The notes under the pieces are model-generated. The model saw only the letters and a program-made list of their open reading frames with translations, was not told where the DNA came from and ran no database searches. A program made the translations under genes and the position numbers. From an uncultured Alphaproteobacteria bacterium (GTDB lineage: Bacteria > Pseudomonadota > Alphaproteobacteria > Micavibrionales > CSBR16-224): 64,000 bases of DNA. The stretch spans positions 124,001-188,000 of the forward strand of contig CATLPD010000003.1 in the NCBI GenBank assembly GCA_950054485.1, given 5' to 3'. Of this stretch, positions 1 through 64,000 are shown piece after piece; within the stretch, counting starts at the first letter, position 1, and each line of letters opens with the position of its first letter.

Positions 1-445
1 ATAATGGGTCAACTGATTGTGTCGATGGCGCATCTTTCGGGTATCCCATCAATATCGAAAACCCGAACGGCGGGGCATAGGCAATGTTACGTATGAATTG
101 TTCTTCTGTGACTTCAGGAAACAGAATATCGTGATAGATATAGGCGATTTCTATATTCTCCGGCTTTAGATAATAATCAACAATTTCGTCAACTTTTGAA
201 ATGTCAGGGCCAATCAGCGTGCCGTAATTTCCCATGGTCCGCTTCTGGGCAGTGATTTTATCTTTCAGATTCTGGCGAACAGATTCCCAGTCGAACCGTT
301 CTGCCATCGCGTTAACATCATCACTTTGTGATGCCGCGATAATTTCCTCGACAGCGCCGTCTTTGCTGCTGTGGTAAAGAAAATAGGTCGATGGAAAAAC
401 GACGATAAATATCAGCAGGACCAATATGGATGATATGCGTGACAT
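1..445 (-). CDS. DUF2939-like membrane-anchored protein (3' end outside window)
   Basis: The reading frame is open from an ATG at 445 leftward to the window edge, about 148 codons, so the C-terminus is missing. An N-terminal hydrophobic stretch (about residues 5-22) looks like a signal anchor or signal peptide, placing the rest in the periplasm. The following part, with a pattern of small residues then FDWESVRQNLKDKI, resembles DUF2939 proteins, in which a short segment is followed by a D(F/W)xxxRxxLK pattern. The function of that family is unknown. The dienelactone hydrolase gene lies upstream, only 5 bp away on the same strand, so the two are probably cotranscribed. The family call is from memory of the pattern and is moderate. 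Confidence 0.55.
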   Translation of the reverse strand, partial: MSRISSILVLLIFIVVFPSTYFLYHSSKDGAVEEIIAASQSDDVNAMAERFDWESVRQNLKDKITAQKRTMGNYGTLIGPDISKVDEIVDYYLKPENIEIAYIYHDILFPEVTEEQFIRNIAYAPPFGFSILMGYPKDAPSTQSVDPL

Positions 446-450
446 GCTGC

Positions 451-1221
451 CTATTCAGCAAATTTACGTTTTAGAAAATCAAGGGTGCGTGCCCAGGATT
501 TCTGATCGGCATTGGCATCATAGGCCGCGCCTGTAGATGGATCATTACCGGCATGTTTTTCAGTAAAGGCATGCACTGCGCCATCATAGGCATAAAAGGC
601 AAAGTCTGTTCCCGAATCTTCCATTTCACGCATGAAGGCATCAACCTGTTCAGGCGGAACATGCGGATCTGCCGCGCCGTGATGCACTTCGATTTCAGCT
701 TTAATGCTGTCTTTTTCGGCAGGTTTATCTGTGTTTAAACCGCCATGAAAACTGACGGCACCGTCGATGTCCGCGCCTGTGCGCGCCAGCTTCAGCGCCA
801 TTGTACCGCCAAAACAGTATCCTATAATTGCGATATCATCGGGGCTGCCCAGCTCAAGAGTTCTGGCAGTGGCAAGGGCTGCATTCAGACGGCTACGCGC
901 CAGATCGGGGTTGCCTTTATATTTTGATGATTGTGTTTTTGCCTCGTCCGTAGTCTCGGGGCGGATATCTTTGCCGTACATATCGATCGCAAATGCGACA
1001 TAACCTTGATCGGCCAACATATCAGCACGCTTTTTCTCGTAATCACCCAGGCCCTTCCATTGATGCACGATCATAACGATCGGGGTCGTGCCCGCGTTTT
1101 CTGTCGGGGCAGAAACGTAACCTTGCAGTTCGGTTTCGCCATCATTATATGATATCGGCGCACCGGCCATAGCGCTGGCGGTAAATAAAATGGTAAAAGC
1201 AAGTGTCAGTAGAATGCGCAT
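451..1221 (-). CDS. Dienelactone hydrolase family protein, exported
   Basis: This 256-residue alpha/beta hydrolase carries an N-terminal signal peptide (residues 1-19, ending SAMA|GA), so it probably acts in the periplasm. The nucleophile motif GYCFGG puts Cys at residue 136, with Asp185 (HHGAADPHVPP) and His217 (DGAVHAF) completing the Cys-Asp-His triad typical of dienelactone hydrolases rather than the usual Ser hydrolases. The family hydrolyses lactones or esters; the substrate cannot be read from sequence and no aromatic-degradation genes lie nearby. The spacer to cysQ on the other strand is 94 bp and holds no obvious extra gene. Confidence 0.88.
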   Translation of the reverse strand: MRILLTLAFTILFTASAMAGAPISYNDGETELQGYVSAPTENAGTTPIVMIVHQWKGLGDYEKKRADMLADQGYVAFAIDMYGKDIRPETTDEAKTQSSKYKGNPDLARSRLNAALATARTLELGSPDDIAIIGYCFGGTMALKLARTGADIDGAVSFHGGLNTDKPAEKDSIKAEIEVHHGAADPHVPPEQVDAFMREMEDSGTDFAFYAYDGAVHAFTEKHAGNDPSTGAAYDANADQKSWARTLDFLKRKFAE

Positions 1222-1315
1222 AAAAATCTCCTTTTAATACTATATGTATCGGTGCGGCATTGGTTCCTTTTTTTGTTATTCTAGTTTAGGATAAAGGCAA
1301 ATGAAAGGAATCAAT

Positions 1316-2083
1316 ATGGACTATAAAAACTTGCTGGCCCCTGTTAAGGAAATCGCTCTTCGTGCCGGTGCGCTGGAAATGCAGCACTATACAGATGGGA
1401 CAGACGTCATGCGCAAAGGTGATGGATCGCCCGTGACGGTTGCAGATCAGGAAGCCGAAATATTGATTCTGGATGGGCTGCGTGCCTTGGATGTGGGTTT
1501 GCCGATTGTTGCAGAAGAATCTGTTGCGGCCGGCAACGTGCCCGATATTTCAAAGGGGGATTTCTGGCTGGTTGATCCGCTGGATGGCACCAAGGAATTC
1601 GTGAACCGTACAGGTGAGTTCACCGTCAACATCGCCCTGATGAAAAACTTTAAGCCTGTTTTCGGGGTTATCTATGCCCCAGTTGTTGACGAGCTTTATA
1701 GCGGTTTTGAAAATGGTGGTGCCGACCTGACGATTAAGGACGAGCGCCGTGAGATATCTGTGCGCGCTGTACCGGAGGAGGGTCTGACTGTTGTCGCCAG
1801 CCGTAGCCACAGCAATAAAGAGGCTTTGGCAAAATTTCTGGATGGCCGCAAAATTGCTAATACCGCCTTTCGCGGCAGTTCATTAAAAATATGTCAGGTT
1901 GCATCAGGTCAGGCAGATATCTATCCGCGTTTGGCCCCGACATGTGAATGGGATATTGCGGCAGGGCATGCGATTGTTAATGCAGCCGGCGGGCAACTGA
2001 CCGAGCTTGATGGACGTGAAATGCTGTACGGCAAAAAAGATATCAATTTCCTGAACCCGCATTTCTTGGTGAAAGCAGCTTAG
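1316..2083 (+). CDS. cysQ: 3'(2'),5'-bisphosphate nucleotidase CysQ
   Basis: This is an inositol-monophosphatase-fold enzyme that dephosphorylates PAP/PAPS, by-products of sulfate assimilation and of 4'-phosphopantetheine transfer. Metal-binding signatures are visible: EE at residues 67-68, DPLDGT at 87-92, and the late WD motif (CEWDIAAGHAIV). The length of 255 residues is normal for the family. An upstream in-frame ATG at 1301 exists, but the Shine-Dalgarno AAGGA at 1305-1309 sits 6 bp before the ATG at 1316, so I chose the latter. The gene is convergent with the flavoprotein gene, overlapping its end by 4 bp. Confidence 0.92.
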   Translation: MDYKNLLAPVKEIALRAGALEMQHYTDGTDVMRKGDGSPVTVADQEAEILILDGLRALDVGLPIVAEESVAAGNVPDISKGDFWLVDPLDGTKEFVNRTGEFTVNIALMKNFKPVFGVIYAPVVDELYSGFENGGADLTIKDERREISVRAVPEEGLTVVASRSHSNKEALAKFLDGRKIANTAFRGSSLKICQVASGQADIYPRLAPTCEWDIAAGHAIVNAAGGQLTELDGREMLYGKKDINFLNPHFLVKAA

Positions 2084-3264
2084 ACATTTTGTCCGGCAAC
2101 AAAGCCGGATGACCATGCCCATTGAAAATTATACCCACCCAGCCAGCCGGTGACATCAACGCATTCACCGATAAAATAAAGCCCGTGGTGTTTTTTAGAT
2201 TCCATGGTTTTTGATGATATCTCGTTTGTATCAATCCCGCCCAATGTGACCTCTGCGGTGCGATACCCTTCTGTCCCATCAGGCGTAATCAGGCAGTTAT
2301 TGATAGCGTCGGCCAATTCTTTTAAGGAGCTGTTCGGGATTTCGGCAATATTTCCGGAAAGCTTATGCGTTTCGCAAAGCTTGTCGGCAAGGCGCGACGG
2401 GATCGCTAAAGATAAAATATTGTCGATATTCTTTTTCGGATTTTTATCTTTTTGTAGCGTCAAAAATTCATAGATATTTCTATCCGGTGACATGTCAAAA
2501 TGGATTGCGCTTTGATGATCCCAATAGGATGAAATTTGCAAAACGGCAGGTCCGCTAAGGCCACGGTGTGTGAATAAAATCGCTTCATCAAAAGCGGTCT
2601 TATCAAATTTAATATGGGCATCTAATGCCACACCGGCAAGAGATTTATAAAATTCAAGTTGGGGCATTTCAAATGTCAGCGGAACCAGTGCCGCGCGTGG
2701 TTCAATAATTTTAAGATCAAATTGACGTGCAAGATCATAGGCGAAAGATGTCGCGCCCATCTTAGGAATGGATGGCCCGCCCGTCGCGACGACCAACGCA
2801 TCGCATTGTACGGTGCCGCGTGTGGTTTCAACCGTATATGAATTATCTTTCGAGACATTCAAAATTTTTGTTTCCAAAAATAAATCGACACTTGCTTTTT
2901 TACATTCATCCAAAAGCATATTGATAATGTCTTTTGCGGATGTATCACAAAATAACTGCCCCAATGTTTTCTCGTGATAGGGGATGTTATATTGCTCGAC
3001 CAGCTTTATAAAATCATGCTGGGTATATTGCTTTAATGCCGATTTACAAAAATGCGGATTTTGTGACAGAAAGCATTCGGGGCGTGCGTTCAAATTTGTA
3101 AAGTTGCATCGCCCGCCGCCCGAGATGCGGATTTTCTCTGCAGGTTTTTTCGCGTGATCCAGCAGCAAAGTCTTGCGCCCGTGTTTGCCGGATTCAATCG
3201 CGCACATCAGGCCGGCGGCACCTGCGCCCAGAATAACAACATCGTAATTATCGTGTAACGGCAT
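2080..3264 (-). CDS. BaiN/RdsA-type NAD(P)/FAD-dependent oxidoreductase (HI0933/YhiN family)
   Basis: This 394-residue flavoprotein has an N-terminal dinucleotide-binding GAGAAG motif, followed by EKIRISGGGRCNFTN, the family hallmark, and a C-terminal FIGECVDVTGWLGGYNFQWAWSSG block that closes the FAD site. Members are annotated variously as aminoacetone oxidase-like or BaiN-type reductases; the physiological substrate is usually unknown. An upstream TTG at 3273 would add three residues; I prefer ATG 3264. Its 5' end overlaps the dsbD-like gene by 17 bp, which points to translational coupling, and its 3' end overlaps cysQ by 4 bp. Confidence 0.88.
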   Translation of the reverse strand: MPLHDNYDVVILGAGAAGLMCAIESGKHGRKTLLLDHAKKPAEKIRISGGGRCNFTNLNARPECFLSQNPHFCKSALKQYTQHDFIKLVEQYNIPYHEKTLGQLFCDTSAKDIINMLLDECKKASVDLFLETKILNVSKDNSYTVETTRGTVQCDALVVATGGPSIPKMGATSFAYDLARQFDLKIIEPRAALVPLTFEMPQLEFYKSLAGVALDAHIKFDKTAFDEAILFTHRGLSGPAVLQISSYWDHQSAIHFDMSPDRNIYEFLTLQKDKNPKKNIDNILSLAIPSRLADKLCETHKLSGNIAEIPNSSLKELADAINNCLITPDGTEGYRTAEVTLGGIDTNEISSKTMESKKHHGLYFIGECVDVTGWLGGYNFQWAWSSGFVAGQNV

Positions 3265-5275
3265 TTTTGACAATCGTTGGTGTCAGAATTTGTGGCAGGA
3301 CAATCGGCTCGGGACGTTCAGATCCAGCCGTGGGCGCCGGATAAAAAACGTAGAGAGGTACGCCATTGCGATTAAAAAATAAAAGATATTGCGTGATGGC
3401 ATCATCCTCGTTTGTCCAGTCGCCGACAAGATAGACAATGTTTTCTTTATCAAACAGAGACTTGATTTCATCGGTTGCCAAAGTCGTTTTTTCATTAATC
3501 TTGCAGGTGATACACCATGATGCCGTCATGTTCACAAAGACAGGTTGATCTTTGTCCAGAATCATCTGCAATCTATCTGCATCCCAAGAGTTGCTGGATA
3601 ACGGTGTGTCATTTTTTGAAACCGGTAGCATGGGCATTGTTAAAATTAAAACAAGAATGCCAAACATCATCACAGAAAAACGTTTTTGCCACAGGATGAT
3701 TGCCAGTATGGCGATGCCGATAACTGCAAAATATAATGCACCAGTTCCCGCCTGCTGAACCAGAACCCATAGCAACCAGATTGTTGTCAGGAACATCGGC
3801 ACAGCCAAAATCTTTTTGAATGTTTCCATCCAGGCGCCCGGACGTGGTAGAATTTTTTGTAGCGTCGGTGAAATCGTCAGCAGTAGGTAGGGTAGGGCCA
3901 AACCTAAACCAACCATCAGGAATATTATCATAGATTGTAGAGCGGGTTGAATCGTCGCATATCCGACTGCCGCCGCCATAAAAGGTGCCGTGCAGGGTGT
4001 TGCGACCAGGGCTGCCAAAACGCCTGTGAAAAAACTGCCTGTTTTGGTTTTGTTATTGCCAAGGCCTTGTCCCCAATTCATAAAACGTCCTGCAATTGTG
4101 TATAAACCCAAAAGGTTCAGACCAATCGCAAACATCAGATAGGACAGGAATAAAATCATAACCGGGTTTTGCAGATGAAAGCCCCAACCAAGTGCTGTTC
4201 CGGTTTCGCGCAAGGCCAGAATAAACCCACCGAAGGCGGCGAAACTGATCAGGATACCTGACGTGTAGAAGACGCCATGCATAAGTGTATCTTTTTTGTC
4301 TTGGTCTTTCAGCTTGACTACCGACAAAGCCTTAAGTGACAGAACAGGAAAAACACAGGGCATCAGGTTCAGTATGATTCCGCCGAAAAGCGCCAACAAG
4401 ACATGATATAAAAACCCGCTGCTGTTATTATTATCCTGTGGCGGCGGTGTCGGAAGCGCTGTGACAGGCTCGGATGCCATTGCAGTAATCTGATAAGAGC
4501 CGCCGTCAGAAACAAGCACAAAATCGCTGTTGCCGATGTCCGATAAATCACGTGTGCCGCGCGGGGCAGATAAGACAATTTTGTCGCGTGTTGTCACAAT
4601 TGTTTGATCAGGTGCATTTTCAATCAGTCCGTAGTCTTCAGGGAAAAAAGCGACCAGGCGATCATCTGAAAAATCCTGACGCGGGACGCTGAGTATAAAG
4701 TTATCTTCGGTTTCTTTATATGAGGCATTTACGTTTTTTCGAATGGGCAGTTTTAACTGTGCCTTTTCAAACAGACTATCGTTTTCCGCTTTTGCGCTGC
4801 TCTTTACGGGAAGCATAATTTCGACGCGCTGATCTTCGGGAATGCAGATGTCTTTACAAACCAGCCAGAACGAATCCAGCGCCAGTTTTACATGGTAGGC
4901 ATCGATTTGATCGGGCACCTTGATGTCGACCAGAAATACGGCCTGATCCTCATAGCCGAAATTCATCAAAATATCGTATGGGATGCGCTCGGGTGTTGGC
5001 CATTTAATGTCTGTTATCTCAAAGCCTTCCGGCAGGTCAAATTCAAAACGCGTTTCAGCCCCTGAATCGCCGGGGTTTTTCCAATAGGTATGCCAGCCTT
5101 CGGGTATGTTTTGAATGACGGCAAGTGTAAAACTTTCGCCCGGAACGGCGGCGCTGCGGTTTGTCTGCAATTCAATTTTAACGTAGTTTTCAATTTTCCG
5201 GTCGAGGGGAAATTGTGCCATTGCAGAATGGCAGGATAAAATCAGCAAAAAGACAAAAAGAAAGATTCTATTCAT
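3248..5275 (-). CDS. DsbD/ScsB-like protein-disulfide reductase
   Basis: This 675-residue inner-membrane protein moves electrons from the cytoplasm to periplasmic thiol proteins. It has a signal peptide (residues 1-20), a periplasmic N-terminal domain with the CKDIC pair (Cys140 and Cys144), an eight-helix DsbD transmembrane domain with the Cys-Pro motifs MPCVFPVLSLK and ATPCTAPFM, and a C-terminal thioredoxin-like domain with WCITCK. The N-terminal domain (residues about 30-150, GWHTYWKNPGDSG) is of the ScsB type rather than classical E. coli DsbD-alpha. It sits 1.3 kb from a TlpA-like thioredoxin and the CcsBA cytochrome c synthase, which suggests that it supplies reductant to apocytochrome c thiols. 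That pathway link is inference. Confidence 0.9.
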   Translation of the reverse strand: MNRIFLFVFLLILSCHSAMAQFPLDRKIENYVKIELQTNRSAAVPGESFTLAVIQNIPEGWHTYWKNPGDSGAETRFEFDLPEGFEITDIKWPTPERIPYDILMNFGYEDQAVFLVDIKVPDQIDAYHVKLALDSFWLVCKDICIPEDQRVEIMLPVKSSAKAENDSLFEKAQLKLPIRKNVNASYKETEDNFILSVPRQDFSDDRLVAFFPEDYGLIENAPDQTIVTTRDKIVLSAPRGTRDLSDIGNSDFVLVSDGGSYQITAMASEPVTALPTPPPQDNNNSSGFLYHVLLALFGGIILNLMPCVFPVLSLKALSVVKLKDQDKKDTLMHGVFYTSGILISFAAFGGFILALRETGTALGWGFHLQNPVMILFLSYLMFAIGLNLLGLYTIAGRFMNWGQGLGNNKTKTGSFFTGVLAALVATPCTAPFMAAAVGYATIQPALQSMIIFLMVGLGLALPYLLLTISPTLQKILPRPGAWMETFKKILAVPMFLTTIWLLWVLVQQAGTGALYFAVIGIAILAIILWQKRFSVMMFGILVLILTMPMLPVSKNDTPLSSNSWDADRLQMILDKDQPVFVNMTASWCITCKINEKTTLATDEIKSLFDKENIVYLVGDWTNEDDAITQYLLFFNRNGVPLYVFYPAPTAGSERPEPIVLPQILTPTIVKNAVTR

Positions 5276-5378
5276 GCCTTAAATATACGCAGAATCGGGA
5301 TAGAAAAACAGGTTTAAAATAAAACTTGTAACCTTTATGAAAACGTAATAGATTGTTTCAAATTATCAGGGGAAATTG

Positions 5379-6572
5379 TTGAAAAAAACCACATCTTTAA
5401 AAAAGATCTTTACGAAAGTTGCGTGTGCGGCGCTTCCTTGTGCCGTTATGGCAGCACCTGTGCCGGCCACAGCTGGTGTAGTAGAAGGGTTTTCGCCTAT
5501 AAATGATACTTGTTTTCAGCTGGATCACGATGCCGAAAAGCAACCGCAACAGATACGTGATATCCTGAACGAATTCCGCGAGATATCATCGTATAATACT
5601 TATTTATCTTCCGGTCTCTATCATAACGCCTATTATGCCGATTATAATATTTGTGTTATGGCCTTGGATAATGGCGCCGGAGCCTTGTGGCATAATGATA
5701 GAAAATCGATCTCACTATCAAACGGGGACGAGCCGACCGCCCGCAAGCTATCGTATCTTTTTCACGAGTTTGCACATGCCAGACAAGATCAAGAAAACTT
5801 GCTGCATATCAACCAAAGCTGGTCGCCTTATGAACTGCATCAAACAATTTTATTGCGCGAAGCTGCAGCCAAAACAACAGAATATGTGACGGCCTATGAC
5901 CTCAGCCTCTATGGTTATAATACAATCTGGGATCACATATCACGTAACGATAGACGTTCGACGCTTTTGGCCGAGGGATACCAAAGCCGATACGCGGATA
6001 GCCAAAATCATGGTGTTGCGCTGACGGCTGCTGCCAAGGCGCATTGGGATGCAAATATCGTCAATCGGTCATGGCTAAATTTTTATACGCGATCGACAAT
6101 CAGATCATATCTTTATAAATATCAGACAAACAGAATCAGGCGCGACAACGGCAAGGCGGCTTTAACACTCGAAGACATCAGAACATCAGTTCCGATGCCT
6201 GACGGCAGAAGTCTTTTTGAGACGTTGGATGAAACACCCAGCCGCTTTGAAGTCAGCTTTAGCTATCAGCAAATCATGAACCATATGCAAATCGAACATT
6301 ATGCGGCTGTTTATGGCAGAAATTCTGAAGAATACCGCCTTGCTTATATGACGTATGACGGTGCCAATAATATATACAAAGATGTTGATTTAAGTGTCGT
6401 GAACAGACGCGCGGAAAATATTTCTGTCCAATTTGAATGTTTATCCGGACGTCGCGCATGCACGGAACGTAACGGTGAATATACGATTGATCCTGTTCGC
6501 ACAAACCGGCGCAATGGTCAAATTATAGGCCCCGGAGATAGCTATAGGCATCCTGACTTAATACCCCGTTGA
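5379..6572 (+). CDS. Secreted HExxH putative metallopeptidase (DUF6782-like)
   Basis: The 397-residue product starts at a TTG (5379), 5 bp after the AGGGGA Shine-Dalgarno; a second TTG at 5376 is too close to it. Residues 1-33 form a signal peptide (hydrophobic CAALPCAVMAAPVPATAG). A zinc-peptidase motif HEFAH is at residues 129-133, in the context SYLFHEFAHARQ. Past the motif is a helical, Tyr- and Arg-rich region with no domain I can name. This resembles the DUF6782 putative metallopeptidase family, but I cannot confirm the family. The 3' end overlaps the convergent thioredoxin-like gene by 50 bp. A possible promoter TTGTAA-N17-TAGATT lies in the 100 bp spacer upstream. Confidence 0.75.
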   Translation: MKKTTSLKKIFTKVACAALPCAVMAAPVPATAGVVEGFSPINDTCFQLDHDAEKQPQQIRDILNEFREISSYNTYLSSGLYHNAYYADYNICVMALDNGAGALWHNDRKSISLSNGDEPTARKLSYLFHEFAHARQDQENLLHINQSWSPYELHQTILLREAAAKTTEYVTAYDLSLYGYNTIWDHISRNDRRSTLLAEGYQSRYADSQNHGVALTAAAKAHWDANIVNRSWLNFYTRSTIRSYLYKYQTNRIRRDNGKAALTLEDIRTSVPMPDGRSLFETLDETPSRFEVSFSYQQIMNHMQIEHYAAVYGRNSEEYRLAYMTYDGANNIYKDVDLSVVNRRAENISVQFECLSGRRACTERNGEYTIDPVRTNRRNGQIIGPGDSYRHPDLIPR

Positions 6573-7095
6573 TCTTTGCAACGATTTGTTGACGATCGTC
6601 CAAAATATATGTTTCCGGCAGCTTATATGTTTGAAAAATATCTCGTGTGATCTCACCTTTATTATCCCACAGCATAAAAATATTTTCGGAGTTTATTAAA
6701 CCTTTACGCGATCGCTCTGGTAGAGAAGAAACAAATTTTCCAATGTCATTTTTATGCAGGTCATTTGAGACGAACAGCAAATTGAATTCGGGGTTCTCTT
6801 TTGCAAATTTTATCAGCTCGGGAAATTCGATGACACATGGCGCACACCAGCTTGCCCAGAAATTGATAAGGGTGAAATGGTTTTTAGGTATCGAAAAAAT
6901 ATTCCCTTCAGTTGTTGTCCAATTAATTTCGGGCAAGGGTTGTGGGTCTAGAAGATTAATTTCCAAGGGGACCTTGATTTCGGAGGTTTGATTTTGATTT
7001 ACCGCGTTGCGATTGAAAAAAATACCGGTGGCAATAACGGCAATGATTAATAAGGTTAGAATAATTAAATTTTTTGCTATTTTTTTAAACGCCAT
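6523..7095 (-). CDS. TlpA/ResA-like membrane-anchored thioredoxin
   Basis: The protein is 190 residues with an N-terminal membrane anchor (about residues 8-27) and a periplasmic thioredoxin fold containing WASWCAPC, the CxxC active site, followed by VIEFPEL. This is the TlpA/ResA/CcmG group, which reduces apocytochrome c haem-binding cysteines. The gene starts 19 bp inside the end of the ccsBA gene, so the two are translationally coupled, which strongly supports a role in cytochrome c maturation. A cis-proline appears as KLPETYILD. Its 3' end overlaps the convergent metallopeptidase gene by 50 bp. Confidence 0.88.
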   Translation of the reverse strand: MAFKKIAKNLIILTLLIIAVIATGIFFNRNAVNQNQTSEIKVPLEINLLDPQPLPEINWTTTEGNIFSIPKNHFTLINFWASWCAPCVIEFPELIKFAKENPEFNLLFVSNDLHKNDIGKFVSSLPERSRKGLINSENIFMLWDNKGEITRDIFQTYKLPETYILDDRQQIVAKINGVLSQDAYSYLRGL

Positions 7096-9923
7096 ACCAG
7101 TCCGCCGATCAAAGTCATTTCAAAGATAATAAATGCAAATAATGCCGCCGCAAGACCGCTGACAAAACCATAGCTGTGCAATCCTACATTCAAAAGATTT
7201 ACCCCAAACCATGAAAGCATGATGATTACGGATAAAAAAGCAAGCGCGGTTTCGAAGCCACGCTGGCTTAGGTGTTTGCTCGCGCGGCTATGTAGAGCCC
7301 ATATCAGCCATAGGGCGATTAAAAGTGCTCCGTTTTCTTTCGGATCCCATCCCCAAAAACGGCCCCACGACATATCGGCCCATATGCCACCCAAAATGGT
7401 CCCAAGTGAAATCAAAAACAGCGAGACAATTGCATGAAGATGCAGTGTTGTTTTTTTATTTTTTTTGTTCGGTTTATATAATTCCAAATGTGCAATTACG
7501 GATGTCAAAAGACACCATGCATACCCTGCGGTGATGATCAAAACATGTGTCGACAGCCAAAAGTTTGTATTTAATACGGCCTCCATGACTTGCATGTTGT
7601 CTTGATCGCCATCAATCGATTTTGCGAGCAATAATAAAAATCCGGAGAGTATAAAAACAGGGGGCAGGATGTTTATACGTTGGCGGATAAAAGCCCATAA
7701 ACTACCAGCCATACACAGGATGAAACTGACAAATAAAATTGATTCATATAAAGTCCCGACAGGTGGACGTCCCAGAACAAATGTTCTGAATAAAATTGTT
7801 GCGCCTAAAATCAGGGAAGGCAGAACAGATGTAAAAAACAGCGCTTTGTGGCCGGAATTAATTTTCTGCACAGTAAGAAAAGTAGCTGTAATTGCCCCAG
7901 CGAAAACCAGAATAATTGAAATCAAAACAGGGTTAAACAGATTGTAAAAATATTCGGCCTTTAGGACGGGTGATGTTTTTTGATCGTCGTAATTTGTTTT
8001 CAGATCGATAACGGCGCGGTTCCATATATGCTGGTTCTGGGCCTGATAGGCGACCATCAGACGTATCCAATTTTGGATATATTCACCGGAATCGGGGCGG
8101 CCTTTGCCACCTGTTAAAACTTGCCATGGTGTTGTGAATTTCTCGCGCGGGTCGGATGATGGAATGACGCGTAGAAGGAGATTATTTTTACCTGTCTGCT
8201 CCAAAGTATCAAGTTGATAATTCATATAAGCGGTTTCTTTTTCGCGCGCGCTATATGCGTCTATATCATCGCCTTTTTCATCACGTATGGCTTCAAGTGC
8301 GTTTCTCAGAAGAATGGTGTTCTTTTGTAATTCACGATAATCCAAAATGGCATCGCTGTCGCTGCCTTCAAGTGGCATGGCGAATGAAAAGCTGCGCACC
8401 AATTGTAAAAAGTACAACGCCTTGTTGTGAATATCAGTCAGCGCGGATTGATAGGCGTCAGGCTTCAGGTTTTGATCCTGTAAAATATCAATAAATTCCT
8501 TACGTGTTTTTTCAAGACCGTTAACAAGCTGACTGTACGAATAAAGGTTGTCTTTTCGTTTTGCTATTCCGAAAGCGGACAGGACGGATTTATTTTTAAT
8601 TTCAAAAACGTTTAGGCGTACAGCATCGTATGGATTGAAAATAAGACGGGCAAGTGTTGCGGATGGGGCCTCTGCAAAAGGCGCCTCGGATCCGCTGAGT
8701 TTTTTCAATTGCAAACGTGCGAAACTGTCGATCGGTTTTATGCGGCCTTCGTGTAAAACGGGTAGTGTTTTAAAATCAGTGCCGATTTTAATGTCGGATG
8801 CAAGGGCGGGGCTGCTTGCCGATATCATAAGAATAAGCAAGCATCCGAATTTTACGGCAGATTGTGAAAGGCGTCCCTTTAAAATATTCAGAATATGCAG
8901 AGCCAAGCCAAGCGCTGTAATCAGACCGGCAAGATAGGGGAAAATGCGCCCCTTGTTATAAACAACAGCCAAGATGCTGACGTATTCCCCGCGGTTGTTG
9001 GTTTCGTATGCGGATTGATAAAAGCGATAGTTCTTATACGTCAGCGGTTCGTTCATTGTGATGCTGGCAGGCACGGAATGGCCGTCATCAAAAATTTGTA
9101 CGTCCGATTGATAAGATTTCGCCGTTGATGTGCCCGGATAATATTCAATGTTGAAACTTTCAAGTTTAATGTCGAACGGCAGGAGGCTGTATACCCGCTC
9201 GGTTGTGAAAATATATTCGTCGCCATCAATTTTAATTGTGGGAGGTTTTGGGAAGAATAAAAATGAAAGATATTTTTGCGTTTCTTCACTATCGCTTAAA
9301 TCAATTTTAAATGTCAGACCTGACAGGTTTTGTTCCCGATCTTTTTCAGAGGGTATATCAACCAAATTCATACCGCCGCTTTTTTTATCAAAAGTGATTT
9401 TGCAATTTATGCATTTATTTAAAACCTGAAGATTAAAGGGTAATTCGGCATGGCTCAGGTTTTGATTATCTGAAACCTTGTTCAGGTTGAATTGTTTGAT
9501 ACGTAATCCGTTTTTATATACGGTCAATGCGGCGTCGTCATAGCTTTGCGTATAACCGCGCAATTCATCTTTGATCATCGGTAATACAGTATCAGTGCGG
9601 CTGATGCCAGATATAATGCCGCCAATCAACAGCAGGATCACGCCCGCATGGGCCAGATGAATACCGGCTTTCTCGCGTGTCCAGACGCTGTATCCCAGAA
9701 AGCGTGCCAGCAAATTCAGGAAAAATACGGACATCACGCTGAGGCCGCCGGGTAGGGGCATATACCCGGCCCATAAGATCCAGCTGTAAAAATATTTATC
9801 AAGTGCGCCATACAGCCCGATATATTTTTGGGCAATTGTGCCAAAAATTAAAAGCAGCATCATATAGATCAGCACCCAAAATGTAATATGGGGCGAAGCG
9901 CATTTTTTTATGATCAGATTCAT
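7077..9923 (-). CDS. Fused ResB-CcsA (CcsBA) System II cytochrome c synthase
   Basis: This 948-residue polytopic membrane protein joins the two halves of System II cytochrome c biogenesis. The N-terminal part is ResB-like (helices near residues 15-100, then a large periplasmic region), followed by a KIGTDFKTLPVLHEGRIKP segment. The C-terminal CcsA/ResC half carries the haem-handling WWD-type motif WGRFWGWDPKENGA near residues 855-865, and conserved His-bearing helices (STHVLIITAGY, ALHSRA). The fusion exports haem and ligates it to CxxCH apocytochromes. A TTG at 9941 would add six residues; ATG 9923 is preferred, although its Shine-Dalgarno is weak. Fused CcsBA is well known in epsilonproteobacteria and Bacteroidetes, and unusual in alphaproteobacteria. 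Confidence 0.9.
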   Translation of the reverse strand: MNLIIKKCASPHITFWVLIYMMLLLIFGTIAQKYIGLYGALDKYFYSWILWAGYMPLPGGLSVMSVFFLNLLARFLGYSVWTREKAGIHLAHAGVILLLIGGIISGISRTDTVLPMIKDELRGYTQSYDDAALTVYKNGLRIKQFNLNKVSDNQNLSHAELPFNLQVLNKCINCKITFDKKSGGMNLVDIPSEKDREQNLSGLTFKIDLSDSEETQKYLSFLFFPKPPTIKIDGDEYIFTTERVYSLLPFDIKLESFNIEYYPGTSTAKSYQSDVQIFDDGHSVPASITMNEPLTYKNYRFYQSAYETNNRGEYVSILAVVYNKGRIFPYLAGLITALGLALHILNILKGRLSQSAVKFGCLLILMISASSPALASDIKIGTDFKTLPVLHEGRIKPIDSFARLQLKKLSGSEAPFAEAPSATLARLIFNPYDAVRLNVFEIKNKSVLSAFGIAKRKDNLYSYSQLVNGLEKTRKEFIDILQDQNLKPDAYQSALTDIHNKALYFLQLVRSFSFAMPLEGSDSDAILDYRELQKNTILLRNALEAIRDEKGDDIDAYSAREKETAYMNYQLDTLEQTGKNNLLLRVIPSSDPREKFTTPWQVLTGGKGRPDSGEYIQNWIRLMVAYQAQNQHIWNRAVIDLKTNYDDQKTSPVLKAEYFYNLFNPVLISIILVFAGAITATFLTVQKINSGHKALFFTSVLPSLILGATILFRTFVLGRPPVGTLYESILFVSFILCMAGSLWAFIRQRINILPPVFILSGFLLLLAKSIDGDQDNMQVMEAVLNTNFWLSTHVLIITAGYAWCLLTSVIAHLELYKPNKKNKKTTLHLHAIVSLFLISLGTILGGIWADMSWGRFWGWDPKENGALLIALWLIWALHSRASKHLSQRGFETALAFLSVIIMLSWFGVNLLNVGLHSYGFVSGLAAALFAFIIFEMTLIGGLVWRLKK

Positions 9924-9962
9924 GATAGTGCTATAGCACAAATGTCTTTATACATGGACTTT

Positions 9963-9991
9963 TTTTTATTCCCATGATATCGATATGTCAA
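9963..9991 (-). promoter_or_regulatory. Sigma-70-type promoter for ccsBA with dyad in the spacer
   Basis: Reading leftward, TTGACA (9986-9991) is followed after exactly 17 bp by TAAAAA (9963-9968). The spacer and the edge of the -35 box contain the palindrome ATATCGATAT (9977-9986), so a bound regulator would block polymerase. A second perfect palindrome, GTGCTATAGCAC (9928-9939), lies between this promoter and the ATG at 9923. Confidence 0.55.
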
Positions 9992-10013
9992 TTCAACAAG
10001 AGATACCATTCAA

Positions 10014-11162
10014 ATGGCGGCTGTTCACAACCATTCACATTTTCCCGCATTTTTAAATACCGTGTGGGCCAAGGCATTCATCGTGGCCGTGATATTGATT
10101 TCATGTGTTGTGCCATCTGATATCGGCGGGATAGTTTTTCATGTTCTGGTGGAATCCTATCTGACTGTTGCTGTCTTTGTCGCCCTGACCCTGATCCTTA
10201 TCTATGGCGCTGAAAATATTTTCAATTTCGATCTGGGCAAATATAATCGGGCCCATCCAAGGGCGCAGGTCTGGATATCGTCATTGTTGGGGGCAATGCC
10301 CGGGTGCGGCGGCGCAATTATTGTCCTGACCCAGTATGTGAATGGATACATCAGTTTCGGGTCTGTGGTCGCTGTTCTGATTGCGACAATGGGGGATGCC
10401 GCCTTTTTGCTTTTGGCGAAAAAACCTTTGATGGCTTTGGTGGTGATGGCCGTTTCGGTTGTCGCTGCGATTATTACGGGAATCATTGTTGACCGTCTGC
10501 ATGGACGTGACTTTATGAAGGTTAAAATAAAACCTAAAGAGGTGTATCATTCGAAGACCGTCAAGGTGCCATCACAGCATACCCGTGATATTATTAGGTT
10601 TCTGACATTCATTATTATGTTCCCTGGTGTGATCGCCGGTATGTTAATGGCCTTCAGATTTGATGTTCCCCACGAAGTTCAGGATATCATCGGGGGCATC
10701 GGAATATTTTTTCTTTTGATCGTATGGGTTTTACTGAAAGATCAGAATCCGCTGGTTAATTATGCAGTGGAAACGTCGAAAACAAATCTTGTGCGCCGCA
10801 CAACTGATGAAACCGCCTTTATTATTATCTGGGTTATTCTGGCCTTTTTCCTTTACGACCTAACGGTCGAGGTTTTTGATATCCAGCTTGAAAATATATT
10901 CTCATCGGTTGCGTGGCTGATGCCGTTGACAGGTGTGCTGATCGGCTTTATTCCAGGGTGTGGACCGCAAATAATCGTCACGACGCTTTATATAAATGGG
11001 ATTGTTCCATTCTCCGCACAGCTTGGAAATGCGATCAGCAATGATGGTGATGCGCTGTTTCCGGCAATCGCCTTGGCACCGAAAGCAGCGCTTTTGGCGA
11101 CGCTTTACAGTGCCGTGCCCGCCGTGATTATTGCCTACGCTTATTTCTGGATTTTTGAATAA
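10014..11162 (+). CDS. Putative 10-TM manganese/heavy-metal exporter (ArsP_2-like)
   Basis: This 382-residue polytopic membrane protein has a His-rich N-terminus (HNHSHF) and an internal duplication. GAMPGCGGAIIVLTQYVNGY near residue 93 is echoed by GFIPGCGPQIIVTTLYINGI near residue 311, each followed by a GDA-containing helix (MGDAAF and NDGDALF). Paired PGCG loops from two repeats are typical of the family annotated as putative manganese transporter or 10TM heavy-metal exporter (ArsP_2). The transported ion is unproven. A hydrophilic loop (residues about 165-195) separates the halves. It is divergent from ccsBA across 90 bp. No Mn riboswitch is evident upstream. Confidence 0.75.
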   Translation: MAAVHNHSHFPAFLNTVWAKAFIVAVILISCVVPSDIGGIVFHVLVESYLTVAVFVALTLILIYGAENIFNFDLGKYNRAHPRAQVWISSLLGAMPGCGGAIIVLTQYVNGYISFGSVVAVLIATMGDAAFLLLAKKPLMALVVMAVSVVAAIITGIIVDRLHGRDFMKVKIKPKEVYHSKTVKVPSQHTRDIIRFLTFIIMFPGVIAGMLMAFRFDVPHEVQDIIGGIGIFFLLIVWVLLKDQNPLVNYAVETSKTNLVRRTTDETAFIIIWVILAFFLYDLTVEVFDIQLENIFSSVAWLMPLTGVLIGFIPGCGPQIIVTTLYINGIVPFSAQLGNAISNDGDALFPAIALAPKAALLATLYSAVPAVIIAYAYFWIFE

Positions 11163-11239
11163 ATCCGTCTTGCTATGTGTCGCCTTTATATGTTAAGCAG
11201 TCGGCTGAGGTGTGTAATAATAAAGAAGGAGATTCGGCG

Positions 11240-12526
11240 GTGGAGCTTAATCCTAAAAACTATGTATTGAACCGTTTGCAATCGATCATGGCACTCTTGA
11301 TCAGTGCGGCGATTATGTGTGTCGGTCACGGCCTGTTAAATACCGTTATCGGTTTGCGCGCGAATGCTGAAAATTATTCCGACTTTGTTATCGGTCTAAT
11401 GACCTCCAGTTACTTCTTTGGTTTCGTTCTGGGCACATACGCATGCGGAAAACTTGTGCCGCGCGTCGGACATATCAGATGTTTTGCTATTTTCGCATCC
11501 TTGGCATCGGCCCTGACACTTTTACTGGTATTGCGGGTTGATCCGGTGACGTGGATTTTTGTGCGTCTGGTTTATGGTGCCTGTATGGCCGCGATTTATA
11601 TGGTGATGGAAAGCTGGCTAAACCTGATTTCAAAAAATGAAGAGCGCGGACAGATCCTGTCTTTTTATATGATTACAGTCTACCTGGGCCTTGCCGCCAG
11701 TCAGGGCTTTATGCTTTTGGCATCGCCGCAGTCATATATTCTTTTTGCAGTTGCATCGGTTTTATTGTCTTTCTCGCTGATCCCTGTGGCGGGCAGTCGT
11801 ACGCCCCAACCCAGAATGCGCAAGTCTGAAAACTTTACGCTAAAACAATTGTTCCAAACATCCTATCTTGCGACCACGGGCGTTTTTACCACGGGTTTGA
11901 TTAACGGGTCTTTCTGGGGATTGGCGCCGATATATCTCAGCAACATTGGAATGACCGATGCGCGCGTCGGTTGGTTTATTGCCTTTCAATATTTGGGGGG
12001 TCTGATATTACAATGGCCGATCGGTTATCTTTCAGACAAAATCAAACGCCGCAGCGTGATTGTCGTGATGTTGTTTATTTCAACAATTGTCTCGCTGTAC
12101 CTTTATGCTTTAACACCAGATGGATCGATGAAATTATTCATTCTGTTTTTGGCAGGTGCCTTTTTATTCGGCGGTATCAATAGCACTTTGCATTCGCTGT
12201 TTTTGGCACACGCCAATGACTTTTTAAAGCCGAACCAGGTTGTCAAAGCCAGTGGCGGTCTTTTAACGGTTCATGCTTTAGGTGCGATGATTGGCCCATT
12301 AATTGCCACCGTCTTCATTGAATATTTTGAAGACCCTGGTCTTGTATTGTTTACAGCATGTGCATCGCTGGTGGCCTTTTCATTCTCGGTCTTCAGATTG
12401 TTCACAGGCCGTAAGGTTCCGAAAACAACCAAGGCGTGGTTTGTCCCGGTTCCAAGGGCCGAAGCCCGCGTTGGTAAACTGGATCCGCGGCGATATGTCG
12501 GCGGGCGATCACACCCCGATAGTTGA
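11240..12526 (+). CDS. MFS transporter (YcaD-like)
   Basis: The protein is a 428-residue, 12-helix major facilitator, with the YcaD-like segment LVYGACMAAIYMVMESWLN in the N-terminal half and the loop GYLSDKIKRRSVIV (the DxxxRR loop) in the second half. Substrate is unknown; the group is often called UMF2 or sugar/efflux-like. A longer frame begins with GTG at 11177, but the Shine-Dalgarno AAGGAGA (11226-11232) precedes the in-frame GTG at 11240 by 7 bp and the protein then starts just before helix 1, so I chose 11240. The C-terminus is a short charged tail. Confidence 0.82.
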   Translation: MELNPKNYVLNRLQSIMALLISAAIMCVGHGLLNTVIGLRANAENYSDFVIGLMTSSYFFGFVLGTYACGKLVPRVGHIRCFAIFASLASALTLLLVLRVDPVTWIFVRLVYGACMAAIYMVMESWLNLISKNEERGQILSFYMITVYLGLAASQGFMLLASPQSYILFAVASVLLSFSLIPVAGSRTPQPRMRKSENFTLKQLFQTSYLATTGVFTTGLINGSFWGLAPIYLSNIGMTDARVGWFIAFQYLGGLILQWPIGYLSDKIKRRSVIVVMLFISTIVSLYLYALTPDGSMKLFILFLAGAFLFGGINSTLHSLFLAHANDFLKPNQVVKASGGLLTVHALGAMIGPLIATVFIEYFEDPGLVLFTACASLVAFSFSVFRLFTGRKVPKTTKAWFVPVPRAEARVGKLDPRRYVGGRSHPDS

Positions 12527-12585
12527 TTTTTATAGATCAAATGCGGCAAATTTGATAAAACTGCCTTAACAGAAAGGCTTTATCA

Positions 12586-14070
12586 ATGACCGATTCAAAA
12601 ATCCGTACCCGCTATGCGCCATCGCCGACAGGTTTTCTTCATCTTGGGGGATTGCGTACAGCTTTGTATAACTGGCTCTATGCCCGTGCAAATGGGGGTG
12701 AATTTGTTATTCGTGTTGAGGATACCGATCAGGCGCGCCATGTTGATGCTTCGGTTGATCAGATTTTGGAATCGATGAAACTGGTCGGAATGGATTGGGA
12801 TGCAGAGCCTGTATTCCAAAGCAAACGCGGTGATATCTATCAGGAATATTTTCAAAAACTGATCGATGCCGATATGGTCTATCCTGCTTTTGAGACGATG
12901 GAAGAGCTGGAAGACATGCGCCAAAAGGCCATGGCCGAAAAGAGACCGGCTGTTTATAACCGCGCCGCGCGCGATATGCCAAAGGCGGAACGCGAAGAGA
13001 AAATCAAAGCAGGCGTGCCACACGTCTGGCGTTTCAAAACACCTTTAGACGGCGACACCGTTGTAAATGATATGTTGATGGGCGGCGATGAATGCCGTTT
13101 TGCCAACGAGCAGATTGGCGATTTTGCGATCTCGCGCCCCGGTCCAGCGGGCGAGCCTGTTCAGTTCCTGTATAATTTTGTGGTAACCATTGATGACGCC
13201 TTGATGGAAATCACGAATGTCATCCGCGGTGTTGAACATCTGGGGAATGCGGCAAAACAAATTTTGCTGTATAAGGCCTGGGGGTTCGAGCCGCCGAAAT
13301 TTTTGCATCTGCCGCTGATTTTGAAAGGCGGTAAAAAGATGAGCAAGCGCGATACAGATGCTGACCCGCGCACGCCGGTCAGTGTAACAGCGCGCCGTGA
13401 TTTGGGATATCTACCCGAAGCGATTGCGAATTATATCGCTCTGTTGGGTTGGACGGCCCCCGATGAAAACGAGCTTCTCAGTCTTGATGAAATGATCAAA
13501 GGCTTCTCTCTTGATCGTCTCAGCAAATCAAATGCAAATTTTGATGAAGATAAATTTATGCATATCAACAGCTGGCATCTGCGCAATTTATCTGATGACG
13601 AACTGGTCAAGCGTATCACACCATTTATTGAAGAGGACGGATATAAATCATCCGTGCCATGGCTTTCGGAAGCGGCGGCGCTCGTGAGTGATCGCTGCAA
13701 TCTGTTAAGCGATTTTTCCGATGCGCTATCATATTTTTACGCGCTGCCGGAAGATTACGAAGAAAAAGGCGTCGAGAAGTTTTTCAAAACAGATATCTCT
13801 GAAAATATCCTTGGCACCGTTGCAGATAAGGTTGAAAAGATCGAAGCTTTCGAAATCGAGGCCCTAGAAAAAATGCTGCATGATACAGTCGAAGAAATGG
13901 AATTAAAATTCGGAAAATTTGGTCCTGTTATTCGCTTGGCATTGACCGGGCGTATGCAGAGCCCCGGACTGTCCGAGGTCATGCACATCTTGGGACATGA
14001 AGAATCGGTTCGTCGCTTGCGCGTAGCGGCGGATTATATCGCATCAAACAACTTGTCATCGGCGGCATAA
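12586..14070 (+). CDS. gltX: Glutamyl-tRNA synthetase
   Basis: This 494-residue class I aminoacyl-tRNA synthetase has the HIGH-type signature PSPTGFLHLGGLRTALYNWL near the N-terminus and the KMSKS-type motif KGGKKMSKRD in the centre, with an alpha-helical anticodon-binding C-terminal domain. It charges tRNA(Glu) in the cytoplasm. Alphaproteobacteria often have two GltX paralogues, one glutamylating tRNA(Gln) for GatCAB; which one this is cannot be told here. A Shine-Dalgarno GAAAGG precedes the ATG. The DHH phosphoesterase gene begins on the base after its stop codon, so the two are surely cotranscribed. Confidence 0.95.
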   Translation: MTDSKIRTRYAPSPTGFLHLGGLRTALYNWLYARANGGEFVIRVEDTDQARHVDASVDQILESMKLVGMDWDAEPVFQSKRGDIYQEYFQKLIDADMVYPAFETMEELEDMRQKAMAEKRPAVYNRAARDMPKAEREEKIKAGVPHVWRFKTPLDGDTVVNDMLMGGDECRFANEQIGDFAISRPGPAGEPVQFLYNFVVTIDDALMEITNVIRGVEHLGNAAKQILLYKAWGFEPPKFLHLPLILKGGKKMSKRDTDADPRTPVSVTARRDLGYLPEAIANYIALLGWTAPDENELLSLDEMIKGFSLDRLSKSNANFDEDKFMHINSWHLRNLSDDELVKRITPFIEEDGYKSSVPWLSEAAALVSDRCNLLSDFSDALSYFYALPEDYEEKGVEKFFKTDISENILGTVADKVEKIEAFEIEALEKMLHDTVEEMELKFGKFGPVIRLALTGRMQSPGLSEVMHILGHEESVRRLRVAADYIASNNLSSAA

Positions 14071-15048
14071 ATGAATCAGCCCCGTACAGTTTTTTACCAT
14101 CACCCCTGTCTTGACGGCACGACAGCCGCTTGGGCCGCCTATCAAAAGTGGGGAGATAATGCCGAATATATCGGAGTCGATCACGCGGCATACGAACAAA
14201 CACAGGTAAAAATTCTGGATCACGTGACCCCTGAAACTATTGCTGTCTTCGTTGATTTCGCACCCCGTACACAGGTCCTGGAAAATATTATTGATAAGGT
14301 CAAAGGCGTTGAAATTTTTGACCATCATGTTTCCGCGCAAAAAGATTTGCAACCGTTTTTAGATCACCCGAAATGTCACATCTATTTTGATATGAACAGG
14401 TCAGGGGCGGGTATCGCCTTTGATGAATTTTCGAATGGTGCGGCGCGCCCTTTATTTATAGAAATGGTCGAACGCATTGATCTTTATAAGCCCGAGCGCT
14501 TTGATACGCCTGACCAGTTCTATCTGGTTTCATCCTATTTATCATCTCTGGATATGGGTAAGCCGCTCGCACAGATGATGCCATTAATAAACGAGCTTGT
14601 CGGCGTTCAGGATATCAGCGTTTTTGAACATCGTGGACGGGACCCTCGAAACGCTTATTTGGAACAAGTCGAGCAGGTCTTAAAAGATGTCGATTTTGTG
14701 AATCTGACTATATTAGAAACGGCGTCAGGCTGTTTTGAAGTTCCTTTTGCGCGTGCTAGCATTAATGATATGGGTCATGAATTTTCGCCCAAGCTTTTGG
14801 CCCGATGTCCGCATGAACATAAAATGGGTATGGTCTGGCATTTCCATGATCATAAAACCGTCAAGCTGAGCCTTCGCAGTGACGGGCATATTGATGTCAG
14901 TATGATTGCTGAGGAAATGGGCGCAGAGCACGGAATCAACGGTGGCGGCCACAAAGGGGCTGCAGCGGTGCGTTTTACAGTCGAGCAGTTTCGCGAATTC
15001 GCACCAAAAATAAACTATAATTTTAATGCCATACCCCCCGAGGCTTAA
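14071..15048 (+). CDS. DHH/DHHA1 family phosphoesterase
   Basis: The protein is 325 residues. The N-terminal YHHPCLDGTTAAW matches the metal-binding opening of small DHH phosphoesterases. DHH itself is at residues 84-86 (EIFDHHVSAQ), and the C-terminal DHHA1 motif GGGHKGAAA starts at residue 291. These enzymes cleave phosphodiester or phosphoanhydride bonds (nanoRNA, cyclic dinucleotides or short oligophosphates) with Mn; the actual substrate is not determinable. The start codon directly abuts the gltX stop. A hairpin 19 bp downstream ends the unit. Confidence 0.85.
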   Translation: MNQPRTVFYHHPCLDGTTAAWAAYQKWGDNAEYIGVDHAAYEQTQVKILDHVTPETIAVFVDFAPRTQVLENIIDKVKGVEIFDHHVSAQKDLQPFLDHPKCHIYFDMNRSGAGIAFDEFSNGAARPLFIEMVERIDLYKPERFDTPDQFYLVSSYLSSLDMGKPLAQMMPLINELVGVQDISVFEHRGRDPRNAYLEQVEQVLKDVDFVNLTILETASGCFEVPFARASINDMGHEFSPKLLARCPHEHKMGMVWHFHDHKTVKLSLRSDGHIDVSMIAEEMGAEHGINGGGHKGAAAVRFTVEQFREFAPKINYNFNAIPPEA

Positions 15049-15066
15049 AAAAAAGGCCATAAAAGA

Positions 15067-15093
15067 ATGTCCGCCTGAAATTCAGACGGACAT
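15067..15093. terminator. Bidirectional hairpin between DHH gene and hsp70
   Basis: ATGTCCGCCTGAA and TTCAGACGGACAT form a 13-bp arm pair (one C-A/G-T mismatch) around a 1-base centre. On the minus strand the hairpin is followed by TTCTTTTATGGCCTTTTTTTT, so it best serves the hsp70 transcript; on the plus strand the following bases are not U-rich. It lies between two convergent genes. Confidence 0.7.
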
Positions 15094-15174
15094 CTTCGTT
15101 TAGGGAGAATTCTTAAATTCCTCGCAAATTCGTTGTTGCAAATAAACTGCCCGGAATTTGCTACCTATGTTTTT

Positions 15175-17130
15175 TTACATACCAGGCTTGTTAGGGCTTG
15201 GTGCTTTCTTAGGTGCATCTTCCGTAGAGTTTTCGTCGGATGGTGCATCGTCGTTAGCTTCTGTTGTTTCTGGCAGGGTTGACTGTGTCAGACCCATTTC
15301 AGCGTTTCTGAAGTCTTCCATCAGTTTAGCCATGTTGCTGTTATCGTTGCTTTCAACAGCTGTTTTCAGGTTTTCAGCAGCAGTGTTGAAGGCTGTACGG
15401 GCTTCTTCAGTTGCATCTTTGTACCAGTCTTTTTCTTTGGTCTCTTCAGCTTCTTTTAGAACCGCTTCGGCAGAGGCTGCAGCATTTGCGTTTGCAATTT
15501 CTGCTTCAACTTTTTCGCGTGTGGCTTCGGCCATTTGTACGCGTTTTGCGATTTCTTCTTCTGACAGACCACCTGGTGTCTTGATTTCAGCTGTAAACGG
15601 TCTCTTTGTTTTGTTATCTTGCGCTGTCAGCGTAATCAAACCATCGGCGTTGATGTTAACCGTAACTTCGATTTCAATCTCACCGGCTTTTGCTGGTGGA
15701 ACTTCCATTTGTAGTTCGCCCAATTCCTGCATACTTGGATCATCACAGCTTTTGCTTTCACCTTGGAACAGGCGGATACGTACGCTTTTCTGACCGTCTT
15801 GGCTGGTCGAGAATGTATGCGGGTGTGTGATTGAGCATGGAATTGTGCTTTGTTTTTCAACAACACGCTCTGCTTCACCGCCGTTAATACGAACGGCCAA
15901 TGACAGTGGAATAACGTCCATCAGGGCGATGTTACCAACTTCACCGGATAATACACCACCTTGAACAGAGGCACCGGCCGCAACCACTTCGTCAGGGTTA
16001 ACGCTGCAGTTTGGTTCTTTTCCGAACACGCCTTTAACGAATTCTTTAACAGCCGGCATACGTGTCATACCACCAACCATAACAACTTCGTTAATGTCAG
16101 ACATAGAAAGTCCGGCGTCAGCCAAGGCTTTCAAGCAAGGCTCTTTCGAACGTTCGATCAGACCTTTAACCAGACCTTCCAATTCTGCACGGCTCATGTC
16201 CATCATGATGTTTTGTGGCTGACCATCAAATACAGCGATGTATGGAATGTTGATGCTGGCGCTTTCCATAGAGGACAGCTCTTTTTTAGCTTCTTCCGCA
16301 GCCTGTTTGATGCGTTGCATAGCAGCTTCACGTGCGGCATCTCCGTAACCTTTTGCATCGTCAGATACTGTAAGGTCGACACCAGACTGATCTTTGTATG
16401 ATGAAAGGATATGGTCAATAATGGCACGATCAAAATCTTCACCGCCCAGGAATGTATCACCGTTGGCGGCCATAACTTCGAATGATGTTTCGCCATCAAG
16501 GTCCATAATTTCCAATACAGATACGTCAAACGTACCACCGCCCAGATCGTAAACGATAATGTTCTGATCTTTTTGTGTGTTCAGACCAAAAGCAAGGGCC
16601 GCCGCTGTCGGCTCGTTGACAATACGTTTAACATCCAGACCTGCAATACGTCCCGCATCTTTCGTCGCTTTACGCTGTGCATCGTTAAAGTAGGCAGGAA
16701 CTGTAATTACAGCTTCTGTAACCGGCTCGCCCAGTTTTGTTTCTGCAGCAGCTTTCAGTTTTTTCAGAATTTCTGCGCTGATTTCCTCAGGTGATTTTTT
16801 TTGACCGTCAATTTCGACCCAAGCCGCTTCCGTGTTGTCAGCTTTGACAATTTTGTAGGGAGCTGTTTTCATCATTTTTTGAACTTCAGGATCGTCGATT
16901 GTGCGGCCGATCAGGCGCTTAACAGCATAAACAGTGTTTTTGGCGTTTGTGACAGCCTGGTTTTTAGCATTTTTACCAACCATCACTTTTCCATCTTTAT
17001 ATGCAATGATAGATGGGGTTGTGCGTTCGCCTTCCTGATTCTCCAGAATCTTCCAGTTTTTTGTCAGCGGGTCATATACTGAAACCGCAGAGTTAGTTGT
17101 TCCTAGGTCGATACCGATAATTTTGCTCAT
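15175..17130 (-). CDS. Hsp70 (DnaK-family) chaperone, divergent
   Basis: The start is at MSKIIGIDLGTTNS, preceded by GGAGAA (upstream frame codons are not used), giving 651 residues. The ATPase domain is intact: IGIDLGTTNS, NEPTAAALAFG, IVYDLGGGTFDVSVLEI, VGGMTRMPAV. The interdomain linker reads NIALMDVIPLSLAV where DnaK has DVLLLDVTPLSLG, the substrate-binding domain is diverged (THPHTFSTSQDGQKSVRIRL), and the acidic tail ends in KPGM. No dnaJ or grpE lies nearby. It is therefore an Hsp70 that may be a paralogue rather than the housekeeping DnaK. It folds client proteins in an ATP-dependent cycle in the cytoplasm; clients are unknown. Confidence 0.88.
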   Translation of the reverse strand: MSKIIGIDLGTTNSAVSVYDPLTKNWKILENQEGERTTPSIIAYKDGKVMVGKNAKNQAVTNAKNTVYAVKRLIGRTIDDPEVQKMMKTAPYKIVKADNTEAAWVEIDGQKKSPEEISAEILKKLKAAAETKLGEPVTEAVITVPAYFNDAQRKATKDAGRIAGLDVKRIVNEPTAAALAFGLNTQKDQNIIVYDLGGGTFDVSVLEIMDLDGETSFEVMAANGDTFLGGEDFDRAIIDHILSSYKDQSGVDLTVSDDAKGYGDAAREAAMQRIKQAAEEAKKELSSMESASINIPYIAVFDGQPQNIMMDMSRAELEGLVKGLIERSKEPCLKALADAGLSMSDINEVVMVGGMTRMPAVKEFVKGVFGKEPNCSVNPDEVVAAGASVQGGVLSGEVGNIALMDVIPLSLAVRINGGEAERVVEKQSTIPCSITHPHTFSTSQDGQKSVRIRLFQGESKSCDDPSMQELGELQMEVPPAKAGEIEIEVTVNINADGLITLTAQDNKTKRPFTAEIKTPGGLSEEEIAKRVQMAEATREKVEAEIANANAAASAEAVLKEAEETKEKDWYKDATEEARTAFNTAAENLKTAVESNDNSNMAKLMEDFRNAEMGLTQSTLPETTEANDDAPSDENSTEDAPKKAPSPNKPGM

Positions 17131-17177
17131 GTGTATTCTCCATATACGTTGTTCAGTTAAATTCAAACCTTGCATAT

Positions 17178-17205
17178 ATATTACATAACACGAAAAAATA
17201 GTCAA
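17178..17205 (-). promoter_or_regulatory. Sigma-70-type promoter for hsp70
   Basis: On the minus strand TTGACT (17200-17205) is followed after 16 bp by TAATAT (17178-17183), about 48 bp before the ATG. I see no clear alphaproteobacterial sigma-32 element (CTTG followed by CYTATNT), though CCTTGAC overlaps the -35. Confidence 0.55.
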
Positions 17206-17273
17206 GGCTTTTTTCATAAAAATTTAACGAAATATTACGATTTTGTTAATTTAGAGAGCTCGAAATCTATCAT

Positions 17274-17903
17274 TTACGGGCGTATACCAAAGATTGCAGT
17301 GCCAATACGCACGGATGTCGTGCCGAATTTAACGGCCGTCATATAATCCCCGCTCATGCCCATACTCAGTTTTTTAAGCCCTAATTGATTCGTAAGTTTG
17401 CGAAGAAGGGCAAAGTGAAGGGATGGGGCCTCATCTATTGGCGGAATACACATCAGGCCTGTAATATTCAGGCCCAATTTGCGGCCGTATTCGTATAAAT
17501 CTTTTAGATCACGGGGCAAAATTCCGGATTTTTGATCTTCTTCGCCAGTATTGACCTGAATATAATATTCAAGTGTACGCCCCTGTCTTTGTTCTTCGCC
17601 AGCACAGGCATCAATGATTTTTTTTCGATCAAGCGTTTGAATGACGTCGAATAGTGCGACGGCATCTGCTGTCTTGTTTGATTGCAGTGGTCCGATTAAA
17701 TGTAACTTTGTATCGGGGTAGGTCTTTTTAAGATCAGGCCAGATTTTAAAGGCATCCTGAACACGGTTTTCACCATATATCTTTTGACCAGCATCTAAAG
17801 CCTCCAGAATACGGTTTGCGGGTTGCTTTTTACTGACGGCAATGATCTCGATGTCTTGTCCGACATCGGATCTGATTTTATGCAGATTTTTTGAAATGCT
17901 CAT
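17274..17903 (-). CDS. yggS: YggS/PROSC family PLP-binding homeostasis protein
   Basis: This 209-residue TIM-barrel protein binds pyridoxal phosphate without known catalysis and buffers PLP in the cytoplasm. Diagnostic segments are IAVSKKQPANRI (the PLP lysine is in AVSK), YGENRVQDAF, LHLIGPLQSNK, YIQVNTGEEDQKSG, LSMGMSGDY and VRIGTAIFG. The length is slightly shorter than the usual 225-235. The gene starts 26 bp inside the end of gshB, implying translational coupling in a gshB-yggS operon. Confidence 0.92.
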   Translation of the reverse strand: MSISKNLHKIRSDVGQDIEIIAVSKKQPANRILEALDAGQKIYGENRVQDAFKIWPDLKKTYPDTKLHLIGPLQSNKTADAVALFDVIQTLDRKKIIDACAGEEQRQGRTLEYYIQVNTGEEDQKSGILPRDLKDLYEYGRKLGLNITGLMCIPPIDEAPSLHFALLRKLTNQLGLKKLSMGMSGDYMTAVKFGTTSVRIGTAIFGIRP

Positions 17904-18840
17904 ATTCGTCCAGCAGCTTGTCCCAGAATGTTTCTTCCAATTTTATATTATATAATGTATTCGCTGGAACAATCGTCCCAACTGAGATAACATTCAATTC
18001 CGTCATATAGTCGCCCAGCATATCAATTCCAACAAAGAAAAGACCGTAATCTTTCATGATGGGGCCCAGTTCGCGGCAAAGGGCTTGTTCGCGCAATGTA
18101 AGCTCACTCGCCTCGACCGTTGCACCCTGTGTCACATTTGCCAAGGAGTTCTCGCACTGCGGCACCCGCAGGATTGAACAAATAGGCTCGCCCCCGAACA
18201 TAATGATACGTTTATCACCTTTTACAGCGTCTTTGATGTATTCTTGTACGATAAAAGGGCTCTCGCCATATTCTTTATATGTATCTTCAAAATATTGCTG
18301 AATATCTTGCGGCTTTGACTTAAGCCGTTTTACACCATTTCCGCCAAAGCCATTCACAGGTTTAATAATGACATCGGAATGGTTTTTTAAAAAATGTTCC
18401 AGGTGACCGGCGCTTTCAACAATCGCGTATGGCACGATAAAATCGGGAAAATTACTGATGAAATATTTTCCGTGCAATTCACGGATGCCGCGCGGATCAT
18501 TCGTTATAAAGACTTTATCGGCCAGGGCATCCAGAATATAGGATGTGTTCATACGTTTATAGCCGTCGGGGTTTGAGCGCAGGACAATAATGTCATAGCG
18601 CTCGAGGTTTTTTGCGCTCTCATCGCCCATATGAATATGATCATCAAGATTTTCATTCAGGGTAATCGGGCGCACAAGTCCGATGACGCGGCCGTTCGTC
18701 AGGCACAGATCCTTCGCAGTGCAATAATCGACTTGAAATCTTCTGTTCTGAGCCTCGAAAATTAATGCAAGCGTTGTTTCTTTTCCGGGCTTTAATTCCG
18801 GAACGGGATCGCCAATAAAAAGTATGTTATAGGATGACAT
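17878..18840 (-). CDS. gshB: Glutathione synthetase
   Basis: The product is 320 residues and of the normal length for bacterial GshB. The N-terminal domain opens with NILFIGDPVPELKPGKETTLAL, matching the GshB pattern, and the ATP-grasp part contains KPVNGFGGNGVKRL (glycine-rich ATP loop), FIVQEYI and a C-terminal domain ending near FFVGIDMLGDYMTELNVISVG. It adds glycine to gamma-glutamylcysteine. It forms an operon with yggS and is divergent from a second ATP-grasp gene. gshA is not in the window. Confidence 0.92.
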   Translation of the reverse strand: MSSYNILFIGDPVPELKPGKETTLALIFEAQNRRFQVDYCTAKDLCLTNGRVIGLVRPITLNENLDDHIHMGDESAKNLERYDIIVLRSNPDGYKRMNTSYILDALADKVFITNDPRGIRELHGKYFISNFPDFIVPYAIVESAGHLEHFLKNHSDVIIKPVNGFGGNGVKRLKSKPQDIQQYFEDTYKEYGESPFIVQEYIKDAVKGDKRIIMFGGEPICSILRVPQCENSLANVTQGATVEASELTLREQALCRELGPIMKDYGLFFVGIDMLGDYMTELNVISVGTIVPANTLYNIKLEETFWDKLLDEYEHFKKSA

Positions 18841-18885
18841 GCCCTCTTTATATCACAGGGGGTATACATCTGAAATCGGAAAAAA

Positions 18886-18914
18886 TTGATTTTTTGTCAC
18901 TTTACTGATATAAA
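18886..18914 (+). promoter_or_regulatory. Sigma-70-type promoter for the RimK-like gene
   Basis: TTGATT (18886-18891) is separated by 17 bp from TATAAA (18909-18914), and the start codon at 18949 has AAAAGGGG 7 bp upstream. The spacer between the two divergent ATP-grasp genes is 108 bp. Confidence 0.6.
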
Positions 18915-18948
18915 AGGTTAATAGCCATAATAACAAAAAGGGGTAAGT

Positions 18949-19905
18949 ATGGAATGCTGGATTCTATATGATGGGGATTTTGAATCGCACCAGCCTGGTG
19001 CCTATGAAACACGCCGTTTTATTGAGGCCGGCCGCAAACATGGCGTTAATATTTCTGTATACAAGCCCGAACAATTCGATCTGATTGTCAATTGCGATGA
19101 CCGCGACAGCGTCATGATCGATTCGCGCACCCTGCCATTGCCAGACTTTGTTTTGACCCGTATTTCAGGTGATGTGAACTATTTCACCCTCGCGGTGATT
19201 CGCCATCTGGAACGTCTGGGCGTTCCCTGTTTTAACAGCTCCGAAGCTTTGGAGGCCGTTAAAGACAAGCTGCATTCACAGCAGATGCTGGCCGAACATA
19301 ACCTGCCGGTGCCAAATACCATGCTGGGTAAATTCCCTGTTGATATTGATATGGTCGAACAGAAAATCGGTTTTCCGGTTGTTGTAAAAACACTTGTAGG
19401 TACACATGGTAACGGCGTTTTCCTGTGTGAGGATCGCGACCGTTTTACAGATTTGATGCATCTGTTGAATGAAACCAGCCCTGACATACATATCATTTTT
19501 CAGGAATTCGTAGCAGCCAGCCATGGACGTGACCTGCGCGTTTTCGTTATCGATGGCAAAGTCGTTGCCGCGATGAAACGCGAATCAAAAGATGGTAATT
19601 TCAAGGCAAACTTTTCACGCGGAGGAAGCGTCGAGGAATTTGCGGTTACGCCAGAGATCGAAGAATTGGCGATTGAAAGCGCCCGCGCGTTGAATCTGGA
19701 CATCGCCGGAGTTGATATTCTGTTTGATGATGACGGGTATCAAATTTGTGAGGCAAATGGTGCTCCTGATTTCCGTGGTCTAGAAAGCTGCTGTAATGTC
19801 AGTATTGCCGATGAAATTCTGGGTACAATTATTAATCACGTCGTTGCCCTGCACGCGCGTGAAGTTCTGCATTTTCCGATGCGCGCCCAACCTGTAAATT
19901 CCTAA
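18949..19905 (+). CDS. RimK-like ATP-grasp alpha-L-glutamate ligase
   Basis: This is a 318-residue ATP-grasp enzyme. The ATP-binding lid and loop appear as FPVVVKTLVGTHGNGVFL, followed by FQEFVAASHGRDLRVFVIDG, MKRESKDGNFKANFSRGG and a Mg-binding end CEANGAPDF, close to RimK (which has EVNASPG here). RimK adds glutamates to ribosomal protein S6; relatives make N-acetylaspartylglutamate, coenzyme gamma-F420-2 or lysine-carrier conjugates. The acceptor here is unknown. It is divergent from gshB, another ATP-grasp peptide ligase. The C-terminus (after residue 290) is a helix not needed for the fold. Confidence 0.82.
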   Translation: MECWILYDGDFESHQPGAYETRRFIEAGRKHGVNISVYKPEQFDLIVNCDDRDSVMIDSRTLPLPDFVLTRISGDVNYFTLAVIRHLERLGVPCFNSSEALEAVKDKLHSQQMLAEHNLPVPNTMLGKFPVDIDMVEQKIGFPVVVKTLVGTHGNGVFLCEDRDRFTDLMHLLNETSPDIHIIFQEFVAASHGRDLRVFVIDGKVVAAMKRESKDGNFKANFSRGGSVEEFAVTPEIEELAIESARALNLDIAGVDILFDDDGYQICEANGAPDFRGLESCCNVSIADEILGTIINHVVALHAREVLHFPMRAQPVNS

Positions 19906-19920
19906 TTAAAAAAAGATAAA

Positions 19921-19949
19921 AAAAAGACCGCCGATTTGGCGGTCTTTTT
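19921..19949. terminator. Bidirectional rho-independent terminator
   Basis: AAAAAGACCGCC (19921-19932) pairs perfectly with GGCGGTCTTTTT (19938-19949) around a 5-base loop. The flanking A and T runs make it work in both directions, for the RimK-like gene (+) and the convergent PBP-activator gene (-). Confidence 0.9.
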
Positions 19950-19967
19950 ATATTCGGATGTTTCAGA

Positions 19968-21332
19968 TTATGATTTTTGCCCGGCCAGGAAAGCCTTAGG
20001 CGCAGGGTCAATAACCTGGATGCCGCTGCGCGTAATTTCCTGAACGGCAAGTCCGCGTTCGACAAGCCCGTCTGCACGGAAGCGGAAGATACCGTCAATG
20101 CCGGCAAAGCCGCGTGGCGACCTTAGGCGCTCGCTGGTATAGACCTGATCTGACGGTGTATTACCCGCACTTTGGGCCAGTATGGCGGCCAAGGCGGTTC
20201 CGTCATAGGCAAGACTGGCGATACGCGGCGGCATGCTGCCGTAGGTATTCTGGTAGCTGCGTTCGAAGTTCCTGCGCAGGCGTGGCTCGGGCGCTGCAAA
20301 CCATGCACCATGCATCATCGGTTCGCTGACAAGTGATGGGTCATCCCATAAACCTGTTCCCAGCAGTTTCACCTGATCCGTGTTAACACGGTATTGACCC
20401 AAATAGGTTGAAAGCGTTTTGACGGCTTGTCCGCCGATCGGCAACATCATGGCGTTAAACGGCAGGGTGTTGTTTTGGTAATTGCTGGCGGCGCGTGCGT
20501 CGTTCTCTGTGAAAACGGCAAGGCGTCCCGGCAGGTCCTCTGTAGTAACTGGATATATATCCTGTTTGGCAATCGATGTCCCATTTGCAGACAAAACATT
20601 ACCCAATGTTTGTTTCACCATTGAACCGTATTGTCCTTCCGGGGCAAACAGGGCAACGCGGTTATGCCCACGTGAAATGGCGTAGTTTGTCACGCGCGCC
20701 ACCTGTGTAAAGGGTAAAAAGCCCATAATGTAGGCGCTTTGGTCAGCTACATTCCAGTCCGTTGAGAAGGCAATGACCGGCACATTCGCAGAACGTGTGA
20801 TCGGTTTAATCGCTGTCACGGATTCACTGAACAACGGGCCCAAAATCAGATTGGCGCCATCATTTACAGCTGTGCGTGCTGCTGTCTGTGCGCCTTCCGG
20901 CGTCCCTTTGGTATCACGTGGAATCAGTTCGAAATTCTCGCTGCCGACATCAAACAGCGCCAATTGCGCTGCATTTAAAAGGGCATTACCAATCGCTTGG
21001 TGGTCACCTGATAATGGAGCAAGCAAGGCAACTTTCACCTTTGCACCGGCCACCGGAACAGCGGGGGCAGGGTTTTGTGAATATGTCGTTGTCTTTTCAA
21101 CATCAGGCACTGGGGCTGCGGCTATGTTGTTTTGAATGTTGCGGCTGTCCTGCCAGTCGATTTGAGGCTGGACCTGTTGTGCTCCGTTTTCGGCTTGTGC
21201 GCGTTTCAAATTATCTGATGTTTGCGCCATATTCCAAGGTGAACGATAGTTATCACCCATCGGGCCGCTACCTGTACATGCTGTCAAAAAGACAATGCAA
21301 AGTATCGCGAGTATTAAATTTATATGTTTCAT
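19968..21332 (-). CDS. Penicillin-binding protein activator lipoprotein (LpoA/YraM-like)
   Basis: The 454-residue product starts at the ATG at 21332; a longer frame would run into the divergent rsmI start. A lipoprotein signal ends in the lipobox LTAC (Cys19). The mature protein is a periplasmic-binding-protein fold of the LpoA C-domain type (VKVALLAPLSGDHQAIGNALLNAA, LILGPLFSESV, ASLAYDGTALAA). E. coli LpoA activates PBP1A peptidoglycan synthesis from the outer membrane. The N-terminal TPR-rich domain of E. coli LpoA is missing, as in most alphaproteobacteria. Adjacency to rsmI and yraN matches the widespread order of this block. Confidence 0.88.
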   Translation of the reverse strand: MKHINLILAILCIVFLTACTGSGPMGDNYRSPWNMAQTSDNLKRAQAENGAQQVQPQIDWQDSRNIQNNIAAAPVPDVEKTTTYSQNPAPAVPVAGAKVKVALLAPLSGDHQAIGNALLNAAQLALFDVGSENFELIPRDTKGTPEGAQTAARTAVNDGANLILGPLFSESVTAIKPITRSANVPVIAFSTDWNVADQSAYIMGFLPFTQVARVTNYAISRGHNRVALFAPEGQYGSMVKQTLGNVLSANGTSIAKQDIYPVTTEDLPGRLAVFTENDARAASNYQNNTLPFNAMMLPIGGQAVKTLSTYLGQYRVNTDQVKLLGTGLWDDPSLVSEPMMHGAWFAAPEPRLRRNFERSYQNTYGSMPPRIASLAYDGTALAAILAQSAGNTPSDQVYTSERLRSPRGFAGIDGIFRFRADGLVERGLAVQEITRSGIQVIDPAPKAFLAGQKS

Positions 21333-21396
21333 TTTCACTGTACCTTTGTAATTTCCCATCACTGCTAATAGTATATACGGGTGAGGATAGAATAAA

Positions 21397-22278
21397 GTGC
21401 CATTTGAATTAAAAAAAGAAAAACTTGCATGCGGATTGTACGTTGTATCAACGCCGATTGGCAATATGCGGGATATAACCCTGCGTGCGCTGGATATATT
21501 ATCGAATGCAGATCATGTATATTGCGAAGATAAACGTGTTACGGGCAAATTATTATCAAGTTATGCGATTAAAACGCCTTTAAGGCTGTATCATGACCAT
21601 AATGGGGAAAAACAGCGCCCTGATATTTTGGCCGCGCTAGAGGACGGACAATCTGTAGCATTGGTTTCGGACGCCGGTACGCCGGGTGTTTCAGATCCGG
21701 GTTTTAAATTATTCCGCTATGTTATTGACGCGGGACATTCGATTTTTCCGGTCCCCGGAGCCTCAGCCGCCCTGGCGGCACTGGCGGGTGCGGGGCTTGC
21801 CACTGACCGCTTTTTATTTGCAGGCTTTCTGCCACCAAAATCTGCCGCACGTCAGGCCAAGCTTCAGACGTTAAAAGAAATGGATGCGACCATCATATTA
21901 TATGAAACGGCAAATCGTATGCAGGCTTTTGTCAAAGATATCAAAGCTGTCATGGGCCAGCGCCAAATTGTTCTGGCGCGTGAGCTTACCAAGAAATTCG
22001 AGGAATTTATCCGTGGGGATACCGAAGAGATACTGGAGATTCTGGCAGATAAAAAATTCAAGGGTGAATTTGTTGTCCTGATTGAGGGGATTGATGAAAA
22101 GCAGCTATCCGATCAAACCTGGACAGGTGAAAAGCTAGATACGCTTTTGTCAAAAGCTATGGGCAACATGAATATGTCGGTTAAAGATGCCGCGGCCTAT
22201 GCCGCAAAGGAAAGTGGTCAGCCGAAACGAAAACTTTACGCCCGCGCTGTAATCCTTTCAAAAAATGGACTCGTGTGA
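21397..22278 (+). CDS. rsmI: 16S rRNA (cytidine1402-2'-O)-methyltransferase RsmI
   Basis: This 293-residue SAM-dependent methyltransferase of the tetrapyrrole-methylase fold methylates C1402 of 16S rRNA. Family motifs are LYVVSTPIGNMRDITLRALD, CEDKRVTGKLL, SDAGTPGVSDPG and VPGASAALAALAGAGL. It starts at a GTG preceded by GAGGA at 9 bp. The gene is divergent from the LpoA-like gene and overlaps yraN by one base. Confidence 0.94.
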   Translation: MPFELKKEKLACGLYVVSTPIGNMRDITLRALDILSNADHVYCEDKRVTGKLLSSYAIKTPLRLYHDHNGEKQRPDILAALEDGQSVALVSDAGTPGVSDPGFKLFRYVIDAGHSIFPVPGASAALAALAGAGLATDRFLFAGFLPPKSAARQAKLQTLKEMDATIILYETANRMQAFVKDIKAVMGQRQIVLARELTKKFEEFIRGDTEEILEILADKKFKGEFVVLIEGIDEKQLSDQTWTGEKLDTLLSKAMGNMNMSVKDAAAYAAKESGQPKRKLYARAVILSKNGLV

Positions 22279-22625
22279 TGAAGACGGCCTATGCCAAGGG
22301 GCTATATGCTGAAACGTTGGCGACGATGATGCTGCGCGTCAAAGGTTATAAGATATTAAAAACAAGGTACAAGACCCGCTTTGGCGAGATTGATATTATC
22401 GCCAGCAAGAAAAATCTGTTGGCTTTCATCGAGGTTAAAGCCCGTAAAGATAAAGCGGGGGCGTTGGAAGCTGTTAGTCTTAAATCTCAAGAACGCATTG
22501 CCAATGCGGCGCGTTTCTTTTTATCTGAATATCCGGATTATAATAATTTCGATATGCGCTTTGATGTTATCAGTGTCATACCCGGCAAGGTCCCGAATCA
22601 TCATAAAAACATGTGGAGCACCTGA
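22278..22625 (+). CDS. yraN: YraN family (UPF0102) endonuclease-like protein
   Basis: The small 115-residue protein has the nuclease-like core RFGEIDIIASKKN...AFIEVKARK (E-D-ExK pattern of the PD-(D/E)XK fold). Its function is still unclear in the literature. The ATG at 22278 overlaps the rsmI stop (TGATG); a GTG one codon earlier is less likely. Its position after rsmI is the usual one. Confidence 0.92.
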   Translation: MKTAYAKGLYAETLATMMLRVKGYKILKTRYKTRFGEIDIIASKKNLLAFIEVKARKDKAGALEAVSLKSQERIANAARFFLSEYPDYNNFDMRFDVISVIPGKVPNHHKNMWST

Positions 22626-22631
22626 ATTTAA

Positions 22632-22660
22632 TTGACATAATATTAAAATTTTGTTAATGT
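22632..22660 (+). promoter_or_regulatory. Near-consensus sigma-70 promoter
   Basis: TTGACA (22632-22637) is followed after 17 bp by TAATGT (22655-22660). It lies right after the yraN stop and precedes the unknown gene at 22699, indicating that this gene has its own transcript. Confidence 0.7.
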
Positions 22661-22698
22661 TACTGTGTGTTTAAATGTAGATTGGCTAGGGACTAATA

Positions 22699-23457
22699 TT
22701 GCAGAACTCTGTAGAAAAACAATTGCAAGACATTATGCTACCACTGCCGCAAAACGGCGAATTTATGAATGGTACAGGCTGCACACTTTTGTTTTTAAAT
22801 GAATATGGGCTTGTTGTAAGGTTTGAATATAAAAGCTCCTTTAAAGAAAAACGCCCAGATCTGAAGTCAGACGCGATTTTACAACCTTTGCTGACGATAG
22901 AAACAGAAGACTGGGACATGGAAGTATGCCCCGGCCTGCCGATCCTGAGTTATGATGTTTGTAAGACATATCTCAAGGCTATACCTCTTGGGTCTCTTCA
23001 AGATGAATTCAATCAACGGCTAAAAAAAGACAGGCTGTTTTTGTGGGATATGCAGTATGAAAATTGTGGTTACATGCCTGACGTATCAAATCCAGAAAAA
23101 ATTATCCCGATTGTTATTGATAGAAACGCCGTGCGAGAAGAACTTGCAACAGCCGTTTCTTTGGTAAATAAGATACTTCCATGGAAAAACAAACATGTTG
23201 ATTTTCCAAAGAAAGCACAAGCTGTCTTTGATCCATTAAAGGAAGCTTTTACAAGAGCTGCTGTTGAAAAAGGCGAAGAAAGAGCAGGTGCCTTTAAAAA
23301 GGCGTATAACCTATGCCGTGAATTCCGTGAAGAAGGTAAACTGGTTTGTGGGTGGCAAGAGCCGGATGTTTGTAAAAACAAGACAGAAAAAGCCAACGAG
23401 GCTGCCTCAAATTATCATCAGCGACTTAAAGACCACCACCAAAAACTTTTCAGGTAA
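22699..23457 (+). CDS. Hypothetical protein, 252 residues
   Basis: I do not recognise this protein. It starts at a TTG preceded by AGGGA at 6 bp. There is no signal peptide or membrane segment, so it is probably cytoplasmic. An N-terminal region of beta-type character (CTLLFLNEYGLVVRFEYK) leads to a middle part (LPILSYDVCKTYLKAIPLG) and a basic, helical C-terminus rich in Lys/Glu with several Cys. Codon use is more A/T-rich than in rsmI and yraN. It has its own strong promoter and interrupts the conserved rsmI-yraN-BON block, so it may be a lineage-specific insertion. Confidence 0.7.
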   Translation: MQNSVEKQLQDIMLPLPQNGEFMNGTGCTLLFLNEYGLVVRFEYKSSFKEKRPDLKSDAILQPLLTIETEDWDMEVCPGLPILSYDVCKTYLKAIPLGSLQDEFNQRLKKDRLFLWDMQYENCGYMPDVSNPEKIIPIVIDRNAVREELATAVSLVNKILPWKNKHVDFPKKAQAVFDPLKEAFTRAAVEKGEERAGAFKKAYNLCREFREEGKLVCGWQEPDVCKNKTEKANEAASNYHQRLKDHHQKLFR

Positions 23458-23538
23458 CGAGAAGACTGGAAAAACCATATCCTCTGGCCTATAATTTTAG
23501 TTACAGGTTTTCAACACTTGTTTCTTAAAGAGGGGCCC

Positions 23539-24162
23539 ATGAAAAAAACAAAAATCATTTACGCTGGTATTATTGCGATCGCACTAGCTGGTTGCACACC
23601 ATTGGGCGCGGCTGTGGGGGCCGGCGCAAGCTTTGGTATTGCGGCAGCGCAGGAAGGCGGCATTGAAGCCGCGACAACTGATGCCGCGATCAGGCTGCAA
23701 ATTCATGACCTTTGGTTCAAACACTCTGTCGATATGTATCGCAAGCTGGACATGACAGTTAAAGAAGGGCGCGTTCTGGTGACAGGAACCGTGTCAGATC
23801 CGGACCTACGTGTTGATGCGATCCGCCTGGCCTGGCAGGCCGATGGTGTGCGTCAGGTGATCAATGAAATTCGCGTTGAAGACAGCAAAACTCTTAAAAA
23901 CTATGTGCAGGATACATGGATTACAGGCCAGCTACGCACCAAACTGACATTTGATAAACAGGTTCAGTCGATTAACTATTCAATCGATACGGTTAAGGGT
24001 ACCGTTTATTTAATGGGCGTTGCCCAGGACGATAAGGAACGCCAGCGCGTGATTGACCATGCACGTAACCTTGCCTACGTTAATAATGTTGTCAGTTATG
24101 TGCGTTTGCGCGGCGAAACGCCCGATGGCCTCCAGCCGCCGACAGGAACAGAAAAACAGTAA
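23539..24162 (+). CDS. BON-domain outer-membrane lipoprotein (DolP/YraP-like)
   Basis: The 207-residue product starts at ATG 23539 after AGAGGGG; an upstream TTG frame adds seven residues. The lipobox LAGC gives Cys19. Two BON domains follow: residues about 55-125 (VKEGRVLVTGTVSDPDLRVDAIRLAWQADGVRQVINEI) and 130-195 (DTVKGTVYLMGVAQDDKERQRVIDHARNLAYVNNVVSYV). E. coli DolP binds anionic phospholipid at division sites and supports outer-membrane integrity. The gene position near lpoA, rsmI and yraN matches the E. coli yra cluster. Its stop overlaps the next start (TAATG). Confidence 0.88.
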   Translation: MKKTKIIYAGIIAIALAGCTPLGAAVGAGASFGIAAAQEGGIEAATTDAAIRLQIHDLWFKHSVDMYRKLDMTVKEGRVLVTGTVSDPDLRVDAIRLAWQADGVRQVINEIRVEDSKTLKNYVQDTWITGQLRTKLTFDKQVQSINYSIDTVKGTVYLMGVAQDDKERQRVIDHARNLAYVNNVVSYVRLRGETPDGLQPPTGTEKQ

Positions 24163-25016
24163 TGCAGATCAATACCGCACAGCAGGCGTTGGATTTTATA
24201 AAGAAAGCGGGTCGTGCCGAAGATTGCCCGCTGAATATTTTTATTACGTCGCTGGCCTTTGCCAAATTGTTTCACCCCGATCATGACCTGACAGACTATC
24301 TGGCTCATATGGAACAAATGGTTGAAAAACTGCATCAGGAATATGCAATTGCTGTTGAAAAGGAGGATTATGATTCTCTTGATCTGAAGCGCCGCACGCT
24401 GGTTCATGTGATGACAGAAGAGTTCCTGTATGACGGGGATGTGGATGATTATAATAATCCCATCAATGCGAATATGATTTCGGTAATTGACCGCAGGCGC
24501 GGTCTTCCTGTTGCATTAGGTATATTATACCTTCACCTGGCGCGTGAAATGGAATGGGATGTATACGGGCTTAACTTTCCGGGACATTTTTTATTCGCAT
24601 TAAAACATGATGGGGACAGTGTTTTTATCGACCCGTTTCGCGGCGGGCGTGTTGTCGAAGCACCTGACATGCGCGAAATTTTAAAGGCCATTGCGGGACA
24701 GGCAGCTGAGTTGTCACACGAATATTATCAGCCGCTGGCTGACCACGACATTATTATGCGTTTACAAAATAATCTGAAAACGTCTTTTGTCGAACGCGAG
24801 GAATATGAAGATGCGTTGACAGTTGTCGAGGCTTTGCGTCTGTTTGATCCTGATGAATACAGGTTGCTTTTTGATGCCGCGATCTTGAAAGTCAAGACAG
24901 GGCAGATGAGCGCCGCGCGCGAAGATGTGCATGCTTATTTACAGGCAGCCCCAAATCCGCTGGAACGCGGCCATGCCGAACAGCTGTTATACGAGATCGA
25001 GCGGAGCCTGAATTGA
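24162..25016 (+). CDS. SirB1 family transglutaminase-like protein with TPR tail
   Basis: This 284-residue cytoplasmic protein has the SirB1 pattern: YDGDVDDYNNPINANMISVIDRRRGLPVALGILYLHLAREMEW, then NFPGHFLFAL and FIDPFRGG. A helical TPR-like C-terminus (residues about 195-284) follows. The fold is transglutaminase-like, but the family has no established enzyme activity. It is coupled at both ends: TAATG overlap with the BON gene and a 4-bp overlap with the 5-oxoprolinase start. Confidence 0.85.
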   Translation: MQINTAQQALDFIKKAGRAEDCPLNIFITSLAFAKLFHPDHDLTDYLAHMEQMVEKLHQEYAIAVEKEDYDSLDLKRRTLVHVMTEEFLYDGDVDDYNNPINANMISVIDRRRGLPVALGILYLHLAREMEWDVYGLNFPGHFLFALKHDGDSVFIDPFRGGRVVEAPDMREILKAIAGQAAELSHEYYQPLADHDIIMRLQNNLKTSFVEREEYEDALTVVEALRLFDPDEYRLLFDAAILKVKTGQMSAAREDVHAYLQAAPNPLERGHAEQLLYEIERSLN

Positions 25017-28000
25017 GCACGCCAGAAAAAAACTGGGAATTCTGGATTGACCGTGGCGGCACCTTTACAGATATCGTCGCCAAAACACCCACGGGTGAAA
25101 TCAAAACCCATAAAATGCTATCTGAAAATCCGGAGCGATATAAAGACGCCGCCGTTGCAGGTATTCGTTATTTTCTGGGGGTGTCTGATCAGGACGATAT
25201 TCCGGCTGAAAAAATCGATGCCATCAAAATGGGTACAACCGTCGGTACGAATGCCTTGCTGGAGCGAAAGGGTGATAAGACAGTCCTGGTCATGACCAAA
25301 GGTTTGCGTGATCAGCTCCGTATTGGATATCAGAACAGACCAAAGCTGTTTGTGCAAAACATCGAGCTTCCTGAAATGCTCTATTGTGATGTGATTGAAG
25401 CGGATGAACGTATGTCGGCACATGGCGATGTCGTGCGCCCTATTGATGAAAGTAAATTGCGCGCGGATTTACAAAAGGCATATAACAGCGGTATTCGTGG
25501 CTGTGCGATTGCTTTCATGCATGGGTATCGATATCAGGATCACGAAAAAAAAGCAGGCGAGATTGCACGCGATATAGGCTTTACGCAGATATCCATCAGC
25601 CATCAGGTCAGCCCGTTGATGAAATTGGTCGGGCGCGGGGATACGACTGTCGTCGATGCCTATCTATCGCCCATTTTGCGGCGCTATGTCGATCAGGTGA
25701 CAACTGCTGTCGGGGATGTGCGGTTGATGTTTATGCAATCAAATGGCGGCCTGACGCGCGCCGAAGATTTTCAAGGCCGTGACTGTATCCTGTCAGGCCC
25801 CGCAGGCGGCATTGTCGGCGCGGCGCAAACATCAAAACTGGCAGGCTTTGATCGTATGATCGGCTTTGACATGGGCGGAACCTCAACAGATGTGACGCAT
25901 TACGCGGGTGAATATGAACGCAGTTTCGAAACCGTTGTTGCAGGTGTTCGTCTGCGGGCCCCGATGATGAATATCCATACGGTTGCGGCAGGCGGCGGGT
26001 CTGTCTGTCATTTCAGTGGCGGGCGATATCGCGTTGGTCCTGAATCGGCGGGCGCAAACCCCGGACCTGCGGCCTATCGGCGTGGCGGTCCGCTGACAGT
26101 GACAGATTGTAATGTGATGCTGGGGAAATTAAGGCCTGAATTTTTTCCGCATATTTTTGGGCCTGATGCCGACCAAGCGCTTGATAAGAATATTGTCGCA
26201 CAAAAATTTGAAACGTTGGCAAAACAAATCGCAAATGAAACGGGATCAAAACGCACCCCGGCTGAAGTCGCGGCAGGTTTTTTAGAAATCGCCGTTTTGA
26301 ACATGGCGCGCGCGATCAAAAAAATATCGGTCGAACGCGGGTATGATGTCAGCACCTATACTATGAACTGTTTTGGCGGCGCGGGCGGTCAACATGCCTG
26401 TTTGGTTGCGGATGCCTTGGGAATGACAAAAATTATGATCCATCCGCATGCGGGCGTTTTATCAGCCTATGGTATGGGGCTGGCCGATACGCGCATAATG
26501 TCAGAAAGGGCCGCAGAAAAACCGCTATCCGAACACGCAGTCGATCATATTCAAAATGAAATTGCGCCAACGCTGAAAAAGCATTTCAGCCAATTGCAAG
26601 ATCAGGGCTTTAAAGACGAACATATAGAGCATGACGTTAAACTCATGATCCGTTATGCCGGAAGTGACAAGCCCCTGAACATAGAGATCGGAACAGCCAA
26701 AGAGGTGAAAACCCGTTTCGAAGGTGCCTATCAGCGCCAATACGGTTTCATTATGCAGGGCAAAGACCTGATCATCGAAGCTGTCAGTATTGAAACGATT
26801 GGTCAAACAGGCGAGGGCACCGAGCAGAAATCAGAAGCGCCCGACACATCAAAACCAGCCCCACAAGAAATTGTAGAGGTTTACATGGCAGGCGCGGATC
26901 ACAAGACAGCTGTCTTTGAACGTGAAAATCTTAAAAGTGGCCAGCGCATTATGGGGCCGGCTTTGGTTCTGGAAGCTACGGGGACAAATGTGATAGAACC
27001 CGGCTGGCAGGCGGAGGTGAATGCATATAACCATCTGATCTTAACGCGTATAGAGGCCTTACCGAAACGTCATGCGGTTGGCACGGATGCTGACCCGCTA
27101 ATGCTGGAAGTCTTTAACAATCTTTTCATGTCAATTGCCGAACAGATGGGAACGGTTCTGGAAAATACGGCCTACTCCGTGAACATCAAAGAACGGCTTG
27201 ATTTCTCTTGTGCGATTTTTGACATCAAGGGCGGGTTGATTGCAAACGCGCCGCATATGCCGGTGCATCTGGGGTCTATGGGCGAAAGTATTCGCGCCAT
27301 CATGTCAGCCTATGACGGCAGGATGAAAAAGGGCGATGTCTATATGCTGAATGACCCTTATGATGGGGGAACACATTTACCCGACATCACGGTTGTGACA
27401 CCTGTCTTTGATCAGGGCGGCACCGATGTGTTGTTCTATGTCGCATCGCGCGGGCATCATGCTGATGTCGGGGGTATATCGGCGGGGTCGATGCCGCCGA
27501 ATTCAAAAACAATTCAGGACGAAGGCGTCAGGATCACAAATTTTAAAATGGTTGATCAGGGCCGTTTTCTGGAAGATGAAACGCGGGCTTTGTTATCAGA
27601 TAATCCGAATCCGGCACGTAACATCGACCAGAATATTGCAGACCTTCAGGCGCAGATTGCGGCAAATGAAAAAGGCGTCACTGAACTGCACAGTATGTGT
27701 AAGAAATTCGGACTTGATACCGTCAACCGCTATATGGGCTATGTGCAGGATAATGCCGAAGAACAGGTGCGGCGCGCAATCACACATCTAAAGGATGGCA
27801 GCTTTGAACAAAGGCTTGATAACGGATCTGTAGTTAAAGTTGATATTAAAATTGATACCAATAGCCGCAGCGCTATCATCGATTTTACCGGAACGTCAGA
27901 ACAGCAGCCGAATAACTTTAACGCGCCATCATCCATCTGCCGCGCGGCCGTTTTATATGTTTTCAGAACGCTGGTCGAAGATGATATCCCGATGAATGAA

Positions 28001-28615
28001 GGGTGCCTGAAACCTGTTAAAATCATTCTGCCCCAAGGGTCGATGTTAAACCCGATGCCGCCTGCCGCGGTCGTCGCCGGTAATGTCGAGGTCTCGCAGG
28101 CGGTCACAAACGCCCTTTATGGTGCTTTGGGTGTTATGGCGGCATCACAGGGCACGATGAATAACTTTACCTTCGGTAATGACAGCTATCAATATTACGA
28201 GACGATTTGTGGCGGGTCGGGCGCGGGGCAGGGCTTTGGCGGAACTGATGCTGTGCAAACCCACATGACGAATTCACGCATGACCGACCCTGAAATTCTG
28301 GAATGGCGCTTTCCCGTCCGGTTGGAAGAATTTTCGATTCGTGAAGGCTCGGGCGGCACGGGTAAATATAAAGGCGGGAATGGTGTCGTTCGCAAAATCA
28401 GATTTCTGGAGCCGATGACTGCCAATATCCTCTCGAATAACCGTACGGTTGCACCCTATGGCATGCATGGCGGAGGTGATGGTAAAACAGGTGAGAATTC
28501 TATTGTGCGTGCCGATGGGCAGACTCAAGAGCTTGCAGCGACAGCAGACGCGCAAATGAACATAGATGACCTGTTCATTATTGAAACCCCGGGCGGTGGC
28601 GGTTACGGCGATTAA
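25013..28615 (+). CDS. oplAH: 5-oxoprolinase (ATP-hydrolysing), HyuA-HyuB fusion
   Basis: The 1200-residue enzyme opens 5-oxoproline to glutamate using ATP. Residues 1-650 are the hydantoinase A part (DRGGTFTDIVA, MGTTVGTNALLERKG, FDMGGTSTDVTHYAG) and about 690-1200 the hydantoinase B part (NNLFMSIAEQMGTVLENTAYS, NDPYDGGTHLPDITV, SRGHHADVGG, ending TPGGGGYGD). The full-length fusion and these motifs fit 5-oxoprolinase; other hydantoinases are usually split. The start is TTG 25013, overlapping the SirB1-like stop, with GGAG 6 bp upstream. It recycles products of the gamma-glutamyl cycle and complements gshB in the same window. Confidence 0.88.
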   Translation: MSTPEKNWEFWIDRGGTFTDIVAKTPTGEIKTHKMLSENPERYKDAAVAGIRYFLGVSDQDDIPAEKIDAIKMGTTVGTNALLERKGDKTVLVMTKGLRDQLRIGYQNRPKLFVQNIELPEMLYCDVIEADERMSAHGDVVRPIDESKLRADLQKAYNSGIRGCAIAFMHGYRYQDHEKKAGEIARDIGFTQISISHQVSPLMKLVGRGDTTVVDAYLSPILRRYVDQVTTAVGDVRLMFMQSNGGLTRAEDFQGRDCILSGPAGGIVGAAQTSKLAGFDRMIGFDMGGTSTDVTHYAGEYERSFETVVAGVRLRAPMMNIHTVAAGGGSVCHFSGGRYRVGPESAGANPGPAAYRRGGPLTVTDCNVMLGKLRPEFFPHIFGPDADQALDKNIVAQKFETLAKQIANETGSKRTPAEVAAGFLEIAVLNMARAIKKISVERGYDVSTYTMNCFGGAGGQHACLVADALGMTKIMIHPHAGVLSAYGMGLADTRIMSERAAEKPLSEHAVDHIQNEIAPTLKKHFSQLQDQGFKDEHIEHDVKLMIRYAGSDKPLNIEIGTAKEVKTRFEGAYQRQYGFIMQGKDLIIEAVSIETIGQTGEGTEQKSEAPDTSKPAPQEIVEVYMAGADHKTAVFERENLKSGQRIMGPALVLEATGTNVIEPGWQAEVNAYNHLILTRIEALPKRHAVGTDADPLMLEVFNNLFMSIAEQMGTVLENTAYSVNIKERLDFSCAIFDIKGGLIANAPHMPVHLGSMGESIRAIMSAYDGRMKKGDVYMLNDPYDGGTHLPDITVVTPVFDQGGTDVLFYVASRGHHADVGGISAGSMPPNSKTIQDEGVRITNFKMVDQGRFLEDETRALLSDNPNPARNIDQNIADLQAQIAANEKGVTELHSMCKKFGLDTVNRYMGYVQDNAEEQVRRAITHLKDGSFEQRLDNGSVVKVDIKIDTNSRSAIIDFTGTSEQQPNNFNAPSSICRAAVLYVFRTLVEDDIPMNEGCLKPVKIILPQGSMLNPMPPAAVVAGNVEVSQAVTNALYGALGVMAASQGTMNNFTFGNDSYQYYETICGGSGAGQGFGGTDAVQTHMTNSRMTDPEILEWRFPVRLEEFSIREGSGGTGKYKGGNGVVRKIRFLEPMTANILSNNRTVAPYGMHGGGDGKTGENSIVRADGQTQELAATADAQMNIDDLFIIETPGGGGYGD

Positions 28616-28652
28616 TATCAATATTTTTTTTTCGATAAAGACTTTTTTCATT

Positions 28653-28672
28653 TTGATATGTCACTATATCAA
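28653..28672 (+). promoter_or_regulatory. Dyad-symmetric operator-like site upstream of the 31-codon gene
   Basis: TTGATAT (28653-28659) and ATATCAA (28666-28672) form perfect 7-bp inverted arms separated by 6 bp. A second inverted pair ATGCGCA/TGCGCAT (28675-28681 and 28691-28697) follows, able to form a hairpin in the mRNA leader. I cannot identify a convincing promoter with correct spacing. Confidence 0.4.
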
Positions 28673-28726
28673 TTATGCGCAGATGTTGGTTGCGCATGTT
28701 CAACTATTAAGAAAGGAGGTGATCAG

Positions 28727-28822
28727 ATGAATGATCATAAACAAAAGCCTAAGTCAAAGACAGAACGTGCAACAAAAGGCATGATCGGCATTTGGTCCCG
28801 CCTCGAAAAGGCAGGTTCATAG
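28727..28822 (+). CDS. 31-residue small protein with extended Shine-Dalgarno
   Basis: An ATG at 28727 opens a 31-codon frame ending at TAG 28820-28822. It is preceded by AAGGAGGTGATC (28713-28724), which is complementary over 12 bases to the 3' end of 16S rRNA, with 7 bp from AGGAGG to ATG. The peptide is basic: a Lys/Gln/Thr-rich first half (MNDHKQKPKSKTERATKG) and a short amphipathic second half (GIWSRLEKAGS). There is no signal peptide. It lies alone between 5-oxoprolinase and the convergent HAD genes and is followed by a terminator. Function unknown; a real translated peptide is likely from the ribosome binding site. Confidence 0.6.
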   Translation: MNDHKQKPKSKTERATKGMIGIWSRLEKAGS

Positions 28823-28871
28823 GTTTATACCGCTTTGGCTTAGGCTAAAGTTAGAGATCACGTATCTAAGG

Positions 28872-28912
28872 ATCCCCGGCTTGGAAATGCCCCGGCCGGG
28901 GATTTCTTTTTT
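28872..28912 (+). terminator. Rho-independent terminator
   Basis: ATCCCCGGC (28872-28880) pairs with GCCGGGGAT (28895-28903) around a 14-base loop, followed by a T-rich run (28903-28912). It ends the rightward 5-oxoprolinase/small-gene transcription just before the convergent HAD stop codon at 28914. Confidence 0.85.
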
Positions 28913-28913
28913 A

Positions 28914-29624
28914 TTACGCAGCCTTGTCGGCCATTAGATCTTGCACGAAGGCGCTGAAATCATTCATATTTTCAAAGACATGTTGGGCACCTCCGGCAAG
29001 GAGTTTTTTCTCGTGCTCGCTATGATTCAGATGTGATGACCCGGAAAAACCGACGACGGTCATACCTGCGGCAACGCCAGCCTCGACACCGCGGGCGCTG
29101 TCTTCAATAACCATACAGTTTTCAGGTTCTACGCCAAGTTTTTCTGCTGCAAATAGGTATAGGTCAGGATGCGGCTTGCCGCGCGCAACATTCTCAGCTG
29201 CGTAAACATGAATATCAAAATAATGGCGTAATCCTGCGCGCTCCAATTTGCGTTCCAGCCATTCATTTTGAGTGGTGTTCGATGCTACAGCTTTTTTGAG
29301 CGAAAGGATTTCAAGAAATTCAACAGCGCCCTCAATCGCCTTTAACTCGTTTTCTAACATTTCAGTGCGTAGCTTTGTCAGATCCTCTGCAACCGTATCG
29401 TGAACAGGATGGCCATGGACCTCCATATGGCGTTCAGCAATGACGCGCAGATTATCGGCATAGGTCGAGCCGGTAAATTTGTCATGATATTCGTCTTTTG
29501 AAAAGCCAAGGCCCAGTTTGTCAAAATAGGCAAGGTCGACCTTTTCCAGCAAAGCTTCGCTATCAATCAAAACGCCGTCACAGTCAAAAATTATCGCGTC
29601 TATTTTTAAATTTTCTATCATCAT
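28914..29624 (-). CDS. HAD-superfamily phosphatase, beta-PGM-like (copy 1)
   Basis: The 236-residue HAD hydrolase has motif I FDCDGVLIDSE (nucleophile and acid Asp), motif II ASNT, a Lys in GKPHPDLY and motif III MVIEDSARGVEAG. The cap is of subclass I, as in beta-phosphoglucomutase and phosphoglycolate phosphatase. The second Asp fits both phosphatase and mutase use, and the substrate is not determinable. It is a clear paralogue of the adjacent upstream gene (9 bp apart), probably a tandem duplication. Confidence 0.85.
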   Translation of the reverse strand: MMIENLKIDAIIFDCDGVLIDSEALLEKVDLAYFDKLGLGFSKDEYHDKFTGSTYADNLRVIAERHMEVHGHPVHDTVAEDLTKLRTEMLENELKAIEGAVEFLEILSLKKAVASNTTQNEWLERKLERAGLRHYFDIHVYAAENVARGKPHPDLYLFAAEKLGVEPENCMVIEDSARGVEAGVAAGMTVVGFSGSSHLNHSEHEKKLLAGGAQHVFENMNDFSAFVQDLMADKAA

Positions 29625-29633
29625 ATCAGCTCT

Positions 29634-30317
29634 TTAATTTAAAATATTTTCAAAATATTGGTCCAACTCTTCCATGTTTTCTACGACCGTATCGGCGCCG
29701 ACAGAAATCAATTTTTCTTTGTGTGTCGCATGGTCAAGATGTGCAGCCCCCGTAAAACCAACAACATGCATGCCGGCCGTTACAGCGGCCTGAACGCCAA
29801 GCGGGCTGTCTTCAACAACCAGACAATTTTCGGGTGCAACGTCAATTTTTTGTGCCGCGTAAATGAACAAATCAGGCGCAGGCTTGGCATTTTTTACGTG
29901 CTGGGCGGAATAGATGTAATCGCCAAATACATGGCCGATCCCTGCGCCGGAAAGCTTTTTATTAAGCCATATATCATCGGCAGTGTTTGATGCTACAGCC
30001 AGCTTGACTTTAATATTTTCAAGCATGGAAAGTGTGCCGGGCATTTGCTCCAGCTCTTTCTCTAGTCCATCGCGGCGCATTTGTTTCAGGTCTTCTGAAA
30101 AGCTTTCGTCAAGTTCTTTGCCGTGAACTTTGAGATAGCTTTTTGAAATAATATCAATTGTTTGCTGGTGGGTGGCGCCTGAAAAAGCATTGTGATAATC
30201 TTTGCGGGTGAATGACAGCCCCATGTCATTTAATATTGCAATATCGACACGTTCCAAAATGCTCTCACTGTCGATCAGTACTCCGTCACAGTCAAAAATT
30301 ATCGCATCTATCTTCAT
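29634..30317 (-). CDS. HAD-superfamily phosphatase, beta-PGM-like (copy 2)
   Basis: This 227-residue protein is a sister of the downstream HAD gene: same FDCDGVLIDSE, ASNT, AKPAPDLFIYAA and LVVEDSPLGVQAA motifs and the same C-terminal pattern HL(D/N)H(A/S)xHxxKL. The copies have diverged throughout the cap domain, so they may act on different phosphorylated sugars. AAGGAAAT precedes the ATG. It heads the two-gene operon and is divergent from ettA. Confidence 0.85.
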   Translation of the reverse strand: MKIDAIIFDCDGVLIDSESILERVDIAILNDMGLSFTRKDYHNAFSGATHQQTIDIISKSYLKVHGKELDESFSEDLKQMRRDGLEKELEQMPGTLSMLENIKVKLAVASNTADDIWLNKKLSGAGIGHVFGDYIYSAQHVKNAKPAPDLFIYAAQKIDVAPENCLVVEDSPLGVQAAVTAGMHVVGFTGAAHLDHATHKEKLISVGADTVVENMEELDQYFENILN

Positions 30318-30327
30318 TTCTATTTCC

Positions 30328-30356
30328 TTGGGTTTTTCCGTATTTTAAGGTATAAC
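30328..30356 (+). promoter_or_regulatory. Sigma-70-type promoter for ettA
   Basis: TTGGGT (30328-30333), 17 bp, then TATAAC (30351-30356), about 33 bp before the ettA ATG. Confidence 0.5.
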
Positions 30357-30388
30357 GGGGCGAACGTTAAAAGTCTATGGAGAATACG

Positions 30389-32071
30389 ATGGCGTCTTAC
30401 GAATATGTCTATGTGATGAAAGATCTTTCAAAAACCTATCAAGGGGGCAAGAAAGTTCTCAGCGACATTTACCTCAGCTTTTTTCCGGGTGCAAAAATCG
30501 GTGTTCTTGGCCCGAACGGTTCAGGTAAATCAACCCTGCTGAAAATTATGGCGGGTATTGAAAAAGATTTTAATGGTGAAGCCTGGGCTGCAAAAGGCGC
30601 ACGTGTCGGATATCTGCCGCAGGAACCGCAGTTAAACCCCGATAAGACCGTTAAAGAAAATATCATGGAAGGTCTTGGCGAAATTGTTGACCTGTTGCAG
30701 GAATACAACGATATCAGCGCCCAATTCGCCGAGCCCGATGCTGATTTTGATGCGCTATTAGGCCGCCAAGGTGAATTGCAGGAAAAAATCGAGGCCCAAG
30801 ACGGCTGGAACATTGAAACGACTTTGAATATGGCGATGGAGGCCCTGCGTTGCCCGCCGGGTGATTCCAAAGTAACGCATTTATCCGGTGGTGAGAAACG
30901 CCGCGTCGCGCTGTGTAAACTGTTGCTTGAAAAGCCTGACTTGTTGTTACTGGATGAGCCGACCAACCATTTGGATGCCGAAACTGTTGCATGGCTGCAA
31001 CGCCACTTGCATGAATATCCAGGTACAATTGTTATGGTCACACACGATCGTTATTTCCTTGATAACGTGACAGGCTGGATTCTGGAGCTTGACCGCGGAA
31101 CCGGTATCCCTTATGAGGGCAACTATACAGCCTATCTTGAAAATAAACATAAGCGTTTGGAGCAAGAGGGCCGCGAACAGGATGCGCGCCAGAAGACCTT
31201 AAGTCGTGAACTGGAATGGGTGCGCCAGTCCCCCAAAGCGCGTCAGGCGAAATCAAAAGCCCGTATTAATTCATACGAAGAATTGCTGGCCGAAAGCCAA
31301 AAGCATGAAAAAACCAGAACGGCGCAGATTGTTATTCCTGTGCCGCCACGTCTGGGAAACCGTGTCGTTGAAGCCGACAATCTTAACAAGGGGTTTGATG
31401 ACCGCCTGTTGATTGAGGGCCTGAATTTCCGTCTGCCACCGGGTGGAATTGTCGGGATTATCGGTCCGAACGGTGCGGGCAAGACAACCCTGTTTAAAAT
31501 GATTATGGGTCAGGAAAAACCGGATTCCGGATCGCTTGAAATTGGCGAAACGGTTCAGTTAGGCTATGTCGATCAAAGTCGCGATTCCCTTGATGACGGT
31601 AAAAACGTTTGGGAAGAAATCTCAGACGGTGATGACTTGATTCAGATTGGTAAAAAAGAAATTGCATCACGCGGCTATGTCTCCAGCTTTGGGTTCCGTG
31701 GTCCGGATCAGCAAAAGAAAATCGGTATGCTGTCTGGTGGCGAACGTAACCGCGTTCACTTGGCAAAAATGCTGAAGAAAGAGCATAACCTCTTGCTGCT
31801 GGATGAGCCGACAAACGATCTGGATACTGAAACATTGGCAGCCTTGGAAGAGGCACTGGAAAGCTTTGCCGGATGCGCGGTTGTGATTTCACACGATCGC
31901 TGGTTCCTTGACCGTCTGGCAACCCATATTTTGGCCTTTGAAGGAGACAGTCAGGTTGTCTGGTTTGAAGGAAACTATGAAGATTATGAGGCGGACCGCA
32001 AGCGTCGTTTAGGTGACGATGCGGATACACCAACACGCATCAAATATAAGCCGCTTAGAAAAGCATCATAA
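30389..32071 (+). CDS. ettA: Energy-dependent translational throttle protein EttA (ABC-F)
   Basis: The 560-residue soluble protein has two ABC ATPase cassettes: Walker A GPNGSGKST and GPNGAGKTT, signatures LSGGEKRRVALCKLLL and LSGGERNRVHLAKML, and Walker B LLLDEPTNHLD and LLLDEPTNDLD. Between them lies the arm and a basic linker (KHKRLEQEGREQDARQKTL, KARQAKSKARINSYEEL). Opening residues ASYEYVYVMKDLSKTY and overall length match EttA rather than other ABC-F members. It binds the ribosomal E-site and gates the first peptide bond according to ATP/ADP. ATG 30389 is preceded by GGAGAA; an ATG 12 bp upstream lacks a proper site. Confidence 0.93.
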   Translation: MASYEYVYVMKDLSKTYQGGKKVLSDIYLSFFPGAKIGVLGPNGSGKSTLLKIMAGIEKDFNGEAWAAKGARVGYLPQEPQLNPDKTVKENIMEGLGEIVDLLQEYNDISAQFAEPDADFDALLGRQGELQEKIEAQDGWNIETTLNMAMEALRCPPGDSKVTHLSGGEKRRVALCKLLLEKPDLLLLDEPTNHLDAETVAWLQRHLHEYPGTIVMVTHDRYFLDNVTGWILELDRGTGIPYEGNYTAYLENKHKRLEQEGREQDARQKTLSRELEWVRQSPKARQAKSKARINSYEELLAESQKHEKTRTAQIVIPVPPRLGNRVVEADNLNKGFDDRLLIEGLNFRLPPGGIVGIIGPNGAGKTTLFKMIMGQEKPDSGSLEIGETVQLGYVDQSRDSLDDGKNVWEEISDGDDLIQIGKKEIASRGYVSSFGFRGPDQQKKIGMLSGGERNRVHLAKMLKKEHNLLLLDEPTNDLDTETLAALEEALESFAGCAVVISHDRWFLDRLATHILAFEGDSQVVWFEGNYEDYEADRKRRLGDDADTPTRIKYKPLRKAS

Positions 32072-32074
32072 AAC

Positions 32075-32105
32075 AAAAAGCCCGGACAAGAGCCGGGCTT
32101 TTTTT
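32075..32105. terminator. Bidirectional rho-independent terminator
   Basis: AAAAAGCCCGG (32075-32085) pairs with CCGGGCTTTTT (32093-32103) around a 7-base loop and is followed by further T residues. It separates ettA (+) from the convergent mlaC (-). Confidence 0.9.
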
Positions 32106-32123
32106 AATTCTTATATTTCGGGA

Positions 32124-32753
32124 TTATCCGGTTTTCTTTTTCAGCTCTGCAATAAATGCGTCAATATCGCCGCCGTTTTTCTGAATAACGGCGTCAAAAT
32201 CAGCGCGCTGTGTCACACTCATGCTGACACCTTCAACAGCTACATCCACAATCCGCATCTTGCCATCTGAATTGCGTACACGCCAGTCAACACGCGTTTT
32301 CGGTGCGTTCGTGGCATTCGGAATAATTTTACTATGAACCATCGTATCGCGGCTGTTTACTTTTGTCGTGCCGGTCACTTCAAAGTTTTCACCTGAATAT
32401 TCAGACAGACGCTGTGAATAGGTCAGAACGATCATATCTTCAAAGATATTGGTATATTCCTTTTTCTGGCTGTCTGTAGCATTGCGCCAGTGACGACCCA
32501 AAGCAAAACGTGCGATTGAATCTTTATCAAAATAGCTGTTCAGCCATGAACGGATTTTATCGGCAATCACTACTTCGTTTGAATCGGCAGCTTCAAGTGT
32601 GAAAAGCGCTTCTTCGCCCAATTTCTGGACAAAGCCTTCAGCCTTTGCGGCATCGGCAGAGGCCGGCGCTGTAAAGCCGATAAAGAACGCCAGTACAAAA
32701 GCCGTCAGTACGGATACTCCCAGCAGTGGGTGGTGCGCTTTGGCATTAATCAT
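32124..32753 (-). CDS. mlaC: MlaC-like periplasmic phospholipid-binding protein
   Basis: The 209-residue protein has a signal peptide (about residues 1-33, ending PASA|DA) and the Ttg2D/MlaC fold, with YFDKDSIARFALGRHWRNATDSQKKEYTNIFEDMIVLTYSQRLSEY and VDWRVRNSDGKMRIVDVAVEGVSM. It ferries phospholipid between the outer-membrane MlaA and the inner-membrane MlaFEDB pump. AAAGGAG lies before its ATG. It follows mlaA at 21 bp on the same strand; mlaF, mlaE and mlaD are not in the window. Confidence 0.92.
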   Translation of the reverse strand: MINAKAHHPLLGVSVLTAFVLAFFIGFTAPASADAAKAEGFVQKLGEEALFTLEAADSNEVVIADKIRSWLNSYFDKDSIARFALGRHWRNATDSQKKEYTNIFEDMIVLTYSQRLSEYSGENFEVTGTTKVNSRDTMVHSKIIPNATNAPKTRVDWRVRNSDGKMRIVDVAVEGVSMSVTQRADFDAVIQKNGGDIDAFIAELKKKTG

Positions 32754-32774
32754 TTTTTGTGCTCCTTAAAGCGT

Positions 32775-33563
32775 TTATTGTTCGTAATTGTCAAGGTCGT
32801 CATATTCATCATAACTTCCTTGCGGTGTCGACATATCATAGGAATGATCGCGGATCAAAGCAATACGACGTTGTTCGTAAATACTTTTAATAGCTGAATA
32901 GTAATCCAGCGAGTTTTCACGCAGATCACTCAGGACATCAACCACTTCGGCTTTCTTGTGCAGGCCTTCTACACCGTTACGTGTGTAGTATATCCATTCT
33001 TCGCCTTCATCAAAGGTAATGATGCGGACAGGGTCAGCCAAAGCATCAACGCCCATACCGACAGAGTCACGCAAGCTGGATGGTCCCAATACCGGCCATA
33101 CCAGATAGAAACCATCGCCAAGACCCCAAACCGCCAGTGTCTGACCGAAATCTTCTTCCTCGTGGTTTAGGCCCTGTTTTTCGGCAACGTCAAACAAACC
33201 ACCCAGACCGACAGTCGTGTTCATAACAAAACGCGCGGCACTGACACCGGCACCGCCAACATCACCCTGTAGCAGGTTATTTGCAAAATAAAGCGGCGCA
33301 CGCAAGTTGCGCAGGAAATTACCAATCGCATTGCGGACAAATTCAGGCAATACAGCATTATAACCTTTGGCCAGTGGGTCCAGAACAATCAGATCAAGCC
33401 CTTTGTTCAGTTGTGTCACACCACGGTTAAACGGTTCCAACGGGTCAGGTATGACCTTTGTTGTATCCATCTGAGCGCTTTGTCCAGCGCAGGCTGTTAA
33501 ACTTAAACACATAGCAGTTACAATACATAGCTTCTTAAAGTTTAAAAAATTTGTCTTAATCAT
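32775..33563 (-). CDS. mlaA: MlaA (VacJ) outer-membrane lipoprotein
   Basis: The 262-residue lipoprotein has the lipobox LTAC (Cys25) and the MlaA signatures DPLEPFNRGVTQLNKGLD, VRNAIGNFLRNLRAPLYFANNLLQGD, RFVMNTTVGLGGLFDVA, DFGQTLAVWG and PVLGPSSLRDSVG. MlaA extracts misplaced phospholipid from the outer leaflet. The acidic C-terminus (DEYDDLDNYEQ) is an extra tail. It heads the mlaA-mlaC operon, with AAGGAA before the ATG, 75 bp downstream of the lptG stop. Confidence 0.93.
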   Translation of the reverse strand: MIKTNFLNFKKLCIVTAMCLSLTACAGQSAQMDTTKVIPDPLEPFNRGVTQLNKGLDLIVLDPLAKGYNAVLPEFVRNAIGNFLRNLRAPLYFANNLLQGDVGGAGVSAARFVMNTTVGLGGLFDVAEKQGLNHEEEDFGQTLAVWGLGDGFYLVWPVLGPSSLRDSVGMGVDALADPVRIITFDEGEEWIYYTRNGVEGLHKKAEVVDVLSDLRENSLDYYSAIKSIYEQRRIALIRDHSYDMSTPQGSYDEYDDLDNYEQ

Positions 33564-33638
33564 AATACGTTCCTTAATTTCTCTACCCCTTGCAAAAATA
33601 TGCCACCTCAGTTTACGACATAAAAATTTACGATTTAG

Positions 33639-34733
33639 TTAACCATCTTCCTGTTGCAATAACACAGCACTACCCAAAAGTATACTGACAATTGTCGGCG
33701 TCCACGCGGCAAGGAATACAGGTATTTTCTGCGATATTCCAAATGCTTGCAAGACAGAATCACTGAAAAATATCAGAAATCCCAAGAAAACACCAATAAT
33801 AACAAGGGCAACGGTGCCCCCTTGGCGTGTCGGCCGCATGGAAACAGCTGCAGCCAGAAAGATCATAGCTGCGAACAAGAAGGGTTTTGCCAGTAAAGAC
33901 TGGTAGTAAACCTGTAGGCGCTCGGTCGAAAAGCCCGTAGCTTGTAACGTGCCTATAAATTCGTTGAGCTTCCAGAAGGAGACGACTTGCGCTGTGGAAA
34001 AACTATCTATGATGTCTTGCGGCACAAGATTGGTATCAAAACGCAAGGTTTCGGTGCTTTTTCCGCGCGGGCGGTCCTTAAAGCTGTTGACGTCATTCAA
34101 TTGCCAGTATCCGGCCTCGAGTGTTCCAGTTTCGGCCTGTATCCGATGTTTCAAATTATTATTATCATCAAAATCGAAAATCAGAATATTTCGCACTTGC
34201 CATGTTGCGGGATCAAGTTTTTCTGCATTTAAAAGGGCATAACCGTTTTCGGATGATTGGCGCAGCCACAGCCCGCTTTCGGAAACCGCAACCAGATTGC
34301 CTGTTTTCTCGAACAATTTGTTTTGCATGACTTCATATTTATTAAGCAGCATAGCAGATAAAGGGTTAATCGCTGTTGTGGCGGCAACGCCCAGACAGAA
34401 AGCCACAAAAATCATAGGGTATGTGAATTGCAATGCCGACATCCCGGCTGCCCGCATAACGGCCAGCTCGCTGGTGCGGTTTAATTTCCAAAAGGTATAC
34501 ATGGCGCTGAATAAAACGACAAAAGGCAGAATAATTTGACCGACTTCAGGCAGTTTCAAAAGGCCAAGCACCATGGTTTGCGTCAGGCCGACGTTATGGT
34601 CTGCCCCGCGTCTTAAAAGTTCGATAAAATCAAAGATATAGACCACAAATAAAAGCAGAATTAAAAGAAAGAAAAAATGGTATAAGAAATTACGGCTGAT
34701 ATAGCGTGGTAATGTCGAAAACAGGCTGTTCAT
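33639..34733 (-). CDS. lptG: LPS export permease LptG
   Basis: The 364-residue inner-membrane protein starts at ATG 34733, overlapping the lptF stop by 4 bases (ATGA); a longer frame inside lptF is not the real start. It has six transmembrane helices, the first three at residues about 13-115 (FFFLLILLLFVVYIFDFIELL, VVLFSAMYTFWKL, FTYPMIFVAFCLGVA), a periplasmic beta-jellyroll and three C-terminal helices. ELAVMRAAGMS is the LptB-coupling helix. With LptF and LptB it drives LPS along the Lpt bridge. Confidence 0.92.
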   Translation of the reverse strand: MNSLFSTLPRYISRNFLYHFFFLLILLLFVVYIFDFIELLRRGADHNVGLTQTMVLGLLKLPEVGQIILPFVVLFSAMYTFWKLNRTSELAVMRAAGMSALQFTYPMIFVAFCLGVAATTAINPLSAMLLNKYEVMQNKLFEKTGNLVAVSESGLWLRQSSENGYALLNAEKLDPATWQVRNILIFDFDDNNNLKHRIQAETGTLEAGYWQLNDVNSFKDRPRGKSTETLRFDTNLVPQDIIDSFSTAQVVSFWKLNEFIGTLQATGFSTERLQVYYQSLLAKPFLFAAMIFLAAAVSMRPTRQGGTVALVIIGVFLGFLIFFSDSVLQAFGISQKIPVFLAAWTPTIVSILLGSAVLLQQEDG

Positions 34734-35860
34734 TTTACGGCCTTTCTTTTTACGGTTTTCTGACGCATAGCTTCGCCGGCGGGTGATATAATATAAATGC
34801 TGGCGGCAAGTGGAATTGCCACCGCGATATATAATAGCGGAATCGCCCAAATGCGGTCCTCAATCAAATTCGTCAGGGCAACAAAAAGACTTTCCAACAG
34901 GATAACAATCACAGCAGCCCATATAATACGGCGGGTATGCCCGCGTCGGTTGAATGATCCCACCAGCAGGCAGGCGAGCGCGATGCTGACAAAGCTGAAG
35001 ATAGAAAAGGGCATTGCGATGCGACGGTGAAGCTCCGCATTCAACAGATACATCAGGCGGTCGTTTCGTTTCACACGTTCATCAGTGGGGTTCAATAATT
35101 CAAAAATTGTGCGCTCGTCGGCCTGTTTTAAACGTGTGACGGGGGCTTTTTGGGCGTTTTCAACTTCTAGCGTATATTCCTTGAAATTCAGGATATCAAG
35201 GCTTTGCGTTTCGGTGCGATAATGCTGGCGCGTGCCGTTATAAACGACAACCTCGGTCAGGTTATCATCGCGCATCAGGATTTCGCCGCGTTCGGCGATG
35301 ATGGTCACGGGCGGCGTATCAGGGTCGCGCGTATCATGTATCAAAAGGCCGTTCATATCCCGGTTGGATGTGCGTTCATCCATATAAATCATCAGATCTT
35401 TGTCGATGGGGTTAAAGACCCCTTCGCGCAAAAGCAATCCTGCATATTGGGTTTTTAACTGTCCGCGTAGCAATTCAAGCTTGCCATGCGAGAAAGGCGA
35501 GCCCCACATCGTCAAAAAGATCATCAGCAGAAAACCGATCATTGCCATGTAAATAGCTGGCATCATCAATTGGCGCTGCGTTGCGCCGGATGATCGCAGG
35601 ACAATCAACTCGTTTTCTGAAATCATTTTATTATAGATAAAAATGACAGCTGTAACGATCGAGAGCGGCAAGATGACTTCCAGAAAGCGGGGGACAGCCA
35701 ACCCCAGCATTTTGAAAAAGCTGAGCGGCGGGGCACCCGTTTCAATGATAAGCTCCAGAAACCGCAGAGACTGCGTCAACATGACGAGCAACGTCAAAAC
35801 CAGGGTCACGAAAAAACAGACCCCGATCAGATTTTTTAGAATATAGCGGTTAATGACCAT
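34730..35860 (-). CDS. lptF: LPS export permease LptF
   Basis: The 376-residue partner of LptG has the same six-helix plus jellyroll layout. Family segments include RYILKNLIG at the N-terminus, SENELIVLRSSGATQRQLM (coupling helix), WGSPFSHGKLELLR and the late HRRIAMPFSIFSFVSIALACLL. The C-terminus is strongly basic. It is divergent from pepA across 69 bp, the arrangement also seen in gammaproteobacteria. Confidence 0.92.
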   Translation of the reverse strand: MVINRYILKNLIGVCFFVTLVLTLLVMLTQSLRFLELIIETGAPPLSFFKMLGLAVPRFLEVILPLSIVTAVIFIYNKMISENELIVLRSSGATQRQLMMPAIYMAMIGFLLMIFLTMWGSPFSHGKLELLRGQLKTQYAGLLLREGVFNPIDKDLMIYMDERTSNRDMNGLLIHDTRDPDTPPVTIIAERGEILMRDDNLTEVVVYNGTRQHYRTETQSLDILNFKEYTLEVENAQKAPVTRLKQADERTIFELLNPTDERVKRNDRLMYLLNAELHRRIAMPFSIFSFVSIALACLLVGSFNRRGHTRRIIWAAVIVILLESLFVALTNLIEDRIWAIPLLYIAVAIPLAASIYIISPAGEAMRQKTVKRKAVK

Positions 35861-35861
35861 A

Positions 35862-35889
35862 TTGCTTTTGTATCGCGCTTACTTATACT
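35862..35889 (+). promoter_or_regulatory. Sigma-70-type promoter for pepA
   Basis: TTGCTT (35862-35867), 16 bp, then TATACT (35884-35889). The pepA ATG at 35930 is preceded by AAAAGGA. Confidence 0.5.
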
Positions 35890-35929
35890 TAAAGACACTT
35901 GAGATTACCCGAAACAAAAGGACTTATCC

Positions 35930-37390
35930 ATGCTCAAAATTACTTTTTCTTCTTCAATGCCAAAAACGGTTAAAACGCTGGTCTTATTCGCTGCAGATGA
36001 TAAAAAACTCAGCGCGGAATTAAAGGCCTCGGCCAAGGCAGTTGATTTTGAATTTAAAAAGAAGAAATTTCACTCGCATACCGGATCCAAACAGGCTGAT
36101 ACGGTTGTTCTTGGTGGTTTAGGCGATGTTAAAGATCTGAACGACAAGACTTTTGAGGAAATCGGTAGTGCGATGGTGCAAAACCTGAAAGGCGAAAAAG
36201 CTGTTGTTGAGCTGGATGTGATCGCAAAACACGATATGGGTAAGGCCGCGGCCCTAATGGCAATGGGTGCATTGCTGAATTCTTATTCTTTTGACAAGTA
36301 CAAAACCAAAGACAAAAAGAAAAACGATAAAAAGAAATTGAAGGAAATCACTTTCGTTCTGAAGGATACTGCGTCAGCGAAAAAGCATTTTGCCGATATG
36401 CAGAAAATTGCCGAGGGTGTTTTCTTTACCCGCGATCTGGTTTGGGAGCCTGCGAACGAGCTGTACCCTGAAAGCTTTGCCAAGCGCGTTAAGGCCGAAC
36501 TGGCGCCATTAGGTGTAAAAGTCAAAATACTGAATGAAGCGCAAATGCAAAAGCTGGGGATGTGGTCTTTACTGTCAGTCGGGCAGGGCAGTGCACGTGA
36601 ATCACACATGGTCATCATGGAATGGAACGGCGCCCCGAAATCTAAGAAAACAAAACCCGTCGCTTTCGTTGGTAAGGGAATCACATTTGATACAGGCGGT
36701 ATTTCATTGAAACCCGGTGCAGGCATGTGGGATATGAAGTGGGATATGGGCGGCGCAGGTGCTGTCGTTGGCGCGATGAAGGCGCTGGCAGGACGCAAGG
36801 CCAAAGCCAATGTTGTTGCGGCGATCGCACTGGCCGAAAATATGCCGTCTGACCGTGCAACACGTCCGGGTGATGTTGTAACATCCATGTCGGGCCAAAC
36901 CATTGAAATTCTGAATACGGATGCCGAGGGACGCTTGGTCCTGGCCGATGCTCTGACCTATATGCAAAAGAATTACAAGCCCGAGCTGATTATTGATCTG
37001 GCGACATTAACGGGTGCGATATTGGTCGCGCTGGGCCATGAATTTGCAGGGGCCTTTACCAAAATCGCCGAAGATGACGTCAAGGAATTGCAATGCGCAG
37101 GACACGGCGTGGGCGATATGGTCTGGCCGATGCCGATGACAGATGAATGGGACAAGATGATGGATTCAGACATTGCCGATGTGCGTAATATCAGTATGGA
37201 TAAATGGGCGGGTAGCGCGACGGCTGCTGCGTTCCTCAGCCGCTTTATCGATGAGGGCCAAAAATGGGTACATCTGGATATCGCCGGTATGGCCTGGAAG
37301 CCGAAAGCAACGGACAGCCGTCCAAAGGGTGCCACCGGTTACGGTGTGCGGTTATTGGATCAGTTTATCCGTCAAACGATAGAGAAATGA
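35930..37390 (+). CDS. pepA: Leucyl aminopeptidase PepA (M17)
   Basis: The 486-residue cytoplasmic aminopeptidase has the M17 metal and active-site motifs GKGITFDTGGISLKP (Lys and Asp), MKWDMGGAGAV and NTDAEGRLVLADAL (the family signature), and the late GSATAAAFLSRF. The dimetal (Zn/Mn) site is complete. The N-terminal macro-like domain (residues 1-165) contains a Lys-rich stretch near residues 124-138 (KTKDKKKNDKKK), which is unusually basic. In E. coli PepA also binds DNA at cer/xer sites; no such role can be read here. Confidence 0.94.
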   Translation: MLKITFSSSMPKTVKTLVLFAADDKKLSAELKASAKAVDFEFKKKKFHSHTGSKQADTVVLGGLGDVKDLNDKTFEEIGSAMVQNLKGEKAVVELDVIAKHDMGKAAALMAMGALLNSYSFDKYKTKDKKKNDKKKLKEITFVLKDTASAKKHFADMQKIAEGVFFTRDLVWEPANELYPESFAKRVKAELAPLGVKVKILNEAQMQKLGMWSLLSVGQGSARESHMVIMEWNGAPKSKKTKPVAFVGKGITFDTGGISLKPGAGMWDMKWDMGGAGAVVGAMKALAGRKAKANVVAAIALAENMPSDRATRPGDVVTSMSGQTIEILNTDAEGRLVLADALTYMQKNYKPELIIDLATLTGAILVALGHEFAGAFTKIAEDDVKELQCAGHGVGDMVWPMPMTDEWDKMMDSDIADVRNISMDKWAGSATAAAFLSRFIDEGQKWVHLDIAGMAWKPKATDSRPKGATGYGVRLLDQFIRQTIEK

Positions 37391-37402
37391 TTTAAAAAAA
37401 TT

Positions 37403-37431
37403 CCAGCCCGTGTAGGGGCTGGTTATTTTTT
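37403..37431 (+). terminator. Rho-independent terminator after pepA
   Basis: CCAGCCC (37403-37409) pairs with GGGCTGG (37416-37422) around a 6-base loop, followed by TTATTTTTT. The T tract includes the stop codon of the convergent membrane-protein gene. Confidence 0.85.
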
Positions 37432-37929
37432 AAGTTCTATCAACTGGTGTTTTTCCAGCAGGCGGTAGCCGTAGGCATAACGGTGTATCCACCACGCAAC
37501 AGCCAGGCCGTAAGTGGCCCATTTGATCAACAGGATTTCCCACACATGTTCGTCCTGGAAGCGGACCATATCCGAATAGATGCGACCGGTATCCATGCCA
37601 TAGCTGCCGCTCAACGCGTTTGTGATCAATTCGCCGAAGTCTGTCATGTAATACATAGCAAGCGCGTTGAAGACCATGGCAATCGGAAAGGCGATCAGGT
37701 TTCCGATCCAGAAAATACGGATTTGCCAGTTATAGTGCGATTTATAGACAGGGTCTTCCGCGCGTTTACGTCCGTAATAGGCCATAAAGGCCGCGATCGT
37801 AATCGAAAGCGCGCCAAGGGCGAAAATAAAGCCCGATGATATAAAGCATGCAGCAACACCCGCCATCATCAAAATATAGATCGCGCGAAGGCGTTTATAT
37901 TCAGGTGTTTGTAAAATTGTTTCTGTCAT
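37423..37929 (-). CDS. Small integral membrane protein (DUF4870-like)
   Basis: The protein is 168 residues with four predicted helices (about 18-33, 37-51, 70-92 and 133-148). The motif SHYNWQIRIFWIGN after the second helix resembles DUF4870 proteins (SHYxxQIRTFW). Function is unknown. It is the last gene of the leftward grxC-to-here operon and overlaps the lysE-like gene by 4 bp (ATGA). Confidence 0.75.
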   Translation of the reverse strand: MTETILQTPEYKRLRAIYILMMAGVAACFISSGFIFALGALSITIAAFMAYYGRKRAEDPVYKSHYNWQIRIFWIGNLIAFPIAMVFNALAMYYMTDFGELITNALSGSYGMDTGRIYSDMVRFQDEHVWEILLIKWATYGLAVAWWIHRYAYGYRLLEKHQLIELKK

Positions 37930-38534
37930 GGTGATACCGCCAATAATAATCCAAATAATATAAGTAAAGCTCCGAATACCATGTTGATATGTTGCTCGGA
38001 TTTTTTCAAGTGTTTATAAACTTTGGGCCTGCGGATGAAAAATGTAAAACCTGCCCAAAACAAAAAGGCTGATGTAACCAAAATGGCTGCAAAAACCAGT
38101 TTTTGCGCCAGACTGTATGCAGGATCAATGACTTGTGTAAAGATAACCAGCATGAAAATCATGACTTTGACATTCAACAGATTTGTCAAAAGTCCCTGAC
38201 GAAAGGCTTTCTTGTAATCGGGCTTAATACGTTTATCGATTTTTTTAAGGCTGCCTCCGGCCCGAAAACTCTGAAGCCCTAGATACATGACATAGAGTGC
38301 GCCAGCAAGTTTGAATATCTTGTAAACCCATCCGCCGGCTGCCATAACAGCCGCAAGACCGATCAGAGCAAGAGCCATATGTATGATAACGCCGATGCTG
38401 ATACCGATATTGCAAAACAGGGCAGCTTTGGGGTCGCGTGACAGGCTGTATTTTGAAATCAGCAGCATATCCGGCCCCGGAATAATGATGGTGGCAAATA
38501 GAATGCCAAGCATAACCATTAAATCAGCGCCCAT
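37926..38534 (-). CDS. LysE/RhtB family amino-acid exporter
   Basis: The 202-residue, six-helix protein has the LysE/RhtB opening with IPGPDMLLISKYSLSRDPKAAL, then GISIGVIIHMALALIGLAAVM and LAGALYVMYLGLQSFRAGG. It probably exports an amino acid or derivative; which one is unknown. It is located 3 bp after the mutL stop and overlaps the next gene by 4 bp. Confidence 0.9.
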   Translation of the reverse strand: MGADLMVMLGILFATIIIPGPDMLLISKYSLSRDPKAALFCNIGISIGVIIHMALALIGLAAVMAAGGWVYKIFKLAGALYVMYLGLQSFRAGGSLKKIDKRIKPDYKKAFRQGLLTNLLNVKVMIFMLVIFTQVIDPAYSLAQKLVFAAILVTSAFLFWAGFTFFIRRPKVYKHLKKSEQHINMVFGALLILFGLLLAVSP

Positions 38535-38537
38535 GAT

Positions 38538-40367
38538 CTACTTTCTGCCAAACAGTTTTTCGATGTCGTGCAGCTTTAATTCGACGTAGGTCGGGCGGCC
38601 ATGATTGCATTGGCCTGAATGCGGTGTTTCTTCCATTTGACGCAACAGCGCGTTCATTTCATCAAGATTCAAACGACGCCCCGCGCGGACAGACCCATGA
38701 CACGCCATGGTGCCGCAAATCTCTTCCAGCTTTTCCTTAAGAGCCAGCGCCTCATCCATTTCGGCAAGCTCGTCTGCCAGATCGCGCACCAGTTTTTGAA
38801 CATTTGCGCGGCCTAATAGCGCCGGAATTTCATGAACGGCAATAGCGCCATCGCCAAACGGTTCAATAATCAGCCCCAGAGTTTCAAATTCTGTTTTGCG
38901 TGCAACAAGACGGTCAACGTCATGATCTTCCAATTCTACAATTTCGGGAATCAATAACCCCTGACGTTTGACACCTGTTTCTGCCATCGCAGCTTTCATA
39001 CGTTCATAGACCAGACGTTCGTGCGCGGCATGCTGATCGACAATGACAATTCCTGTCTGTGTTTGTGCGACGATATAGGTTTCGTGCAATTGTGCACGGG
39101 CTGTTCCCAGCGGGAAATTCTGCTGGGTTTCGTGTTCCAGCGGCGCGGCCTCGTGATATCGTGCGGCAGGGGCAGCTTGGGCCAGTCCTGTCAACGGGGA
39201 CATGGTGGGCATCGGATTGCCGGCGCGTCCGTAATAGCGATCGCCCTCGATCCCTTTGATGTGCGGATATTTATCGCCGGGCTGCATATATTCAATGTTT
39301 GTCTGCTGACCTGCCGCATTTGGTGCCATGCGCGACAGGGCATCTTGCGCAACAGTTGTTGATGCACGGTGTCCCGCCTCGTTCAGGGAATGGCGTAGGG
39401 CACTGACAATCAGGCCGCGTACCAGTTGGGCATCACGAAAACGGACTTCTGATTTTGCAGGATGAACGTTTACATCAACATATTCGGGTGGCAATTCAAG
39501 ATATAGGCACAGCAATGCATGACGATCACGGGCCAAAAAATCGGCATAGGCACCGCGTACAGCGCCGTGTAGTAGTTTATCTTTAACAGGGCGGCCATTT
39601 ACAAAAAGATATTGGTGCTGCGCGTTTCCACGGTTCAATGTTGGTAGGCCAGCATAACCGGTCAGTTTTACATCTTCGCGCTCGGCATCAATTTTTAATG
39701 CGTTTTCATAGAATTCACGTCCCATGACATCGGCCAGACGGCCGAGGCGCGCCTCGAACAGATCCCCCGTTTTGGCGGGCAGGTTTAAAGTCGTTTTGCC
39801 ATCGTTGACCAGTTCGAAATGAATATCGGGATAGGCCATTGCCAGACGGGTCAGTGTGTCCTTGACGTTCATGGCTTCGGTGCGCGGGGTTTTTAGAAAC
39901 TTTAGGCGTGCAGGGGTCGCATAAAATAAATCGGCGATTTCAACGGTCGTTCCCTTGGCATGTGAAGCAGGGGATACGCCAGATTTTTTACCGCCCTCGA
40001 CTGTAATTTTATGCGCATCGCCGTCCGCGGTGCGGCTTGTAATAGCCAGCCGGCTTACAGCGCCGATGGACGGTAAAGCCTCGCCGCGAAAACCGAGGGA
40101 TGCGATATGCACAAGATCATCGTCAGGTAGTTTGGATGTCGCGTGACGGTTAATACAGGCTTTCAAATCGTCGGCGCTCATGCCGATGCCGTTATCTGCA
40201 ACACGGATCATGCTGCGCCCGCCATCGCGCAATGTTACACTGACAGATGTTGCGCCGGCATCAATCGCATTTTCGACGACTTCTTTAACGGCTGCAGCAG
40301 GGCGTTCGATGACCTCGCCAGCGGCGATCTGGTTGATCAATGTTTCGGGTAAATGTCTGATAATCAT
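38538..40367 (-). CDS. mutL: DNA mismatch repair protein MutL
   Basis: The 609-residue GHKL ATPase has ERPAAAVKEVVENAIDAGA (E for hydrolysis, N for Mg), DNGIGM and GFRGEALPSIGAVS at residues about 92-105, and a C-terminal dimer/endonuclease domain with DQHAAHERLVYERM, ACHGSVRAGRRL and CNHGRPTYVEL. The metal-binding DQHAxxER motif, lost in E. coli MutL, is present, so this MutL is predicted to nick DNA itself and the organism need not use MutH. mutS is not in the window. Confidence 0.94.
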   Translation of the reverse strand: MIIRHLPETLINQIAAGEVIERPAAAVKEVVENAIDAGATSVSVTLRDGGRSMIRVADNGIGMSADDLKACINRHATSKLPDDDLVHIASLGFRGEALPSIGAVSRLAITSRTADGDAHKITVEGGKKSGVSPASHAKGTTVEIADLFYATPARLKFLKTPRTEAMNVKDTLTRLAMAYPDIHFELVNDGKTTLNLPAKTGDLFEARLGRLADVMGREFYENALKIDAEREDVKLTGYAGLPTLNRGNAQHQYLFVNGRPVKDKLLHGAVRGAYADFLARDRHALLCLYLELPPEYVDVNVHPAKSEVRFRDAQLVRGLIVSALRHSLNEAGHRASTTVAQDALSRMAPNAAGQQTNIEYMQPGDKYPHIKGIEGDRYYGRAGNPMPTMSPLTGLAQAAPAARYHEAAPLEHETQQNFPLGTARAQLHETYIVAQTQTGIVIVDQHAAHERLVYERMKAAMAETGVKRQGLLIPEIVELEDHDVDRLVARKTEFETLGLIIEPFGDGAIAVHEIPALLGRANVQKLVRDLADELAEMDEALALKEKLEEICGTMACHGSVRAGRRLNLDEMNALLRQMEETPHSGQCNHGRPTYVELKLHDIEKLFGRK

Positions 40368-40398
40368 AGGCAGACTATAGACAATTTTCAGATGATTG

Positions 40399-41706
40399 TC
40401 ACGCGTCTTGAGTTTGCGGATCTTTATCGAATTTTGCGCCTGATGTCAGCGCGTTTACAAAGATGGTTTCGTCCAAATTCGCACCGGTAAAGTCGGCATT
40501 TCGCAAATCGCAGTCAGTAAAATCTGTATGCGTCAGATCGGCGCCAGCAAAAGAGGCATAGCGAAAATCACTTTTTTTGCAATCGGCATAACGGAAAACA
40601 GTATCAGAAAGATTGCAGGGTTGTCTTTTTTCACTGTCACCGGGGCCTTTGAAAACCAGCGGGCCAAAATTTGAATGTTGCAGATTGGTGCGCACAAAAA
40701 TGGATTTATCCATCTTTGCCCCACGGCAATCCGCATGACGCATGTCGGCCTGGCGAAAATCAGATCCGGACAGGCGGGCGCTTTGCAGGCCAATACCCTG
40801 AAGGTTCATGTCGGCAAAAATCGTATCTTCGGACATGATCGCAGTCAGTTTTTTTTCTGCCAGACTTCCCAGTTTGCGCATATCATAATGGGACAGATTC
40901 ATCTGTTCACCGTGTTTACCGGCAGACCCGACCCATTGCACATGTTTCGCAACCAATTCATCCAATGACAGTTCGATTTCATCAAAGACTTCGTGCTGTT
41001 CGTCATCCAATAGGGTGCGTTTAAATTCAGCGCCGCCTTTCTCGCTGTTATCCAGACGTGTATCAGTCAGATTGGCGGCAAAAAAGTTCGCATTTCGTAT
41101 ATCGGCGTTATTCAGATTGGCGCTTTTTAGGTTGGTGCCTTTCATGCTGCAGTCACGTAAATCGGCATCCTCCAGGTTGACCTTTTCCATGATAGCATCG
41201 GAAAAGTCGGCATGGATGGCAGTGATACCCCGCATATTGACGTTAAAAAGCGTCGATCCTGTAAATGTGACATGGCCGGCTTTTGCATTACTGAATTCTT
41301 CGCCGGATTTTTTCATTTTGCGTTTGACGACCGATGCGCCCTCGCGCAGGTCAGCTTTTGAAAAATCGGCATGTGACAGGTTCGAAAACTGGATGTCCGC
41401 TCCGCGCAAATCGGCCTTTGAAAAATCACTGCCCTGCATATCACAATGTGAAAAATCACAGCCAAAAAGCGTCGCACTTTTGAAATTGGCCTTTTTCATG
41501 TTTGATTTTCTGAATACGCATCCGGTGAAGTCAGCCTGTTCAAAGCGTGCACCGTTAAAGTTCAACTCTGAAAAATCTTTATCTTTTATGACTGCACGCG
41601 CGCCGCCGGGTTTACCCGTTAGGAACATAACGTGGCGTCTATGGATTTCGGCAAGTTCTTCCTGGCTGACGACATCCAAAACATAATTTTCAGTGCGTTC
41701 ATTCAT
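40399..41706 (-). CDS. Pentapeptide-repeat protein
   Basis: The 435-residue protein is made largely of A(D/N)LxX pentapeptides in two blocks, residues about 45-225 (FNGARFEQADFTGCVF, LRGADIQFSNLSHADF) and about 290-425 (ADMRHADCRGAKM, LRNADFTGANLDETIF). These should form right-handed quadrilateral beta-helices, separated by a helical linker (LDELVAKHVQW). It has no signal peptide. Such proteins include DNA mimics that protect gyrase and structural scaffolds; the role here is unknown. Its start overlaps the grxC stop (ATGA) and it is followed by mutL at 31 bp, so it is part of a five-gene operon. Confidence 0.88.
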   Translation of the reverse strand: MNERTENYVLDVVSQEELAEIHRRHVMFLTGKPGGARAVIKDKDFSELNFNGARFEQADFTGCVFRKSNMKKANFKSATLFGCDFSHCDMQGSDFSKADLRGADIQFSNLSHADFSKADLREGASVVKRKMKKSGEEFSNAKAGHVTFTGSTLFNVNMRGITAIHADFSDAIMEKVNLEDADLRDCSMKGTNLKSANLNNADIRNANFFAANLTDTRLDNSEKGGAEFKRTLLDDEQHEVFDEIELSLDELVAKHVQWVGSAGKHGEQMNLSHYDMRKLGSLAEKKLTAIMSEDTIFADMNLQGIGLQSARLSGSDFRQADMRHADCRGAKMDKSIFVRTNLQHSNFGPLVFKGPGDSEKRQPCNLSDTVFRYADCKKSDFRYASFAGADLTHTDFTDCDLRNADFTGANLDETIFVNALTSGAKFDKDPQTQDA

Positions 41707-41987
41707 TTTGGTTTGGGGGTGTTGCTATTCTTTTGGTTACCAAGCATGGCTTCAAGTTTTCCTGATTTATCCAAGGCAAATAAATCGTCACAGCCACCAA
41801 TCGGTGTATCGTCAATAAAGATTTGCGGTACGGTGCGAGCGCCCGGATTGCGGCGCTTCATTTCGGCCTGGCCGTCTTCATCATGCGTGATGTCATAGGC
41901 TTTAAATTCAATATTTTTTGATTTCAGAAGGTCTAAGGCCTTATGGCAATAAGGGCAGTAATCTTTGAAATAAATCTCGACTTTAGC
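41703..41987 (-). CDS. grxC: Glutaredoxin 3 (dithiol, CPYC)
   Basis: The 94-residue glutaredoxin starts at ATG 41987, preceded by AGGAGA; an upstream ATG adds 12 unlikely residues. It has the CPYC active site (Cys12 and Cys15), the TVPQIFID cis-proline segment and the GGCDDLFALD glutathione-binding loop. It reduces disulfides with glutathione in the cytoplasm. It heads a leftward operon and is divergent from the bolA-grxD pair. Confidence 0.93.
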   Translation of the reverse strand, partial: AKVEIYFKDYCPYCHKALDLLKSKNIEFKAYDITHDEDGQAEMKRRNPGARTVPQIFIDDTPIGGCDDLFALDKSGKLEAMLGNQKNSNTPKPK

Positions 41988-42018
41988 CATATCACAATCT
42001 CCTGTTTTTTCAGCTCTA

Positions 42019-42047
42019 TTCATGATATATGATTGTAACAGTATAAT
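42019..42047 (+). promoter_or_regulatory. Sigma-70-type promoter for bolA-grxD
   Basis: A perfect -10 TATAAT (42042-42047) is preceded at 17 bp by a weak -35 TTCATG (42019-42024). An opposing weak promoter for grxC may overlap this region. Confidence 0.45.
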
Positions 42048-42080
42048 GCTATATAAAAAATTAATGAAAGGATTTTGCCG

Positions 42081-42314
42081 ATGCCCATGCAGGCAGAAGA
42101 TATAAAAAATATGATTTTGGATGCCTTACCCGATGCCGATGTTGAAATCGAGGATCTGGCAGGTGACGGCGATCATTATTCGGCAAAGGTTAAATCATCT
42201 GCATTCAAGGGAATGAACCGCGTTAAACAACATCAGACCGTTTATGCCGCCTTGAAAGGCCGTATGGGCGGCGAGCTACATGCCTTGGCATTGCAAACAG
42301 AAATAAAGGAGTAA
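42081..42314 (+). CDS. bolA: BolA family protein
   Basis: This is a 77-residue BolA domain protein (beginning [11 protein letters not shown] and ending [12 protein letters not shown]), with the conserved [25 protein letters not shown] helix-turn region spanning residues about 35-60. ATG 42081 is chosen over the upstream TTG, with AAAGGA 9 bp before it. BolA proteins bind a [2Fe-2S] cluster together with monothiol glutaredoxin; the grxD gene 4 bp downstream is the matching partner. Confidence 0.92.
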
Positions 42315-42318
42315 GAAA

Positions 42319-42651
42319 ATGACAAACCCTGTTTTTGAAACCATTGAAAATGAAATCAACAATAATGACATTGTTTTGTTTATGAAGGGCAATGCACAAT
42401 TTCCCCAGTGCGGTTTTTCATCCGCTGTTGTGCAAGTTCTGGATTACATGGGCGTTGAATATAAAGACATCAATGTTCTGGAAGATGGGGAAATGCGTGA
42501 AGGCATCAAGGAATATACAAACTGGCCGACCATTCCACAGTTGTATGTGAAGGGTGAATTTGTTGGTGGATGCGATATTGTGCGCGAAATGTTCCAGTCA
42601 GGCGAATTGAAAGAACTGTTCGAAGAAAAAGGCCTGATCAAGGCGGCTTAA
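42319..42651 (+). CDS. grxD: Monothiol glutaredoxin GrxD (Grx4)
   Basis: The 110-residue monothiol glutaredoxin has the CGFS active site (Cys31 in FPQCGFSS), [20 protein letters not shown] and the Fe-S/glutathione loop. It carries [2Fe-2S] clusters for delivery to apoproteins. AAGGAG precedes its start. It is the second gene of the bolA-grxD operon, and its 3' end overlaps the convergent ankyrin gene by 4 bp. Confidence 0.95.
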
Positions 42652-43346
42652 CGTGATGGTGGTAAAACCGAAGGGCGCAGGTCTTTCGGGCGCAGCTTTT
42701 TTTCAGGCGCAACAGAACTTGACGTTCCGTCGGTAAATTCACGAAGGGCATCAGCCGCGCGTTCAAGGCGGCTTTTATCATCTATATTGCTGAATTGAGT
42801 GACTGATGGCCGGTCGCTGTCGTTGTTAATAATAGCCAGAACCTGACGTGAAGCGAAATCGAAGACTTCTTTCAAAACGATATCTGAATTGGGATATGTT
42901 TTTTCCAGCGATACACTGTCAGGTGTTTCAAATTTAAAGCCGTCAATTGTTTTGCTATATAGTTTTTCCTGAATCGTTTGAATAAGCAAGGCATGCCCGT
43001 TTTCCAAAGCAAGATCGAGAACGGTTTTTCTTTCAAAAGTCGCAAGCGCAAGGTTGATACCGGGTATATCCAAAAGCTTCAGGGCCACCAGAATATTATC
43101 CTGACGTATTGCTGCAGATAAGGCTGTATCGCCTGAAGCATCTTTTATATCTGGATTTGCGCCCATTTTGATCAAATAGTCAAGCTGGTCCAAGTGACCA
43201 AACCAGCATGTTTCAATCAGGCAGGTTGCGCCATTTTCAGGATTTTGAACATCAATATTGGCGCCATTTTCAATTGCGTTGATAATACCCTCTAAATCGG
43301 GGCGCCCGCCTGTGGCATTTATTAATTGTTGATCGACTTTGCGCAT
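42648..43346 (-). CDS. Ankyrin-repeat protein
   Basis: The 232-residue cytoplasmic protein begins with three ankyrin repeats (residues about 18-110: [28 protein letters not shown], then [19 protein letters not shown] and a third with [16 protein letters not shown]). The C-terminal third is not ankyrin and is rich in Ser/Asp/Arg, ending in a basic Pro-rich tail ([17 protein letters not shown]). Such domains bind partner proteins. The partner may be the product of the upstream membrane gene (8 bp away), but there is no proof. Confidence 0.8.
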
Positions 43347-43354
43347 TGATAACT

Positions 43355-43870
43355 CTAGTTCGGTTTAGGTTTTTTACTGAACGATGTTTTGATGTTCAGT
43401 TCTTTTAATTTTTCGGGCGGAGGGGGGACAGGCTTTTCTGTTGTAATATTTGCCGGTTTCAAAATATCGATCTGGTGGTCGACCAGTTTCTGGATTTTCT
43501 TTTCAATTTTTACACGCTTTTTATTGGTTTTGGCATCATTGAAGCTTTTCTTCAGGCCATCTATTTTTGTCTGCAGCTTGATCAGTTTTAACCCCTGGCG
43601 TTCGCCAGTGTAATAGGATTTGCCATCGAACTGGAAGTATCCTTTTTTGGCGTATTCTTCGCATTCATTCATTTGGTCTCTGCTTAGCATCATCCCGCTG
43701 CCAAACAATACGCCTGTTGATGCCATAAGGGTCGCGCCACCATCGACAGTGAAGGCCAAAGGAACGCCAACTATTATACCAGGTACAGCGAGAACAGCGG
43801 GCCATCCCACGACATCATTATAAATAATTCTGGCCTTGGCACGGCGAAATTTACCTTTTAAATCTAACAC
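43355..43870 (-). CDS. Hypothetical membrane protein with basic coiled C-terminus
   Basis: I do not recognise this 171-residue protein. The best start is GTG 43870, with AAAGGAG 6 bp upstream; an ATG at 43888 would place that site inside the coding region. There are one or two hydrophobic segments (WPAVLAVPGIIVGVPLAFTV and a following GATLMASTGVLFGSGMML), then an acidic/basic helical stretch (LIKLQTKIDGLKKSFNDAKT, KRVKIEKKIQKLVDHQIDIL) likely to be a coiled coil, and a Pro/Lys-rich tail. It is upstream of the ankyrin gene (8 bp), so the two may form one unit. Confidence 0.65.
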   Translation of the reverse strand: MLDLKGKFRRAKARIIYNDVVGWPAVLAVPGIIVGVPLAFTVDGGATLMASTGVLFGSGMMLSRDQMNECEEYAKKGYFQFDGKSYYTGERQGLKLIKLQTKIDGLKKSFNDAKTNKKRVKIEKKIQKLVDHQIDILKPANITTEKPVPPPPEKLKELNIKTSFSKKPKPN

Positions 43871-43930
43871 AAGAATCTCCTTTGCCATAACATACCAACG
43901 AGGGTGCAATATGTCAATAAAATTCCATTG

Positions 43931-45754
43931 CTACTCCACCGTGACGGATTTCGCGAGGTTACGCGGTTGATCGACATCCGTGCCTTTACAAATTGCGGCG
44001 TGATAGGCCAGCAGCTGCACGGGTATCGTGTAAAGAATGGGTGCAACGAAATCATGCACGCTGGGCAGCGCGAGTGACCAGCGCGATTCATTCATTTTCT
44101 GACAGCCTTTTTCATCCGAAATCATCATGACCTGCCCGCCGCGGGCAATGGCTTCTTGCGCGTTTGAGGCAGTCTTTTCATAGAGGCTGTCAAACGGGGC
44201 CACGACAATAATCGGCACATTTTCATCAATCAGGGCGATGGGTCCGTGCTTCATTTCACCGCTGGCGTAACCTTCGGCGTGAATGTAGGAAATTTCTTTT
44301 AACTTCAGCGCGCCTTCCAGTGCAACGGGATAGGCGGTGCCGCGCCCCAGATAAATGACATCACGCGCCTCGGCTATGTCTTTGGCGATGCGTTTGATAT
44401 CTTTATCATGGTTCAAGACCTTTGACGCAAGGGCAGGCAATTGGCGCAAGGCTTGTGTGAATTCTTTCTGATCAGTTTTTGAAAGCTTATCTGTTTCAAC
44501 GGCCAAAGCCAGCGACAAACATGCCAGAACGACCTGCTGAGTGATGGTCGCTTTGGTCGAAGCCACACCGATTTCAGGACCCGCCAAAGTGCGTAGAACA
44601 AAATCAGATTCCCTTTCGATGGTGCTTTCGATTGTATTCAGTATCGAAAGGATTTTTTGATCTTGTGATTTTGCATAGCGCAAGGCCTCAAGCGTATCAA
44701 GGGTTTCACCGGACTGCGAAATAAAGATCGCAACGCCGTCTTTTGGCATTGGCCCCTGGCGATATCTGAATTCGGATGCGATGTCGAGTTCGACAGGCAT
44801 TCGTGCGAATTGCTCCAGCCAGTATTTCCCCATCATACCGGCATAGTACGAGCTGCCGCAGGCAACGATCGTCACACGCGGCGCTTTTTTCAAAGCATCC
44901 AATACATCTTGCGGCAGTGTAATCTGACCTGTTGCCGGATTCACAAAACTGTTCAGTGTATCGCTGATGACGGCGGGCTGCTCATAAATTTCCTTTAACA
45001 TGAAATGTCGGTATTTACCCTTACCGGTTAGCGCGCCGCTTTGTGCCGTCTGGCGAATTTCGCGGATGACTTCGTTACCGTTGGCGGCTGTGATCTTTAC
45101 GCCTTCGCGGCTCACCACAATGCGATCGCCGTCTTCCAGAAAACAAATCTTTTGTGTCAGTGGTGCCAAAGCATAGGAATCTGAGGCCACAAACATTTCC
45201 CCATCACCAAAACCGACGGCAAGGGGTGTGCCCTGACGTGCGCCGATAATCAGGTTGTCTTCGCCATTGAAGATCATGGCAATTGCATAGGCACCTTCCA
45301 GGCGGTCGAATGCTGTATTGGCCGCATCCTTGGGTGACATGCCCTGTTTCAAGTAATATGTGACCAGATGGGCGATCACTTCGGTATCGGTGTCGGATTC
45401 AAAGCGGCACTGTGATTCTTGTAGCTCGGCCTTTAATTCCGCGTAATTTTCAATGATGCCGTTATGAACGACAGCCACATATTCTGTTGCGTGCGGATGG
45501 GCGTTATCTTCAGTCGGGCCGCCATGGGTTGCCCAACGTGTGTGGCCGATGCCGATGTGACCGGGTAAAGGGTCATTCGCGACAACTGTTTCAAGGTTTT
45601 TTAATTTGCCTTCGGCGCGGCGGCGGTCTATGCCGTTTTTGGTCACGGTGGCAATGCCTGCGCTGTCGTATCCGCGATATTCCAGGCGCTTTAAACCATC
45701 AATCAATTGATCTGCGGCATCTTTTTTTCCAAGAATCCCAACAATTCCGCACAT
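43931..45754 (-). CDS. glmS: Glucosamine-6-phosphate synthase GlmS
   Basis: The 607-residue enzyme makes glucosamine-6-phosphate from fructose-6-phosphate and glutamine. The N-terminal glutaminase domain starts CGIVGILGKKDAADQLIDGL (Cys2 nucleophile) with RWATHGGPTEDNAHP, and two SIS domains follow (ACGSSYYAGMMGKYW, FISQSGETLDTLEAL, KEISYIHAEGYASGEMKHGP). The C-terminus ends LAKSVTVE. It overlaps the glmU stop (TAATG) and so is translationally coupled to it. I see no glmS ribozyme, which would not fit a second operon gene. Confidence 0.96.
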   Translation of the reverse strand: MCGIVGILGKKDAADQLIDGLKRLEYRGYDSAGIATVTKNGIDRRRAEGKLKNLETVVANDPLPGHIGIGHTRWATHGGPTEDNAHPHATEYVAVVHNGIIENYAELKAELQESQCRFESDTDTEVIAHLVTYYLKQGMSPKDAANTAFDRLEGAYAIAMIFNGEDNLIIGARQGTPLAVGFGDGEMFVASDSYALAPLTQKICFLEDGDRIVVSREGVKITAANGNEVIREIRQTAQSGALTGKGKYRHFMLKEIYEQPAVISDTLNSFVNPATGQITLPQDVLDALKKAPRVTIVACGSSYYAGMMGKYWLEQFARMPVELDIASEFRYRQGPMPKDGVAIFISQSGETLDTLEALRYAKSQDQKILSILNTIESTIERESDFVLRTLAGPEIGVASTKATITQQVVLACLSLALAVETDKLSKTDQKEFTQALRQLPALASKVLNHDKDIKRIAKDIAEARDVIYLGRGTAYPVALEGALKLKEISYIHAEGYASGEMKHGPIALIDENVPIIVVAPFDSLYEKTASNAQEAIARGGQVMMISDEKGCQKMNESRWSLALPSVHDFVAPILYTIPVQLLAYHAAICKGTDVDQPRNLAKSVTVE

Positions 45755-47112
45755 TATTCTCTCTCCTCAGTTTCTTTTCTTGTCTGTTTTATATCCTTGA
45801 AACGCTTGGCCCAACCATCTTTTTGTGTCTGATGCGCGCGCGCCAATGCTAGTGCTTCATCATCTACATCCGATGTTACGGTTGATCCGGCCGCGATAAT
45901 CGCGCCTTTACCAACCACAACAGGTGCGACCAGCGCCGTGTTCGATCCTATAAACGCATTGTCACCGATTGTGGTTTCAAACTTGTTATACCCATCGTAA
46001 TTACAGGTGATTGTACCGGCCCCGATATTCACGTTATTACCGATATTTGCATCCCCCAGATAGCTGAGATGGCTGGCCTTTGATCCTGCACCCAGCTTTG
46101 TTTTTTTGATTTCGACAAAATTCCCAACTTTTGCCTTCTGGCCGATATCTGCCCCCGGGCGCAGGCGGGCATATGGCCCGATAGAGGCACCCGAATGTAC
46201 GATCGCCCCTTCAATATGGCTGAAGGCATGAATTTCAACGCCGCTGTTAATCACAACATTCGGGCCGAAAACGACATGCGGATGAATGATGACATCTTTT
46301 TCAATGACGGTATCAGCACAGAAAGTCACGGATTCGGGTGCAATCAGTGTCACACCCTTATCCATTGCGCGGCTGCGCAGCCTTTGTTGCAGCATATATT
46401 CAACATGGGCCAGATCGGCGCGGGAATTCACACCGGCGGTTTCGGTTTCATCAATTTCACAAACGCGGCTGGTGTATCCATTGCGCGATGCAATTTGCGG
46501 CAGGTCCGTCAGGTAATATTCGGCTTGCGCGTTATCATTATCAACACTCTCTAGCCAGTCAAACAGATGCGCGCCATTTGCGCAGACAATACCGCCATTG
46601 CAGAGGTTGATTTTGCGCTCGTTATCGTTGGCATCCTTAAATTCAATGATGCGTGAAAGTGTACCATCATCGTTTAAGGCCATACGCCCGTATTTCGCAG
46701 GATCATCGGGGGTGAAGCCGGAAAAAACAACGCCTGTTTTACTGTCCGTATTTTTCAGCTCGACAATATTTTTCAGCGTTTCTGCCCGTACCAGTGGTGT
46801 ATCTCCGAAAACAATCAGAATGTCGCCGTCAAAACCTGAAAGGGCCTGTTTTGCCGCCAAAGCAGCACCGCCTGTGCCGTTCGCAGTTTCCTGATAGGCA
46901 ATGGCCGTGTGTTCACCGACAGTCTTTTCCATTTCCGACATGTGCGGGGCGATAACGGTCACGATCTTTTCAGGTTCAAGGGCGGCGCAAGCATCAATTA
47001 CATGCATGACCATAGGTTTTGATGCGATTTTATGCATAGGCTTCGGAATGTCCGATTTCATGCGCGTTCCGCTACCGGCTGCCAGAATGATACAGGCAAG
47101 TTTTTTTGACAT
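45754..47112 (-). CDS. glmU: Bifunctional UDP-GlcNAc pyrophosphorylase GlmU
   Basis: The 452-residue enzyme acetylates glucosamine-1-phosphate and couples it to UTP. The N-terminal uridyltransferase starts with IILAAGSGTRMKSDIPKPMHKI, and the C-terminal left-handed beta-helix contains the acetyltransferase residues (hexapeptides; GNFVEIKKTKLGAGSKASHL, NIGNNVNIGAGTITCNYDG). It is the first gene of the glmU-glmS operon, supplying precursor for both peptidoglycan and LPS. Confidence 0.96.
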   Translation of the reverse strand: MSKKLACIILAAGSGTRMKSDIPKPMHKIASKPMVMHVIDACAALEPEKIVTVIAPHMSEMEKTVGEHTAIAYQETANGTGGAALAAKQALSGFDGDILIVFGDTPLVRAETLKNIVELKNTDSKTGVVFSGFTPDDPAKYGRMALNDDGTLSRIIEFKDANDNERKINLCNGGIVCANGAHLFDWLESVDNDNAQAEYYLTDLPQIASRNGYTSRVCEIDETETAGVNSRADLAHVEYMLQQRLRSRAMDKGVTLIAPESVTFCADTVIEKDVIIHPHVVFGPNVVINSGVEIHAFSHIEGAIVHSGASIGPYARLRPGADIGQKAKVGNFVEIKKTKLGAGSKASHLSYLGDANIGNNVNIGAGTITCNYDGYNKFETTIGDNAFIGSNTALVAPVVVGKGAIIAAGSTVTSDVDDEALALARAHQTQKDGWAKRFKDIKQTRKETEERE

Positions 47113-47198
47113 GGATATACCCCTGTTGTTTTTATATTAAGAAGAATAAAGAAGCGCAGGTATAAAACAAGTCACAGAATATTGCAGATTATTGCTAT

Positions 47199-48002
47199 TT
47201 ACTTCACATCAAGCTTGCTGAGGTGGGCGACGACAGTCCCATACGAGCTGTTAATTTCCATACGAACCGGCAGCAAAGGCCCTTTTTCTTTTAAGGAAGC
47301 AAACCAGATTTCGGGCAATTTGCCGCGCTCGGCCGTATGGTTCTGAATGGCCATCCAGCCTTTGCCTTGGTCGTCTTCGGAAAAGCCCTCCAGCGGCAGG
47401 ACCGATATGGTGCATTTCAGTGCAGGGCCGTTATAAATTGAATATTCAGGTGAATTGATTTGGTCTTGTTTGGAATTGGTCAGCTGGATGTTGAATTTTC
47501 TTTTACCATCAAAGGCCGTTGCCGCCGTATTACATTCGCCGGTATTTTCAACCTGTTTAACCGCAATCATTACAGCGCTCAAAAGGTCTACAGCGTTGCT
47601 GACTAGATTGGGTTTTAAATTATCTTTTTCGCGTTCCGCATCTTTATAGCGCTCGATATAGCTTTTGATTTTCCCATCTTCAAAGACCAGTTCTTTTTGT
47701 TTGGGTTTATTGCGCCAGACACTGGTAGATGTATGTTTTGCGGGAATAAAGACATCGCCGTCAAATTTCCCGATTGTGGTGTATTGACCGCTCCACGGGA
47801 AAAGCTTGCCGATAAAACCGCCCGTTTTGGCCTGAACCTGTACTGTCAGATTATCATCTGGCTCGCCCGATAGTAGGTAGTTGGCTTCGACCGCTTCAAA
47901 ACCACCCGCATATACATCATAGCCCAGATTATAGCTATTCGCATGGGCAGGGGCGGTCATGATCAGGCCGGCTAATGTCAATAATGTCGCAAATTTCTTC
48001 AT
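47199..48002 (-). CDS. DUF3108-type periplasmic protein
   Basis: The 267-residue protein starts at MKKFATLLTLAGLIMTAPAHA, a signal peptide; an in-frame upstream start overlaps the usher-like gene. The mature part has the DUF3108 layout: LGYDVYAGGFEAVEANYLLSGE, a KHTSTSVWRNKPKQKELVFEDGKI middle and a LPEIWFAS...LPVRMEINSSYGTVVAHLSKL ending. Function of DUF3108 is unknown; the fold is a beta-rich periplasmic/outer-membrane associated one. It begins 10 bp after the usher-like stop, so the two are cotranscribed. Confidence 0.8.
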   Translation of the reverse strand: MKKFATLLTLAGLIMTAPAHANSYNLGYDVYAGGFEAVEANYLLSGEPDDNLTVQVQAKTGGFIGKLFPWSGQYTTIGKFDGDVFIPAKHTSTSVWRNKPKQKELVFEDGKIKSYIERYKDAEREKDNLKPNLVSNAVDLLSAVMIAVKQVENTGECNTAATAFDGKRKFNIQLTNSKQDQINSPEYSIYNGPALKCTISVLPLEGFSEDDQGKGWMAIQNHTAERGKLPEIWFASLKEKGPLLPVRMEINSSYGTVVAHLSKLDVK

Positions 48003-48012
48003 CTGTTCAGCA

Positions 48013-51000
48013 TCATCCTTTTTCGGGCTGCGCATTTTCATCGTTTAATGCAGTTTCTGCTGGTTTATACGCATGTGTATATATATTCACCTGACAGGGA
48101 ATTTCAAACTGCGCGAGTGATCGGCAGGCTTGTTCGACATCTTCGATGCTGTTGCGGGCCGTCTCGGCGCGGATCCAGAATTTCTTATCATCCGGATCAC
48201 GTGATAAACTTTCAAGCGGGTCCAGAACTTCTATACTTTGGCGGATATAGGTTTTGGCACGTTTCAGTTTCAACATATTTACACCCGCGGCAATGCGCGA
48301 CGCAAAAGGGCCGATGCGCATACTGGCCGATGTTTTGCCAATTTTTTGCAAAACCTTCGGATTCTTTCGGCTTTGCGGTTCAATATCGCTATCGAAGCTG
48401 TAGCTGATCGGTGTGCCCTCGACCAGATCGAAGTTTTGATCATATACAGTCGTGCCGTCGGGTTTGAAGACCAGCAGTTCAGGCGATGGCATTTGATAGT
48501 TTGCGCGCTTGGCGATTTTATAGTCGGTAACAAGGTAATATATGCCGGGCGGAATATCGGTGAAAACATAAAAACCGTCATACGCTGTATATGTGCTTTG
48601 AATAACTTCGCCCCATGGTGCGATCAGGCTCATTTTAAACTGACGCGCCGGTGTTTTTTGTTCTTCGTCTTCTATAAAGTTTACGTTGCCGTCCATCTCT
48701 CCAGCCACCACAATCGGGAACTGAAGCTCCTTTACAACACCGGGACGAGGCCTGAGTGATATTCCAGGGTTGCTGGAAATATAAAATGGATCATATAGTG
48801 TTTCGCGGTCAATCTTAATATCTGTGATGCGCCCCTGCGGCAAATCAGGAATGAAGGCGACCCCCTTCGAGTCTGAAAAAGCTTTGCGACTAGCTTGTAC
48901 GGCGTTCAGCTGCGCACCCTCTATCAGTTCTTCATTTTCGTCATAAATTCCGTTTCCGTTTGCATCCAGAAAAATAGAGGCAGATACACCACCAGTGTTG
49001 GTTAGGCGTTGATTAAACAAGTCGACATCGTTCGTGGTGGGGTTGTAGCCTACGCCAAATCTCACATTCAAGGCGGCTTGAATTGTTTTGTCGGTGTCGA
49101 TGCTGAAACGTGGTGAAATCGTCGCTTGATCCGTTTTCCAGTTCATGGTTCCGGTCAGTTCTGTGCGGCTTGGATCTACGAAATGTTCAACTTCAGCCAA
49201 TCCGCTGATGTCGCGGGTAAATGGATAGTTATAACTGGCGAATAAAGACTGCAACCTTGAATCCGGTGTAATGTTATAATTTGAAGCGAGGCGATAAAAT
49301 CCGCCTTTGTAGTATCCGCGTAAATTTGTTGTGTAAAGTAAGGTGTCGTCAGATGTGCCGTTTAAATTATCAAGGTTTCTATAGGACAAAGAGTTATTCA
49401 AAATCAAATTACGAAGTCGTGTTGAATAGGTCGCGTCCAGATCGGTTGCGGAATTCCCGGACGCAAATTCTTGATATCTGGCGTTGGCGGCATAATTCGC
49501 ATTATAATCGAAAAAGCCTTTTGCTGGCCCATTCAGATTTAGGTTTGCCCGTAAAACCGTCGGATTAATTTCGTCTAGTGGGGCGGGTTGAAAACCGTCT
49601 GTTGCAGCGAATAGGCTGGCCCTGGCGGAATGTGCGCCGAAATTACGGCGTGCAATGGCCTCTGCTCCAAATTCACTTTCGCTGGCTTCGTACCCTAAAT
49701 TCAGATCTAAAAAAGTATCTGCGACATATGTATTCAGGCCGCTTTCCAGATAATAGCGGCGTTGATCCCCTTCATCACGCGTTGATAGTCCGGCAAATCC
49801 CGAAATATTTTTTCCAAGGCTACGGTTGAAGCGTGCGTTTAAGACAGGCGTGCCGTCTTGTGGGCGTTCAAAATCTTCGGCCTCGTAGGTCACTTCGTTC
49901 GCGCGCGTTAAAGATACGTCATATGTTGTGCCTTGGTTTGCAAAAGTATCCGAATTAACGGGGACGCTCTCGACACGCTCGCGAATCTCGCCTTGTGGGC
50001 CATATAATACAATCCTAAAATTGTTTTCCCCGGCAAATAGGGGGATATCAAGAAATTCGTATTGACCGTTATCTTCAATCGTTTGGTTAGCCAGTAGGCG
50101 ATCGTCGCGATAAAGCTCAACATCCCAGCCTGGTTGGGCATCACCGCGAAAAAATGTTGTGTTTAAACCATTCGAGCTGTCTTTATCTGCGTTGGTAACA
50201 CGCACCCCTTGTTCTTGTGGTGAATTACTGCTGATTTCTAACCGCGTCGGGTCAATATCTCCAAAGGAAAAATATTTGGCCTTTAGGGGGCCTAGCAAAT
50301 CAGGCTCAAGGCTATCTTTCTCAAAGCTAAGGCGCACGGTGCTTATTGGCGTATCATCGTCCCCACTTACATAGGCTCGCCCGGTCAGGTATGCGACATC
50401 CCCTGCACCTATAACTGAATAAGATGCACGTTTTCGCGCGTCAGAATCTTCGCGTTTAAAATATGAGCCGCGTAAATTGACATCGAAAAAGGGAATGCCT
50501 AGTGCGCTATATTCCAGCTCCTCATAGGGCAGCGTTGGATCGTTTCGGCTGGTGTAAATGCCGGCATTTTTTTTCTGGCGGGCAGCGCGCTCTTCGGCTG
50601 GTAGGGGCTGTTCAGATAAAATTTGTACCCTGAGTTCCTCGTAATTATAAAGAAATTTTAAATTAAACCATTTTTCAAGCGCGGTTGACTGGGCATAAAT
50701 ATCGCCATCCAGCTCAAAGGCTTCTCCGTTTTCTATTGGATATTCAGTGCCGTTGATCACAACTTTACCGTTCGGCATATCAAGTGCAAAAATCTGATTT
50801 TCGCGTATGTACCAGCCTTCGGCGGTGCCATCGTCCTGATCAACAAAAATAGGGAAATCAACGGCACCAAAAAAATCTTCCAGCAATACATCCATGCCAT
50901 AGGACTGTTTGATTGCAATGATATCGAAGTTTAGTGCGATCTTCTTTGGGCCCGCCACCAATTGTAGAATCAGTTCCTCTCCATTCGGAATGCGATTCGC

Positions 51001-51225
51001 GTCTGCTAAAGCCGGATTTAAAATTTCTTGGCTGCGCCCTTCAGCTTGATCAAGTCCGCTACCTATGCGCGTGACAAATTCTTTGGCCAGCCCCATAAGG
51101 TCAGACCGGGACAGATCACTATTTTGCTGCGCATGCGCATTGCCTAGCCCCAGTGAAACCAAAGCCGTGCAAAGGATACAGGCACGTTTAAACGTGCGTA
51201 ATTTTGAATTAATAATATATGTCAT
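48013..51225 (-). CDS. Usher-like outer-membrane protein with SPOR-like C-terminus
   Basis: The product is 1070 residues from ATG 51225 (a GTG at 51246 is possible; neither has a clear Shine-Dalgarno). A signal peptide ends about residue 32 (NAHA|QQ). Residues about 70-240 are a periplasmic domain with FNLKFLYNYEELRVQIL and PLPAEERAAR, usher-like. A long beta-rich region (about 240-740) fits an outer-membrane barrel. A DANGNGIYDENEE loop (about 754), which should bind Ca2+, precedes two carboxypeptidase-regulatory-like folds. The final 100 residues (about 961-1050, SMRIGPFASRIAAGVNML) resemble a SPOR domain. It would secrete the divergent DUF4402 subunits. Confidence 0.72.
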   Translation of the reverse strand: MTYIINSKLRTFKRACILCTALVSLGLGNAHAQQNSDLSRSDLMGLAKEFVTRIGSGLDQAEGRSQEILNPALADANRIPNGEELILQLVAGPKKIALNFDIIAIKQSYGMDVLLEDFFGAVDFPIFVDQDDGTAEGWYIRENQIFALDMPNGKVVINGTEYPIENGEAFELDGDIYAQSTALEKWFNLKFLYNYEELRVQILSEQPLPAEERAARQKKNAGIYTSRNDPTLPYEELEYSALGIPFFDVNLRGSYFKREDSDARKRASYSVIGAGDVAYLTGRAYVSGDDDTPISTVRLSFEKDSLEPDLLGPLKAKYFSFGDIDPTRLEISSNSPQEQGVRVTNADKDSSNGLNTTFFRGDAQPGWDVELYRDDRLLANQTIEDNGQYEFLDIPLFAGENNFRIVLYGPQGEIRERVESVPVNSDTFANQGTTYDVSLTRANEVTYEAEDFERPQDGTPVLNARFNRSLGKNISGFAGLSTRDEGDQRRYYLESGLNTYVADTFLDLNLGYEASESEFGAEAIARRNFGAHSARASLFAATDGFQPAPLDEINPTVLRANLNLNGPAKGFFDYNANYAANARYQEFASGNSATDLDATYSTRLRNLILNNSLSYRNLDNLNGTSDDTLLYTTNLRGYYKGGFYRLASNYNITPDSRLQSLFASYNYPFTRDISGLAEVEHFVDPSRTELTGTMNWKTDQATISPRFSIDTDKTIQAALNVRFGVGYNPTTNDVDLFNQRLTNTGGVSASIFLDANGNGIYDENEELIEGAQLNAVQASRKAFSDSKGVAFIPDLPQGRITDIKIDRETLYDPFYISSNPGISLRPRPGVVKELQFPIVVAGEMDGNVNFIEDEEQKTPARQFKMSLIAPWGEVIQSTYTAYDGFYVFTDIPPGIYYLVTDYKIAKRANYQMPSPELLVFKPDGTTVYDQNFDLVEGTPISYSFDSDIEPQSRKNPKVLQKIGKTSASMRIGPFASRIAAGVNMLKLKRAKTYIRQSIEVLDPLESLSRDPDDKKFWIRAETARNSIEDVEQACRSLAQFEIPCQVNIYTHAYKPAETALNDENAQPEKG
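51182..51197. repeat. 16-bp perfect palindrome in the usher signal-peptide codons
   Basis: GCACGTTTAAACGTGC reads the same on both strands. It encodes part of the usher signal peptide (KRACI), so it could be chance, but it lies 40 bp from two other perfect palindromes. Confidence 0.45.
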
Positions 51226-51235
51226 ACGTATAGAA

Positions 51236-51260
51236 GAAGTGATCACTTCACTTTAAAGTG
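51236..51260. promoter_or_regulatory. Two adjacent perfect palindromes between divergent surface-fibre genes
   Basis: GAAGTGATCACTTC (51236-51249, 14 bp) abuts CACTTTAAAGTG (51249-51260, 12 bp). Both are perfectly self-complementary and share the GTGA/CACTT core, as expected of two operator half-sets. They sit just upstream of the usher-like ATG and in the leader region between the two divergent arms. No sigma factor consensus can be assigned with confidence in the AT-rich spacer (51261-51442). Confidence 0.5.
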
Positions 51261-51442
51261 TAGCGCCTTCCGACTGATTTTAATAGAAAAAAAATAGAAT
51301 AAAATTTTCACAAAAACTGTAAAAAACTTTTTGCGTTAACTTCGTTTTAACCAGTCGCACGGCATACTGGAGGAGTGTGGCCCATTATTTTATTCAAAAA
51401 TGGTGGTCTTTATTTACAACCTCAAGAACCGAGGAGACAAAA

Positions 51443-52012
51443 ATGAAAGTCTTGAAACAAACATTAAAAGCATCTGCTATTGGTGCAATTACAGCCTGTA
51501 TGGTTTTCGGCATGATGGATGCCAAGGCTGAAGATGCAGGTACAAACATTACAGCGCAGGTAACAAACACAATTACGTGGGTGGAAACACAGGCGTTGGA
51601 TTTTGGTGAATTTACAGCGCTATCGCATACAGCGGACGTTTCTACAATTACAATCGATCCGACAACAGGTGCGCCAACATATGGTAACCCCGGTAGTGCG
51701 AGGATTACAGAGATTACAGCGGGTGATCGTGGTATCTTTGACGGCTCGGGCATTGCGCCGAGTGTATCTATGACACTAACTCTACCAACTGCTGACGTAA
51801 CATTGACATGTGGTACATGTACTGGTGGTAACCCGACCTTTACAGTACCGTCAGCCAACTTTACATCTGACCCTGCCGTCGGTGCCGTATCATCTGATGC
51901 CGGTGGTCTTGTCACAGTTGGTGTGGGCGCGCGTTTGACAACAATCGCGACAGCGGCTCCATATGAAGATGGCGCGTATTCAGGTGCCTATACCGTATCG
52001 CTGAACTACTAA
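51443..52012 (+). CDS. DUF4402-type fibre subunit (probable major subunit)
   Basis: The 189-residue protein starts at ATG 51443, 4 bp after GAGGAGAC; an upstream start adds 22 unlikely residues. The signal peptide ends near residue 29 (MMDAKA|ED). The mature protein is beta-rich and Thr/Gly/Ala-rich, with the DUF4402 pattern (DFGEFTA near the start, VGVGARLTT and a Y..GAYTVSLNY ending). A Cys pair (LTCGTCTGG) is present. It is likely a pilus or fibre subunit exported to the periplasm, taken up by the adjacent PapD-like chaperone and secreted by the divergent usher-like protein. Confidence 0.8.
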   Translation: MKVLKQTLKASAIGAITACMVFGMMDAKAEDAGTNITAQVTNTITWVETQALDFGEFTALSHTADVSTITIDPTTGAPTYGNPGSARITEITAGDRGIFDGSGIAPSVSMTLTLPTADVTLTCGTCTGGNPTFTVPSANFTSDPAVGAVSSDAGGLVTVGVGARLTTIATAAPYEDGAYSGAYTVSLNY

Positions 52013-52032
52013 TATAATATAAAAAAGAATGT

Positions 52033-52070
52033 GCCGTCGCGGTCTTTGTATTGCGGCGGTATTTTCTTTT
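52033..52070 (+). terminator. Probable attenuator between the two subunit genes
   Basis: GCCGTCGC (52033-52040) pairs with GCGGCGGT (52053-52060) as RNA, with one U-G wobble and an outer G-U, around a 12-base loop, followed by ATTTTCTTTT. It lies between the two subunit genes, 21 bp after the first stop, so it would end most transcripts of the first gene and let some reach the second subunit, the chaperone and the lipoprotein. Confidence 0.6.
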
Positions 52071-52105
52071 ATGGACTTCTGAAACATATAATTTATATTT
52101 TTATT

Positions 52106-52552
52106 ATGAGATTTTTTCTAACAATCGCATTTTTGTTACTTTCTTTGCCCGCGATGGCGGCGGTGACGGTTACACAACCACTGACATTTGGGGAATTCGC
52201 ACTGACGGATAATTCAGCCCCACGCAGTATGTCTATATCGGCGCTTGGGGTTCTGAGTAAGGATACTCAATTCGTTACAATTATCCCGCCACAAGAGGCA
52301 ATTGTTGATGTTTCAGGCTTTCCGACAAAAACCAACCTGATTATAAACATCACATTTAACAATTTAACGTCTGTGGATGGCGGTGACAGTTTTACGATTT
52401 CAACGCCTAATATCAGGCCGAACAACCCCAAAACAGACAATGCGGGTGAGATTACCCTTAGAATTGGCGCAACATTAACAACGTCAGGCGGCGGGGGATT
52501 TTACCCGGACAGCACATATAATGGTTTAATGACGGTATCTGTAAACTACTAA
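52106..52552 (+). CDS. DUF4402-type fibre subunit (probable minor subunit)
   Basis: The 148-residue protein starts at ATG 52106, at MRFFLTIAFLLLSLPAMA, a clear signal peptide; no good Shine-Dalgarno precedes it (AT-rich leader), which suggests low expression. The mature part resembles the first subunit in layout: TFGEFALTD, RIGATLTTSGGGGFYPDSTYNG and a final LMTVSVNY. It could be a tip or minor subunit, sharing the chaperone. It follows the probable attenuator. Confidence 0.75.
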   Translation: MRFFLTIAFLLLSLPAMAAVTVTQPLTFGEFALTDNSAPRSMSISALGVLSKDTQFVTIIPPQEAIVDVSGFPTKTNLIINITFNNLTSVDGGDSFTISTPNIRPNNPKTDNAGEITLRIGATLTTSGGGGFYPDSTYNGLMTVSVNY

Positions 52553-52564
52553 CAAGGATTAAAA

Positions 52565-53401
52565 ATGAAACGTTTTGCAGTCTTCACATTGGTTTTATTA
52601 GCTTTGGTTATGGTTGAGGCCGCGACGGCCAGGGCTGACCTTTTGATAACACCGTTGCGTGCTGTTTTCGAGGGGCGTGACAGGTCAACGGTTATTACGC
52701 TGATTAATACAACCGATGCCCCGAAGACCTATCGTTTAGACTGGAAGTTGTTAAAGATGAAAGATGACGGGGCCTATGACCAAGTCGATGAATTTATCGA
52801 CGAAGATGGCATTAACCGTAGCGCGGAAGATATGATCCGCTTTAGCCCTCGCCAAGTCACCTTGGAGCCACAAGGCCGTCAGCGTATACGACTGTCGCTT
52901 CGTCGTCCTGCTGATTTAAAAGAGGGCGAATACCGTGCCCATTTAAATATTGTCCGCCTTCAAGATGATTTCCAGCCAAATGTTCCGGGTGAAATCAGAG
53001 GCGCTGCGATTTTAATGCAGGTTAATCTGGGGTTTTCAATTCCTGTGATTGTGCGTCAGGGCAAATCAATGCCATCTGTAGAAATTACGAACCCCCGGTT
53101 TGAAACGGATACGGATGCCAAGGGGAATGCCGTGCCGGAACTTGCTGTTGACTTGATTAATAATGACTCAGATTACAGTGCTTATGGCCGCATACGCGTG
53201 TTTTGGCACCCGAGTGGCGGCGAAGCACGACAAATTGGAATTTTAAACAATATTGCCGTTTATCCTGAGAACAAGAATAGGCGAGCGACTGTCAGGCTTG
53301 AAGAAAGCAATTTATCGAATGGCCGCATACAAGTTGTCTATGAAGGCGATGGCGAATACAAAGGCGTTGTGTTCGATAACAAGGCCTTCCCGATTCAGTA
53401 A
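52565..53401 (+). CDS. PapD-like periplasmic chaperone
   Basis: The 278-residue protein has a signal peptide (residues 1-24, ending ARA|DL) and a two-domain Ig-like fold: LLITPLRAVFEGRDRSTVITLINTTD (first strand pair), IRFSPRQVTLEPQGRQRIRLSLRRPADLKEGEYRAHLNI (a PapD-type G1/F1 region) and a C-terminal domain of about 110 residues (FEVNPRF-like, ELAVDLINNDSDYSAYGRI). These hallmarks match chaperone/usher chaperones, though it is less canonical than PapD or FimC. AAGGA precedes its ATG. It is 12 bp from the second subunit gene. Confidence 0.85.
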   Translation: MKRFAVFTLVLLALVMVEAATARADLLITPLRAVFEGRDRSTVITLINTTDAPKTYRLDWKLLKMKDDGAYDQVDEFIDEDGINRSAEDMIRFSPRQVTLEPQGRQRIRLSLRRPADLKEGEYRAHLNIVRLQDDFQPNVPGEIRGAAILMQVNLGFSIPVIVRQGKSMPSVEITNPRFETDTDAKGNAVPELAVDLINNDSDYSAYGRIRVFWHPSGGEARQIGILNNIAVYPENKNRRATVRLEESNLSNGRIQVVYEGDGEYKGVVFDNKAFPIQ

Positions 53402-53422
53402 GTAGATTATTAATATTTTATA

Positions 53423-53453
53423 TTGCCCTAAGCGTCTGAATAACTTAAAGTTA
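53423..53453 (+). promoter_or_regulatory. Possible internal promoter with dyad
   Basis: TTGCCC (53423-53428), 17 bp, TAAAGT (53446-53451). The -10 overlaps the near-palindrome TAACTTAAAGTTA (53441-53453), which resembles CACTTTAAAGTG at the usher/subunit divide. It would serve the AMIN lipoprotein gene at 53561. Confidence 0.35.
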
Positions 53454-53560
53454 TAAGGTGAGTACTTTGGGGTTCTAAATTTATGCCGTTCGTTCTGAAC
53501 ACGCAGATACAGAAAACATACCCGCATAACAAGCCTTCTTTATACAGAAAAGGGGTTTCT

Positions 53561-54403
53561 ATGCTTGGGATTCTGTGCGTTTTACTTCTGCTCACATCAT
53601 GCTCTGATAAAGATCAAAGCCCGTCTACCCCTCCACTCACAACCAGTTCAACCGTAACGCCGCAATCAGATTCAATGGAAACCCTTCAGGCATTATCAGC
53701 CCCAAAAGGGTTGAATACAAAACGTCTGTTTGCCGAGCCTGTCAGCGATCAGGGCGCGCGGTTTAACCGCCTTGAACGCGAAGTTCAAGACTTGCGTGAT
53801 GATTTTGATATCGTTTCGCCAGCCATAACACGTCTTGTCGCGGTCGAAGAAGATATGCGTGATTTGATGGATCAGTTGGAAACGCTGGTCGCAGCTGACA
53901 GCGCGAATGACCAGATTATCGTTCAGAATGTGCCTGAACCTATGGCTGTACCGCCACTCGCCCCAGCACCTGCACAGGCCCCGATACTCACAACGGCGCC
54001 GACACCTGTAACCCAGCCATTGGCAGCCCCGACACCAATCGATACGGCAACAGCGGCCAGCATAGTTAAAGATCTTCGTATCGGCGAGCATACAGATAAA
54101 ACCCGTCTGGTTCTGGATATGACAGCCGAGGTACCATATAAGGCAACATTGAATGCCGATGGTATGGGGGTGGTTTTGATTTTGCCGAATACGGCATGGT
54201 CAACCGACCAAAGCTGGTCGTCGAATGTTTCGCCAATGGTTAAATCTTACAAAGCAACGCCGGCTCCAAACGGCGGTACACGTCTTGATATAGCCTTTAC
54301 AGAAAAAGCCAGCCTTAAGTACAACAGCTATATAAAGCCACGCAATGGCATGTCACGTCTTGTGATTGATCTGTTTTCATCCGAATTACATCTGGCGCAA
54401 TAA
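53561..54403 (+). CDS. AMIN-domain lipoprotein
   Basis: The 280-residue product starts at ATG 53561 after AAAAGGGG (an upstream ATG at 53483 lacks a site). A lipobox LTSC gives Cys14. A Ser/Thr/Pro-rich linker and an amphipathic coiled segment (RLEREVQDLRDDFDIV) lead to a Pro-rich stretch, then an AMIN-like domain at about residues 190-275 (DLRIGEHTDKTRLVLDMTAE, ending SRLVIDLFS). AMIN domains bind peptidoglycan or pull AmiC-type amidases and secretins to the division site. Together with the SPOR-like usher tail this suggests anchoring of the fibre to the wall. That link is inference. Confidence 0.75.
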   Translation: MLGILCVLLLLTSCSDKDQSPSTPPLTTSSTVTPQSDSMETLQALSAPKGLNTKRLFAEPVSDQGARFNRLEREVQDLRDDFDIVSPAITRLVAVEEDMRDLMDQLETLVAADSANDQIIVQNVPEPMAVPPLAPAPAQAPILTTAPTPVTQPLAAPTPIDTATAASIVKDLRIGEHTDKTRLVLDMTAEVPYKATLNADGMGVVLILPNTAWSTDQSWSSNVSPMVKSYKATPAPNGGTRLDIAFTEKASLKYNSYIKPRNGMSRLVIDLFSSELHLAQ

Positions 54404-54589
54404 AAACTTCTTAAGATAGATCTCGCTGAAGATGACCGTCTCGTCTTCAAAGAGTCTGCAATCATCGCTATTAGGTGAATGAAATCCTAGGGTAGACATG
54501 TCGATATGAATTGACCGCAGGTCGTGACCTGACCATGGCATTCTGTAAAATTCTATCTCGCGCAAAATCCACCTATATTCTTCTTTCAT
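54386..54589 (-). CDS. Hypothetical small protein, 67 residues
   Basis: An ATG at 54589 with GAGAGG 5 bp upstream opens 67 codons. The product has an aromatic/acidic composition (EEYRWILREIEFYRMPW, DLRSIHIDMSTLGFH) and no signal peptide. Its 3' end overlaps the AMIN lipoprotein gene by 18 bp. I do not recognise it. It fills most of the 308-bp gap between 54404 and 54711; the remainder is a terminator and AT-rich leader. Support is the ribosome binding site and the lack of another use for the space. Confidence 0.4.
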   Translation of the reverse strand: MKEEYRWILREIEFYRMPWSGHDLRSIHIDMSTLGFHSPNSDDCRLFEDETVIFSEIYLKKFLLRQM

Positions 54590-54667
54590 TATACCTCTCA
54601 ATCTTAGGTTGTATAAAGTATATTATGTTAAAAAGATTAAAGGTATATTAAAGGGGAAAAAATAAAT

Positions 54668-54690
54668 AAAGCCGGTATAAAACCGGCTTT
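54668..54690 (-). terminator. Terminator for the ALDH gene
   Basis: AAAGCCGG (54668-54675) pairs with CCGGCTTT (54683-54690) around a 7-base loop. On the minus strand the hairpin is followed by ATTTATTTTTT, as needed for the leftward transcript of the dehydrogenase gene. Confidence 0.8.
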
Positions 54691-54711
54691 AAATAAGGTT
54701 GCGTTTTTTTA

Positions 54712-56244
54712 TTAAAGATCAAATGAAACACCCTGTGCCAGCGGCAGATCAGATGAATAATTAACAGTATTGGTGCTGCGGCGCATATAGGCCTTCCAGG
54801 CATCAGAGCCGGATTCGCGCCCGCCGCCGGTTTCTTTTTCACCGCCAAAAGCACCGCCAATTTCAGCGCCGCTTGTACCAAGATTGACATTGGCGATGCC
54901 GCAATCACTGCCGGCATGGCTAGTGAATTTTTCAGCCTCGCGGACGTCGGTTGTAAAGATACATGATGACAGCCCCTGCGGAACCGAATTCTGCATTTCG
55001 ATGGCCTCGTCAAAATCATTGTATTTCACACAGTACATGATCGGTGCGAATGTTTCGTGTTTTAATATTTCCGCATGATCCGGCATTTCAACCAAAGCGG
55101 GCGTGATATAATAAGCATTTGGGAAACGGTCTGTTAAAACGCGTTCGCCGCCATGGACAGTGCCGCCGGCCTTACGTGCCTTATCAAGGGCCGCCTGCAT
55201 ATTGTCAAAGGCTTCTTTATCAATCAGCGGGCCAAGCAGCGTCGAACTATCGAGGGGATTCCCGATACGCACGGTTTCATAGGCTGATTTAACCTTGGCA
55301 ACGAAATCATTGTGAACATCTGCATGTGCAATCAGGCGGCGCTGTGATGTGCAGCGCTGGCCTGCGGTACCGACGGCACCAAATACTGTAGCATGCAGCG
55401 CCATTTTCAGATCGGCGCTGGGGGCAAGGATCATGGCGTTATTTCCACCAAGCTCCAGTATGCATTTGCCGAAACGTCCTGCGACAATTGGGGCAACTTC
55501 GCGTCCCATGCGGGTTGAGCCCGTGGCGCTGATCAATGGCAGGCGGTCATCTTCGACCATTTTCTCGCCGATTGTGCGGTCACCGATCACCACCTCTAAC
55601 AGACCTTCAGGGGCTTTTTCAAAACGTTTAAAGGCACGTTCAAAAATCGCCTGACAAGCTAAGGCCGTCAGGGGTGTTTTTTCAGATGGTTTCCAGACAA
55701 CAGGATCACCGCATACGATGGCTAGGGCGAAATTCCATGCCCAGACAGCAACAGGAAAATTAAAGGCGCTGATCACACCGACAACGCCAATCGGGTGCCA
55801 GTTTTCAAACATCTTGTGGCCCGGACGTTCCGATGCAATTGTCAAACCATACAGCTGGCGCGACAGGCCAACGGCAAAATCGCAAATATCGATCATTTCC
55901 TGAACTTCGCCCAAGCCTTCGGAATAAATTTTGCCGTTTTCGATTGTGACCAAGCGGCCCAGATCATCTTTTGATTTGCGCAGTTCTTCACCCAATAAGC
56001 GCACCAGCTCGCCGCGAACGGGGGCAGGGGTAACGCGCCATTTTTTAAAGGCCTCGTGGGCACGGTTTATTTTTTGATCCAGCTGCTTTTCGCTGTCCTC
56101 GTGCACTTCTCCGATCAAACCGCCATCAATCGGGCTGTGAACCTTCAGGCTGCCGCCTGTCACCAGCTTTGGGTCAACGCCCAGTGATTTTAACAGCGCA
56201 TTTACATCGTAATTTTCATGGTGATTTGTTTTTTCAGCTAACAT
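54712..56244 (-). CDS. ALDH7-type aldehyde dehydrogenase (aminoadipic-semialdehyde-like)
   Basis: The 510-residue NAD-dependent dehydrogenase has a coenzyme part (FNFPVAVWAWNFALAIVCGDPVVWKPSEKTPL), the general-base ELGGNNA and the nucleophile in GTAGQRCTSQRR. The ending GSDCGIANVNLGTSGAEIGG, then FGGEKETGGGRESGSDAWKA, is the ALDH7A1 (antiquitin) hallmark. Such enzymes oxidise alpha-aminoadipic semialdehyde/piperideine-6-carboxylate from lysine breakdown, or betaine aldehyde. No other lysine-degradation gene is nearby. GGGAG precedes its ATG. Confidence 0.9.
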   Translation of the reverse strand: MLAEKTNHHENYDVNALLKSLGVDPKLVTGGSLKVHSPIDGGLIGEVHEDSEKQLDQKINRAHEAFKKWRVTPAPVRGELVRLLGEELRKSKDDLGRLVTIENGKIYSEGLGEVQEMIDICDFAVGLSRQLYGLTIASERPGHKMFENWHPIGVVGVISAFNFPVAVWAWNFALAIVCGDPVVWKPSEKTPLTALACQAIFERAFKRFEKAPEGLLEVVIGDRTIGEKMVEDDRLPLISATGSTRMGREVAPIVAGRFGKCILELGGNNAMILAPSADLKMALHATVFGAVGTAGQRCTSQRRLIAHADVHNDFVAKVKSAYETVRIGNPLDSSTLLGPLIDKEAFDNMQAALDKARKAGGTVHGGERVLTDRFPNAYYITPALVEMPDHAEILKHETFAPIMYCVKYNDFDEAIEMQNSVPQGLSSCIFTTDVREAEKFTSHAGSDCGIANVNLGTSGAEIGGAFGGEKETGGGRESGSDAWKAYMRRSTNTVNYSSDLPLAQGVSFDL

Positions 56245-56326
56245 TGTGAACTCCCTTTACCTTTTTGTGTTTCCCGCCTAGTTTAAAGGGTAGGGAATAT
56301 TTGAACAATAGTGAATTGGATAAAAC

Positions 56327-56782
56327 ATGTGGGACAAAATTAAATCACTTTTGAATAAAGACCATATCGATGCGGCAGATTTGGAAAAAGATCAGGAATT
56401 AAAAACAGCGATTGCGGCCCTGCTTGTTGAGGTCGCCAGCTCTGACGACAGTTTTGGCCCATCGGAAAAAGAACAATTGATGGATATTCTGAAAGATCAT
56501 TTCTCGCTAAAGCACCGTGAGGCCGAAGATCTAATCCAGGAGGGCATGAAAGAGCACAGCGACGCGGTTGACTTGCATAAATTTGTGCGGGTGATTAATG
56601 CCGATCTGGACCATGAAAAGCGCAAGGACATCTTGTATTTTGCGTGGCAAATCGTTCTGGCGGATGGTGAGATTCACGAATTTGAAGATCATATGATTCG
56701 CAAATTGGGCCCGCTGCTGGGTATATCCCGTCAGGACAGTATCTCCATGCGTGAACGCATCCAAAGCGAACGCGGGCGGTAA
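56327..56782 (+). CDS. TerB-like (tellurite resistance) domain protein
   Basis: The 151-residue all-helical protein carries the TerB pattern: ALLVEVASSDDSFGPSEKEQLMDIL and, repeated, YFAWQIVLADGEIHEFEDHMIRKLGPLLGIS. Both Asp-rich loops resemble metal-binding sites. Genes of the ter group respond to oxyanion stress; the biochemical role is not settled. It stands alone, divergent from the ALDH gene, with no other ter gene near. Confidence 0.85.
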   Translation: MWDKIKSLLNKDHIDAADLEKDQELKTAIAALLVEVASSDDSFGPSEKEQLMDILKDHFSLKHREAEDLIQEGMKEHSDAVDLHKFVRVINADLDHEKRKDILYFAWQIVLADGEIHEFEDHMIRKLGPLLGISRQDSISMRERIQSERGR

Positions 56783-56788
56783 GATTAA

Positions 56789-56817
56789 TTGACATAACGC
56801 TAGATTCGTGGTAATCT
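56789..56817 (+). promoter_or_regulatory. Near-consensus promoter that may yield a leaderless mRNA
   Basis: TTGACA (56789-56794), 17 bp, TAATCT (56812-56817). The usual start of transcription, 7 bp past the -10, falls at about 56824, next to the ATG at 56825. No Shine-Dalgarno is seen in the T-run before that ATG. Confidence 0.6.
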
Positions 56818-56824
56818 TTTTTTC

Positions 56825-57292
56825 ATGAATGAAGAAGATAAAAAATTACACGAAAAGATTCAGTCGGTAGCGGAGGTTTTTGTCCCTATCAATTGTATGA
56901 GGAAGGAAATCAGTCGATCTTGGGCGTGTAACCCAAAAGATGACAGCTTTCTTTTGCCCTTGTCATCTTTTTTTAATGCGAAATCTGCACATAAAAGTAT
57001 TCGACATAAAATTAAAACAATAAGTCAGATGTACGATGATTTCTATGAACCTCACCCAAGAATTAAGGGAGAAAAGTCAGGGGAACTTTCGGATTTTGGC
57101 AGGGATCAACAACAGATCAAACTATTTTTAGAAAATGTTATTGATGTCTACGAGGCTATGCTTTTAAGAGGCACTTTCTTGGATGTTAACTCCTTGGCTA
57201 TAATGGCGCCCGAAGCTGAAAAGGTAAAATCAATTATCAAAGATATCGAACAAACGAACAGCTTGAAGCCAGCCAAGCCTTCAGCTAAATAA
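56825..57292 (+). CDS. Hypothetical protein, 155 residues
   Basis: I do not recognise this protein. It has no signal peptide or membrane helix and looks mostly helical. It has a Lys/Ser-rich middle (FFNAKSAHKSIRHKIKTI), an acidic patch, a region LFLENVIDVYEAMLLRGTF and a Lys/Pro-rich tail. Its codon use is A/T-rich compared with the neighbours. It has its own promoter and appears to be leaderless. It could be a lineage-specific gene. Confidence 0.6.
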   Translation: MNEEDKKLHEKIQSVAEVFVPINCMRKEISRSWACNPKDDSFLLPLSSFFNAKSAHKSIRHKIKTISQMYDDFYEPHPRIKGEKSGELSDFGRDQQQIKLFLENVIDVYEAMLLRGTFLDVNSLAIMAPEAEKVKSIIKDIEQTNSLKPAKPSAK

Positions 57293-57300
57293 TTTTTATT

Positions 57301-57969
57301 TTATTCGTAATCGTCAGATAAAGGTGGAGCCAATGTAATTGGCGCATCACCATCCTGCCACGGCTCGTATTTCTCCATGACATTGTTAAAGGTATCGCTG
57401 CGCCAGAATTCCGAAAACCAGCGGTGCAGGGCCGGCAGGCGCATCGTATCAAATCCGTTCTCATCAGCTATGCGGTATTGGCGAATAAAGGGAAAAACAA
57501 TTACATCAGCCTTTGACATTTTATGCCCGCCCAGATAGCCGCTGTTTTTAACAAGGGTTGCGTTCATCTGCTCCATATAATTGATGCAGACCTGCTGGGC
57601 GGCATCGGGCTTGGCATCTTCATAGCGATCAGCATATTTAAACATATTCAAATTCGGAATAAAGACATCGCCCATTTCGTGCATATATTTATCAAGGACA
57701 TCTTCCGGCGTATCCAGCCAGCCTTTCGGGTCGTTTTGATTAACGGCCCAATTGACAATATCAAGGCTTTCATCGATCACCGTTCCATCATTCAAAACCA
57801 ATACAGGGACTGTTCCCTTAGGGGATACATCCAGCATCGCCTGCGGTTTGTTTTTCAGATCTACTTCACGTAGCTCGACCGCGATTTCTGAATAATAAAG
57901 CGCCATACGCGCCCGCATAGCATAGGGGCATCGGCGAAAACTATATAGGGTTGGATATTCGTTTTGCAT
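57301..57969 (-). CDS. Glutathione S-transferase family protein
   Basis: The 222-residue protein begins at ATG 57969 (AAGGAG upstream); an upstream frame reads into the palindromic repeat element and is not used. The thioredoxin-like N-terminal domain has YSFRRCPYAMRARMAL (Cys14) and SPKGTVPVLVLNDGTVIDESLDIV (the GSH-binding cis-Pro and E/S pair). The C-terminal domain is helical, with an acidic pattern. It probably conjugates or transfers glutathione in the cytoplasm; the substrate is unknown. Confidence 0.88.
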   Translation of the reverse strand: MQNEYPTLYSFRRCPYAMRARMALYYSEIAVELREVDLKNKPQAMLDVSPKGTVPVLVLNDGTVIDESLDIVNWAVNQNDPKGWLDTPEDVLDKYMHEMGDVFIPNLNMFKYADRYEDAKPDAAQQVCINYMEQMNATLVKNSGYLGGHKMSKADVIVFPFIRQYRIADENGFDTMRLPALHRWFSEFWRSDTFNNVMEKYEPWQDGDAPITLAPPLSDDYE

Positions 57970-57982
57970 TGAACTCCTTTTT

Positions 57983-58049
57983 GTCATACCAGTGAAAACC
58001 GGTATCCAGTTCAAAGTTTAATCTAGATTCCGGCCTGCGCCGGAATGAC
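57983..58049. repeat. Palindromic intergenic repeat element
   Basis: The 67-bp element starts GTCATACCAGTGAAAACCGG and ends GGCCTGCGCCGGAATGAC. Its ends are inverted copies of each other (GTCAT...ATGAC), and ATTCCGGC/GCCGGAAT forms an inner 8-bp hairpin with a 4-base loop at 58027-58046. It resembles dispersed REP-like elements (GTCATTCCCGCGxxxGCGGGAATC) found in many proteobacterial genomes. Only one copy is visible in this window. It may also help stop transcription between the two genes. Confidence 0.65.
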
Positions 58050-58050
58050 G

Positions 58051-58524
58051 TTATTCTCTATTTAGCACTCGGTTAATGAATTCAGACTTTCTCTTTCGAT
58101 ATTCATCTTCACTCATACCTTCGCATTCCATTTTAAGGTTGTTATATGACTTTAAAAGCTTTTTATGCGCGATTAATCTATCGCGAAATGTAATAAAAAA
58201 TTCATATTGTGAACCCTCTTCTATTAACTGAATCGCAGCGTCTTTAAATTTCGCACTTTCAAACATGCAGAGTTGATGATCGCGATGTGTATCTTGTTTT
58301 ATTTGAAACCCAGACCCCTCTAGGACGGTTATCGTTTTTTTGAAATTGTTGGCGGAAACGCGGACCAGAACATCAAGGTCGCCTTTTGAAATAGCATCAG
58401 GAACAGATGAAGCCCCTATGTGTTCAATGTCAGCCCAAGGCAAATTTTTTGAAAGTTCTTTGTATAACATGTTGTACAATTGCGTTGCATTTGGTTGATA
58501 ATCGGCTGATTTATAAAACTTCAT
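58051..58524 (-). CDS. GrpB/Dephospho-CoA kinase-like nucleotidyltransferase (UPF0157)
   Basis: The 157-residue protein has the GrpB pattern IEHIGASSVPDAISKGDLDVLVRV (the nucleotidyltransferase-like G-S and DxD residues) and a helical C-terminal tail (LIAHKKLLKSYNNLKMECEG). These proteins resemble the minimal polymerase-beta fold; the function is not known for most. It is A/T-rich and follows trhO at 3 bp on the same strand, so it could be cotranscribed. Confidence 0.85.
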   Translation of the reverse strand: MKFYKSADYQPNATQLYNMLYKELSKNLPWADIEHIGASSVPDAISKGDLDVLVRVSANNFKKTITVLEGSGFQIKQDTHRDHQLCMFESAKFKDAAIQLIEEGSQYEFFITFRDRLIAHKKLLKSYNNLKMECEGMSEDEYRKRKSEFINRVLNRE

Positions 58525-58527
58525 ATA

Positions 58528-59457
58528 TTAAGAAACCTTTTTTCCGACTTCATCTGCGGCGCCGATATGCGCTTCGCCGCGTTGGCGGGCCAATTCGATC
58601 TGTTTCTGGCGTTCCGCAAAACGTTCTTTCTGATCATCCGTCATCTCATCGTGACAATGCAGGCAAGATACGCCCTCCATGTAATAATCATTTTGTTTAT
58701 CCTGTTCGGATATCGGTCGGCGGCAGGCGTGGCACTGGTCAAAGTCGCCCAGCTCAAGCCCGTGCTTAACAGACACACGCTGGTCGAATACGAAACAATC
58801 ACCGTCCCACAGGCTGTTTTCTTTCGGCACGTTTTCAAGATATTTCAGAATGCCACCTTTTAAATGATAGACTTCTTCAAAGCCCATTTTCTTCATGTAA
58901 CTGGATGCTTTTTCGCAACGTATACCACCGGTACAGAACATCGCGACTTTTTTATTTTTTTGCGGATCGAGGTTTTTTTCAACGTATTCAGGAAATTCGC
59001 GGAAGCTTTTTGTGTTCGGATCAACGGCGCCTTTAAATGTGCCGATCGCAACCTCGTAATCGTTACGGGTATCAATTGTGATTACATCGGGGTCTGAAAT
59101 AATATCGTTCCAGTCCTGCGGATCAACATAGGTGCCGACAACATCGTTCGGGTCAACATCCGCAATGCCGATTGTCACAATCTCTTTTTTCAGACGTACC
59201 TTCATGCGGTAGAAAGGCATCTCTTCGGCGTGGGATTCTTTATGTTCCAGATTCTCAAGCCCATCCAGAGACTTTAAAAACTTCAGGATATTTTGAATGT
59301 CATTCTCTGTTCCGGCGATTGTGCCGTTGATCCCTTCATGGGCCAATAGCAAGGTGCCTTTGATGTTATGATCGACACAGGCGCGGTAAATTTTGCTCTT
59401 CAGATCATCAAGGTTTTTCAGTGAAACAAATTTATAAAGTGCGGTAACTGTAAACAT
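58528..59457 (-). CDS. trhO: tRNA uridine(34) hydroxylase TrhO (YceA)
   Basis: The 309-residue protein has an N-terminal acylphosphatase-like region ([28 protein letters not shown]), a rhodanese domain with the active-site loop [16 protein letters not shown], and a C-terminal region with paired Cys ([21 protein letters not shown]) that likely binds a metal. It makes 5-hydroxyuridine at tRNA position 34 using O2. The ATG at 59457 follows the symporter stop by 2 bp with AAGG upstream, and an in-frame start 18 bp earlier is also possible. Confidence 0.93.
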
Positions 59458-59459
59458 AT

Positions 59460-60740
59460 TTAGACCTTCATCCATTTATTCATGACGGCGCTAGCGGTTA
59501 AATCGCCCGTAACATTTATCGTTGTGCGGCACATATCCAGCAGTCGGTCGACCGCTAGTATCATCGCAATGCCTTCGGGTGATACGCCGATATTTGATAA
59601 TATCGTTGCCAAAATAACAAGGCCGACACCGGGGCTGCCGGGCGATCCAATCGATGCACCAACGATTGTAACAGATAATAAAACTGTTTTTGCAAAATCA
59701 AGTTCGAGGCCGAAAACCTGTGCCAAAAACAGGCCTGCAATGATTTGGTAAATTGCGGTGCCATCCATATTGACGGTTGTACCCAACGGAATGACAAAGC
59801 GTGATACTTCCGGTTTGATTTTCAAATTTTGTTCGGCAACTTCCAGACTGAGCGGCATTGTTGCGGCCGAGCTGGATGTTGAAAAGGCCAGAATTTGCGC
59901 ATCGCGAATATCTTTGAAAAACTCTCGCGGGCTGCGGCCAGCAATAAAGAAAACAATAGAGCCATACATAATCAGAACCAGAAACAATCCGGACAGGACC
60001 GTTCCGACATATGCGGACAGGGCAATCAGAGTATCGGGCCCGACCTGAATAGCAAGCGAGGATAGAAATCCGAAAACGGCGAGCGGGGCAATTGCCATTG
60101 CCCAGAAAACAATCTGCATCGATATATCCAGTACGGCTTGTAATAAATCGGTGATAGGTTTTGTCTTCTTTTTTGGCAGCGCCAATATAGCAATACCCCC
60201 CAATATTGAAGCGATCACCATATGCAGCATATTAAAATCAACCGCAGATTTCAGCGGGTTTCCCGGCAGAATACCCGCGATTAATTCGGGAATATTAAAG
60301 CCGTTACCGCCAACATCCGGGATGCTGCCGCGTCGTGACACCGCTTCCTCCGTCAGCATGGCGGACGGGTCGATATAATTTCCGGGCTGGATGAATTCAG
60401 CCAGACCTATACCTATAATGACCGCAACAGTTGTTGTACCCACAAAATAGCCGCCAATCAAAAGACCATTTGATTTCAGTGCATCCATGCTGCGGCTTTC
60501 GGTGATGGCAAGCGTGATGGATGATACAACCAGCGGGATCACGATCATTTTAATCAGCGCCAGAAACAATACACCGGGCAAAGCCAGCCAGTCAGAAACA
60601 GCGGCGGCTGTTTTGTCAGGGACAACAGCCAGGCCGTGTGGCGACAAAGCAAGCCCAATGGCAATACCTGCCAGCATGGCCCACAGCATTTGCTGCCAGA
60701 GTGGCATTTTTCTTTTAACAGTGTCTTTAATGGGTTTCAT
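59460..60740 (-). CDS. Dicarboxylate/amino acid:cation symporter (GltP/DctA family)
   Basis: The 426-residue membrane protein has the DAACS features: an [12 protein letters not shown] re-entrant loop (HP1-like), [18 protein letters not shown] (TM7 region with the NMDGT motif), and [22 protein letters not shown] (HP2). These carry glutamate, aspartate or C4-dicarboxylates with H+ or Na+. The substrate cannot be set from sequence. It is upstream of trhO, 2 bp from its start, and divergent from the DUF389 gene. Confidence 0.9.
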
Positions 60741-60800
60741 GGCCTAATATTTATGGTATTTTGACAAGAGCGTCAAGCCAACACCTTGGGAATCCTTATT

Positions 60801-61841
60801 ATGAGTTATCGTACAATCCAGCTTCATGCCAATAAAAAGCACCAGAAACAGATTACAGAAGTACTGAATGATCCGGTGATTATCGACCAATGGCTTTTGT
60901 TTGAAAACAATGATCGCGTATATCATGAACTGCTGGTGCGGGCCAGCGATACACAAAAAATGATGGATAAAATTCAGACCTTTATGGGGGCAGAGGTTCC
61001 TGCAAATACAATCGGCATTGAAATGGACAGCAAGCTGGACGTTCGCGTCATCGTTGGTGATGTCATGGCGGTTTGGCCCCGTAATGAACAGGAAGAAAAA
61101 AAGCGGACATCAAATTTCACAGGCCTTAGCCGTGAAGAATTATATGAAGATGTCAGCCGTTCAACAGAAATGACATCGACCTATTTTTTGTTGGTTATTC
61201 TATCAACGATTGTTGCCGCGATCGGTATGATTAGTAATGACACAGCCGTTGTAGTGGGCGCGATGGTGATTGCACCTTTACTGGGGCCCAATCTGGCGCT
61301 GGCACTTTCAACAGCATTGGGCGACATCGATCTTATGCTGAAATCAGTCTATACAAACCTTGCTGGCCTCGGGATTGTGATTGCACTTGGATATCTGGTT
61401 GGCCACGTCTTACCCACTGATTTCTCATCAGATGCCTTGATGCGCCGCACAAATGTCAATTACGAAAGTATTATCCTTGCGATCTCCGCAGGGGCGGCGG
61501 GCGTATTGTCACTGGCAACAGGTGTATCTAGCGTGCTGGTCGGGGTGATGGTCGCAGTTGCGTTGCTGCCGCCAGCAACAGCCGTTGGCATTATGCTGGG
61601 CGCAGGGCAATATACATTGGCGGGCGGCGCTGCGATTTTGTTATCGGTCAATATCGTCTGCATCAACCTGTCGGCAAAAGTTGTCTTTCTGATCAAGGGG
61701 ATTCGTCCGCGTACCTGGTACGAACAAAAACAAGCCAAGAAAACGATGTGGTTCTATCTAGCGCTTTGGACACTGACGTTGGGTGGCCTTGCGATTTTAA
61801 TTCATTATGCGCAGGATATGGATGCTTTTAAAGAGAATTAG
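60801..61841 (+). CDS. DUF389 family membrane protein (TIGR00341-like)
   Basis: The 346-residue protein has an N-terminal cytoplasmic region (residues 1-115) and then six or so helices of the DUF389 type: AIGMISNDTAVVVGAMVIAPLLGPNLALALSTALGD, AISAGAAGVLSLATGVSSVLVGVMVAVALLPPATA. The second block repeats the first in pattern (V(V/L)VG.M(V..A)..(P/L)LLP). Function is unknown. ATG 60801 is chosen; an upstream TTG at 60786 would add five residues. Confidence 0.85.
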   Translation: MSYRTIQLHANKKHQKQITEVLNDPVIIDQWLLFENNDRVYHELLVRASDTQKMMDKIQTFMGAEVPANTIGIEMDSKLDVRVIVGDVMAVWPRNEQEEKKRTSNFTGLSREELYEDVSRSTEMTSTYFLLVILSTIVAAIGMISNDTAVVVGAMVIAPLLGPNLALALSTALGDIDLMLKSVYTNLAGLGIVIALGYLVGHVLPTDFSSDALMRRTNVNYESIILAISAGAAGVLSLATGVSSVLVGVMVAVALLPPATAVGIMLGAGQYTLAGGAAILLSVNIVCINLSAKVVFLIKGIRPRTWYEQKQAKKTMWFYLALWTLTLGGLAILIHYAQDMDAFKEN

Positions 61842-61920
61842 ATTTTAGAATATTAAGCTAGATTTTGTTATCGGTCGGTATATTTAAAAGCTAAGGGAAA
61901 ATCCTTTTTAACGTCTAAAA

Positions 61921-62325
61921 TTAATCTTCCGTTTTTTTCTGTTCAGGTTCGATCTTTTGAATGTCGAATAAGCAGCCGTATTTCGATGTGCCGACAGCGG
62001 GGCCTGCGGTTGCCATGATTTTATCGCCGACTTCAGGTTTATCGGTAGAGCATAATTTATAAGTATATTCGTGACCTGTCTGAAGGCCTTTACAGAAAAA
62101 GCTGTTACTGTGCACGTCAGTCAAAAGCAATGTAAGACGGGTATAGATTTCATTAAACTGGCTGGGAGTTTCTTCATAGTGTGCATTCAGCCATTTTTCG
62201 ACCTTAAGAACCTGACCCGAAATCGCGCATGTCTCTGTGCCTGTGCCATCAACGATTGTTTCAGTTTCTGCAAAGGCAAAACTTATCCCGGCCAGTAAAA
62301 TCAAAAATGAGAAGAGCAAGCGCAT
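61921..62325 (-). CDS. Small secreted hypothetical protein
   Basis: The 134-residue product starts at ATG 62325 (AAGG upstream); an earlier ATG would run into the smc gene. Residues 1-19 form a signal peptide (ISFAFA|ET). The mature protein is 115 residues with four Cys (CAIS, FFCKGL, KLCSTD, GCLFDI) and no repeats; two disulfides are likely. I do not recognise a family. It is 10 bp downstream of the smc stop, so probably an appended gene in the same transcript. Confidence 0.7.
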   Translation of the reverse strand: MRLLFSFLILLAGISFAFAETETIVDGTGTETCAISGQVLKVEKWLNAHYEETPSQFNEIYTRLTLLLTDVHSNSFFCKGLQTGHEYTYKLCSTDKPEVGDKIMATAGPAVGTSKYGCLFDIQKIEPEQKKTED

Positions 62326-62335
62326 GTGATGACCC

Positions 62336-64000
62336 TTACGCAGCGATGGCATCTTCAAACATGTCAGGTTGTGACATATCAACAGATACCAATTGCGAGA
62401 CCCCACGTTCGGACATCGTCACGCCATACAGGCGATCCATCCGCGCCATTGTCATGCGGTGGTGGGTAATGACGATAAAACGTGTATCGCCTTCGGCGGC
62501 CATTTTCTCGAGTAGTGTGCATACGCGATCAACGTTACTGTCATCGAGCGGCGCGTCAATCTCGTCCAATACGCAAATCGGTGCGGGGTTTGTCAGGAAC
62601 ATCGCAAAAATCAGCGCGATCGATGTCAATGTCTGCTCCCCACCCGAGAAGAGCGACAAGACCTGACACTTTTTGCCCGGTGGCTGTGCATAAATCTCAA
62701 GGCCTGAATTCAGCGGATCATCAGCATCGGTAAGCTCCAGGTAGGCCTGACCGCCACCAAACAAGAGGCTGAACAGCTCGCCAAAGCTTTTGTTTACCGT
62801 ATCGAATGCTGCAACCAGACGCTCGCGCGCTTCGCGGTTGAGCTTATTGATGCCTTGACGAAGGCGTGTAATTGCGGCCACCAGATCATCGCGCTCAGTG
62901 GACATTGTATCCATTTGTGTGATCAGTTCTTGGCTTTCAACTTCAGCACGCAGGTTCACAGGGCCCATATTTTCACGCTCGCGTTGCAGGCGATCTAATC
63001 GACTTTGCAGTTTTTCAATATTGCCATCGATATTTTCGGCGTCCAGTTCAACCTTGGATAATAACTGGTGGGCAGCGCAATCGAATTTCTCTTCGATTTG
63101 TAAATCAAGCGTTTCCAAAGCCTGTTTCGTTGTGCTGACACCGGCCTGTGCAAGCGCACGGTTTTCACGCGCGTCGGCCAGTTCGTTTTCTGCTTTTTTC
63201 AGGGCTTGCTGATGCTCGCGATTTTCAGCTTCAGCCTCGGCCAATTTATCGGCGGCAACATCACGCGCCGTTTCCGCATCAGAAATCTGATCACGTAAAG
63301 TATCTTTTTGCGTTTTGATTTCGGTTGGCTTGACGTTCAGCGCCTGCAGATTTTTTTCTGCATCTGTCATGCGTTCGTTTAATTCTTCAACGCGTGTTTC
63401 AGATTGCGCGCGGCGGGCTGTCCAGCTTTCAATATCATTGCCAAGGTTGGCAATACGACTGTCGCGCATTTCTTTTTCGCGGACAATGCGGTTCAGCTCG
63501 GACTGTAAATCCAGTAATGTGCTGCGCTCGGCGGTTAGCTCTTCGCGCAATTCAACCAGTTTTTCGCGCGCGCTGTCATCTTCGGGCAGGGCCTTCAGAT
63601 CAGCCAGATAGGTTTTCAAATCTGTTTTATATGTATCGATCGCACTTTCGGTTGTTTCAATTTCAACAGACATGCGTGACAGGCTTTCTGTCATTTTTGA
63701 TGTATCGCGTTTTAACTGATCAAGATCGCGGCGGGTTTCTTCCAAATCGCTTTCAGCTGTCTGCAGCTTAGTACGTGCCTCGCGAATTTTCTCGTCAAGG
63801 TCGCCGCGTTTTTTGCGGCATTTTTCCAGCTCTTCTTCGGTCTTCTTCAATGTGATCGCAGCTGTTTCCAAATCGCTTTGCATATCTTTCAGGCGGTTGC
63901 GCTGTTCAAGACGTTGCGCCGATGGCAGCACCGCATCATCGCGGATCGAAAGACCATCCCAACGGACAGCCGCGCCGTCACGTGTAACCAGACACTGACC
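62336..64000 (-). CDS. smc: Chromosome partition protein SMC (5' part outside window)
   Basis: The frame is open from the window edge (64000) to a stop at 62336, about 554 residues of the C-terminal half. It begins in the hinge ([15 protein letters not shown]), followed by coiled coil (residues about 25-390 of the fragment) with many Asp/Glu/Lys heptads. The C-terminal ATPase domain has [19 protein letters not shown] (signature) and [16 protein letters not shown] (Walker B), and ends [26 protein letters not shown]. Condensin SMC compacts and segregates DNA. The signature Ser is in SGGEQ where many have SGGEK. Confidence 0.93.

Follow-up and report, generated by a model that had tools for sequence, protein, structure and literature searches.

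A DUF4402-Type Chaperone/Usher Locus with SPOR-Like and AMIN Domains on the Usher and Its Partner Lipoprotein

The window, that is, the whole 64,000-nucleotide stretch of DNA that was analyzed, encodes a complete DUF4402-type chaperone/usher locus, in which an usher and two DUF4402 subunits are accompanied by a PapD-like chaperone and a lipoprotein with an AMIN domain. It is read as a chaperone/usher fibre system carrying predicted wall-binding domains on the outer-membrane pore and on a partner lipoprotein, an add-on that recurs and has apparently not been described before. In the open-access literature we found no relevant paper on chaperone-usher systems with SPOR, on DUF4402 (PF14352), or on an usher with a peptidoglycan-binding domain; a subscription paper could exist. 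The best explanation, which we consider probable, is a fibre system whose assembly platform is tethered to peptidoglycan. The gene set and coordinates given by an earlier note on this DNA were borne out. Its observation largely holds, and its interpretation is supported for the SPOR-like and AMIN domains, not for the DUF3108 protein nor for a replacement of the usher C-terminal domains. The features of the locus are as follows.

48013..51246, minus strand: usher of the DUF4402 system, 1077 aa including its signal peptide (ORF, Pfam; AlphaFold model matches FimD/PapC)
48067..48339, minus strand: SPOR-like tail domain of the usher, approximately residues 970-1060 (profile, fold)
48424..49029, minus strand: C-terminal domains of the usher, approximately residues 740-941, of SdrD_B/CarboxypepD_reg-like type and equivalent to the FimD CTDs (Pfam, model)
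49042..50496, minus strand: beta-barrel and plug of the usher, approximately residues 251-735 (matches the FimD/PapC translocation domain with a Z of about 20)
50614..50979, minus strand: predicted N-terminal periplasmic domain of the usher, approximately residues 90-211 (model secondary structure)
51443..52012, plus strand: DUF4402 subunit 1, presumed fibre subunit with a putative donor-strand-like N-terminal extension (Pfam, extension analysis; listed ORF start 51377)
52031..52062, plus strand: terminator-like hairpin between the subunit genes, possible attenuator (consensus match only; such sites are as frequent in the shuffled region)
52106..52552, plus strand: DUF4402 subunit 2, almost without N-terminal extension, candidate tip subunit (Pfam, extension analysis; listed ORF start 52031)
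52565..53401, plus strand: PapD-like periplasmic chaperone (family-level PapD_N match)
53483..54403, plus strand: accessory lipoprotein, in which a lipobox Cys (residue 40) is followed by a short helical motif, a linker rich in proline, and AMIN
53759..53887, plus strand: helical motif conserved in the lipoprotein (SPAITRLVAVEEDMRDLMDQL) and common to the SPOR lipoproteins of Alteromonadales
54050..54400, plus strand: AMIN domain region of the lipoprotein (Pfam, orthologues)

Usher, Subunits, and Chaperone

The usher had been read as a protein of 1070 residues; the identification stands, and the length is corrected to 1077 codons with a GTG start. The window usher does not match the Pfam Usher profile (PF00577), which is matched weakly to above cut-off by some members of the family (e.g., G086, G087, and G088). 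Its AlphaFold model (pLDDT 82) includes a FimD/PapC-like barrel, plug, and C-terminal domains, the outcome of a structure prediction proposed in the earlier note. Searched against the PDB with Foldseek, the model retrieved FimD/PapC with an E value of 4e-29, and the first 19 matches were all FimD/PapC; structural comparison (VIA) gave a Z of 20.9 over residues 241-941. Pfam detects SdrD_B/CarboxypepD_reg domains near the C-terminus. These had been described as a Ca-binding loop and two carboxypeptidase-like folds taking the place of the usual C-terminal domains. The model contradicts this, as it superposes on FimD through FimD residue 833, a span that includes the FimD C-terminal domains, and the C-terminal folds of the two proteins therefore correspond. 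In FimD and PapC these domains are periplasmic; the tail that follows them in the window usher is thus expected to face the wall. In two relatives, L148 and L150, PF07833 matches the region of the usher N-terminal domain.

Both subunits belong to DUF4402, as first proposed (Pfam E values of 3.5e-12 and 3.3e-9). They probably start at ATG 51443 and ATG 52106 and not at the listed ORF starts. Ahead of the first core strand, subunit 1 has 22-33 residues and subunit 2 a median of 8, as counted by a crude signal-peptide rule in a set where the window subunit 1 itself was not scored. Comparison of the subunit profile with the PDB found no pilin. The PapD-like chaperone holds at the level of the family: PapD_N was matched by 23 of 32 relatives (best E value 1.2e-8), though the window copy falls below threshold.

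With the classical systems of type 1 and P pili (FimD/PapC), the locus shares the PapD-like chaperone family and a predicted usher barrel, plug, and C-terminal domains; judged by the crude signal-peptide rule, subunit 1 of the window type may also have a donor-strand-type N-terminal extension. The locus differs from these systems by its DUF4402 subunits and by an usher below Pfam Usher detection. To our knowledge, a SPOR-like tail and an AMIN lipoprotein are absent from classical chaperone/usher systems, and we know of no wall anchor on the ushers of textbook pili.

SPOR-Like Tail and AMIN Lipoprotein

The earlier note had likened the last ~100 residues of the usher to SPOR, and had named profile searches for SPOR and AMIN as a check. 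SPOR was recovered by profile-profile and fold comparison and AMIN by Pfam. The Pfam SPOR profile (PF05036) does not match the tail of the window usher or of 27 close relatives, and is matched by other ushers of the same family; NCBIfam gave no match for the tail, and its profile found nothing relevant among PDB sequences. Aligned with SPOR sets by hhalign, the tail profile reached probabilities of 86-95% (E values from 4.9e-6 to 2.3e-8; best 95.3%, 2.3e-8), against at most 1% for the control sets (AMIN, DUF4402, and chaperone). The predicted structure of the tail has the SPOR-type order beta-alpha-beta-beta-alpha-beta, with a pLDDT of about 95 in the core. Foldseek with the tail alone returned generic ferredoxin-like matches, SPOR being absent among the 50 matches listed. 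After structural realignment (VIA), the top three were SPOR domains with middling Z scores of 6.4-6.6, led by CwlC (6.6) and RlpA (6.4), other ferredoxin-like folds lying within 1 Z. The SPOR-like nature of the tail is therefore supported by profile homology and fold arrangement, the fold match alone being weak. Two cysteines are invariant across the SPOR-like tail of the usher subfamily.

SPOR domains recognise denuded septal glycan, which a glutamine contacts in the known domains of RlpA, FtsN, and DamX (PMC6895207). At the position equivalent to RlpA Gln270, the window tail has an arginine and 20 of 26 subfamily tails an asparagine; the residue is variable in Alteromonadales ushers. In the Micavibrionales tails, the aromatic at the Phe274 position and a nearby serine are invariant. 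The loss of the glycan-contact glutamine suggests that the subfamily tail may not bind denuded glycan.

The AMIN domain claimed for the lipoprotein was retrieved by Pfam (PF11741, E value 1.2e-4, 22.5 bits for a cut-off of 20.5), and at an E value of 0.01 in 13 of 30 orthologues. Pfam and NCBIfam gave no other named family for this protein. Amidases, AmiC for example, are targeted by their AMIN domains, and the SPOR ligand is an amidase product. The lipoprotein might accordingly recruit or activate an amidase that opens a gap in the wall for the usher or the fibre, and not serve as an anchor. We consider this improbable, since the fibre's subunits are periplasmic, its assembly takes place at the outer membrane, and passage through peptidoglycan is not required.

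Recurrence and Exchange of the Wall-Binding Domains

In Micavibrionales, the SPOR-tailed usher and the AMIN lipoprotein go together. Usher, subunits, chaperone, and lipoprotein show the conserved synteny that the earlier note had made a test of its reading, the lipoprotein lying inside the fetched stretch at 33 of 38 loci. Genome-wide, the co-occurrence of usher and lipoprotein is 52/64 versus 7/78, counts that are not phylogenetically independent and that depend on usher classes assigned by hand. The DUF3108 protein is confirmed by Pfam (E value 1.4e-14), and its leftward gene probably starts at about 48002; of 142 genomes of the order, 118 have the gene, and no second case near an usher was seen among the positions compared. 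We rejected DUF3108 as a component of the system, as it is an order-wide gene that, at the positions compared, adjoins an usher only in the window.

The wall-binding domains are also exchanged. The Alteromonadales lipoprotein has a related N-terminal half with SPOR in place of AMIN (E values of 3.7e-7, 2.5e-9, 1e-5, 2.5e-11, and 1.1e-8 for L121, L149, L148, L171, and L172, respectively). The helical N-terminal part of the SPOR lipoproteins is related where compared, with a clean match in L125 (E value 5e-10). In a second group of Micavibrionales ushers, AMIN is fused to the usher itself. Ushers of Desulfobacterales, Marinobacter, and the Vibrio-like type have canonical SPOR tails and no lipoprotein, and plain ushers have neither. 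Among 109 ushers, 11 carry AMIN and 76 a SPOR-type tail; on the usher tree, at least 8 changes are counted for SPOR and 2 for AMIN. A separate peptidoglycan-binding protein is absent at 14/14 loci with canonical SPOR tails and at 11/11 plain-usher loci, and one to three are present at 18/18 Alteromonadales-type loci. These architectures are nearly exclusive of one another. The swap in the lipoprotein and the fusions to the usher indicate that two unrelated peptidoglycan-binding folds occupy one slot. In a phylum-wide sample of 12 ushers drawn without regard to tail, five have SPOR or SPOR-like tails. About half of the family in this sample is without a peptidoglycan-binding part, which is therefore not needed for assembly as such.

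The association of ushers with SPOR and AMIN is not local chance. Peptidoglycan-related genes lying fortuitously beside an usher would explain DUF3108, given its distribution; for AMIN and SPOR, the recurrence of synteny, fusions, and exchange across classes and phyla contradicts such an origin, which we regard as extremely unlikely.

The distribution of the glycan-contact residue bears on the function of the tail. Loss of the glutamine is confined to tails whose loci also have a separate lipoprotein; the position is occupied by Gln (10) or His (2) in 12 lipoprotein SPOR domains and, as read by eye, by Gln or His in canonical tails without lipoprotein. The diverged SPOR-fold tail might thus no longer bind glycan and instead dock the lipoprotein, or the chaperone-subunit complex, so that the lipoprotein alone would touch peptidoglycan. 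The two invariant cysteines, which may point to a domain that has been stabilised or changed, are consistent with this possibility, and the invariant aromatic and serine of the Micavibrionales tails speak against it. Furthermore, most contacts of RlpA with glycan are made by its main chain (PMC6895207), so that binding could survive the loss of the glutamine. We hold a docking role to be possible, though on balance somewhat doubtful.

Proposed Tethering of the Assembly Platform

In the tethering model that we favor, subunit 1 would polymerise through the usher by donor-strand exchange and subunit 2 would sit at the fibre tip. The periplasmic SPOR-fold tail of the usher and the outer-membrane AMIN lipoprotein (SPOR in Alteromonadales) would jointly link the pore to the cell wall and hold the platform against pull on the fibre. 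By analogy with PilQ, this link may also place the platform at denuded or septal peptidoglycan, at the division site or the new pole.

Such placement could even be the main purpose, SPOR and AMIN bringing the usher to septal peptidoglycan and fibres thereby emerging from the new pole. This is a variant of anchoring, and both can hold together. AMIN is known in proteins without septal placement too, and the window tail has lost the glutamine. The recognition of denuded septal glycan by SPOR domains (PMC6895207) argues for recruitment, as does the type IVa pilus secretin PilQ, whose AMIN domains bind peptidoglycan, place the pore at the septum and poles, and are required if type IV pili are to be recruited to midcell or the poles (PMC5285504, PMC10653833). 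Septal or polar placement of the usher system, coupled to the division site, is plausible; as its main purpose, we view it as a tentative option. As in PilQ, AMIN in the window locus would be associated with the outer-membrane pore of a fibre system. However, pore and fibre are unrelated to those of PilQ, AMIN is borne by a lipoprotein or follows the usher as a fusion, and in relatives its place is taken by SPOR.

With the division proteins FtsN, DamX, and RlpA, the system shares the SPOR domain, at profile level in the window tail and as canonical Pfam SPOR in ushers and lipoproteins of relatives; unlike in these proteins, SPOR is joined to a fibre assembly pore. In its presumed general role, the lipoprotein can be likened to accessory lipoproteins of pilus machines such as the pilotin Tgl, from which it differs by its lipobox, helical motif, and exchangeable AMIN or SPOR domain. 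A more far-reaching scenario, which we judge unlikely in its entirety, would see a widespread chaperone/usher branch of peptidoglycan-tethered ushers targeted to the division site or pole. Two unrelated folds, SPOR and AMIN, would repeatedly have been given one role, whether on the usher or on its partner lipoprotein, and the usher tail would have turned to docking after binding had passed to the lipoprotein.

The branch in which the usher or a linked lipoprotein bears SPOR or AMIN spans Alphaproteobacteria, Gammaproteobacteria, and Desulfobacterota, and makes the anchoring of these fibres to peptidoglycan, or their placement by it, directly testable. A 2019 paper (PMC6895207) assigns every known SPOR protein to division or morphogenesis, and a role in fibre assembly would extend the use of this domain. 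The survey also gives an identity to DUF4402 and to the usher-family genes, which are currently annotated "carboxypeptidase regulatory-like domain-containing protein."

Organization of the locus and identity of the usher

The chaperone/usher locus spans 47.2–54.4 kb of the window and belongs to a genome of 2.28 Mb. The usher gene is followed in the same direction by a DUF3108 gene, while the rightward half carries two DUF4402 genes for the fibre subunits (sub1 and sub2), then the chaperone and lipoprotein genes:

47199–48041, minus strand: DUF3108 gene
48013–51246, leftward: usher gene, 1077 codons
50614–50979, within the usher gene: N-terminal domain region
51443, rightward: likely true start of sub1
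52106, rightward: likely true start of sub2
52565–53401, rightward: chaperone gene
53483–54403, plus strand: lipoprotein gene

According to Pfam, two window proteins match DUF4402 (3.5e-12 and 3.3e-9) and the usher contains SdrD_B/CarboxypepD_reg close to its C-terminus; Usher, PapD, and SPOR had no match among the window proteins. PF00577 is significant in a few members of the usher family only. An AlphaFold model of the usher, resting on 33 relatives (pLDDT 82), gave FimD and PapC as all of Foldseek matches 1–19 (E down to 4e-29), and its residues 241–941 superpose on FimD 131–833 (Z 20.9). Judged from this model, the protein is a real usher. Since the superposition covers them, the two carboxypeptidase-like domains are predicted counterparts of the FimD C-terminal domains and not, as the earlier note had it, their replacements. 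PF07833 (Cu_amine_oxidN1) matches the N-terminal domain of two related ushers, L150 and L148 (5.5e-9 and 7.4e-6), hinting at a chaperone-binding N-domain that is not of the classical kind.

PapD_N matches 23 of the 32 chaperone family members, the window chaperone not being among them. The profile of this family (alignment A6) is closer to the Gram-positive WxL-interacting protein (PDB 9i25/9i1y, E about 4e-5) than to PapD, and Pfam WxLIP_PGBD matches five of the 32. By a simple rule for signal-peptide sites, on which these lengths depend, sub1 has in Micavibrionales an N-terminal stretch of 22–33 residues ahead of the first core strand and sub2 a median of 8. Given this longer stretch and the donor-strand mechanism of classical pili, we infer by analogy that sub1 is the polymerising subunit and sub2 the tip subunit. 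A terminator-like 13-bp stem with a T-rich tail (52031–52062, plus strand) lies between the two genes, shuffled sequence being equally rich in such sites. Fimbrial operons with attenuation have such a stem between subunit genes.

The DUF3108 protein (Pfam, 1.4e-14) had been counted as part of the locus. This is not borne out by the order, in which 118 of 142 genomes have DUF3108, away from the usher at the compared positions and adjoining it in the window only. Judging by position only, it may be co-transcribed with the usher. The window's DUF3108 gene has no second copy in its genome; its probable start near 48002 lies some 10 bases past the usher stop.

The usher tail and the AMIN lipoprotein

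The last ~135 usher residues are predicted with confidence to form a beta-alpha-beta-beta-alpha-beta fold (core pLDDT about 95). In the structural comparison, SPOR domains ranked highest (CwlC, Z 6.6; RlpA, Z 6.4), with further ferredoxin-like folds scoring close to them, so by itself this match is not decisive. Profile comparison of the tail family with SPOR sets, drawn from loci of the same usher family, gave probabilities of 86 to 95% (best E 2.3e-8, E-values being for single comparisons), whereas control profiles (AMIN, DUF4402, chaperone) reached at most 1%. The window-type tails match Alteromonadales usher tails (97.7%, E 1.5e-12), which themselves match SPOR (97.5%), and several lipoproteins and ushers within the SPOR sets independently exceed the Pfam cut-off. 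At the level of sequence profiles, the comparison decides for SPOR homology, and the proposed resemblance of the last ~100 residues to SPOR stands although Pfam finds none.

Glycan is contacted by a conserved Gln in RlpA, FtsN, and DamX (PMC6895207). At this position, type I tails (those of window-like Micavibrionales ushers) have Asn in 20 of 26 and Arg in four, the window included, and Alteromonadales usher tails are variable (Q in 1/18). Separate SPOR lipoproteins (n = 12) have Gln in ten and His in two; canonical usher SPOR tails, read by eye, likewise show Gln or His. Usher tails retain the aromatic residue at the F274 position. Alteration of the Gln position where a lipoprotein exists, and its retention in separate SPOR lipoproteins, suggests that the usher tail may have changed role there.

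The predicted AMIN lipoprotein was recovered by Pfam (1.2e-4 in the window copy, over the cut-off; 13 of 30 orthologues at 0.01). In all 30 the lipobox cysteine is invariant, and they share a short helical motif (consensus KPxIVRLxAIExDIQxLxxQL) and a linker rich in proline along with the AMIN region. Further related AMIN proteins, unlinked to an usher, occur in many genomes across the order.

Distribution of the system

Usher relatives are present in 96 of the 142 Micavibrionales genomes and form two groups. Type I ushers have the SPOR-like tail; type II ushers end in a fused AMIN (Pfam, 9/16 tails) or a canonical SPOR. Synteny is conserved, the AMIN lipoprotein lying in the same stretch as subunits and chaperone at 33 of the 38 type I loci read, in varying gene order. 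Genome-wide, the full-length lipoprotein occurs in 52/64 type I genomes versus 7/78 others (sets typed by hand, uncorrected for relatedness). The window's genome has a second usher locus (L071, G000:C3:52257-54839), with chaperone and subunit-like genes and no SPOR/AMIN tail, which is a natural within-genome control. In a close relative (L033, G005:C100), the usher stands alone between DnaK-like and homogentisate-dioxygenase-like genes, named by eye; the lipoprotein candidate is on a different contig.

Outside the order, relatives were found in Alteromonadales, Vibrio, Marinobacter, Pseudomonas, Halomonas, Desulfobacterales, Granulosicoccus, Acidobacteriota, and others. The usual Alteromonadales order is sub1-sub2-chaperone-usher-lipoprotein. 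Here the lipoprotein, with its lipobox and a helical motif related to the Micavibrionales one, ends in SPOR instead of AMIN. The motif profile matches at 5e-10 in L125 and more weakly elsewhere, some matches being inflated by proline-rich composition. Pfam recognizes SPOR in the lipoproteins of L121 (3.7e-7), L149 (2.5e-9), L171 (2.5e-11), L172 (1.1e-8), and the alphaproteobacterium L148 (1e-5), and in the usher tails of Pseudomonas tumuqii (1.6e-11), Granulosicoccus (2.6e-13), and Desulfobacteraceae (5.5e-11). Three Desulfobacterales ushers (L127, L128, L129) carry about three tandem SPOR repeats. A phylum-wide draw of 398 genomes yielded the usher in 12 others, five with SPOR or SPOR-like tails and seven with none.

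A putative peptidoglycan-tethered platform

Of 109 ushers, a SPOR-type tail is present on 76, AMIN on 11, and neither on 22; the profiles behind this count were built partly from the same sequences, and some short type I tails score weakly. A quick tree was made for 91 ushers with the tail left out, using the N-terminal domain, the barrel, and the C-terminal domains. On it the SPOR label changes at least eight times and AMIN twice, gains and losses counted together. In representative loci, canonical-SPOR ushers (14/14) and plain ushers (11/11) have no separate SPOR/AMIN protein nearby; Alteromonadales-type loci, Woodsholea included, have one to three (18/18).

The best explanation of these sequence patterns would be an assembly platform tethered to peptidoglycan by the usher tail and the lipoprotein. 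What speaks most strongly for it is the occurrence of two unrelated wall-binding folds in the same place, on usher or lipoprotein. In the open-access literature searched, we found no paper that connects ushers to SPOR or to a domain binding peptidoglycan, and no mention of DUF4402. For a possible septal or polar placement, the closest parallel is PilQ, whose AMIN domains bring the type IV pilus machine to the septum and poles (PMC5285504, PMC10653833).
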